Positions 1-33,862 of a stretch of DNA of 33,862 bases are shown here, in pieces. Source of the stretch: Thermoclostridium caenicola. Its GTDB lineage: Bacteria; Bacillota; Clostridia; DSM-8532. Position numbers and translations under genes: made by a program. The stretch is taken from positions 1-33,862 of the forward strand of contig NZ_FQZP01000026.1 in the NCBI RefSeq assembly GCF_900142095.1, in the 5' to 3' direction. Every line of letters begins with the position of its first letter. Position 1 is the stretch's first letter. The notes under the pieces were generated by a model. That model was not told the DNA's origin. It searched no databases and saw only the letters and a program-made list of their open reading frames with translations.

Positions 1-34
1 TACTTGAGATTTCAACTCCATGCTCTCTTTTTTG

Positions 35-83
35 CAAAAAATGTTGGAGCACCGAAGTTATTTCCCTTCGGCACCCCAACATT
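35..83 (-). terminator. Hairpin with T-tract, intrinsic terminator
   Basis: AATGTTGG (40-47) pairs with CCAACATT (76-83), and an inner stem CCGAAG (52-57) pairs with CTTCGG (66-71). On the minus strand the stem is followed directly by a run of T (complement of 35-40). It would stop minus-strand transcription coming from the oad genes that gets past the first terminator at 97-130. The plus side is only T-rich, so it may also act weakly in the other direction. Confidence 0.6.
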
Positions 84-96
84 TATTATAGAACCC

Positions 97-130
97 AAAA
101 TTAAAGCCCGTGCTCGAAAGAACAGGGCTT
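97..130 (-). terminator. Probable intrinsic terminator of the oadB-oadG transcript
   Basis: AAGCCC (104-109) pairs with GGGCTT (125-130), and an imperfect upper stem closes a GAAA loop at 116-119. On the minus strand the hairpin is followed by TTTAATTTT. It lies about 80 nt past the stop of the small gamma-subunit gene, so the operon probably ends here and no decarboxylase alpha subunit follows directly. Confidence 0.5.
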
Positions 131-207
131 ATCACAAACAGAAAAGCTGCATAGGCGTTGGATGCCGGCATCCAAAGGCCAGGGAAGATGGGCCGACTCA
201 GGCCGGA

Positions 208-336
208 TTATTCCTCTTCCTTGGCCTTTATTTTACCCAGCAGAATGACAATGATATAGAAGATGATCAGTACGCCGAATACGCCCAAAAGACCCAGTCC
301 GCTGATTTTTAAACCATTTATGATATTTTCGCTCAT
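208..336 (-). CDS. OadG-like gamma subunit of a Na+-pumping decarboxylase (42 aa)
   Basis: This short gene starts MSENIINGLK and ends with the charged tail GKIKAKEEE. Residues about 11-34 form one hydrophobic helix, and the acidic/lysine tail would face the cytoplasm. Small single-span subunits of this shape (OadG/MmdD-like) anchor the carboxyltransferase to the membrane beta subunit in sodium-translocating decarboxylases. The assignment rests on size, topology and position just downstream of oadB (48-nt gap), not on a strong motif. An AAAGGATG ribosome site lies about 8 nt before the ATG. The alternative is an unrelated single-span peptide. Confidence 0.7.
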   Translation of the reverse strand: MSENIINGLKISGLGLLGVFGVLIIFYIIVILLGKIKAKEEE

Positions 337-384
337 TTTATCATCATCCTTTTCAACAGATTGCATGTCCTATTTCATCATATC

Positions 385-1566
385 TTAAACCAAACCGATC
401 AGGCGGCCCACAAGGACCAGGATCATGCTGCCGGCAACCACCGATCCCAGCTGACCCGAAACATTGGCCGCAACAGACTGCATCAGGACGAAATTCATGG
501 GATCCTCTTCTTTTGCCATTTTCTGAATCACACGGGCGGACATGGGGAAAGCCGAGATGCCTGCGGCGCCCACCATGGGATTGATCTTTTCCTTCCGGAA
601 CATGTTGATGAACTTGGCAAACAGCACACCGCCGGCGGTGTCGAAGATAAAGGCTACCAGGCCCATCAACATGATCACAAGGGTTTTCCAGTTGAGGAAT
701 GAGGAAGCGGTCATGGTTGTTCCAATGGTAATGCCAAGCAAGAGGGTTACCAGGTTGGCCAGCACGTTTTGCGCTGTCTCAGACAACCTGTTCAGCACAC
801 CGCATTCCCGGATAAGGTTTCCAAACATCAGGGCGCCGACCAGGGCTACGCTTTCCGGGGCGATCAACCCTGCGAATATGGTCACCAGGATGGGGAAGAG
901 GATCTTGGCCAGCTTGCTGACCTTACGCTGATGGAAGTTCATGCGGATCTTCCTTTCCTCAGGGGTGGTCAGAAGCTTGATGACCGGCGGCTGGATGATG
1001 GGGACCAGCGACATGTAGGAATAGGCGGCTACGGTAATGGCGGCAATGAGTCCCTTGTCCAGCTTGAAGGCATTGGCCACATAAATGGATGTGGGGCCGT
1101 CCGCAGCTCCGATAACGCCTATGGCTCCCGCCTCGGGCAGGCTGAAGCCGAACAGCAGGGCCACCATCATGGTGGCGAATATGCCAAACTGGGCAGCGGC
1201 GCCGAAGAACAGCATGAATGGTGTCTGGAACAGGGGTGTAAAATCGATCATGGCACCTACTGCGATGAAGATGAGCACAGGGAAAAGCTCATTGGCAATG
1301 GTGTTGTTGTACAGGAATCCGAATACGCCCGTTTCTCCGTCCGGACCTGTAAAGATGTTTGTCATGGGGATATTGGTGAGGATGGCTCCGAATCCTATCG
1401 GCAAAAGCAAGGCGGGTTCATAGTCCTTCTTGATTGCCAGATAGATCAGGATGCCGCCGATGGCAAACATCACGAGCATGCCAAGAAATTCTAGCCCAAT
1501 TTCCCTGGCTATATCCATGTTCTGGTTGGAAAGCGCTGCTATCAGTTCGTTCAGTTTTTCCAGCAT
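385..1566 (-). CDS. oadB: Sodium ion-translocating decarboxylase beta subunit (OadB family)
   Basis: This 393-residue polytopic protein has the family length and the signature ADGPT around Asp156 (GAADGPTSIYVANAF). In OadB that aspartate region is part of the Na+ path through the membrane. The subunit decarboxylates carboxybiotin and exports Na+, in complexes acting on oxaloacetate, methylmalonyl-CoA or glutaconyl-CoA; the substrate cannot be read from the beta subunit. The start has a good AAGGAGG site about 9 nt upstream. It lies 69 nt after the LCP gene and 48 nt before the OadG-like gene. No carboxyltransferase or biotin carrier gene is in the window, so the pump must be completed from another locus. 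Confidence 0.93.
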   Translation of the reverse strand: MLEKLNELIAALSNQNMDIAREIGLEFLGMLVMFAIGGILIYLAIKKDYEPALLLPIGFGAILTNIPMTNIFTGPDGETGVFGFLYNNTIANELFPVLIFIAVGAMIDFTPLFQTPFMLFFGAAAQFGIFATMMVALLFGFSLPEAGAIGVIGAADGPTSIYVANAFKLDKGLIAAITVAAYSYMSLVPIIQPPVIKLLTTPEERKIRMNFHQRKVSKLAKILFPILVTIFAGLIAPESVALVGALMFGNLIRECGVLNRLSETAQNVLANLVTLLLGITIGTTMTASSFLNWKTLVIMLMGLVAFIFDTAGGVLFAKFINMFRKEKINPMVGAAGISAFPMSARVIQKMAKEEDPMNFVLMQSVAANVSGQLGSVVAGSMILVLVGRLIGLV

Positions 1567-1635
1567 TTCCGATGTTCCTCCTTGGGCACGGTGATTTCCG
1601 GTGTTGATGTATATGCGCCAAACAATGCAGGACCT

Positions 1636-2718
1636 TTATTTTCCTGCTGTTTTCAGCTTCAGATAGTAGACCTTCTGGATGGTGACATCCTCGCACTCAA
1701 TCTCTTCGGATTCAATGGTAAATTTGTTCTTATAAAGCTTTTCGGCCACTTTTCCGTATTCCGCTGTCTCCTGGGCTCTATCGATGCTTGTGGTCACATA
1801 CTCATCCAGATCGCCCGCGATCTGAATGATCTTGCCGATGTTGCCCAGGGTCATGTGCTGTTTCAGGAAGGCCTTAACGAAGTTGATCTGGTTCTGCTTC
1901 CGCTCCAGATCCCCGATGCCTCTGAACTTGCCGTTCTCGTCATAACCCTGCCTGAACCTGACGAAGCCTTCGGCCTGCTTGCCGTCCAGGTGCTGGAAGC
2001 CCTTCTTCAGGTCCACTGAAAAATTCTGTACAGGATCGGTGTACTTCATGCGGTAGGGCACTTCAATATCCACGCCGCCGAAGTAATCCACGATACGGGC
2101 AAAGCTGGAGGGCTTCATATAGATAAAGTCGTCAATATAGATGCCGAAAACCTCTTCAATGAGATCGCAGGTAAATTCGAACTCGGCGTTCTGGAAACGC
2201 CCGGCTCCCTCCTTGTATTTTATCATTCTGCCGATGGTATGGGCCGCATTGATCTTGAATATGCCCTTGGCAGAAGTGTACTTGGGGAATGCCTTCTTGA
2301 GCTTTGCCAAAACCTCGTCGCTGTAATCGATGTAGATATCCCTTGGGAAGTTGATCAGCTTGACCGTATTGGCCTCCTCGTCGATGCTGGCCACCATAAG
2401 CGTGTCGTAGTTGGCGCCTTCCGCATCGGCGCCGATGATCAGCACGTTGATGCTTTCCGGATTCGCCAGGGATTTATAATATTTCTGGTTCTTCGTCAGC
2501 GCAAAAGGCTTGTTTGTCGCAACACGTCTTTCCTTGATGCTTTTGCTGCCTTCCTCCGGGCTTAAAAACCTCCCGATGAACTCGCCTGCAGGTGTTTTGT
2601 GCAGGACCAGTACATAGAGTGCCGCCAGTCCGGCAAGGATGAACAGGATAATCTCAACGATCAGGATTTTCTGCAATATGCTTCGTTTTTTCTTTGCTGC
2701 TGCTTTTTTTGCTGCCAT
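1636..2718 (-). CDS. LCP (LytR-CpsA-Psr) family cell-wall polymer transferase
   Basis: This 360-residue protein has a very basic Lys/Ala N-terminus (residues 2-12), one membrane helix (about 17-38) and an extracytoplasmic LCP domain (about 88-310). The domain carries the family marks NVLIIGADAE, D105 in YDTLMVAS, the FPRD motif (Arg126-Asp127) and a later ERKQNQ. LCP enzymes move undecaprenyl-linked glycopolymers such as teichoic acids onto peptidoglycan. The ATG has GGGAG/GAGG-like sites upstream. It sits 57 nt after the TVP38 gene and before oadB on the same strand, so co-transcription is likely. The exact polymer is unknown. Confidence 0.9.
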   Translation of the reverse strand: MAAKKAAAKKKRSILQKILIVEIILFILAGLAALYVLVLHKTPAGEFIGRFLSPEEGSKSIKERRVATNKPFALTKNQKYYKSLANPESINVLIIGADAEGANYDTLMVASIDEEANTVKLINFPRDIYIDYSDEVLAKLKKAFPKYTSAKGIFKINAAHTIGRMIKYKEGAGRFQNAEFEFTCDLIEEVFGIYIDDFIYMKPSSFARIVDYFGGVDIEVPYRMKYTDPVQNFSVDLKKGFQHLDGKQAEGFVRFRQGYDENGKFRGIGDLERKQNQINFVKAFLKQHMTLGNIGKIIQIAGDLDEYVTTSIDRAQETAEYGKVAEKLYKNKFTIESEEIECEDVTIQKVYYLKLKTAGK

Positions 2719-2775
2719 AAAACTCCCAATCCTCTTTTAGTACATTACACATTCTTGCACAGTCTACCCGGCCTG

Positions 2776-3492
2776 TCAATCGTCGCTTCTTCCCTTAAGT
2801 TTTCTCATGATCAAATCCTTGGAAAAAAGGCCGATCATAAACAGGACACAGGCCACAATGAAGATGACAAGCGCAAAAACGTAATTTTTTTGCTGAATGT
2901 TTGCGCCTATCAGCGACGATCCCACCAGCCCGGGAAGGCGGGCCGTGAGAAAAATGACGAAGAACCGAAAGGGTTTGAGGGGGGAGAGCCCGGCAATATA
3001 TACGAGAATATCCTTGGGAAGGCCCGGTATGAGAAAGAGGAGAAAGACGATCATCTCGCCCTTCTTGTTGTTCAGAAGGAAGCTGAATTTATCAATATTT
3101 GCCTGGGAGATGAGCGCCGCGATCACCCTGTACCCGAGCAGCCTGGCCGTAAAAAAGGCTATGACGGCGCCAATCATGATCCCGATGACCGAATACAGGG
3201 TGCCAAGGACCGTTCCGAATATATATCCGCCTGCGATCTGCACAAATTCCCCGGGGATGGCCGCAATGATGACCTGCAGCACCTGGAAACCGATGAATAC
3301 CAGGATGCTTAATGCGCCATAGGAATCGATGAATTGACGAAAATGATCCGGGTTGCCCACAAGCCTGGTGATGGCAGGAGCATACAGTATGGTCAGTGCG
3401 ACGATGGCACCGATGAACAGGATGAAGAGAAACAACTGGATTGCAAAACGCTTCTTGCTTGTATTGATGACGCTTTCAGGCTTTCCTTTCAT
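2776..3492 (-). CDS. TVP38/TMEM64 (DedA/SNARE-associated) membrane protein
   Basis: This 238-residue protein has five to six hydrophobic segments. It carries the VTT/DedA-type core around residues 78-120 (AAIPGEFVQIAGGYIFG, then a helix and TARLLGYR) and a second half with FLLFLIPGLPKDILVYIAG, a typical TVP38 re-entrant motif. Family members act in lipid handling at the membrane, such as scrambling or flipping of undecaprenyl phosphate or phospholipid; the exact substrate here is not known. The ribosome site is weak. It is probably the first gene of the minus-strand unit leading into the LCP transferase, which also uses undecaprenyl-linked substrates. Confidence 0.9.
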   Translation of the reverse strand: MKGKPESVINTSKKRFAIQLFLFILFIGAIVALTILYAPAITRLVGNPDHFRQFIDSYGALSILVFIGFQVLQVIIAAIPGEFVQIAGGYIFGTVLGTLYSVIGIMIGAVIAFFTARLLGYRVIAALISQANIDKFSFLLNNKKGEMIVFLLFLIPGLPKDILVYIAGLSPLKPFRFFVIFLTARLPGLVGSSLIGANIQQKNYVFALVIFIVACVLFMIGLFSKDLIMRKLKGRSDD

Positions 3493-3580
3493 ACAACGAC
3501 AATCAAACCCCGACTATTTGGTCTGTTTTTGGGAATCAAACCCTGTGTGGTTCCTGCCAGGTCCGGCAATACCGACTATT

Positions 3581-3610
3581 ATCATAACACGAAAATGATA
3601 AATAAAGACG
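3581..3610 (-). promoter_or_regulatory. Possible promoter of the TVP38-LCP-oadBG unit
   Basis: On the minus strand a TATGAT box (complement of 3581-3586) lies about 90 nt before the TVP38 start in an AT-rich stretch. The matching -35 is poor. This is a guess from position and composition. Confidence 0.3.
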
Positions 3611-3688
3611 AAAACCTATATCAATTTATGAAAAAATAAAGACCGCCTGAAAAGGTGAAAGATGGGTGTGAGCAATATCCCGGCAATA

Positions 3689-3718
3689 CGCAAAAGCATG
3701 GCATAATTATGGTATAAT
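3689..3718 (+). promoter_or_regulatory. Probable promoter of the methyltransferase gene
   Basis: A consensus TATAAT box at 3713-3718 lies 63 nt before the ATG. The -35 region is not clear. The divergent TVP38 unit starts on the other side of this 288-nt gap, in which I see no gene. Confidence 0.45.
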
Positions 3719-3780
3719 GCACCTGTTGGCGGGGTTACCCCTGTTTTACAAAAGCCAAAAGGATATGTCAGGGTGGTTTT

Positions 3781-4551
3781 ATGGTAACAGCAAGCCGCAG
3801 TCATTCGCTCAGTACTGTTGAAAACTATTTGAAGTACAGGCTCGACTATCCTGAAAAACTGATTGACTTTTTATACGACGCATGCGACTTTTCCAGGGAA
3901 TCGGTGATTGCCGATATCGGATCAGGCACAGGTACCTTCACGAGGCACCTGCTGGAACGCGGCAGCAGGGTGGTGGCCATAGAACCCGACAGGGAACTGC
4001 GTGAAACAGCGGAAAGGATTCTGTCAGACGAATTCCCGCGTTTTTTTTCGCTGGAAGCATCCGCAGAGAATACCACGCTGTCCGATGCATCCGTCAATCA
4101 TATCGTGTGTGCCCAGTCTTTCCACTATTTCGACGGTGAAAAATGCCGGAGGGAGTTCAGACGCATCCTGCGGCCGGAGGGCTCCGTAGTCCTGATTGGC
4201 ATGAAGCCTGCCGGTGACGACGAGTTTGCCCGGGAATGCGATGCGCTCATCCGGAGATATTCAGGATACGGGCGGGGGAAGGACGGCGCGGATATGGACA
4301 GCGTCTATTCGGCCTTCTTTTCCCCTTCCGGGGTTTCGAGCTTTTCGCATTCCGGTCAGTTATCCCTGGACTTTGACGGTTTCTGCGGAAGGCTTTTTTC
4401 CTCCTTCTGCCTTCCCGGACCTGGGGATGACAGATATGATGACCTTCTGGAGGAGATGGAGCTTCTTTTTGAGCTCTATCAGCAGTCAGGAAAAGTCAAT
4501 TACAGGTATGAAATCCGCGCTTATGCCGGAAAACCGGATGCGGCCATCTGA
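3781..4551 (+). CDS. Class I SAM-dependent methyltransferase
   Basis: This 256-residue protein has a Rossmann methyltransferase fold. Motif I is VIADIGSGTGTFT (about residues 40-52), followed by the acidic loop VVAIEPD and by HIVCAQSFHYFD and LRPEGSVVLIGM, which fit the Methyltransf_11 group. It should transfer a methyl group from S-adenosylmethionine to a small molecule; the acceptor cannot be deduced. It is a single-gene unit between its own promoter and a strong terminator. The ribosome site (GGGTGG) is only fair, but no better in-frame start is present. Confidence 0.88.
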   Translation: MVTASRSHSLSTVENYLKYRLDYPEKLIDFLYDACDFSRESVIADIGSGTGTFTRHLLERGSRVVAIEPDRELRETAERILSDEFPRFFSLEASAENTTLSDASVNHIVCAQSFHYFDGEKCRREFRRILRPEGSVVLIGMKPAGDDEFARECDALIRRYSGYGRGKDGADMDSVYSAFFSPSGVSSFSHSGQLSLDFDGFCGRLFSSFCLPGPGDDRYDDLLEEMELLFELYQQSGKVNYRYEIRAYAGKPDAAI

Positions 4552-4573
4552 CAATAAGCGGGTTTTGATGCCG

Positions 4574-4608
4574 ACGGCAGACACAGGTCTGCCGTTTTGT
4601 ATATTTTT
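4574..4608 (+). terminator. Intrinsic terminator after the methyltransferase
   Basis: A perfect 9-bp stem ACGGCAGAC/GTCTGCCGT (4574-4582 with 4587-4595) has a four-base loop and is followed by TTTGTATATTTTT. Confidence 0.9.
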
Positions 4609-4655
4609 GTTAATAAAATCGACTTCTGACCTGCAAAAGGCGTATGGTTTCCATA

Positions 4656-4685
4656 TTGTTTATTTGATCACTGAAAAGGTATAAT
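4656..4685 (+). promoter_or_regulatory. Promoter P1 upstream of the cysteine desulfurase
   Basis: TTGTTT (4656-4661), an 18-nt spacer and a perfect TATAAT (4680-4685). It would give a leader of about 135 nt. No Rrf2/IscR gene lies next to it. Confidence 0.5.
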
Positions 4686-4738
4686 ACAAATGTGGAGTTT
4701 CAACCATAATTCTTGCCACAACCAAGAGACGGCGCATG

Positions 4739-4767
4739 TTGACTTTTGATTTAGGCAGTGCTAACTT
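4739..4767 (+). promoter_or_regulatory. Possible promoter P2 upstream of the cysteine desulfurase
   Basis: TTGACT (4739-4744), a 17-nt spacer and TAACTT (4762-4767), nearer the gene than P1. The -10 is weak, so it may be a second start or chance. Confidence 0.35.
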
Positions 4768-4826
4768 TTATGATGATACGCATTGCATATAAGCAATGAC
4801 TCGCTGTATGAAACGGAGAGATTGTT

Positions 4827-6014
4827 ATGGAGAAGTTGATATATCTGGATCACGCGGCAACCACTTATGTGAAACCGGAAGTGTTTGAGGCGATGAAGCC
4901 TTATTTTGTCGAAGAATATGGCAATGCCTCCTCCATTTACTCCATTGGCAGAAACAACAGGAAAGCTGTTGAGGAGGCCAGGGCCACTATCGCCAGATGC
5001 ATTGGGGCTTCGGAGCCTGGCGAGATCTACTTTACCGGATCGGGTACCGAGGCCGACAACTGGGCCATTAAAGGAGCGGTTTACGCAGCCCGCAAAAAGG
5101 GCGGAAAGCATATCATCACATCGGCCATTGAGCATCCTGCGGTCCTCGAAACCTGCAAGTATCTCAAAAAAGAGGGCTATGATGTGACGTTTGTGCCTGT
5201 AAACTCTGAGGGATTGGTCGATCCGGCCGACGTGGAAAAGGCCATCAGGCCTGATACGGCTCTTGTGAGCATCATGTATGCCAACAATGAAATCGGCACC
5301 ATCCAGCCCATCAAGGCCATTGGAGAGATCACCTGGAAGCACGGTGTGCTGTTCCATTGCGACGCGGTTCAGGCAGCCGGCAGCATCCCCATCGACGTTA
5401 AGGATCTGGGCGTGGACCTGCTTTCCATATCCAGCCACAAGTTCTATGGGCCCAAGGGTGTTGGTGTCCTCTACATCAGGAAAGGCGTGCGCCTGGAAAA
5501 CCTGATCCATGGCGGCCACCAGGAGCGGGGCAAGCGTGCCGGCACCGAAAACGTCGCGGGTATTGTCGGTATGGCCAAGGCTCTGGAGCTCGCCGTTGCC
5601 AATATGGACCAGTATTCCAAAAAGATCAGGCGCCTGAGGGACAAGGCCAGGGAGCAGATCCTGAACCGGATTCCCTATGTGAGGGTAAACGGTTCCATGG
5701 AGCACAGGCTTCCCGGGAATCTCAACGTGTCCTTTGAGTTTATCGAAGGGGAATCCCTCCTTCTTTTGCTGGACATGAAAGGCATCAAGGCATCCAGCGG
5801 ATCGGCCTGCACATCGGGCTCCCTGGATCCGTCCCATGTCCTGCTGGCCATTGGCCTGCCCCATGAAATCGCTCACGGTTCCCTGCGGCTGAGCTTTGGG
5901 GAAGCCAATACCGAGGAAGAAGTGGATTACCTGGTGAATTGCCTGGCGGAGATCGTGGAGCGGCTGAGAAGCATGTCTCCTCTCTATGAGGATTTTTTAA
6001 AGGCGAATAAGTAA
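4827..6014 (+). CDS. nifS: Cysteine desulfurase (NifS/IscS family)
   Basis: This 395-residue PLP enzyme takes sulfur from cysteine and passes it as persulfide to Fe-S scaffolds. Visible marks are the N-terminal YLDHAATT, His103 (IEHPA) stacking on PLP, Asp179 and Gln182 (HCDAVQA), the PLP lysine Lys205 in [10 protein letters not shown], and the mobile catalytic Cys328 in SSGSACTSG. The long Cys loop places it in the NifS/IscS group rather than SufS. GGAGAG lies 6 nt before the ATG. The scaffold gene follows after 43 nt, so the two form a minimal ISC/NIF-type unit. Confidence 0.96.
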
Positions 6015-6057
6015 AAACCTTCATATTTATGATATAGAACGGAAAGGACTGAAATAA

Positions 6058-6516
6058 ATGTATAGTGAAAAAGTAATGGACCATTTCATGAACCCGCGAA
6101 ATGTGGGTGAGATAGAAGACGCCGACGGTGTTGGCCAGGTTGGCAACCCCAAGTGCGGCGACATCATGAAGATGTATCTGAAAATTGAAGACGGCGTGAT
6201 CGTGGATGCCAAGTTCAAGACGTTCGGCTGCGGTGCGGCTGTTGCCACCAGCAGCATGGCGACGGAGCTCATCAAGGGAAAGACCATCAAGGAGGCTGAA
6301 CAGATTACCAACAAGGTTGTTATGGATGCCCTTGACGGTCTGCCGCCCGCAAAGGTCCACTGTTCGGTTCTCGCCGAGGAAGCCATCGCGGCGGCCCTCC
6401 AGGATTATCGTGCCAGACACGGCCTGGATACCGACGGCGAGTATGCGGGATGCAGTGGATGCTGCGGCGGATGCGGTTTCAAGCACGATCATGGAGTGGA
6501 AGAAGACGGGGAGTAA
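6058..6516 (+). CDS. nifU: NifU/IscU Fe-S scaffold with an extra Cys-rich tail
   Basis: This 152-residue scaffold builds Fe-S clusters from sulfide delivered by the desulfurase upstream. The three cluster ligands are Cys33 (GNPKCGD, with Asp35), Cys58 (FGCGAA) and Cys102 (KVHCSVLAEEA), so the NifU_N/IscU fold is complete by about residue 122. The protein then adds a tail with CxxCCxxC (Cys132, 135, 136, 139), followed by HDH. This is neither the ferredoxin nor the NifU C-terminal domain of full NifU. It might bind a metal or a cluster; that is inference. An AAAGGA site precedes the ATG. Confidence 0.94.
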   Translation: MYSEKVMDHFMNPRNVGEIEDADGVGQVGNPKCGDIMKMYLKIEDGVIVDAKFKTFGCGAAVATSSMATELIKGKTIKEAEQITNKVVMDALDGLPPAKVHCSVLAEEAIAAALQDYRARHGLDTDGEYAGCSGCCGGCGFKHDHGVEEDGE

Positions 6517-6568
6517 GATGGCTGTCCTTTTGGACAGATGAAGATACGGAAAAACGGAGGATTGGAAC

Positions 6569-6607
6569 AGGGGCTGGGCCGGCAGAAAACATGCGGCCTC
6601 AGTCCCT
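6569..6607 (+). other. Stable hairpin in the nifU-thpR gap
   Basis: AGGGGCTGGGCCG (6569-6581) pairs with CGGCCTCAGTCCCT (6594-6607), with one G-U pair and one bulge. No T-run follows, so it is not a standard terminator. It ends 20 nt before the thpR start and may affect mRNA processing or translation. Confidence 0.45.
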
Positions 6608-6627
6608 GTCCGATTGGTGGTCAGGGT

Positions 6628-7230
6628 ATGAGATGTTTTGTGGCGATTGAATTTGATGACGGCACCCGGGCAGTTTTGGACGGGATTCAGGAGTATTTGC
6701 GCGAAAACGGGATAAGGGGAAACTTTTCCCGCCTGCCCAACCTCCATCTCACCCTGAAATTCCTCGGCGAGGTAAGCCCAGCGTCGCTGCCGGCGCTGGA
6801 ATCGGTATTGCAGAAAGTTGCCTTAAGGCATGAGCCTTTTGTTTTGGAACTTGGGGAATTGGGTAAATTCAGCAAAGGAAGTCGTCCGATCATATGGTGC
6901 GGCATAAAACCAAATAAGCAGCTTTTCAGCCTGCAGAAAGATCTTGCGGATGAATTGGCAGCAGCGTTCAGCGAGTTCTCCGGACAGGAGAGGTATAAGC
7001 CTCACATCACCCTTGTGAGAGAAGCTGCGCTGGATGATTCCCGTGGTTTTGCCGGAAAAACTGCCGTCAGCCATGCATCGGAAGGCACCCCCCTGGACGA
7101 TTTGCTTAAGCATGCGCGCGTACCCGAACACAGGATCGCCGTGGGCGGTATATCGCTGATGGAAAGCACACGAAGGGAAGGAAAGCTTGTCTATCTTCAG
7201 CAGTCGTTCTTTCCGCTCAGCAAAAACTAA
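6628..7230 (+). CDS. thpR: RNA 2',3'-cyclic phosphodiesterase (2H superfamily, ThpR/LigT)
   Basis: This 200-residue protein has both 2H motifs, HLTL at His40 (NLHLTLKFLGE) and HITL at His126 (KPHITLVR), spaced as in LigT/ThpR enzymes that open 2',3'-cyclic phosphates on RNA ends. I chose the start MRCFVAIEFDD because it matches the family N-terminus; an upstream in-frame ATG at 6538 would add 30 residues that look unrelated. The ribosome site is a modest GGTGG/AGGG. It lies 111 nt after nifU and 32 nt before the permease gene. Confidence 0.9.
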   Translation: MRCFVAIEFDDGTRAVLDGIQEYLRENGIRGNFSRLPNLHLTLKFLGEVSPASLPALESVLQKVALRHEPFVLELGELGKFSKGSRPIIWCGIKPNKQLFSLQKDLADELAAAFSEFSGQERYKPHITLVREAALDDSRGFAGKTAVSHASEGTPLDDLLKHARVPEHRIAVGGISLMESTRREGKLVYLQQSFFPLSKN

Positions 7231-7262
7231 CGTATTAGATGCCGGTTTTCTGGAGGTATGCA

Positions 7263-8417
7263 ATGCCGGATGCCCTGAAAAAGACCATATTTTCTGTAAT
7301 CAAGATCCTGCTTATTGCCCTGGGTGTTTTTGTACTCATTAAAATCGGGCGTTACTTTGTGCCTTTTATCATTGCATTCGTTTTTTCTTCCCTGATAGAA
7401 CCCCTCGTCAAATTTATCGAGACCAAGCTGCGCATATCCCGAAAAATCGGTTCGTTTTTTTCCATCCTGGTGGTGCTTGGCGCCATCCTGACCATACTGG
7501 GCCTTTTGATCGCAAGGCTCATCAAGGAAATCATCAATGTTTACAACAGCCTGAATATTACCTTTGAAGGCATAGCCGACTTTTTTGACAGTGTGATCAG
7601 GGAGGCCAACAATCTGTTCCTGAAGCTTCCCGTGCAGGTGTCCGACAGCATCAACAACGCCATCAATAATCTGTCCAACAACCTGTCAAACTTCCTCAAA
7701 CCGGTTGCGGATCTGGCCACCGGCACGTTCCAGTTTGCCATATCATTGCCCCAGGCAGTGATCTTCATCCTGGTGACCATCCTGGCCACATATTTTATGT
7801 CCAGCGACAAGCACAGGATTGCCCAGTTCCTAGATTCCCAGATTCCTTCAGAATGGCTGAAGAATACGAGGAACGTTATCAATAACCTTTTTACAGCGCT
7901 GTTTGGATGGCTGAAAGCCCAGCTTATCCTGATGACCATTACCTTCAGCGAGGTCCTGGTCGGGTTTTTGATCATCGGCATTGAAAATGCCCTTCTCCTG
8001 GCGCTCATCATCGCCCTGGTCGATGCCCTGCCGATTCTGGGCACAGGCTCCATCCTGCTGCCCTGGGCCGTTATCGATCTGCTGTCGGGCAATACGAGAC
8101 AGGGGCTCTCCCTGGCGCTGCTCTGGCTGATCATCATCTTTGTCCGCCAGCTCATTGAGCCCAAGGTGGTCGGCCAGCAGATAGGCATTCATCCGCTGTT
8201 TACCCTGTTCGGCATGTATCTCGGTCTTAAGTTCATGGGTGTCCTCGGTATGTTCCTGGGACCCATCACGATCGTGATCATCAAGTACATCCTGGAAAGC
8301 ATCCTGAAAACCGAAGGCCTTAAAGGTTGGTTTGAAAGGAATTTCAGGGGAAAGGAACCTGCATCGACGGCCAGGGAGCCGTGTAACGCGGGTGAGGATT
8401 TGCCCGAGCCTCCCTGA
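7263..8417 (+). CDS. AI-2E family (PerM/YtvI-like) transporter
   Basis: This 384-residue membrane protein has the PF01594 layout: paired N-terminal helices (about 7-55), a third helix (about 62-85), a soluble segment with amphipathic helices, then a C-terminal cluster of helices. Family marks include the loop VDALPILGTGSILLPW and RQLIEPKVVGQQIGIHPL. Relatives export autoinducer-2, act as Na+/H+ antiporters or have unknown roles; YtvI-like members are common in spore formers. The ATG at 7263 has GGAGG 6 nt upstream, unlike an in-frame ATG at 7239. A bidirectional terminator follows. Confidence 0.93.
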   Translation: MPDALKKTIFSVIKILLIALGVFVLIKIGRYFVPFIIAFVFSSLIEPLVKFIETKLRISRKIGSFFSILVVLGAILTILGLLIARLIKEIINVYNSLNITFEGIADFFDSVIREANNLFLKLPVQVSDSINNAINNLSNNLSNFLKPVADLATGTFQFAISLPQAVIFILVTILATYFMSSDKHRIAQFLDSQIPSEWLKNTRNVINNLFTALFGWLKAQLILMTITFSEVLVGFLIIGIENALLLALIIALVDALPILGTGSILLPWAVIDLLSGNTRQGLSLALLWLIIIFVRQLIEPKVVGQQIGIHPLFTLFGMYLGLKFMGVLGMFLGPITIVIIKYILESILKTEGLKGWFERNFRGKEPASTAREPCNAGEDLPEPP

Positions 8418-8445
8418 ACCGCAGCCTGATTAAATCGTGCTGATA

Positions 8446-8472
8446 AAAAATCCCGCCATAAGCGGGATTTTT
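8446..8472. terminator. Bidirectional terminator between convergent genes
   Basis: An 11-bp perfect stem AAAAATCCCGC/GCGGGATTTTT with a five-base loop has A/T runs on both sides. It serves the permease gene (plus) and the small membrane-protein gene (minus). Confidence 0.93.
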
Positions 8473-8510
8473 CGTATGCTTTCATCCGAAGAACGTTGCA
8501 ATATACCCCA

Positions 8511-8927
8511 TTATTTGCTTTCGGTTTCATCGATTATGGTTGGTGTTGCGGGGGCATTGCGGATTTCAGTGTAAGTGCTGTTGTCATAGCTGCCGCCGAA
8601 TACGGAATACCTGATATCGGTCTCGGTTACCGTTTTGACCATGTTCTCTTTGAGTTCGCTTATGACAGCTTCCTTTCCCTTATCCTTTACGGTAATGACT
8701 AGAGGGACGGCAATCAAAACCAATATGAGGGCAATGACCAGAGCGGCTGCCAGCCCAATGCCTATGAGTTCTTTTTTGGCCGCAATAAAGACTGAAAACA
8801 TCAGGACGAAAAAGATGATGCTCAACGTATTGTATGCTTTCTTGGCGTTTCCGCTAAAAGCCAGACGGGTGCGGACGCTTATCCTTTTGCCTTTCTCTCT
8901 GCGATATAGGGTTTTTTCAAACTTCAT
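8511..8927 (-). CDS. Small membrane protein, unknown function
   Basis: I do not recognise this 138-residue protein. It has a basic N-terminus (MKFEKTLYRREKGKRIS), two close hydrophobic segments (about residues 32-48 and 53-76) and a soluble C-terminal half with KENMVKTVTETDIRYSVFGGSYDNSTYTEI. The start at 8927 has GGGGTGAGG upstream. An in-frame ATG at 8963 is possible, and one at 9029 falls inside the neighbouring repeat and is unlikely. It lies downstream of sigK on the same strand but is separated from it by a long palindrome. Confidence 0.65.
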   Translation of the reverse strand: MKFEKTLYRREKGKRISVRTRLAFSGNAKKAYNTLSIIFFVLMFSVFIAAKKELIGIGLAAALVIALILVLIAVPLVITVKDKGKEAVISELKENMVKTVTETDIRYSVFGGSYDNSTYTEIRNAPATPTIIDETESK

Positions 8928-8987
8928 TTCCTCACCCCACAGATTTTCCAAACGTTCCGGCATAATCTTACCACAGCCATGGAAGGA

Positions 8988-9075
8988 ATCCAAGATGATC
9001 CAAGGGGACATCCCTTCTGGATCTTCCAATTAAGGAAGAACCGGGAGAGCTGTCCCCCTGGATCATGGTTTGGAT
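8988..9075. repeat. Long imperfect palindrome (REP-like element)
   Basis: ATGATCCAAGGGGACA (8995-9010) pairs with TGTCCCCCTGGATCAT (9051-9066) with one mismatch. Outer arms ATCCAA (8988-8993) and TTGGAT (9070-9075) also pair, as do inner arms TCTTCC and GGAAGA around an AATTA-type loop. The core GGGGACA...TGTCCCC with GAACCGGGAGAG resembles intergenic REP-type palindromes common in many bacteria. It sits just after the sigK stop and lacks a T-run, so it may end or stabilise the sigK mRNA. Confidence 0.7.
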
Positions 9076-9086
9076 CACTTGACGTA

Positions 9087-9785
9087 CTATTGTTTCAGGC
9101 CTTCCTGGAGTTTGCTCAGGGCCTTCTTTTCGATACGGGACACATAGGAGCGCGAGATGCCGAGGCTTTCCGCCACTTCGCGCTGCGTTTTGCCGCATCC
9201 GCCGCACAGCCCGTACCTGAGCCGGATGATGATCTGCTCCCGGCCTTCCAGGACGGATCGTATCAGGCGGTAAAGCTTTTTAATTCGCTGCGTCAGGTCA
9301 ACCTTTTCTTCCACTTCCTCATCTTCGCAGCCCAGGATGTCGATGAGGGAGATCTCGTTACCTTCCTTGTCGGTACCCAGGGGCTCGTTGAGGGATACCT
9401 CGTTCTGAAGCTTTTTGGATGCCCGCAGGTGCATCAGGATTTCGTTTTCAATGCACCGCGCCGCATAAGTGGCCAGTCGAATTCCCTTATCCGGATCATA
9501 GCTTGACACAGCCTTGATCAGGCCAATGGTTCCAATAGAGATTAAATCATCCGAGTCGGCGGCGTTCACGGCATATTTCCGCGCCACGTGCGCCACCAGT
9601 CTGAGGTTATGTTCGATCAGCAGGTTTCTGGCATCTTCATCGCCTTTTCGGCAGGCGTCGACGAGACGAATCTCCTCTTCCGCAGAAAGCGGTTGGGGGA
9701 AGGATTGGGGGCCTGTTATAAAACCGGCCAGCAAATACTGCGACAGCAGTTTGGAGCATAGGGACACCAAAGGGGCAGGAAACAT
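9087..9785 (-). CDS. sigK: RNA polymerase sigma factor SigK (late mother-cell sporulation sigma)
   Basis: This 232-residue sigma factor directs late mother-cell genes for spore coat and cortex. It begins MFPAPLVSLC, a hydrophobic pro-like region of about 20 residues, then FPQPLSAEEE, a SigK mark. Region 2 has NLRLVAHVARKY and DLISIGTIGLIKAV, followed by IRLATYAARCIENEILMHLR. Region 4 has TQREVAESLGISRSYVSRIEKKAL. VAHV instead of VVYI separates it from SigE. An in-frame upstream extension lacks homology; the chosen ATG has GAGG 9 nt upstream. The gene is whole, with no skin-type prophage split. The pro-region suggests processing by a SpoIVFB-type protease. Confidence 0.95.
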   Translation of the reverse strand: MFPAPLVSLCSKLLSQYLLAGFITGPQSFPQPLSAEEEIRLVDACRKGDEDARNLLIEHNLRLVAHVARKYAVNAADSDDLISIGTIGLIKAVSSYDPDKGIRLATYAARCIENEILMHLRASKKLQNEVSLNEPLGTDKEGNEISLIDILGCEDEEVEEKVDLTQRIKKLYRLIRSVLEGREQIIIRLRYGLCGGCGKTQREVAESLGISRSYVSRIEKKALSKLQEGLKQ

Positions 9786-9816
9786 CTTGAATACCTCATA
9801 ACAGTGTCGCAAATAT

Positions 9817-9845
9817 AGTATATGCATGGGTGCCATGACTTGACA
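9817..9845 (-). promoter_or_regulatory. Possible sporulation-type promoter of sigK
   Basis: On the minus strand CATATACT (complement of 9817-9824) matches the CATA-type -10 used by SigE and SigK, 32 nt before the sigK ATG. The -35 region is not convincing. The expected logic is SigE-driven sigK with self-activation. Confidence 0.35.
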
Positions 9846-9945
9846 CAGGTTATTGGATGGTAAAGATGCAAGTCCAAAAACGGCAGGTTGCATAATTGGA
9901 GGCTATGGACAGGATTTGTCCTGACCGGGTATACCAAAGGCTATC

Positions 9946-9974
9946 TTGATTTTTTCTTTGTAAAACAGTATTCT
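9946..9974 (+). promoter_or_regulatory. Promoter of the RpiR-type regulator
   Basis: TTGATT (9946-9951), a 17-nt spacer and TATTCT (9969-9974) give a good housekeeping promoter about 100 nt before the gene. Confidence 0.55.
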
Positions 9975-10077
9975 ATTTATGATGAAGCATGTCTGTCCAG
10001 CGCAGTATTATCCTCTATAAGAAATATGCTTCTGAAATTGTTTTATTCCCGGATTGCAATTTTGATTGAGGTGGAAT

Positions 10078-10965
10078 ATGGAGAATCTGATCGCGAGAAT
10101 AAAGGAAGGCTACCCGAATTTCAGCAAGGGACAAAAGCTTATAGCCAACTATATAACCGAGCATTATGACAAAGCGGCATTCATGACGGCTGCCAAGCTG
10201 GGAAATGAGGTGGGCGTCAGCGAATCGACGGTGGTCCGTTTTGCCATAGAACTGGGATTCGACGGCTATCCCAAGCTTCAGAAAGCCCTGAGGGAAATCA
10301 TTAAAAGCAAGCTCACTTCCGCCCAGAGGCTGGAAGTGTCCTCCACCCAGATCGACCCGGAAAATGTGATGAAAAGTGTACTTCAGGCCGATATGAACAA
10401 GCTGCGGGTGACCCTGGAAGAAGCGGATGAAAAGAGCTTCAACGCCATCGTTGACGTGATCCTGAATGCCAGGAGGATCTATATCCTGGGCGTCAGGAGT
10501 TCCGCTCCCCTTGCCAGCTTCCTCGGATTTTACTTCAACCTGATATTTGAAAATGTCAGATTAGTGCATACTACCAGTGTCAGCGAAATGTTCGAGCAGA
10601 TCGTCAATGCCAGGGCGGGGGATGTGGTGATAGGCATCAGCTTCCCGCGTTATTCAAGGCGCACCGCCAAGGCTCTGGAGTTCGTCAGCAAGCAGGGCGC
10701 CACGGTGGTGGCCATAACCGACAACCAGAACTCGCCCCTGGCCAGGTATGCGGATTACTGCCTCTTCGCCCGAAGCGACATGGCGTCCTTCGTTGATTCC
10801 CTGGTGGCACCGCTGAGCATGATCAACGCCCTGATCGTTGCCATCGGGCTGAAGCGAAAGGAGCAGATCCATGCGACGCTGGAAAAGCTCGAAAAGCTCT
10901 GGGAAGAGTATCAGATCTATGAAAATGAGAATGACGATCGGCACACCTCGCTGAATCGCGATTAA
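10078..10965 (+). CDS. MurR/RpiR-family transcriptional regulator
   Basis: This 295-residue protein has an N-terminal RpiR helix-turn-helix (about 1-77; AKLGNEVGVSESTVVRFAIELGF) and a C-terminal SIS sugar-phosphate-binding domain (about 125-260; IYILGVRSSAPLASFLGFY and GDVVIGISFPRYSRRTAKAL). Such regulators sense phosphosugars and control sugar or amino-sugar genes, but no sugar gene adjoins it. The ATG at 10078 has GAGGTGG just upstream; an earlier in-frame TTG is less likely. The flavoprotein gene follows after about 20 nt, so they may be co-transcribed. Confidence 0.93.
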   Translation: MENLIARIKEGYPNFSKGQKLIANYITEHYDKAAFMTAAKLGNEVGVSESTVVRFAIELGFDGYPKLQKALREIIKSKLTSAQRLEVSSTQIDPENVMKSVLQADMNKLRVTLEEADEKSFNAIVDVILNARRIYILGVRSSAPLASFLGFYFNLIFENVRLVHTTSVSEMFEQIVNARAGDVVIGISFPRYSRRTAKALEFVSKQGATVVAITDNQNSPLARYADYCLFARSDMASFVDSLVAPLSMINALIVAIGLKRKEQIHATLEKLEKLWEEYQIYENENDDRHTSLNRD

Positions 10966-10987
10966 CAGCCGGAGGTTGAACAACGTT

Positions 10988-12220
10988 TTGAGCAATAAGC
11001 GTGTAGGCATCATTGGCGCAGGCCCGGCCGGGCTTATGGCAGCAGGCCGGGCGGCCGAGCTCGGGCATAAAGTGTATGTGTTTGAGAAGAACAGGCGTGC
11101 CGGCCGCAAACTCATGATAACCGGGAAAGGCCGGTGCAACATCACCAATGCATGCCCTGAAGAGGAACTGATCAGGCATATTCCCGGAAACGGGAGGTTT
11201 CTGTATTCATCGCTCAGCCGTTTCTCCAACCACGATATAATGGCCTTTTTCCAGGATCGCGGCGTCAGGCTGAAAATCGAAAGAGGAAACAGGGTGTTTC
11301 CCGAATCCGACAAGGCTTCGGATATCTGCGACGCCCTGGTTGATTATGCCCTGAAAAACCGCGCCGTCATCAGGTACAATGCCAGTGTTAAGGATGTTGT
11401 TGCCAGGGACGGACAGGTGAACGGTCTTATCCTGGAAAACGGCGACTTCTATGAACTGGATGCGGTGGTGATCGCCACGGGAGGACTGTCCTATCCCCTC
11501 ACCGGTTCAACCGGGGACGGCTACAGGATGGCCCGGAAGCTGGGGCACACGGTCACCGATCTCAAACCCTCCCTGGTGCCGTTGGAGACCGTCGAGACCT
11601 GGGTGAAAGAGGTTAGCGGCCTGACCCTTAAGAATGTGGGCCTCACCGTGTACGATCCAAACGGCAGAAAAGTCTTTGAGGAACAGGGCGAGATGCTGTT
11701 CACCCATTTCGGGGTATCGGGGCCCCTCATCCTGAGCGCGAGCCGGCATATTCTGGACTGCGGCTTTTCCGGAGCCCAGCTGGTTATCGACATGAAGCCC
11801 GCCCTGAGTGAGGAGACCCTGGACAGGCGCATCCAGAGGGACTTTGAGAAATTCTCCAGGAAACAGTTTTCCAATGCGCTCCATGAGCTCCTTCCAAGAA
11901 GCATGATTCCTGTGGTCATCCAACTGCTGCGGATACCGCCGGAAAAGCCGGTGCACCAGATAACCCGCCAGGACAGGCAAAGGATGGTTTCCCTGCTGAA
12001 GGGCATCCGGCTGACGGTTTCGCGTTCAAGGCCCATCGCTGAGGCCATTGTTACGGCAGGAGGCATCCGGATCAGCGAAATTGATCCCAGGACCATGGAA
12101 TCGAAACTGGTCAGGGGCCTGTACTTTGCCGGGGAAATCATCGATGTGGATGCCTATACGGGAGGCTACAATCTGACCATTGCCCTGTCCACCGGTTATA
12201 CGGCCGGAAACAGCATATGA
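10988..12220 (+). CDS. NAD(P)/FAD-dependent oxidoreductase, HI0933/YhiN (BaiN-like) family
   Basis: This protein of about 410 residues has the dinucleotide-binding motif VGIIGAGPAGLMAAGRAAE at its N-terminus. It also has the HI0933-family marks GRKLMITGKGRCNITN, ATGGLSYPLTGSTGDGY and, near the end, GLYFAGEIIDVDAYTGGYN, which contacts FAD. Members are reductases or oxidases of uncertain substrate, some linked to bile acid or aminoacetone chemistry. The start is uncertain: GGAGG at 10971-10975 is followed in frame by TTG at 10976 (too close) and TTG at 10988 (12 nt away). I prefer the latter. Confidence 0.93.
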   Translation: MSNKRVGIIGAGPAGLMAAGRAAELGHKVYVFEKNRRAGRKLMITGKGRCNITNACPEEELIRHIPGNGRFLYSSLSRFSNHDIMAFFQDRGVRLKIERGNRVFPESDKASDICDALVDYALKNRAVIRYNASVKDVVARDGQVNGLILENGDFYELDAVVIATGGLSYPLTGSTGDGYRMARKLGHTVTDLKPSLVPLETVETWVKEVSGLTLKNVGLTVYDPNGRKVFEEQGEMLFTHFGVSGPLILSASRHILDCGFSGAQLVIDMKPALSEETLDRRIQRDFEKFSRKQFSNALHELLPRSMIPVVIQLLRIPPEKPVHQITRQDRQRMVSLLKGIRLTVSRSRPIAEAIVTAGGIRISEIDPRTMESKLVRGLYFAGEIIDVDAYTGGYNLTIALSTGYTAGNSI

Positions 12221-12308
12221 TCCATTTCCTGTACTGCTGCGGAAATCGTATGAACCATCCGTGCCATGGGAAAAATGGGGATATCCATCCATGGTATCAG
12301 GTGGTTAT

Positions 12309-12731
12309 ATGGATTTTCTCATGAAGTTTATGGCCATTGCCATGCTCCTTTTGCTCATCGCCGTGCAGCTGGCGCACCTGTCTCCGTACGGAGAGAGGTT
12401 TCGTACCGATCAATTGAATGGGGTGCCCATCGGGGCCTACCAGTCCGTTATCGGCAAGGGCTATGCCACGCTGAACCTTCTGGGGGAGTATGCGGCAAAC
12501 AGCGCTTCCCTGTATATCAACGGCCTGCACGTGATGGTGATCGACAAGTTCCCTGTAAGACTGGAACTGAATGACGGGGACGTGGTGGAGATTCACGCCG
12601 CGCCGCATACCCATGCCTTTTATGTTTACCTTTCGGACAAGAGCAGCGGACTTTATACCGATATGAAGGAAAAAACGGTCAAGGTGAGCCCGGGCATGAA
12701 CCGTATCCTGCAAGCCCATGTCAGGGACTGA
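12309..12731 (+). CDS. Membrane-anchored or secreted protein, unknown function
   Basis: This 140-residue protein starts MDFLMKFMAI and has one hydrophobic N-terminal segment (about 5-23) that may be a signal anchor. An extracytoplasmic beta-rich domain follows, with INGLHVMVIDKFPVRLELND, GDVVEIHAAPHTHAFYVYLS and a final RILQAHVRD. GGTGG lies 5 nt before the ATG at 12309; in-frame upstream starts (12291, 12180) lack support. I do not recognise the family. It lies between the flavoprotein and the HutP-like gene on the same strand. Confidence 0.7.
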   Translation: MDFLMKFMAIAMLLLLIAVQLAHLSPYGERFRTDQLNGVPIGAYQSVIGKGYATLNLLGEYAANSASLYINGLHVMVIDKFPVRLELNDGDVVEIHAAPHTHAFYVYLSDKSSGLYTDMKEKTVKVSPGMNRILQAHVRD

Positions 12732-12799
12732 TGAATTGCCCTTGTCCTGTCGGTTAATTTCCAATATAATCAAAATGATAATGGATGGAGGATACCTTT

Positions 12800-13222
12800 A
12801 TGAACCACCATGAGATGCTGGGCAGCAGGGATGTTGTCAAGGCTGCCATACGGATGGCGCTGACAAACGACAGGGAAGAAGAGAAAATGCTGCAGAAGGA
12901 ATTGGCAGGCATCGGCATCAAAACGTCCGCCGTGGATTTCGGCGGGGAATTCATCAGTTCGGTGACCCGGATCATTGAACGGGCGGTTGTATCCGCCAAG
13001 CGGGAAGGGGTTATCGAGGAATCCCACGCCGAGGAAGGCGCTGTGGCCGGCGCGGCCAGAGAAGCCCTTTCCCAGGTTATGCCGAAGGCCATCGGCCTCA
13101 ATGTGGGCGGAAAGATTGCCGTGGCAAGGCATGGTGTACATGTAAGCGTCGCCGTATTCTTCGGCATCGGTTTGCTCCATCTCAACGATGTGGCCATCGG
13201 TATCGGCCACCGCGTGGTCTAG
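12800..13222 (+). CDS. HutP-family RNA-binding regulator (clostridial type)
   Basis: This 140-residue protein matches the HutP family through VDFGGEFISSVTRIIERAVV, HAEEGAVAGAAREAL and the C-terminal FFGIGLLHLND...GIGHRVV. In Bacillus, HutP is a histidine- and Mg2+-dependent antiterminator of the histidine utilisation operon. Here the metal site is altered: the Bacillus HALYH motif is replaced by HAEEG (His76 kept, the second His is Gly80), while a C-terminal His137 remains. No hut genes are nearby; the next gene is cmk. The ATG at 12800 has GGAGG 8 nt upstream, and an in-frame ATG at 12785 overlaps that site. Confidence 0.85.
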   Translation: MNHHEMLGSRDVVKAAIRMALTNDREEEKMLQKELAGIGIKTSAVDFGGEFISSVTRIIERAVVSAKREGVIEESHAEEGAVAGAAREALSQVMPKAIGLNVGGKIAVARHGVHVSVAVFFGIGLLHLNDVAIGIGHRVV

Positions 13223-13277
13223 TCCATGGGTATGCCATGGCTGGGCACAGCATGTTCAGCAAATGGGGGAAAAGCGC

Positions 13278-13949
13278 TTGAAAACCATCAGAATAGCCAT
13301 CGACGGCCCATCGGGCGCAGGCAAGAGCACTTTGGCCAAAAGGATTGCCCGGGAACTGGGAATCATCTACCTGGACACGGGCGCCATGTATCGCGCTGTT
13401 GCGCTGAAAGCCATCAGGCTTGGGATTGATACCAGGGATCGTGAGAACGTTTCACGCCTCATGGATGACATTGATATTTCGGTGGAATACCACGACGGTA
13501 CACAGCGCATCTATCTGGACGGGGAGGATGTTTCTTCCGCCATCCGGACCAATGAGGTTTCCATGGGTGCTTCCAATGTCTCGGCTTTTCCGGAGGTGCG
13601 TGCAAAGCTTGTAGCGCTGCAGCAGGAAATTGCCAGGAACAACCCGGTCGTCATGGATGGCAGGGATATCGGGACCAAGGTCCTTCCCGATGCCGGCCTA
13701 AAGATCTTCCTGACAGCCTCGGTTGAGGAGCGGGCCCGCAGACGCTTTCTTGAGCTGAAGGAGAAAGGGCTGCTGGACAAGACCTTTGATGAACTGGTTG
13801 CCGAGATAGAGGAGCGGGATCGCAACGACAGCACGAGGGAACATTCCCCGCTGAAAAAGGCTGAAGATGCTGTCGAGATCGATTCCACAGGAAAGTCCAT
13901 CGATGAGCTTGTGGCCATGATTATGGATATGGTAAGGAAGAGGTTTTGA
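13278..13949 (+). CDS. cmk: (d)CMP kinase
   Basis: This 223-residue kinase phosphorylates CMP and dCMP with ATP. It shows the P-loop GPSGAGKST (residues 10-18), YLDTGAMYRAV, the switch region DGRDIGTKVLPDAGLKIFLTAS and RNDSTREHSPLKKAEDA near the C-terminus, all standard for Cmk. I chose the TTG start at 13278 because it gives MKTIRIAIDGPSG and has GGGGA about 7 nt upstream; an in-frame ATG at 13263 has no ribosome site. It runs directly into plsC with a 3-nt gap, a common clostridial order. Confidence 0.95.
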   Translation: MKTIRIAIDGPSGAGKSTLAKRIARELGIIYLDTGAMYRAVALKAIRLGIDTRDRENVSRLMDDIDISVEYHDGTQRIYLDGEDVSSAIRTNEVSMGASNVSAFPEVRAKLVALQQEIARNNPVVMDGRDIGTKVLPDAGLKIFLTASVEERARRRFLELKEKGLLDKTFDELVAEIEERDRNDSTREHSPLKKAEDAVEIDSTGKSIDELVAMIMDMVRKRF

Positions 13950-13952
13950 TCA

Positions 13953-14549
13953 ATGCTCTACAGCATAGGCAAGGTATTATGCATCCTCTATTTCAGGCTG
14001 TTTTACAGGCTCAGGGTTATCGGCAGGGAAAACATCCCGTCTTCCGGTCCTCTTCTCTTATGCGCCAACCATCCCACCGCCCTGGATATGTTCCTGGTTG
14101 CTTGCATGGTTCCCCGGCGGAAGGTCCATTATATGGCGAAGGCGGAGCTTTTCAGAAACAGGTTCCTGGCCTGGATCATCCGAAGCCTAGGCGCTTTCCC
14201 GGTCAGCCGCGGAAAGGGTGACGTGGGATCGGTAAAAACCGTATACAAGCTTTTGGAAAGCGGGAAAATCGTGGGGATGTTCCCGGAGGGGACGCGTACC
14301 AGGAAAAAGGACCCCAATAAAAGGAAGCCGGGTATTGCCCTGTTTGCGCTCCATTCGGGCGCACCTGTTCTGCCGGTGGCCATCAAAGGGGATTTCAGGC
14401 TTTTCAGGAGGGTGGATCTGATATTCGGGAAACCTTACAAGGTCACCTCGGAAGCTGCCGACGGCACAGGGAAATCCTATCCCAAGGAAGAACTTGTCAG
14501 GATTTCAAACGAGATCATCGACAGCATTTATGCGCTGATGGATCAATAA
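13953..14549 (+). CDS. plsC: 1-acyl-sn-glycerol-3-phosphate acyltransferase (PlsC)
   Basis: This 198-residue membrane-associated enzyme makes phosphatidic acid. The catalytic NHPTALD box (His40, Asp45) and the glycerol-phosphate-binding MFPEGTRTR box (about 109-116) are both present, spaced as in LPLAT enzymes. A hydrophobic N-terminus (about 3-20) anchors it. A GGAAGAGG site lies inside the end of cmk. The ispH-rpsA gene follows after 29 nt, so cmk, plsC and ispH-rpsA form one transcript. Confidence 0.94.
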   Translation: MLYSIGKVLCILYFRLFYRLRVIGRENIPSSGPLLLCANHPTALDMFLVACMVPRRKVHYMAKAELFRNRFLAWIIRSLGAFPVSRGKGDVGSVKTVYKLLESGKIVGMFPEGTRTRKKDPNKRKPGIALFALHSGAPVLPVAIKGDFRLFRRVDLIFGKPYKVTSEAADGTGKSYPKEELVRISNEIIDSIYALMDQ

Positions 14550-14578
14550 AATCGCAGGAAGAAATCGAGGTATGCAGA

Positions 14579-16603
14579 TTGGAGATTATCGTTGCCAGGT
14601 ATTCCGGCTTTTGCTTCGGAGTGGACAAGGCGGTTAAGACGGCGTTCAATGTTCAGTTTGACCAGTGCGACGGAAGGGTGTTTACCCTGGGCGAGCTGAT
14701 CCACAATGCCCAGGTGATAGAAGCCCTCAATAAAAAGGGCATACAGGCAATTAACGACATTGATGAACTTAGGGAAAATGACTGCGTCATTATAAGAGCC
14801 CACGGCATCGGCAGGCATGTCTATGAGATGCTCAGGGAACGCAACGTCAGGATCATTGATGCGACATGTCCTTATGTGAAGCGCATCCACGAAATTGTCA
14901 GGGAAAAACATGACGAAGGCTATCAGATCGTCATTGTCGGAGATCCCACGCATCCTGAAGTGATAGGAATAAACGGCTGGTGTGATGGAAAAGCTTTGAT
15001 TGTATCCGATGAGAAGGAAGCAGAAGAGCTGGCCTGTTCCGACGCGCGGATGTGTGCGGTGGCTCAGACCACCTTCAGGCGATCAAAATACGATGCGATC
15101 TTTGAAACTCTTAAGAAAAAGTTTGCATTCGCATTAAAATTTGATACAATATGTAATGCGACTGTGCAGAGACAATCGGAGGCTGCAAGGCTTTCCAAGG
15201 TTGCTGATGCAATGGTTGTCATTGGTGGAAGGAACAGCTCCAACACGCAGAAGCTCTATGAAATATGTCGCCAGAATTGTCCGCAGACATATCTTATAGA
15301 AAATGCCAGCGAGCTTCCTTCATTAAAAAATATTAAAAATTTAAAGACAGTTGGGATTACCGCTGGGGCTTCAACACCTGATTGGGTAATCAAGGAGGTT
15401 ATTTTTCACATGGAAGACATGACAAAAAGGCAGGAAGGCGAGATCGATTTCAGCAAAGCCTTGGAGGAAAGCTTTACGGAGATCAAGAACAATGACATCG
15501 TGAAGGGGAAGATTATTGGATACAATACCACCGATGTATTCGTTGATCTGGGATATAAGGCTGATGGTATTATTCCGATGGATGAATTCATTGATGATCC
15601 CGATTTTGACCCGGAGAGGGATTTAAAGCCCGGCACCGAAATCGAAGCGATTGTTACCAAGCTGAACGACGGTGAAGGCAATGTGGCTCTCTCCAAGAAG
15701 AGGATGGATGCCATCCGTGGCTTTGAAGAGCTTGAAAATGCCTTTAAGAATGAACAACCTGTTGAAGCAATAGCCAAGGAAGTTGTCAAAGGCGGACTCG
15801 TTGCCGAATACAAAGGCATCAGAATCTTTATCCCGGCATCCCAGGTAAGCGACAAGTATGTCAAGGATCTGTCTCCTTACGTTGGCAAGAAGATAAAAGT
15901 CAAGATAACCGAAATGGCCAATAAACGCCGCATTGTCGGTTCCTGCCGCGTCCTCATTGAAGAGGAAAAGAACAAGAAGGCCGAGGCCTTCTGGAACGAA
16001 GTGGAAGAAGGCAAGGAGTACACCGGTACCGTCAAGAGCCTGACAAAGTTCGGCGCCTTCGTTGACTTGGGCGGCGTGGACGGCCTGATTCACATCTCCG
16101 AACTCTCCTGGAAGAAGATCGACGATCCTTCCGAGGTTCTGAAGGTTGGGGATAAGGTAACCGTCAGGGTTATCGGTGTGGACAGGGAAAAGAAGAAGAT
16201 CTCCCTGGGCTACAGGAAGGCCGAGGACAATCCCTGGTACAAGATCGAGGAGAAATACCATGTGGGCGATATCGTAACAGGTACCATCAAGCGCATGGTT
16301 CCCTTCGGAGCTTTTGTGGAGCTTGAAGAAGGCGTTGAGGGTCTTGTCCATATCTCCCAGATTTCCAACGCCCGGATTGCCAAGCCCGACGAAGTGCTTT
16401 CCGTGGGCCAGACAGTTGAGATGAAGGTCATGGAAGTCAATCCGGAAATCAAGAAGATCAGCCTCAGCATCAAGGAGGTCAAGCCCATCGATCCGGTTCG
16501 CGAGGGCGAAGAACCTGCCGAAACGGCCGAGGAGGATCTTCCCACCGAGCATACCGAGGAGATGTCCACAACCATAGGCGACCTGCTCAATGAGAAGAAA
16601 TAA
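14579..16603 (+). CDS. ispH: Fusion of IspH (HMBPP reductase) and ribosomal protein S1
   Basis: This 674-residue fusion has two parts. Residues 1-280 are IspH, the Fe-S enzyme making IPP and DMAPP at the end of the MEP pathway: cluster cysteines Cys12, Cys97 and Cys192, RAHGI (His75), and THPEV (His125, Glu127). Residues about 306-634 hold four S1 RNA-binding domains (about 306-376, 395-458, 477-547 and 562-634), the last two with FGAFV...GLVHIS-type signatures. An acidic tail ends the protein. This fusion is known in Clostridia. The start is TTG with GAGG 8 nt upstream. Confidence 0.95.
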   Translation: MEIIVARYSGFCFGVDKAVKTAFNVQFDQCDGRVFTLGELIHNAQVIEALNKKGIQAINDIDELRENDCVIIRAHGIGRHVYEMLRERNVRIIDATCPYVKRIHEIVREKHDEGYQIVIVGDPTHPEVIGINGWCDGKALIVSDEKEAEELACSDARMCAVAQTTFRRSKYDAIFETLKKKFAFALKFDTICNATVQRQSEAARLSKVADAMVVIGGRNSSNTQKLYEICRQNCPQTYLIENASELPSLKNIKNLKTVGITAGASTPDWVIKEVIFHMEDMTKRQEGEIDFSKALEESFTEIKNNDIVKGKIIGYNTTDVFVDLGYKADGIIPMDEFIDDPDFDPERDLKPGTEIEAIVTKLNDGEGNVALSKKRMDAIRGFEELENAFKNEQPVEAIAKEVVKGGLVAEYKGIRIFIPASQVSDKYVKDLSPYVGKKIKVKITEMANKRRIVGSCRVLIEEEKNKKAEAFWNEVEEGKEYTGTVKSLTKFGAFVDLGGVDGLIHISELSWKKIDDPSEVLKVGDKVTVRVIGVDREKKKISLGYRKAEDNPWYKIEEKYHVGDIVTGTIKRMVPFGAFVELEEGVEGLVHISQISNARIAKPDEVLSVGQTVEMKVMEVNPEIKKISLSIKEVKPIDPVREGEEPAETAEEDLPTEHTEEMSTTIGDLLNEKK

Positions 16604-16624
16604 CCATACAACTGAAGATCAAAC

Positions 16625-16684
16625 GGCAAGACACGGGAAACGGTCTTGCCTGCCAGACGGCAAGACCGGAACAACCGGTCTTGC
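16625..16684 (+). repeat. Two tandem hairpins sharing the same stem sequence
   Basis: Hairpin 1: GGCAAGAC (16625-16632) with GTCTTGCC (16643-16650). Hairpin 2: GCAAGACCGG (16660-16669) with CCGGTCTTGC (16675-16684), loop AACAA. The stems are near-copies, so arms can also pair across the two units. No T-run follows. They lie just after the ispH-rpsA stop and may be terminator-like, protect the mRNA end or attenuate read-through into cheR. Confidence 0.65.
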
Positions 16685-16744
16685 TGTTATGTAAAAGGCA
16701 TTTTTTCTTTATCTGCAAAGGATTTTGTGGAATGTGGGGGTCAA

Positions 16745-17542
16745 ATGGATAGATTCGCCGATTATGAAGAGTTCAAGGCTTTGTTTTTCAAGCTTTCCTC
16801 CATTGATCTGAATCTATACAAGGAAAAGCAGATGAAACGCCGTATCATCTCTTTTGCCGAGAAGTACGGTTTCTCGACCTTCTGTTCCTTCCTGGATGCG
16901 ATCAGGGGCAACAAGGAACTGAGGGATGTGTTCATTGGCTATCTGACCATTAACGTTTCTGAGTTTTACCGAAATCCTGTCCAGTGGCAGCTTTTTGAAA
17001 AGCGGATCCTGCCTGAGGTCTCCCGGCTCACCAACAAGAGGATGGAGGAGCTCAGGATCTGGAGCTCAGCCTGTTCCACCGGCGAGGAGCCCTACACGGT
17101 GGCCATGATCCTGAGCAAGTTCGTTCCGCTCGAAAGGATCAGGATCCTGGCCTCCGATATCGATGTGGATGCGATGGATAAGGCGAAAAAGGGTATTTAT
17201 CCTGAAAGAAATCTTAAGGAGCTGCCGGCTGATTTTGTGGAGAAATATTTCACGAAGCACGAAAAGGATACGTACATTCTGTCCGAGAAGGTCAGGAACT
17301 GCGTGGAATTCAGGCAACTGAACCTCCTGAAGGATCCTTTCCCGAAGAACATGGATATCATCCTGTGTCGGAATGTGCTTATATATTTTACTGAGGAAGC
17401 AAAAGAATATCTGTTTGAGGAATTGTCCAGGAGCCTTGTCCCGAACGGTGTGCTGTTCATTGGCAGCACCGAGCAGATCATCAATTACCAGAAATATAAT
17501 CTGAAACCCCTGGATACCTTTTTCTATCAGAAAGTCGGTTAA
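16745..17542 (+). CDS. cheR: CheR-type protein-glutamate O-methyltransferase
   Basis: This 265-residue enzyme methylates glutamates on chemoreceptors using SAM. It has the N-terminal helical domain, NVSEFYRNP (about 70-78), the SAM-binding IWSSACSTGEEPY (105-117), LASDIDVDAMDKA, and the ILCRNVLIYF motif. GGGGG lies 4 nt before the ATG; an in-frame upstream extension overlaps the tandem hairpins and is not real. No other chemotaxis gene is present, so it is an orphan cheR placed between translation and DNA repair genes. Confidence 0.93.
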   Translation: MDRFADYEEFKALFFKLSSIDLNLYKEKQMKRRIISFAEKYGFSTFCSFLDAIRGNKELRDVFIGYLTINVSEFYRNPVQWQLFEKRILPEVSRLTNKRMEELRIWSSACSTGEEPYTVAMILSKFVPLERIRILASDIDVDAMDKAKKGIYPERNLKELPADFVEKYFTKHEKDTYILSEKVRNCVEFRQLNLLKDPFPKNMDIILCRNVLIYFTEEAKEYLFEELSRSLVPNGVLFIGSTEQIINYQKYNLKPLDTFFYQKVG

Positions 17543-17586
17543 AGGTCCGGGGCAGGCGCTCCATCGCAATATGGGAGGTATTGATC

Positions 17587-17757
17587 ATGGTCAAGCTTGA
17601 GGAAATGAGCAGAGAAGAACTGATAGAAATTGTCAGGATGAAAGATGAGCTTATCAAGGAGCTCAAAGAGGAGGTTGCCGCATACCGGGTTCTTGTGGAG
17701 GAGCTTCAATCCAAGCTCGGCATGAGGGAAAACAATTTCTCAGGAAACGGTGACTGA
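17587..17757 (+). CDS. 56-aa acidic coiled-coil protein upstream of ruvA
   Basis: The gene reads MVKLEEMSREELIEIVRM and continues with KDELIKELKEEVAAYRVLVE, then LQSKLGMRENNFSGNGD. Residues about 5-45 have a heptad-like Leu/Ile pattern with many Glu and Lys, suggesting a short coiled coil. GGGAGG lies 8 nt before the ATG, and the stop is only 2 nt before the ruvA ATG, so translation is coupled. I do not know the family. A role with RuvAB is only suggested by position. Confidence 0.75.
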   Translation: MVKLEEMSREELIEIVRMKDELIKELKEEVAAYRVLVEELQSKLGMRENNFSGNGD

Positions 17758-17759
17758 AA

Positions 17760-18365
17760 ATGTTTGCCTACCTTAAGGGCGTGCTGAAGAAGAAATTGGC
17801 CGACTGCATCATCCTGGACGTGGGTGGGGTCGGCTACCGGGTATATACAGCATTGACCCCTCATTATTACCAGAGCGAGACGGGGAAAGAGGTCACGGTC
17901 TTTACGCACATGATGGTGCGCGAGGATCGCCTGGCCTTGTTTGGTTTTTTCTGCGAAGAAGAACTGAAGATGTTCGAGCAGCTGATAACGGTGAGCGGAG
18001 TGGGGCCAAAAGCTGCGCTGGCACTGGTGGGCGCTATTCCGCCGTCCCAGTTTGGCCTGGCAGTCCTGACCGATGACGTGGACCGTTTCGTCAAGGCGCC
18101 GGGCATCGGCAAAAAGACTGCGCAGCGGATTATTCTTGAACTGAAGGACAAGCTGAAGAAGGAAGCCATGGATCTGCCGGAAATGGAAGACATCCGCGGT
18201 GTTCCTGCCGAAACAGCCGGAGATACCAGGCTGAGCGAAGCCGTAAGTGCGCTGGTCATGCTTGGATATACACCCTCCGAAGCTCATCGTGCGGTGGCTG
18301 CGGCCTACAGTGAAGACAAGACCGTTGAGAACATTGTGCGTGACGCGCTGAAGGCCATGCTATAG
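17760..18365 (+). CDS. ruvA: Holliday junction branch migration protein RuvA
   Basis: This 201-residue protein binds four-way junctions as a tetramer and loads RuvB. It has the N-terminal OB-fold (MFAYLKGVLKKK, DVGGVGYRVY), two helix-hairpin-helix motifs (VSGVGPKAALALVG and APGIGKKTAQRIILELKDKL) and domain III (about 155-201; SEAVSALVMLGYTPSEAHRAV), which touches RuvB. The ribosome site lies within the preceding small gene. ruvB follows after 17 nt. No ruvC is seen. Confidence 0.96.
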   Translation: MFAYLKGVLKKKLADCIILDVGGVGYRVYTALTPHYYQSETGKEVTVFTHMMVREDRLALFGFFCEEELKMFEQLITVSGVGPKAALALVGAIPPSQFGLAVLTDDVDRFVKAPGIGKKTAQRIILELKDKLKKEAMDLPEMEDIRGVPAETAGDTRLSEAVSALVMLGYTPSEAHRAVAAAYSEDKTVENIVRDALKAML

Positions 18366-18382
18366 CGTGAGAAACCGGCAAT

Positions 18383-19435
18383 ATGACCAGGAAGGTGAAA
18401 GCATTGCAGGAAGAAGGACGCCTGACAGGCCGTGAATACAGAAAGGATGATTTTGACGAGGCAGGATTGAGGCCGCGCGTCATGGATGAATACATAGGCC
18501 AGGAGAAGGTCAAGGAGAACCTCCAGGTCTTTATTCAGGCCGCCAAGAAACGGCGTGAAGCCCTTGATCATGTCCTGCTGTACGGTCCGCCCGGCCTGGG
18601 CAAGACCACGCTGGCAGGCGTAATCGCCAGTGAACTGGGAGCCAACCTGAGGGTGACCTCGGGACCTGCCATTGAAAGGCCGGGAGATCTGGCCGCCATA
18701 TTGACCAACCTGGGTGACTACGATGTCCTGTTTATCGATGAGATACACCGCCTCAACCGTTCCGTTGAGGAAATCCTGTATCCGGCCATGGAAGATTTTG
18801 CGCTGGATATTGTTATTGGTAAAGGGCCCAGCGCCCGTTCCATCCGCATTGATCTGCCCCGGTTTACGCTGGTGGGAGCTACCACCCGTGCCGGGCTTCT
18901 CACTTCCCCGCTGAGGGATCGGTTCGGCATTGTCAACAGGCTTGAACTTTATACTCCGGATGAACTCAGACGAATTGTTGAGCGGTCGGCTTCCATTCTG
19001 GGCATCACCATCGATCCGGATGCGGCCACGGAAATCGCCAAGCGCTCCAGGGGCACGCCGCGAATTGCCAATCGCCTGCTCAAACGCATCAGGGATTTTG
19101 CCCAGATCCATGGGGACGGGCACATCGACCTGAAGGTTGCGCGCTATGGCCTGAACGCCCTTGACATAGACGAACTGGGGCTGGACAGCGTGGACAGAAA
19201 CGTGCTTCTCTCCATCATCCAGAAATTCGACGGCGGGCCGGTGGGCCTGGACACGCTTGCCGCCACCACCGGCGAAGAAGCGGATACCATTGAGGATGTC
19301 TACGAGCCGTATCTGCTCCAGCTTGGCTTCCTGCAGAAGACCCCGAGGGGCAGGAAGGCCACCCGGCTTGCCTATGAGCATCTGGGCATCCCGTATATGA
19401 CCGGGGATGACGACCAGATTTCCTTGTTGGATTGA
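18383..19435 (+). CDS. ruvB: Holliday junction DNA helicase RuvB
   Basis: This AAA+ motor of about 350 residues drives branch migration with RuvA. Visible are [19 protein letters not shown], Walker [12 protein letters not shown], Walker [12 protein letters not shown], sensor [20 protein letters not shown], and the C-terminal winged helix ([21 protein letters not shown]). The start is uncertain: the ATG at 18383 has a weak site, while an in-frame TTG at 18404 has AGGAAGG 8 nt upstream. Both precede the conserved region. Confidence 0.96.
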
Positions 19436-19481
19436 GTGAATCGTATGCCAAGTGTATGTGGTGCAGGGAGGGATGCAGCAA

Positions 19482-20288
19482 ATGCCAATAAAAGTTGGAT
19501 TCATTGGCACTGGAAACATGGGTGGTGCCCTGATTAGAGCAATTGCGGCAGGTAATGAACAACAGAAATACAGAATCCTTGGCTATGATGTCAACCGCCA
19601 GGCGCTGGATCAGCTTGCCCGTGAAACCGGGTTGGTGGCGTGCGAAAGCGCCCGTGAACTGGTATCGGCATCGGATATCGTCTTCCTTGCCGTCAAGCCC
19701 CAATATGCCAGGGCGGTACTGGAGGAAATCAAGGATGTCCTGGAAAGCAATATCCTGGTCACCATCATCGTGGGATTGCCCATATCCTGGTATAAGAACA
19801 TCCTCGGCAGCCAGGCGCGGGTTGTACGGACCATGCCCAATACCCCCGCCCTCGTAAGGGAGGGGATGACCCTGGTCTGCTTTGACGGGACCCTGAAACG
19901 CGAGGAAAAGGAAACTGTTATGGAGCTTCTGCGGTATTCGGGCATGGCCGAGGAACTGGAAGAAGGCCTCATGAGCGAAGTAACCGCGCTGACCGGAAGC
20001 AGTCCGGCCTATGTATTCATGTTCATTGAGGCCATGGCTGATGCGGCCGTGCAGTCGGGAATACCCAGGCAGCAGGCATACAGGCTGGCGGCCCAGGCGG
20101 TTTTGGGATCGGCCAAAATGGTTCTGGAGACAGGAAAGCATCCGGCGGAGCTGAAGGATATGGTCTGCTCGCCGGCAGGCACCACCATTGAGGCGGTGGC
20201 CGAGCTGGAGAAGGCCGGATTCAGGAGCGCCGTTATCCGGGCCATGGGGGAATGCACCCGCAGGGCCAGGGAGATCGGCAAGCAATGA
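19482..20288 (+). CDS. proC: Pyrroline-5-carboxylate reductase
   Basis: This 268-residue enzyme performs the last step of proline synthesis with NAD(P)H. It has the Rossmann motif VGFIGTGNMGGALIRAI, VKPQYARAVLEEI, RTMPNTPALVREGM and the C-terminal signature LTGSSPAYVFMFIEAMADAA, followed by KDMVCSPAGTTIEAVAELE. GGAGGG lies about 8 nt before the ATG at 19482; the in-frame upstream ATGs at 19452 and 19473 either lack a site or overlap it. It follows ruvB after 46 nt. Confidence 0.95.
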   Translation: MPIKVGFIGTGNMGGALIRAIAAGNEQQKYRILGYDVNRQALDQLARETGLVACESARELVSASDIVFLAVKPQYARAVLEEIKDVLESNILVTIIVGLPISWYKNILGSQARVVRTMPNTPALVREGMTLVCFDGTLKREEKETVMELLRYSGMAEELEEGLMSEVTALTGSSPAYVFMFIEAMADAAVQSGIPRQQAYRLAAQAVLGSAKMVLETGKHPAELKDMVCSPAGTTIEAVAELEKAGFRSAVIRAMGECTRRAREIGKQ

Positions 20289-20304
20289 TTTGGACGTGTT
20301 GGGT

Positions 20305-20338
20305 GTCATTGTGAGGAGCGAAGCGACGAAGCAATCTC
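20305..20338 (+). repeat. Dispersed intergenic repeat unit (GTCATTG..GAGGAGCGAAGC family)
   Basis: This 34-nt stretch begins GTCATTGTGAGGAGCGAAGC and ends GACGAAGCAATCTC. It closely matches a dispersed palindromic repeat I know from many unrelated bacteria (usual form with TTGCGAGGAGC). The 5' TTG..GAG and the 3' CAATCTC can pair around a GCGAAGC core. It fills the short gap between proC and the NUDIX gene. The copy number in this genome is not visible here. Confidence 0.75.
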
Positions 20339-20375
20339 AAACCGTCCGGATATTTTATTGGATTAGAGGTACACC

Positions 20376-20927
20376 ATGAATTATTACGAGAAAACCATCA
20401 AATCCGAACGCCTCTATGAAGGGGCCATTTTTGATATGGAGAAACTTACTGTGGAACTTCCCAACGGGAAAATCGCCTATCGGGATGTGATCAGGAACCC
20501 GGGCGCCTCAGTGATCGTTCCATTAACCGATGATGGGTATGTCATTATGGTCAAACAGTTCCGAAAGCCCATCGAGGCTGTTTCTTTGGAGGTGCCGGCG
20601 GGGAAAATGGATCCCGGAGAGGATCCGCTGCAGTGCGCCCAAAGGGAACTCAAGGAAGAGACGGGGTATACCGCGGAAAAATTCAAAAAGATACTGACCC
20701 TTCACCCGGCTCCTGCTTTTGCGGACGAGGCGCTCCATGTCTTTGTGGCCAAAGGCCTGTCCAAAGGCGAGGCATCCCCGGATGAGGACGAATTCATTCA
20801 TGCATTCAAGTACAAGCTGGATGATGTTATCCAACTGATTCAGGATGGTGTCATCAGGGATTCCAAGACCATTGCCAGCATACTTTTCACCGCCAGGCTG
20901 CTGGAGACCGGCGGGCTGGATTTCTGA
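20376..20927 (+). CDS. nudF: NUDIX hydrolase, ADP-ribose pyrophosphatase type
   Basis: This 183-residue protein has a complete Nudix box starting GKMDPGEDP and continuing CAQRELKEETGY, fitting Gx5Ex7REUxEExGU. The surrounding VVKQFRKPIEAVSLEVPAGK and LHPAPAFADEALHVFVAKGL are typical of ADP-ribose pyrophosphatases (NudF), which split ADP-ribose to AMP and ribose 5-phosphate. GAGG lies 7 nt before the ATG. It lies 87 nt after proC and 61 nt before tyrA. Activity on other ADP-sugars is possible. Confidence 0.92.
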   Translation: MNYYEKTIKSERLYEGAIFDMEKLTVELPNGKIAYRDVIRNPGASVIVPLTDDGYVIMVKQFRKPIEAVSLEVPAGKMDPGEDPLQCAQRELKEETGYTAEKFKKILTLHPAPAFADEALHVFVAKGLSKGEASPDEDEFIHAFKYKLDDVIQLIQDGVIRDSKTIASILFTARLLETGGLDF

Positions 20928-20988
20928 AGCCGGACAACTGTTGGAAACGGCATGACAAAGAATATTGGGCAAGTAGGCAGGTGTATTC

Positions 20989-22092
20989 ATGAAGCATGAA
21001 CTGACAATAGGATTGGCCGGTTTGGGGCTCATCGGCGGTTCCATCGCCCAGGCGCTGAGAAACCGAAGCGACAAATACCGCATCATTGCCTGGGACAGGG
21101 ACAGTAAGACCCTCGAAAAAGCCTTGTCCGACAGGGCTATTGATATTGCCGTCACTTCTGAATTGACGGAATTTCAGGCCTGCGACATGGTTTTCCTCTG
21201 TGTGCCGGTGTATGCCATGAAGACCGTACTGGAAATGCTTATGCCGCACCTTAGGCCTGATTGCGTGATCACCGATGTGGGCAGCACCAAGGGGGATGTG
21301 AGCCGGATCATGGCCGAAGCGGGCGTGTCGGACAAGTATATTGGAGGGCATCCGCTGGCCGGTTCGGAGAAATCCGGCTATCAGGCTGCCAAGGCCAATC
21401 TTTTTGAAAACGCCTACTATGTGATCACGGCCGACGAAAGCACACCAGAACACAGAAAACAGCTATTGAAAAGCGTTATCCGGGACTTGCGGGCCATTCC
21501 CCTCGAAATGACCCCGGAAGAGCATGATCGGGTAACAGCCGCCATCAGTCATGTACCCCATGTGGTGGCATCCCTCCTGGTTAACCTTGTGAAAAGGCTG
21601 GACGGTCCCGAAGAGTATATGAAGACCATTGCCGCCGGCGGTTTTAAGGATATCACAAGGATTGCCTCATCCTCCCCGGAACTTTGGACCGGCATCTGCC
21701 TGTCCAACAGGGAAAAGGTCCTTCAAACCCTTGCCGTGCTGGAAGAACATCTGTCCGAGTTCTGTAGCATGCTCCAGCAGGGCGACAAGGAAAAGCTTAC
21801 CGACTTTTTCAGGACTGCCCGGGTTTACCGCAATTCTTTCGCCGATATGCAGAAGAGCATCATCCAAAGGGATTTCGATATTGTGGTGGATGTGGAGGAC
21901 AAGCCTGGCATCATCGCCACCATTGCCACAGCCCTTGCGCAGAAAGGGATCAATATCAAGAACATCGGTATTGTTCACAGCCGCGAAAACGAGGAAGGCG
22001 CCCTGGAGATCCGATTCGAGGACCAGGAATCCATGAATGCAGGCATGGAAACGCTGCGCGCTCTGGGGTATGGGGTCAAGGCCAGGGTATAA
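20989..22092 (+). CDS. tyrA: Prephenate dehydrogenase with C-terminal ACT domain
   Basis: This 367-residue enzyme makes 4-hydroxyphenylpyruvate for tyrosine. It has the NAD motif GLAGLGLIGGSIAQALR, then VFLCVPVYAMK, DVGSTKGDV and the substrate region GGHPLAGSEKSGYQAA, with AISHVPHVVASLLV. Residues about 295-367 form an ACT domain (DIVVDVEDKPGIIATIATAL and on), which probably senses tyrosine. AGGTG lies 6 nt before the ATG. It is the last gene of the long plus-strand run; the DNA turns AT-rich right after it. Confidence 0.95.
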   Translation: MKHELTIGLAGLGLIGGSIAQALRNRSDKYRIIAWDRDSKTLEKALSDRAIDIAVTSELTEFQACDMVFLCVPVYAMKTVLEMLMPHLRPDCVITDVGSTKGDVSRIMAEAGVSDKYIGGHPLAGSEKSGYQAAKANLFENAYYVITADESTPEHRKQLLKSVIRDLRAIPLEMTPEEHDRVTAAISHVPHVVASLLVNLVKRLDGPEEYMKTIAAGGFKDITRIASSSPELWTGICLSNREKVLQTLAVLEEHLSEFCSMLQQGDKEKLTDFFRTARVYRNSFADMQKSIIQRDFDIVVDVEDKPGIIATIATALAQKGINIKNIGIVHSRENEEGALEIRFEDQESMNAGMETLRALGYGVKARV

Positions 22093-22204
22093 AGAATTTT
22101 ACTTGTTTTCAAGATTATCCTTTGGCTTTTCAGCTGTAGTTGTTAATTTGTGGTACTCTGAAGATCTTGGCTTCATCCAATACCAAATATATGTATCACT
22201 TGAC

Positions 22205-22591
22205 CTAACTTGGATTTTGCATGTTTTTTTCAGAAAGATTCGTAACATCATTCATAGCTGTCTCAATATTGCTATTACCATTTATTGTTTTCATAAGAGC
22301 GATATCATCTTTAAGCTCAACTAGTTCAGAATTACATATTTCGATAAGTTCTTCAATAATTTGCTTTACTTCGGGAATTTCGATATCTTGATTTTCTTCA
22401 AGAACTATTGGTTTATATAAATCATTTAAAAAAATATTATATGCTAGTTCTCTAAAGAAAGCTTTTGCATTTTTTATCTCTTTTTTCTCTTCATCAATCT
22501 CAATACGAATATCAGTCATATCAGAGTCAAGGTACTTCTTACCATTTTCAGTTAACCATCTGATCCTTATATTATCGGTTACATTAGTCAT
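22205..22591 (-). CDS. 128-aa helical partner protein of the PHP-ATPase, unknown function
   Basis: I do not recognise this protein. The first 25 residues (NIRIRWLTENGKKYLDSD) look like a small globular or winged-helix-like start. The middle and C-terminus are charged and helical, with EEKKEIKNAKAFFRELAYNI and PEVKQIIEELIEICNSELVE, suggesting coiled-coil contacts. Its ATG overlaps the end of the ATPase gene by 8 nt and GGGGAGAG lies upstream, so the two are translationally coupled and probably act together. Base use is AT-rich like its partner and unlike the flanking genes. Confidence 0.75.
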   Translation of the reverse strand: MTNVTDNIRIRWLTENGKKYLDSDMTDIRIEIDEEKKEIKNAKAFFRELAYNIFLNDLYKPIVLEENQDIEIPEVKQIIEELIEICNSELVELKDDIALMKTINGNSNIETAMNDVTNLSEKNMQNPS

Positions 22592-24980
22592 CGATAGACT
22601 CTCCCCTTTCTAAGTCCTTAATAATCGGAAGATTAAACTTGATTCCTCTTTTTTTCAAGGCAGACTGTCCTCCTTCAATTATCTTGCATACATCCTTTAT
22701 GAAATCTGTATCTTCAATTCCAGACGCAACGTAATAACATTTATCTTCTTCTTTTTTTGCAAGAATAATGTTTTCTGAATCTGCTGTAATTGAAATGTTT
22801 GCATTATGAGTAACACATATAAGCTGGGGTAAACGATTTTTAATTTTTAAAGAACGAATACGGTTTACAATTCTATTCTTTATTCCTTTGTTATCTAAAT
22901 TATCTTCTGGTTGATCCAGCACGATTATTGACGATATTCCTTTTGAGGAATATTCTTCTATTATATCAAAAATGATGTTCATAATAATGTTTGCTTTTTC
23001 GCCGGCAGATTTTTTTAATATGGATTCTCCGTTTTCGCAAATATCATAGCATACAGTTTTGAAATTATTATAATACTCTTCTGTATATTGATCTATTCTT
23101 TGCACAAAAGTCTTGTTATACGCAAATGAATCTTTTGCATTTAAAGTCCGAATTATTCCTTTAAATAAATTCCCACTTCTGTATTGCGATTTAATAATAT
23201 ACTGAATATAATCAATATAATTATTATTTACCAGATACTTTGCTATTAATTGATAGGAAAATAAATTATTTATTTGCTTTTTGCTCTTTAGTTCATTATA
23301 CTTTTCTTCTGAATATCTATTTTCAAATTCAAAAGCTTTACTTTTTAGTCCCTTGAGCAAATGTATATATGTGGTAAGATCCTCTTTAATGTCATCAAAA
23401 ACTTTTATGCTGCCGCTAATTAATGAATTGCTCCGATGAACTTCTTCATTAACATTTTTAATTTTCAGAGAAAGCTTATCAACTAGGGAATTAAACTTTT
23501 CGGATATTATCCTATAATTATTATCTTTAGTACTAATAATACCTTTGGTAGTGCTTATATTATTTACTTCTGAATCGGAATATAATGGTTTAAATAAAAC
23601 CTTTCTATGAATCTCTAATTCCAGATTATTCAGCAGTGCTTCTAGGTAAACTGGTGATTCATATATCGGTTGGAGTTCTTCAACATTAAAACTATAAGAT
23701 TTTTCATTCTTTCGATTAAGTGCATCATAATTAATAATATCAGTTATCGATGAGGTATTTTCGCAGTTTTGTTTCAAACGATTAAAGCAATCTTTAAGTT
23801 CTATTTCTTCAATTTCATTAACAGTATCCATTGATGGAAATTCTACATGAAGTTGCTTCTCTAAATAATTCTTATCCTCCTCCAATAAGACATTCTTAAA
23901 ATATATATCCTTTCGTTGGTCAAACTGTATTATTCTTATTTCGTCCTCTAGTTGACTCAAAGATTCTCTAGTTGTTCCATCCGAAAAAGTAAATGTAAAT
24001 TGCTCATATTTGTTAGCTAAATCACGGTATTGCTCTTTTATATTTTTCTTGCCATATAACAACATGTTAAGAAAAAAAGATTTTCCTGAACCAAATCCCC
24101 CGATTATGGTGTTTTGATACTCACTTAATGGTATAGTGGTTTGGTCAATAGTTACTGACTTTATATATTTATGTGCACTGGTTGAACTTCTCATTTCAAG
24201 ACCTTCTATACTTATTCTTGTATTCACATCTTGAAATGCCGTTTTAATACTGCTAAAAGGATAGTTTATGTTACCTAGAATATACATTGAAGTTTGCTTA
24301 CTTAGATCACCACTTTTACTGCGAGGATAAATATCTATATTGTGATTATCTGAAAAAACTACAATAGGAACATCATTGTATTTAAAGTTTTTAAATGCAT
24401 TTATTGCTCTAATCAAATTTTCTCTATTGTTACTATCCTCTAATGCATTAAATACTGTATAAACAAACCTATCGATCTGATCTCTTGGAGGAAGGCCTTT
24501 CTCCTTCTTATTGAAATGAGGAATCGTTATTATGTTTTGGATACCATTATCAAAAACTGCATTAAAAAATACATCTAAAGATATGGGTTGTGTATCTATA
24601 TCAATTTCATTAATATTGTTTTTATTATACATATCTATAAATATTTTAGCAATTCTATCTAAGTCGCATGTATCAAAATAAACTAACATATGAAAAACTT
24701 TATCATGAACCCTTTTGTCCTCAAAATCGACTTCAGCACCTATAACAAAGTTTATATTCTGCTTAACAAGATCTTCCCTATTACTAAGCAATTCTGAATA
24801 TAATGGGATATTTATTGTATTGTGGTCAGTGATTGAGAAAATATTAATTTGCTCTTTTACTAGGGCTGTTACAAGTTTTTCATATGTTAAATTAGACCCC
24901 TCATAATCATGCAGCTTTGTTTGATTACTTATATGACTATGAATATGTAAATCTGTTTTTAACCATTTAGAATATGCCAT
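22584..24980 (-). CDS. PHP phosphoesterase - SMC/ABC-type ATPase fusion (TrlF-like)
   Basis: This 798-residue protein has two parts. Residues 1-220 are a PHP domain with the metal ligands in place: His12 and His14 (DLHIHS), Asp52-His53 (TDHN), Glu83 (GAEVDF), His97, His155 (PHF), Asp211 and His213 (SDNH). Residues about 285-770 are a split ATPase: Walker A GGFGSGKS (294-301), a long coiled insert, a SAGEK signature (658-662), Walker B IIVLDQPEDNLD (Asp689) and a VTHN switch (about 723-726). The layout resembles proteins called TrlF-like AAA ATPases and RloC/OLD-style defence ATPases. Nuclease or phosphodiesterase action gated by ATP is inference. GGGGAGG lies 6 nt before the ATG. The gene is strongly AT-rich. 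Confidence 0.88.
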   Translation of the reverse strand: MAYSKWLKTDLHIHSHISNQTKLHDYEGSNLTYEKLVTALVKEQINIFSITDHNTINIPLYSELLSNREDLVKQNINFVIGAEVDFEDKRVHDKVFHMLVYFDTCDLDRIAKIFIDMYNKNNINEIDIDTQPISLDVFFNAVFDNGIQNIITIPHFNKKEKGLPPRDQIDRFVYTVFNALEDSNNRENLIRAINAFKNFKYNDVPIVVFSDNHNIDIYPRSKSGDLSKQTSMYILGNINYPFSSIKTAFQDVNTRISIEGLEMRSSTSAHKYIKSVTIDQTTIPLSEYQNTIIGGFGSGKSFFLNMLLYGKKNIKEQYRDLANKYEQFTFTFSDGTTRESLSQLEDEIRIIQFDQRKDIYFKNVLLEEDKNYLEKQLHVEFPSMDTVNEIEEIELKDCFNRLKQNCENTSSITDIINYDALNRKNEKSYSFNVEELQPIYESPVYLEALLNNLELEIHRKVLFKPLYSDSEVNNISTTKGIISTKDNNYRIISEKFNSLVDKLSLKIKNVNEEVHRSNSLISGSIKVFDDIKEDLTTYIHLLKGLKSKAFEFENRYSEEKYNELKSKKQINNLFSYQLIAKYLVNNNYIDYIQYIIKSQYRSGNLFKGIIRTLNAKDSFAYNKTFVQRIDQYTEEYYNNFKTVCYDICENGESILKKSAGEKANIIMNIIFDIIEEYSSKGISSIIVLDQPEDNLDNKGIKNRIVNRIRSLKIKNRLPQLICVTHNANISITADSENIILAKKEEDKCYYVASGIEDTDFIKDVCKIIEGGQSALKKRGIKFNLPIIKDLERGESIDD

Positions 24981-24997
24981 ATATACCTCCCCAGCTT

Positions 24998-25011
24998 ATT
25001 CATTAGTGAAT
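24998..25011. promoter_or_regulatory. Near-palindrome in the leader of the PHP-ATPase operon
   Basis: ATTCATTAGTGAAT: ATTCA and TGAAT pair around four central bases. It lies between the predicted promoter and the ribosome site and may be a second operator or chance. Confidence 0.4.
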
Positions 25012-25024
25012 GGTATGGCAACTA

Positions 25025-25056
25025 CAATAATATCATATTATTGCAAAATAATACAA
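25025..25056 (-). promoter_or_regulatory. Promoter of the PHP-ATPase operon with overlapping 19-bp palindrome
   Basis: On the minus strand TTGTAT (complement of 25051-25056), an 18-nt spacer and TATTAT (complement of 25027-25032) form a promoter. A perfect palindrome CAATAATAT-C-ATATTATTG (25025-25043) covers the -10 box, as expected for a repressor operator. The regulator is not encoded in the window next to it. The rest of the 24981-25256 gap is AT-rich without a credible gene. Confidence 0.55.
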
Positions 25057-25256
25057 TAGTAGACGTAATATGTGTGTCCGGTGTCGAAGAATTGAAATTA
25101 ACTTTCCTTATGATATAACTACCGCTTTTATAAATATAAGTTTTGATATTGTATTGCTATTGATGATACAAGAGTTCTGGAAGGTTAAATTAATCAAATC
25201 TAGCTTGTATTTTTATTATTATCATCTTAAAAGCACCAATAATAGCAATATTATCG

Positions 25257-26519
25257 TCATACCCTGCTTTTTGTGTTCCGGTAAAACAGGGCCGTCGCAA
25301 GCATTCCCAGCATGAGCAACGCGATACACAGCACAAAGGGAAGCGCCCTTGAGATATCGCTCAGCATCCCGCCGATATAGCCGAAGGGCACGCTCACCAG
25401 CATGACCGTAGTCTGTAACAGGGCCAGAATATTGGAGCGATCCGATGGTTCAGCGTAAATGGCCACCAGGGATTCCCTCAGCGTGCCTAGAACAGCGCCG
25501 CCAAGCGCGTCAAAGACCAGTGAAACCGACAGAAGCAAATATCCCAAAATACTGGTGCCCGGCACTGAAATCAACAGGACACAGCCGATGATACCGCTTA
25601 AGAACCCTCCATACAGCGGTCCCTTCAGGCTTGCCTGTCTGATGCGTGATATGACGGTGAAGAAAAGAATGATAGCAATGATGCTTTTGGCCATGGGGAA
25701 GATGGGCAGAAGTTCGTCCGGAACGCCGATTCGGCGGGATACGATGATCTGCCAGAAAGTGCTTCCCAGCATGGCGACGATCTCCACCAGGATGCTGATG
25801 ACGATGGCAAATATGGTGCCTTTTGATGTCCTTATCTTCCGTGCTGCGTCCTTGTACCCTGAAAGCAGTTCGCCCAATGATTTGCCACGGGTCGCCTCCT
25901 GCCTGACCCTGCCAACGGCTGTCTCGGTTGAAAACTTGTACAGGAGGAGCAGCTTCAGTGTCATGACAATGAAAGCGTTGATATACAGGATGCGTATGGC
26001 CGGCACCAGCGTCAGCTTCGCCACCAGGACAGATGAGATGGGGGCAAACAGGGCGGAGAGGTTTCCGGCAAGTATCACCAGCGAATAGATCCGTGTGATC
26101 TTGTCCTTGGGCGCATCCTCAATCAGCAGGCAGTCCCAGGATACCGTGGGTACTTTCATCATGCCGTTCAGCAGCGCGGCAACGACAAAGAACCAGAACC
26201 CCTGGCTGAATGCCCAGATAAGGCAGGGAAGGCTCCAGGACAAAAAGTCAAAGATGGCCGTGCTCTTCCTGCGCCCCAGCTTATCGACGATAGCGCCGGA
26301 GAGAAACGCGAAGATGGTCTGTGAAAACATATAGACCGATGCCACAATACCCACCTGCGAGTCGCTCATGCCAAATGTCAGCATGTATACCGACGCATAG
26401 GGCAGGCACAGGTTCATGGAAAGTCCCCAAAGGGGTTCGGTATAGACGCAGGCGCGGGGATTACCCCGCAGCTCAACCAGGGTGCGGATCAACTGGTGTT
26501 TCATCAATCTGTTTCTCAT
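25257..26519 (-). CDS. MFS transporter
   Basis: This 420-residue protein has about twelve membrane helices in two halves split by a basic loop near residue 200-225. The loop between helices 2 and 3 has FLSGAIVDKLGRRKSTAIFD, matching the MFS signature GxxxDRxGRR-type turn. The substrate is unknown; the neighbouring beta-glucan genes suggest a sugar, but drug-efflux types also look like this. The start MRNRLMKHQL has GAGAGGA about 8 nt upstream; an in-frame ATG at 26573 is less likely. The GH16 terminator lies just upstream, so it is probably a separate unit. Confidence 0.9.
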   Translation of the reverse strand: MRNRLMKHQLIRTLVELRGNPRACVYTEPLWGLSMNLCLPYASVYMLTFGMSDSQVGIVASVYMFSQTIFAFLSGAIVDKLGRRKSTAIFDFLSWSLPCLIWAFSQGFWFFVVAALLNGMMKVPTVSWDCLLIEDAPKDKITRIYSLVILAGNLSALFAPISSVLVAKLTLVPAIRILYINAFIVMTLKLLLLYKFSTETAVGRVRQEATRGKSLGELLSGYKDAARKIRTSKGTIFAIVISILVEIVAMLGSTFWQIIVSRRIGVPDELLPIFPMAKSIIAIILFFTVISRIRQASLKGPLYGGFLSGIIGCVLLISVPGTSILGYLLLSVSLVFDALGGAVLGTLRESLVAIYAEPSDRSNILALLQTTVMLVSVPFGYIGGMLSDISRALPFVLCIALLMLGMLATALFYRNTKSRV

Positions 26520-26603
26520 GGGATGTTTCCTCTCTGGATACTGGTCAAGAAATACCTCTATTCTACCATACATTCAGGTGATTCGCCAGGAAGATGCGGA
26601 AGG

Positions 26604-26638
26604 AGAAAACCCCTGCTCCTATGGTAGGGGACAGGGGC
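26604..26638 (-). terminator. Intrinsic terminator of the GH5-GH16 operon
   Basis: On the minus strand CCCCTG (complement of 26632-26637) pairs with CAGGGG (complement of 26610-26615) in an imperfect hairpin, followed by TTTTCTCC. It lies 25 nt past the GH16 stop. Confidence 0.7.
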
Positions 26639-26662
26639 CTATCCTGCTTAAAAACGACGGGT

Positions 26663-28159
26663 TTACTCGATGATTTCAACCCGGACATTCCTGATATAGA
26701 TGTCGGCCGTTGAACCTGCGTTCCCCATATTGAACTCAAGCCTTCCGTTGTTGTCGTCCTTTTCTTTCATGGTAAACTCGTAGGTATAGGTCTTCCATTC
26801 GGTGGACAGGCTTACCTGGGTATCCTGGAAGTATCGGCTATAATTGACGTAGGGGGCGGAAACGCACACGATCATGTTCCTCGGCTCTGAAGCGCGGGCA
26901 TCGAAGGTGATGCGGTAATTTTTCCCTTTATACATGGGAAGGTCGGCCTGCACAAGCTGTACCGAATAGTCCACCGCACCCTGATTCCGGGTCTTGATGA
27001 TCATCATCCCGTCCTTGATTTCCGCAGTGGCCTCGCCTCCCTGGAACAGGAGGAATTTCCAGTTGATATCGTCGAGCAGTTCTTCTGCTTCGGCAAAATC
27101 TCCGTTGTAGATCAGGTTTCCGTCCTCCAGGGGTTCTCTGAACTGCTTCTCGGGTTTTTTCACATTGGTATCATAGTACGGTTTCTGGTATACCCTGACA
27201 TAGTCGATTTCAAATTCCGCTTTGGAGAAATCGGTGGTTTCGTCAGGATTCCCGGGCCAGTTGCCACCAACGGCCAGGTTCAACTGGACATAGAAATTCT
27301 GATCAAACGGTGCCGGATAGGGTTTTTCAGGCCCGCCCCTTATGGCGGTGAACCAGTCGTTTACAGTATGTATCAGCTCTCCGTCCACATAGAAGCGTAT
27401 TTCACCCGGTTCCCACTCCACGGAATACTCATGGAAATCATCCGCAAAAGTGGTACCGTCGGTAAGGGCTTTTACGCCCTGCTGCTGCGCATGAGGTTCG
27501 CCATAATGCACGGTGGCATAGGTGATATGGGGCTGGTTGCCCAAAATTTCCATGATATCAATTTCACCGCACCTGGGCCATGTGCCATAATAGTTCTCTT
27601 TCGTCGGCATCATCCAAATGGCCGGCCATAACCCCTTGCCTTTAGGGACCTTGGCGCTGACCACTACCTTACCGTACAGGAAATCCTTTTTCCTTGCGTT
27701 CACCTTACCGGAGGTATAATAATCCTTTCCGTTTTTCTGTGTCTTAATCGCCTTCAGGACAAGTTTCCCATCCCTGATGAAGACATTCTCCGGTGACTCG
27801 GTGTACTCTTGCAACTCGTTGTTGGTCCAGCCCGGCCGACGCGTCTCGATGTTCCAGATGTCCTTGTTCAGGCTGTCTCCGTCAAACTCATCATGCCATA
27901 AAAGGTAATAGCCTTCATACTGCGGGATGTCAATAGCTTCAACCTGTTTGGGGGGAGTAGATGGTTGCTCCGTTGTCTGCGCCGGGCTTGGTTGAACGGT
28001 TGTGTCATTGCCTGCATCCTGGGTTGCATCCGGGGTCGGGCTCTGGCTCACTTCCTGGTTCGGGCCCTGGTTCACGTCCTGGGTCCCGCAACCGGCCAGC
28101 CCTGCAAAAGCAAGCAAAAGACAGCAAATGATCCCTAAGGCTCTCGCATGCCTTTTCAT
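26663..28159 (-). CDS. GH16 beta-glucanase lipoprotein with C-terminal CBM
   Basis: This 498-residue surface enzyme has a lipoprotein signal with lipobox LAGC (Cys24), a Gln/Pro/Thr-rich linker (about 25-75), a GH16 catalytic domain (about 80-335) with the active site GEIDIME (Glu199 nucleophile, Asp201, Glu204 acid/base), and a CBM4/9-like beta-sandwich (about 348-498; LIYNGDFAEAEELLDDINW). The MEILG extension fits the laminarinase/lichenase group that cuts beta-1,3 or beta-1,3-1,4 glucans. The ATG at 28159 has GGAGG 8 nt upstream. It follows the GH5 gene after 34 nt. Confidence 0.94.
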   Translation of the reverse strand: MKRHARALGIICCLLLAFAGLAGCGTQDVNQGPNQEVSQSPTPDATQDAGNDTTVQPSPAQTTEQPSTPPKQVEAIDIPQYEGYYLLWHDEFDGDSLNKDIWNIETRRPGWTNNELQEYTESPENVFIRDGKLVLKAIKTQKNGKDYYTSGKVNARKKDFLYGKVVVSAKVPKGKGLWPAIWMMPTKENYYGTWPRCGEIDIMEILGNQPHITYATVHYGEPHAQQQGVKALTDGTTFADDFHEYSVEWEPGEIRFYVDGELIHTVNDWFTAIRGGPEKPYPAPFDQNFYVQLNLAVGGNWPGNPDETTDFSKAEFEIDYVRVYQKPYYDTNVKKPEKQFREPLEDGNLIYNGDFAEAEELLDDINWKFLLFQGGEATAEIKDGMMIIKTRNQGAVDYSVQLVQADLPMYKGKNYRITFDARASEPRNMIVCVSAPYVNYSRYFQDTQVSLSTEWKTYTYEFTMKEKDDNNGRLEFNMGNAGSTADIYIRNVRVEIIE

Positions 28160-28193
28160 AGCGCATACCTCCCTGACCATGAATTGTAAATCC

Positions 28194-29216
28194 TTATCTT
28201 ATCCATAATGCAATCAGGTCTTTCCTGATTTCGTCGTAGTGAGGACCAACAAGGCCAAAATCCATTTCTTTGTAGGTCCAGACCGAGCAGCCGATGTTGA
28301 ATTCCCTGAAAACCTTGTCTACATCTTCAAACCAGCGCAAAGTATCCTTGACAGGCGCCTGGTCGATAACGCCAAATTCGCCGCAGTATAATGGAACGCC
28401 TGCATTTTCAGCGGCTTTCACGGCTTCAAGAACCATCTCGCGGATAAATTCCGGACCCATGGTTTGGGACTTTGCGTTTAAAACGGCGCTGCCCTGGATC
28501 CCCAGATCAGCCGAATGGGTTCTGTAATAGTCCATCGATTCTGGATAGAAGATGACCTTTTCCTTGTCAATTTTCTCGACCCAATGGGCTTTTTGATGGG
28601 TAAAGACAAGCGGTTCGTAAAAATGGAAGGTGAAGATGATATTATCGTCCTCGGGAACCTCCAGGTATTTCAGCGTGCTGGCACTGTTCCAGCAGATGCC
28701 GCCGTATATAATCGGCGTTCTCCTGGTGATGGCGCGGATGGCTTTCACTGTTTTCCGGATAAGCACATTCCAGGCTTCTGTGTTTTCCGACTCCACTACT
28801 TCGTTCAGCAGTTCAAAGGCCACGTGATCATAGCTGCCGAATTCATTGGCTATATTCTCCCACAGCCGGATGAACCGATCCTGCAGCTCAGGCATGTTGA
28901 ACAGGCTGTTTTTTTCCATGTTGCCGGCATTGTTGAAATCATAACCATAGGCCTTATGGAGATCCAGCACCACGTTCAATTGATATTTCTGGCACCACGA
29001 CACCACGTTTTTGACATAAACATACCCTTCCGGCCTTTTTATGCCTGCATCTGTCTCCAGAACCTCATAATCTATCGGGAGTCGGACATGGTCTAATCCC
29101 CATTCTTTGATTTGCCGAATATCCTCTTCACCGATGAAACGCTGATAATGATCTTCGGTATGGACACATTGTGAAAGGTAGCCTCCCAGATTGATTCCTC
29201 TCCAAAGCTTCATCAT
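28194..29216 (-). CDS. GH5-family glycoside hydrolase (endo- or exoglucanase type), no signal peptide
   Basis: This 340-residue protein begins MMKLWRGINLGGYLSQ, the usual GH5 start. It has DHVRLPIDYEV, VVLDLHKAYG, the acid/base FELLNEV (Glu139), FTFHFYEP, and the nucleophile LYCGEFGV (Glu280). No signal peptide is present, so it probably acts inside the cell on short oligosaccharides, while the GH16 lipoprotein works outside. AGGGG lies about 9 nt before the ATG at 29216; an in-frame start at 29258 would add a poor, unconserved stretch. The exact substrate (beta-1,4 or beta-1,3) is open. Confidence 0.93.
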   Translation of the reverse strand: MMKLWRGINLGGYLSQCVHTEDHYQRFIGEEDIRQIKEWGLDHVRLPIDYEVLETDAGIKRPEGYVYVKNVVSWCQKYQLNVVLDLHKAYGYDFNNAGNMEKNSLFNMPELQDRFIRLWENIANEFGSYDHVAFELLNEVVESENTEAWNVLIRKTVKAIRAITRRTPIIYGGICWNSASTLKYLEVPEDDNIIFTFHFYEPLVFTHQKAHWVEKIDKEKVIFYPESMDYYRTHSADLGIQGSAVLNAKSQTMGPEFIREMVLEAVKAAENAGVPLYCGEFGVIDQAPVKDTLRWFEDVDKVFREFNIGCSVWTYKEMDFGLVGPHYDEIRKDLIALWIR

Positions 29217-29297
29217 GCTTCTATACCCCTTTTTTACTGGTAGTAGATAAATTGTCAACAGACACTTTTATCATGGCACAAATCCCCACAAAAATAT

Positions 29298-29336
29298 ATC
29301 GTTTTTATGACATATTTATCGTTTGTATGATATGAT
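29298..29336. promoter_or_regulatory. Direct repeats in the divergent araC-type/GH5 control region
   Basis: ATCGTTTTTATGACAT (29298-29313) and ATCGTTTGTATGATAT (29318-29333) match at 14 of 16 positions and are offset by 20 bp, two helical turns, as for AraC-family sites. For the plus gene, ATGACA (29307-29312) and TATGAT (29331-29336) with 18 nt between form a promoter overlapping the repeats, which suggests autoregulation. The GH5-side promoter is not clear. Confidence 0.6.
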
Positions 29337-29390
29337 AAAGTTGGTGATTCAAGCACTGAACACCTGTTCATCAGAAGCCGGAGGACTATC

Positions 29391-30155
29391 ATGGGCACCG
29401 GAAAGGAACTGTTTTACAAAGAGTTTGTTCGACGGGAGAGCGATATCGTCCATGCGCCATATAACCCGGAACTGGAATTCTTTTCAGCCATAAAGACGGG
29501 GGATGTGCATAAAACACGCGAGATGTGCAAACAGTCCCTGCTGGATAAACCCGGACTTGGGATCCTGTCGGATGATTATCTCCAGAATATCAAATACCAT
29601 TTTGTGATTACTGCCGCCCTGGTGGCCAGATATTGTATTGAAGGGGGCATGGAGCCGTCTGTTGCCTTTGGATTGAGCGATTTTTATATCCAGAGGGCGG
29701 ACAAGTGCAAGTCGCCGCAGGAGGTGGCAGTACTGCATCCCGTCATGTGCCTGGATTATGCCAGAAGGATGAGAAACCTGCGCAAGAAAAAGATAGTTTC
29801 CCGTCATGTGGCCAACTGCATCGACTATATTCACGATCATCTGCATACACGGATTACAGCGGCAGACCTGGCCAGGCTGGTGGGGTTGAATCCGTCCTAT
29901 CTCTCCCGGTTGTTTAAAAAAGAGACCGGAACCACCATCGGCGAATATATTCAGTCCAAGAAGATTGAGACAGCGCGGAATATGCTCGCTTATTCCGATT
30001 ATAGCCCGGCACAGATCTCATCCATATTGGCCTTCCCCAGCCAGAGCTACTTTACAGAGGTTTTCCGAAAGCGCACCGGTATGACGCCGCTTAAATACCG
30101 GGCACGATATTTCCGGAAAACGGAAATCGGCAAAGGGGCAACCTCTTTTCAGTGA
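29391..30155 (+). CDS. AraC-family transcriptional regulator
   Basis: This 254-residue protein has a C-terminal AraC/XylS double helix-turn-helix (about 145-245): ITAADLARLVGLNPSYLSRL, FKKETGTTIGEYIQSKKIE and ILAFPSQSYFTEVFRKRTG with MTPLKYR. The N-terminal part (about 1-130) is helical, with no cupin or response-regulator motif that I can see; its ligand is unknown. GGAGG lies 6 nt before the ATG. It is divergent from the GH5-GH16 operon, and the shared region carries paired repeats, so it most likely controls those genes. Confidence 0.93.
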   Translation: MGTGKELFYKEFVRRESDIVHAPYNPELEFFSAIKTGDVHKTREMCKQSLLDKPGLGILSDDYLQNIKYHFVITAALVARYCIEGGMEPSVAFGLSDFYIQRADKCKSPQEVAVLHPVMCLDYARRMRNLRKKKIVSRHVANCIDYIHDHLHTRITAADLARLVGLNPSYLSRLFKKETGTTIGEYIQSKKIETARNMLAYSDYSPAQISSILAFPSQSYFTEVFRKRTGMTPLKYRARYFRKTEIGKGATSFQ

Positions 30156-30246
30156 TTCATTGCATGGGCCAAGGCATCCATTGTTGGACGCCTTGGTCCA
30201 TGTCTTCCATGTTGCCACAAGAAGGCTTATGGCGGTATTATCCTGC

Positions 30247-31352
30247 TCATGCCAGGGCGAAGATGACAAGCAGCAGAATAAGTACCAGCACCGCAAGGAA
30301 CGTAGCCAGGAAAATGAGGGTGGTGTTGTTGCCATCGCCTGTGATATTGACAGGTCCGTTAGGTACATTGGGATCATCGATGATCGTTATGGTGTTCGTT
30401 GCAGGGTCGGGAATATCTCCCACCAAGTTCGACTCCACGATGTCAATATCGAAACCGGAAGCACCGAGGGCCTGCACGGACGGTCCGGCCGGAGAAGCCG
30501 AATTGGTGATATTGGAGTGAATGATATTAATATCTCTTGTACTCTTAAAACAACAGCGCCATCTGTTGCAGAGTTGGTATTCAGCACGCTGTTGTTGATG
30601 GTGACAGTACCGGTGCTGGGAGCGCCTGCAGACTGTCCGCTGCGCACTGCATAGCTCTGTACGTCAAATTTACAGCTGTCCACGATCAAATCAGCCGTTC
30701 CATAGTAGTTTATCCCGCCTTCTGTAACTTCACTGACAATGCAGTTCTGGACAAAGACATAACCCGAAATGGCATTCAGCTGCCCTAGGCTGTGCAAGTC
30801 GTTCGCGTTGGAGTTCATGATGGCGATGTTCCTTGCACCTGCGCCGGTCGCAACCCTAACGGCTACCTGGGCAACACCACCACTAGGCTCGCCTTTAAAG
30901 GTGCAGCCGTTGATGGTGACATTATGCGCATAGTTAAACCCAACGCCAGGATTGGGAATAAGAATACTGTTTTCTACCGTTGTTCCGGTCAAATCAAAAT
31001 GAAGACCTTGGATCAACAGGGTTTCCGGGCTGTTAATGTCTCCTCTTCCGTCAATATTGATGGTGTTTTTAACGGTGACAGTTGCCCCGGGCTGCGGGCG
31101 TATCACCACATTCTTGTTTGCCTGTTGTTCAATATTGATTTCATCAGTGAGTGTTCCGGCCGCAATTTCAATGACGAAATCGGTTCCCGGATTTGCCGTT
31201 ACCGCATCCACCGCCGCCTGCACCGAGGGATAGGTGACAGGGGGGCCTCCGTCAATGGAGAGTGTGGCTTCCGGCGAATCTGCAAAGGCTACAACCGGAA
31301 GAAAACATAAGCCTATGACCATTAAGGCCAGATAAATGATTTTATGTCTCAT
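30247..31352 (-). pseudogene. Frameshifted beta-helix surface protein
   Basis: The first 270 or so residues have a signal peptide (MRHKIIYLALMVIGLCFLPV, cleaved near AFA-DS) and a right-handed beta-helix pattern typical of pectate-lyase-like or surface proteins (VQAAVDAVTANPG, NVVIRPQPGATVTV, NVTINGCTFKG). Near 30525-30540 the reading frame is lost; the -1 frame continues sensibly with DINIIHSNITNSASPAG, GDIPDPATNTITI and a C-terminal membrane helix (FLATFLAVLVLILLLVIFAL). Joined, it is a membrane-anchored beta-helix protein of about 368 residues. GGAGG lies 5 nt before the ATG. Sequencing error, decay or phase variation could explain it. Confidence 0.75.
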
Positions 31353-31522
31353 GATACCTCCAGTATGATAATTAGTTTGTCCTAATACGGTATATGCGAG
31401 TAACCCCCAACTTGTCCGTCCTGCGATTTGGTTTTTGACAGTTTCATCATCTCGCGTAAACCTCTGAAGACAAGGGAAACAGTGTTATCATAGTTGCTGG
31501 CCAAATGTGATTTTGCAAAATA

Positions 31523-31708
31523 ATGCAGGATAAAGATATGGGGGATAAGGATTGTTTTGCAGGAACCGCATTAATAAAATTTTGGGAATCAGAAACCAAG
31601 ATCGCAATCCTATGTCCTAATTGCAAAAAAAGAAGTAACATCACCGAGAAGCAGATAAAATATGATGAATACACCTGCACCCATTGTGGGTTTACAGATA
31701 AGACGTAA
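31523..31708 (+). CDS. Small zinc-ribbon protein (61 aa)
   Basis: The C-terminal half has two zinc knuckles, CPNCKKR (about residues 31-37) and CTHCGF (about 52-57), 17 residues apart: a zinc-ribbon able to bind one Zn2+. The first half (DKDCFAGTALIKFWESETKI) is not recognisable. No good ribosome site precedes the ATG; a later ATG (31538) is possible. The intact CxxC pairs argue for a true gene rather than chance. A role in nucleic acid or protein binding is only general to the fold. Confidence 0.5.
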   Translation: MQDKDMGDKDCFAGTALIKFWESETKIAILCPNCKKRSNITEKQIKYDEYTCTHCGFTDKT

Positions 31709-31829
31709 AAGTATTCACGCAGGCGGCTTTCAACCGTTCTGTCTGGTTTGATCCACCAGTGAAATGTTTCTATTTTTTGAATGAAGCTCTGATTGCAGAT
31801 TAACGCCTGTATTTCTCAACTCAATAATT

Positions 31830-31991
31830 ATGGTAAAATGGTGTGAGTCATTTTGCTTTGTACTTGCTGGTGCCATCGGTACGAAACTCAACAATCCTGT
31901 AAAGTTAATCAAAGGGATAGTTTATGTAATTGGCGGCTGTGTATTATACTTTGCATATTCATATATCAGCAAGAAAATAGAGAAAAAGTAG
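31830..31991 (+). CDS. Possible 53-aa membrane peptide
   Basis: The reading frame begins MVKWCESFCFVLAGAIGTKL, continues with a hydrophobic stretch (about 28-46) and ends KKIEKK. Two hydrophobic parts with a basic end fit a small membrane protein, or the tail of a decayed larger one. No ribosome site is seen and I do not recognise it, so it may not be expressed. Confidence 0.3.
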   Translation: MVKWCESFCFVLAGAIGTKLNNPVKLIKGIVYVIGGCVLYFAYSYISKKIEKK

Positions 31992-32044
31992 TAGCGCATA
32001 TCTTTTGCCTGGAATGACAGATGACCAGGTGTTAAAAAAGAGCA

Positions 32045-32082
32045 AGCAAAAAGCCTTACAGCACATCTGCTGCAAGGCTTTT
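32045..32082 (-). terminator. Terminator of the tRNA-Ala transcript
   Basis: On the minus strand AAAAGCCTTGCAGCA pairs with TGCTGTAAGGCTTTTT (arms at 32068-32082 and 32048-32063) with a four-base loop and a closing T-run. It begins 10 nt after the tRNA CCA end. Confidence 0.9.
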
Positions 32083-32091
32083 CCCAACGCT

Positions 32092-32169
<78 letters not shown>

Positions 32170-32180
32170 ATCAGCTATCT

Positions 32181-32197
32181 GAGCCGTTTCGCGGCTC
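32181..32197 (-). other. Hairpin in the tRNA 5' leader
   Basis: GAGCCG (32181-32186) pairs with CGGCTC (32192-32197), just upstream of the tRNA in the precursor. It may aid 5' processing or be incidental. Confidence 0.4.
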
Positions 32198-32208
32198 GAG
32201 CATTACCT

Positions 32209-32237
32209 ATTATAACACCAACTTCGCGGGTAGGCAA
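32209..32237 (-). promoter_or_regulatory. Promoter of tRNA-Ala
   Basis: On the minus strand TTGCCT (complement of 32232-32237), 17 nt and a perfect TATAAT (complement of 32209-32214). The rest of the 32168-32468 gap holds the leader hairpin and the terminator of the next gene; I see no coding sequence there. Confidence 0.8.
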
Positions 32238-32346
32238 TAGACAATTTCGGAAATTTTTTATGTTAATAATAGGAATACGTTCAATAAAAAAGTCGCAATC
32301 GGTAAAGATGGGCGTTTTGACATGATGATGCCGGAGCGGGTTTGCA

Positions 32347-32420
32347 GCAAAAAGGCTGTTTCAAGGGTATATTTCCTGATGCCTGGGGCTCAGGCTGAAC
32401 CGCCTCAAAACAGCCTTAAA
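32347..32420 (-). terminator. Terminator of the alcohol dehydrogenase gene
   Basis: On the minus strand AAGGCTGTTT (complement of 32408-32417) pairs with AAACAGCCTT (complement of 32352-32361), followed by TTTTT. A smaller stem GCCT/AGGC lies in the large loop. Confidence 0.75.
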
Positions 32421-32468
32421 TTTATACCATAAGCATGGGCATGATTTTTATTTTTTCAAAGGCCAGCG

Positions 32469-33638
32469 TTATTTTGCAAGGGTCAGGATATCGTAAACCG
32501 CCTTCTTGTTCAGCTTCACAAACGATCCCACGGTGTAGGTGTCCGAACCGGTGCATTTGTCGGCCATTTCTTCAAGCCTGCTGTCGTCGATGCCGGCCTC
32601 CCTGAGCGAGACGGGCAGCCCGATAGAGGAGAAGAACTCCTTGAGCTTCTGGATGCCTTTCAACGCGGTTTCCTCAGGGTTGAAGAAGTTGTAGTCCACA
32701 TCCCAGACCCTTGATGCAAACTGGGCAAAACGCGCCACATCATTTTTATATACATACTGCATCCAGGCAGGGAAAACTATCGCCAGGCCTGCACCATGGG
32801 CAATGTCATAAATGCCGCTGATTTCGTGTTCGATGGCATGGGATGCCCAGTCTTCCTCTCTGCCGGTTCCCAAAAGGTTATTGTGGGCAACCGTGCCGGT
32901 CCACATGATCTCGGCACGCACTGCGTAATCCGTAGGATTGACCAAAGCCTTCGGTACATTGTTGATGAGGGTCTTCATGGTGGCCTCACACAGCCTGTCG
33001 GTGAGTTCCACGTCCTTTGTATTGGTGAAATACCTTTCCATGATATGGGCCATGATATCGGCAGCGCCACAGGCGGTCTGGTAATTGGGGAGCGTATAGG
33101 TGAACTCCGGATTCAGGATGGCGAACCTGGGGAAGATGTGGTCGGTGGTAAGTCCCCTCTTGTACCACCCATCTTCATTGGTGATAACCGAGCTTGGGCT
33201 GGATTCGCTGCCTGCCGCAGGAATGGTGAGAACCACGCCCACCCCCAAGGCTTCCTTCACCTGGGCCTTCCCAATATAGAAATCCCAGACATCGCCTTCA
33301 TAGGGTACGCCCACGGCTATGGCCTTGGCTGAGTCGATAACGCTTCCGCCACCAACGGCAAGGATAAACTTAATGCCTTCTTTACGGCACAATTCAATGC
33401 CCTGATGGACGAGGGACAGCCTGGGATTGGGCTGGACCCCGGCCAGTTCCACAAATTCAACACCGGCTTCTTTCAAGGATTTCACAACTGTATCATAAAG
33501 CCCGCTTTTCTTGATGCTTCCGCTGCCATAATGCAACAGAACCTTGTCGGCGTGTTTCTTTGTCTCGGCGCCGACCTGCGTTTCTGTTCCCTTACCGAAT
33601 ATGATTTTCGTCGGGTTTTGGAATACAAAGTTTTCCAA
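32469..33638 (-). CDS. Iron-containing alcohol dehydrogenase (butanol dehydrogenase type)
   Basis: This 389-residue enzyme of the Fe-ADH family reduces aldehydes to alcohols with NAD(P)H. It has the cofactor motif AVGGGSVIDSAKAIA (about 94-108), the metal ligands Asp194 and His198 (GAADIMAHIMERYF), and His267 and His281 (WASHAIEHEISGIYDIAHGAG). The length and the HAIEHEISG pattern fit the BdhA/YugJ group. The start is TTG with AAGGAGG 8 nt upstream, and MENFVFQNPTKIIFGKG is the family N-terminus. It ends at its own terminator. Confidence 0.95.
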   Translation of the reverse strand: MENFVFQNPTKIIFGKGTETQVGAETKKHADKVLLHYGSGSIKKSGLYDTVVKSLKEAGVEFVELAGVQPNPRLSLVHQGIELCRKEGIKFILAVGGGSVIDSAKAIAVGVPYEGDVWDFYIGKAQVKEALGVGVVLTIPAAGSESSPSSVITNEDGWYKRGLTTDHIFPRFAILNPEFTYTLPNYQTACGAADIMAHIMERYFTNTKDVELTDRLCEATMKTLINNVPKALVNPTDYAVRAEIMWTGTVAHNNLLGTGREEDWASHAIEHEISGIYDIAHGAGLAIVFPAWMQYVYKNDVARFAQFASRVWDVDYNFFNPEETALKGIQKLKEFFSSIGLPVSLREAGIDDSRLEEMADKCTGSDTYTVGSFVKLNKKAVYDILTLAK

Positions 33639-33780
33639 CTTCTTTACCTCCTTGTCAACGATTTTGACACTTTTTATTCTATCCCATTTTTCCAGCCCCT
33701 GAAACTCGAAAGATCATGCAAAGAAATTGAATGAATATGCATTTGGAGGATGCGGGCATATCGCGTATGTCAATACTTTT

Positions 33781-33830
33781 TGAATATTTCACCCTAAATG
33801 GGTCAAATTTATCGCATGAAAATTTCACCC
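33781..33830 (-). promoter_or_regulatory. Repeated operator-like sites upstream of the alcohol dehydrogenase
   Basis: TGAATATTTCACCC (33781-33794) and TGAAAATTTCACCC (33817-33830) are 14-bp direct repeats with one mismatch, 36 bp apart. Each has a near-palindromic core TGAAxxTTCA. They lie about 140-190 nt before the gene start and could bind a regulator of the alcohol dehydrogenase or of a divergent gene outside the window. A TAGAAT -10-like box (complement near 33677) may be the promoter. Confidence 0.45.
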
Positions 33831-33862
33831 CCTACCCATAAGTTAGGTTACGCAATTTCCTG

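Follow-up and report, generated by a model that had tools for sequence, protein, structure and literature searches.

What is a pair of overlapping genes in AT-rich DNA doing among the housekeeping genes of Thermoclostridium caenicola? The window, by which we mean the whole stretch of 33,862 nucleotides that was analysed, contains such a pair. The reading that we favour, and consider rather probable, is that the pair is a horizontally acquired two-gene module directed against phages (or against mobile elements), consisting of an ATP-gated PHP nuclease and a small subunit. The features of the locus are as follows.

22083 to 25280, no strand: accessory insertion of about 3.2 kb between the convergent genes for prephenate dehydrogenase and an MFS transporter
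22584 to 24980, minus strand: PHP-SMC ATPase gene, an open reading frame of 798 aa assigned to the TrlF/Ppl superfamily by NCBIfam, with a structure model of pLDDT 71.5
22205 to 22591, minus strand: partner gene, an open reading frame of 128 aa that overlaps the ATPase stop by 8 nt and has homologues in the same position in L094, L188 and L189
22599 to 22607, minus strand: Shine-Dalgarno-like AGGGGAGAG, within the ATPase gene and 7 nt ahead of the partner's ATG

An earlier note on this DNA had reported reading frames of 798 and 128 residues with an 8-nt overlap, and both lie where it had placed them; the shared nucleotides are ATGACTAA. At the local base composition, the chance of an open stretch is about 5e-6 for 128 codons and about 1e-33 for 798 codons, and the codon-position GC bias follows an identical pattern in the two frames. 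Given these improbable open stretches, the common GC pattern and the Shine-Dalgarno-like AGGGGAGAG, both are real genes. They are probably translated in a coupled manner.

The block that carries them is foreign to its surroundings. Its GC content is 28–34% (about 29% overall), compared to about 50–55% (about 52%) in the flanks, which are formed by prephenate dehydrogenase on the left (20989–22092, plus strand) and the MFS transporter on the right (25257–26573, minus strand). In four of four congeners (G001–G004) the flanking genes are directly adjacent, with a spacing of 63–133 bp that represents the empty site. Hence, the AT-rich block is an insertion. Homology to the congeners breaks off at 22043–22083 and picks up again at 25276–25281; the insert sits between convergent genes and leaves both flanking reading frames open. 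The locus is a foreign insert that was acquired horizontally. The empty site in all four congeners bears out the earlier description of the pair as an accessory module, and the pair is not a set of core genes present in all relatives. Among 98 relatives there is no full-length ATPase (the few hits comprise just C-terminal fragments from distant members of the superfamily), and there is likewise none among 391 genomes sampled from the class. A transposase, an integrase or clear terminal repeats were not found in the insert. A retron-like element is not supported, because no Rfam RNA family is found within the insert.

Two other places in the window deserve mention. At 14579–16603 a 674-aa protein fuses a LytB/IspH domain to several S1 RNA-binding domains. 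A second GC dip, to about 40–42%, spans 31000–32500; it contains a tRNA-Ala(GGC) at 32092–32167 and no open reading frame of 100 aa between 31353 and 32468.

The domain layout of the large protein gives the first indication of what the insert might do.

24201 to 24980, minus strand: PHP metal-dependent phosphoesterase domain, residues 1–260, with nine ligands and a fold match to 2anu
23946 to 24170, minus strand: N-terminal half of an SMC/Rad50-type ATPase head with Walker A (GGFGSGKS, 294–301), about residues 271–345, with a fold match to 5h68
23031 to 23945, minus strand: predicted long-helix or coiled-coil insert of low confidence, about residues 346–650, with pLDDT mostly 35–75
22608 to 23030, minus strand: C-terminal half of the ATPase head, with SAGEK (658–662), DQPEDNLDN containing the Walker B Asp689 and Gln690, and the THN switch His725

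All nine PHP metal ligands (His12, His14, Asp52, His53, Glu83, His97, His155, Asp211 and His213) are present, and they are invariant in the four closest clade members. The ABC motifs are complete as well: Walker A, the signature at 658–662, Walker B Asp689 and the switch His725. The earlier note had every one of its PHP, Walker A, SAGEK and Asp689 positions right, and its picture of a PHP domain fused to a split SMC ATPase agrees with both the motifs and the domain folds, which are of the SMC/Rad50 type. The AlphaFold model (53-sequence alignment; mean pLDDT 71.5, with higher values in the PHP and head regions) has an N-terminal PHP domain followed by a split SMC head whose halves are parted by long helices. 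Its PHP part superimposes on TM0559 (2anu) with Z 15.4 and an rmsd of 3.0 over 192 residues, and Foldseek matches the same part to 3o0f, 2anu and RNase AM (9etk) with E of about 1e-8 (about 2e-8 for RNase AM). The head matches SMC 5h68 with Z 16.4 and an rmsd of 3.2 over 221 residues, and SMC/Rad50 heads overall with Z 15–17. Profile comparison leads from the PHP part to EndoQ and RNase AM and from the head to Rad50, SMC and PARIS AriA. A Toprim domain has no Pfam match in the ATPase, and in the structure model the chain ends soon after the head.

One could argue from the folds, which resemble those of Rad50/SMC heads and of PHP nucleases (EndoQ included, by profile), that the protein is a DNA-repair nuclease of the Mre11-Rad50/SbcCD kind, which is accessory by chance and plays no role in defence. 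We regard this as very improbable. The ATPase is rare, patchily distributed and missing from congeners, the insert is AT-rich, and relatives are found in prophage-type contigs and restriction clusters.

Family profiles lead back to the class of defence-related enzymes. The best-scoring NCBIfam family is TrlF (NF045780; 194.9 bits, below the cut-off of 350), followed by Spaf_1101 (NF045781; 102.7 bits, below 475) and Ppl (NF042955; 60.4 bits, below 1000). PADLOC also returns Ppl (56.3 bits), and Pfam PHP scores 23.7 bits, slightly below its cut-off of 26.4. The ten clade relatives tested reach 150–306 bits with TrlF, every one of them under the 350 cut-off. Judged by these sequence scores, the ATPase is a member of the TrlF/Spaf_1101/Ppl superfamily in the broad sense and falls outside every curated family. 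It does not match a known metabolic family. The kinship with RloC, OLD and Gabija that had been suggested earlier gives way to TrlF, Spaf_1101 and Ppl as the closest relatives.

How similar is the window protein to these and other known systems? With TrlF it shares the layout of PHP domain and SMC-type ATPase, the DQPED Walker B, the THN motif and an accessory existence on mobile elements, but its score lies under the 350-bit cut-off and its chain is shorter. TrlF-like matches occur in 725 plasmid records and are widespread on plasmids and prophages. Ppl, whose curated name records an anti-phage function, also combines a PHP domain with an SMC-type ATPase; here, however, the best-matching stretch of the window ATPase is restricted to the C-terminal head half (685–778). 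Ppl is described as a single protein. The match to Spaf_1101 spans nearly the entire chain (15–782). Mre11-Rad50 and SMC proteins resemble the window protein in linking a nuclease to a coiled-coil ABC head, but the window nuclease domain is PHP instead of calcineurin-like, is located on the ATPase chain, and is joined to a head with Gln at the position of the catalytic Glu. PARIS AriA, the retron-Eco8 OLD protein, Gabija GajA and RloC are likewise defence ATPases with Rad50-like heads, and AriA and retron-Eco8 are among the sequence or fold matches of the window ATPase. The effectors of these four systems are Toprim or anticodon-nuclease domains, whereas the effector candidate in the window is a PHP domain.

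The glutamine is a feature of the whole superfamily. In an alignment with Rad50, Gln690 takes the position of the Rad50 catalytic Glu (Walker B reads DQPE), and D689, Q690, P691 and E692 are invariant in 53 superfamily rows. That glutamate serves ABC enzymes as the catalytic base, and replacing it by Gln gives a slow, ATP-locked enzyme. The superfamily-wide Gln (window 22887–22925, residues 686–698; alignment A6) resembles a natural "EQ" ATPase. Since Gln690 stands in for the catalytic Glu, the head is probably a switch and not a motor. Some superfamily members do not have the canonical PHP ligands; hence, catalysis by the PHP site cannot be assumed for every one of them.

Relatives of the ATPase were found only by alignment and profile searches; single-sequence scans of the viral and genome collections found none. 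A genome scan with a TrlF-type alignment yielded a close full-length relative in an Erysipelotrichaceae MAG (L094; 35% identity over residues 3–790), and profile searches added L188 and L189 as well as the more distant L195, L196 and L197. In all six loci the ATPase is followed by an overlapping gene of 81–120 aa. When viral sequences were scanned with the close-clade alignments A2 and A4, no relatives appeared, and the six viral contigs that matched in a motif pattern scan do not encode one. The window ATPase falls in a clade with 12 members, which come from Bacillota, Actinomycetota and viral contigs; in a careful tree they are set apart by a branch whose support is 100/99, and rows linked to TrlG lie elsewhere.

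Does the small gene belong to the ATPase? In a uniform survey of 126 superfamily proteins, a small downstream gene (70–140 aa, starting within −20 to +10 nt, limits of size and distance that were fixed after the first cases had been seen) follows 11 of 11 ATPases in the window's clade compared to 3 of 115 outside it. The clade was gathered by ATPase similarity, disregarding the partner. A 12th member found later (L259) has a small overlapping gene too, so that the pairing stands at 12/12, with partners of 81–132 aa that overlap or abut the ATPase gene. Members with a small partner also have shorter ATPases (median 818 aa compared to 932 aa in the others). The co-occurrence of partner and ATPase proposed in the earlier note is thus true for the window's own clade and does not extend to the wider superfamily. 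Because the partner is missing beside most superfamily members, it marks one clade only.

Three observations on other loci came out of the same searches. First, the viral-contig PHP-ATPase of L259 contains an in-frame TAG just past the THRP motif (L259:9167–9169), due to decay, sequencing error or recoding. Second, L049, L059, L062, L080, L083, L088, L091 and about a dozen similar viral-contig loci encode shorter SMC-like ATPases of about 475–725 aa in which the PHP motif was not found. Each is followed, at −26 to +21 nt, by a gene of unknown kind of 362–384 aa, and the two are possibly another two-gene module. Third, superfamily ATPases in L126, L136, L144, L146 and L147 precede a gene of about 420 aa that looks AlbA_2-like by eye; these ATPases occupy a different branch from the TrlG-linked rows.

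The small partner itself is difficult to place. The window partner has no significant match in Pfam, NCBIfam, PADLOC or PHROGs, and none of the partners of the ten relatives tested reaches a family cut-off (in searches other than PADLOC, with the L047 and L107 partners left out of PHROGs). Among the partners of the window, L094, L188 and L189, pairwise BLAST gives E 0.001 and one hhalign comparison E 8e-5, at collinear positions. An hmmsearch with the other three retrieves the window partner at E 0.022 among 13,690 reading frames, where an unrelated frame of L100 scores higher. Partner homology therefore appears detectable within this group of four only, and is not strong there. A common origin across subclades could not be demonstrated, as profile scores are at or near those of column-shuffled controls, a few borderline cases aside. 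Hence, the small genes may have more than one origin. By eye, and as an impression only, the partners have in common a beta-hairpin at the N-terminus and a long helix at the C-terminus. The low-confidence model of the window partner (two-sequence alignment, mean pLDDT 60) suggests an alpha/beta protein instead of the helical one that had been described earlier, with strands at 8–15, 18–23, 30–33 and 38–40, a helix at 42–55, a strand at 61–63 and a long helix from 73. Its best Foldseek match has an E of only 0.1 and, the model being of low confidence, we claim no fold. The partner also matches a serine recombinase in L009 (E 9e-5), but this match was discarded, since it falls in the C-terminal region of a long protein that is unrelated.

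What could such a partner do? Its sequence identity is 19–26%, compared to 31–34% for the ATPase. Rapid divergence of the small member of two overlapping genes would suit a toxin-antitoxin-like growth-arrest module, in which a toxic PHP-ATPase nuclease is neutralised by a small antitoxin and phage defence is a by-product. Two distant partners also score weakly as VapB-antitoxin-like (E 0.0016 and 0.01, far under the cut-off). Furthermore, the TRL operon of Photorhabdus, after which TrlF is named, arrests growth at 36 C, and the arrest is relieved by mutation of trlG or by deletion of the whole operon; mutations in trlF itself were not found in that study (PMC7554251). The TRL case shows that growth can be restricted by an operon with a superfamily gene in it. 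The window pair differs from the TRL operon: trlG (SLFN_AlbA_2/HATPase_c_4) is absent next to the window ATPase, and in its place the clade has the partner of 81–132 aa, which in the window has no Pfam match above cut-off. Against a toxin-antitoxin module, the large gene comes first and the small one second, the opposite of most type II pairs, and the partner does not match a DNA-binding domain. Superfamily members without any partner are common; hence, the ATPase class is not inherently toxic. We consider a toxin-antitoxin module, which overlaps with our main reading, to be unlikely.

Alternatively, the partner could be an activating sensor or adaptor that recognises a phage trigger or loads DNA, with both genes required for activity. 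The constant pairing within the clade, the shorter ATPases of the paired members and the quick divergence of the partner, as expected from contact with a varying target, are all in line with this idea. The same observations fit an inhibitor equally well, and we give the sensor a lesser, though real, chance. An inhibitor or antitoxin and an activating sensor differ in the role of the partner only.

Under our preferred reading of an anti-phage module, we infer nuclease activity, a trigger, switch behaviour, a direction of control by the partner and an outcome for the cell as follows. The large protein joins a PHP phosphoesterase to a head of the SMC/Rad50 type whose coiled coil is shortened, and in its layout would be a single-chain counterpart of Mre11-Rad50. 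The heads would engage, driven by ATP, in response to a signal from the invader (a structure in phage DNA or a protein of the phage), and the PHP site would thereby be permitted to cut nucleic acid. Gln690 would make the head a slow switch instead of a motor. The small protein, made by coupled translation right after the ATPase, would bind it as a dedicated subunit and most likely keep it inactive until the trigger arrives.

The superfamily, including the anti-phage Ppl, is already known; what is new is a clade outside the curated families that is defined by an unrecognised small partner. Searches of the open literature turned up no PHP-SMC two-gene system, although this is weak evidence because most subscription journals were outside the scope of the search, which also found no published mechanism for TrlF-like proteins. 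It is conceivable, if somewhat short of an even chance, that the clade represents undescribed defence systems of two genes. In these, an enzyme made of a PHP nuclease and an SMC switch would have as its permanent partner a small alpha/beta subunit that diverges rapidly and serves as trigger sensor or inhibitor, and the PHP nuclease would be controlled in an unreported way through a natural "EQ" ATPase. A dedicated partner of this kind offers a handle on how TrlF-like enzymes stay silent and get triggered. A two-gene operon is also easily cloned and mutated, which makes the effector role of the PHP domain and its gating testable.

The neighbourhoods of the relatives link the pair to defence. 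Beside the window copy no defence gene was recognised, and the profiled neighbours there are housekeeping genes. In contrast, all eight relatives with profiled neighbours (L094, L188, L189, L195, L024, L039, L047 and L107; L196, L197 and L259 were left out) adjoin restriction or other defence genes, a raw count and not a measured enrichment. For the check on neighbouring defence genes that the earlier note had proposed, the pattern is consistent around the relatives and is missing at the window copy. Because relatives adjoin known anti-phage genes, the pair probably represents a two-gene variant of the TrlF/Ppl class that is little known.

The neighbours are diverse. L094 comes after a GmrSD-HNH gene. 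L188 is surrounded by HEPN_AbiU2, a Schlafen-type helicase, an AspBHI/Mrr modification-dependent endonuclease and KAP NTPases, one of which is split into two reading frames of 124 and 261 aa (L188:10214–11450) and is probably a broken gene. L189 lies with HerA and DUF4297, a PD-T7-5-like gene, two ThsB-like TIR genes and an Mrr-type nuclease; L195 is upstream of HsdR-like and Mrr genes, and L039 upstream of an Alw26I-type endonuclease and methylases. L024 is on a phage-type contig with a Mu F-like gene and is preceded by a ResIII protein, and L047 is near MmeI. Relatives at a greater distance, on plasmids, are found within type I and III restriction operons or next to them. Finally, L107 has an SLFN_AlbA_2 protein nearby. 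A TrlG-like gene with SLFN_AlbA_2 and HATPase_c_4 domains (L107:9951–11336) lies some 1.1 kb downstream from the small-partner type pair of this locus. The small and the TrlG-like kinds of partner may occur together in this one locus.
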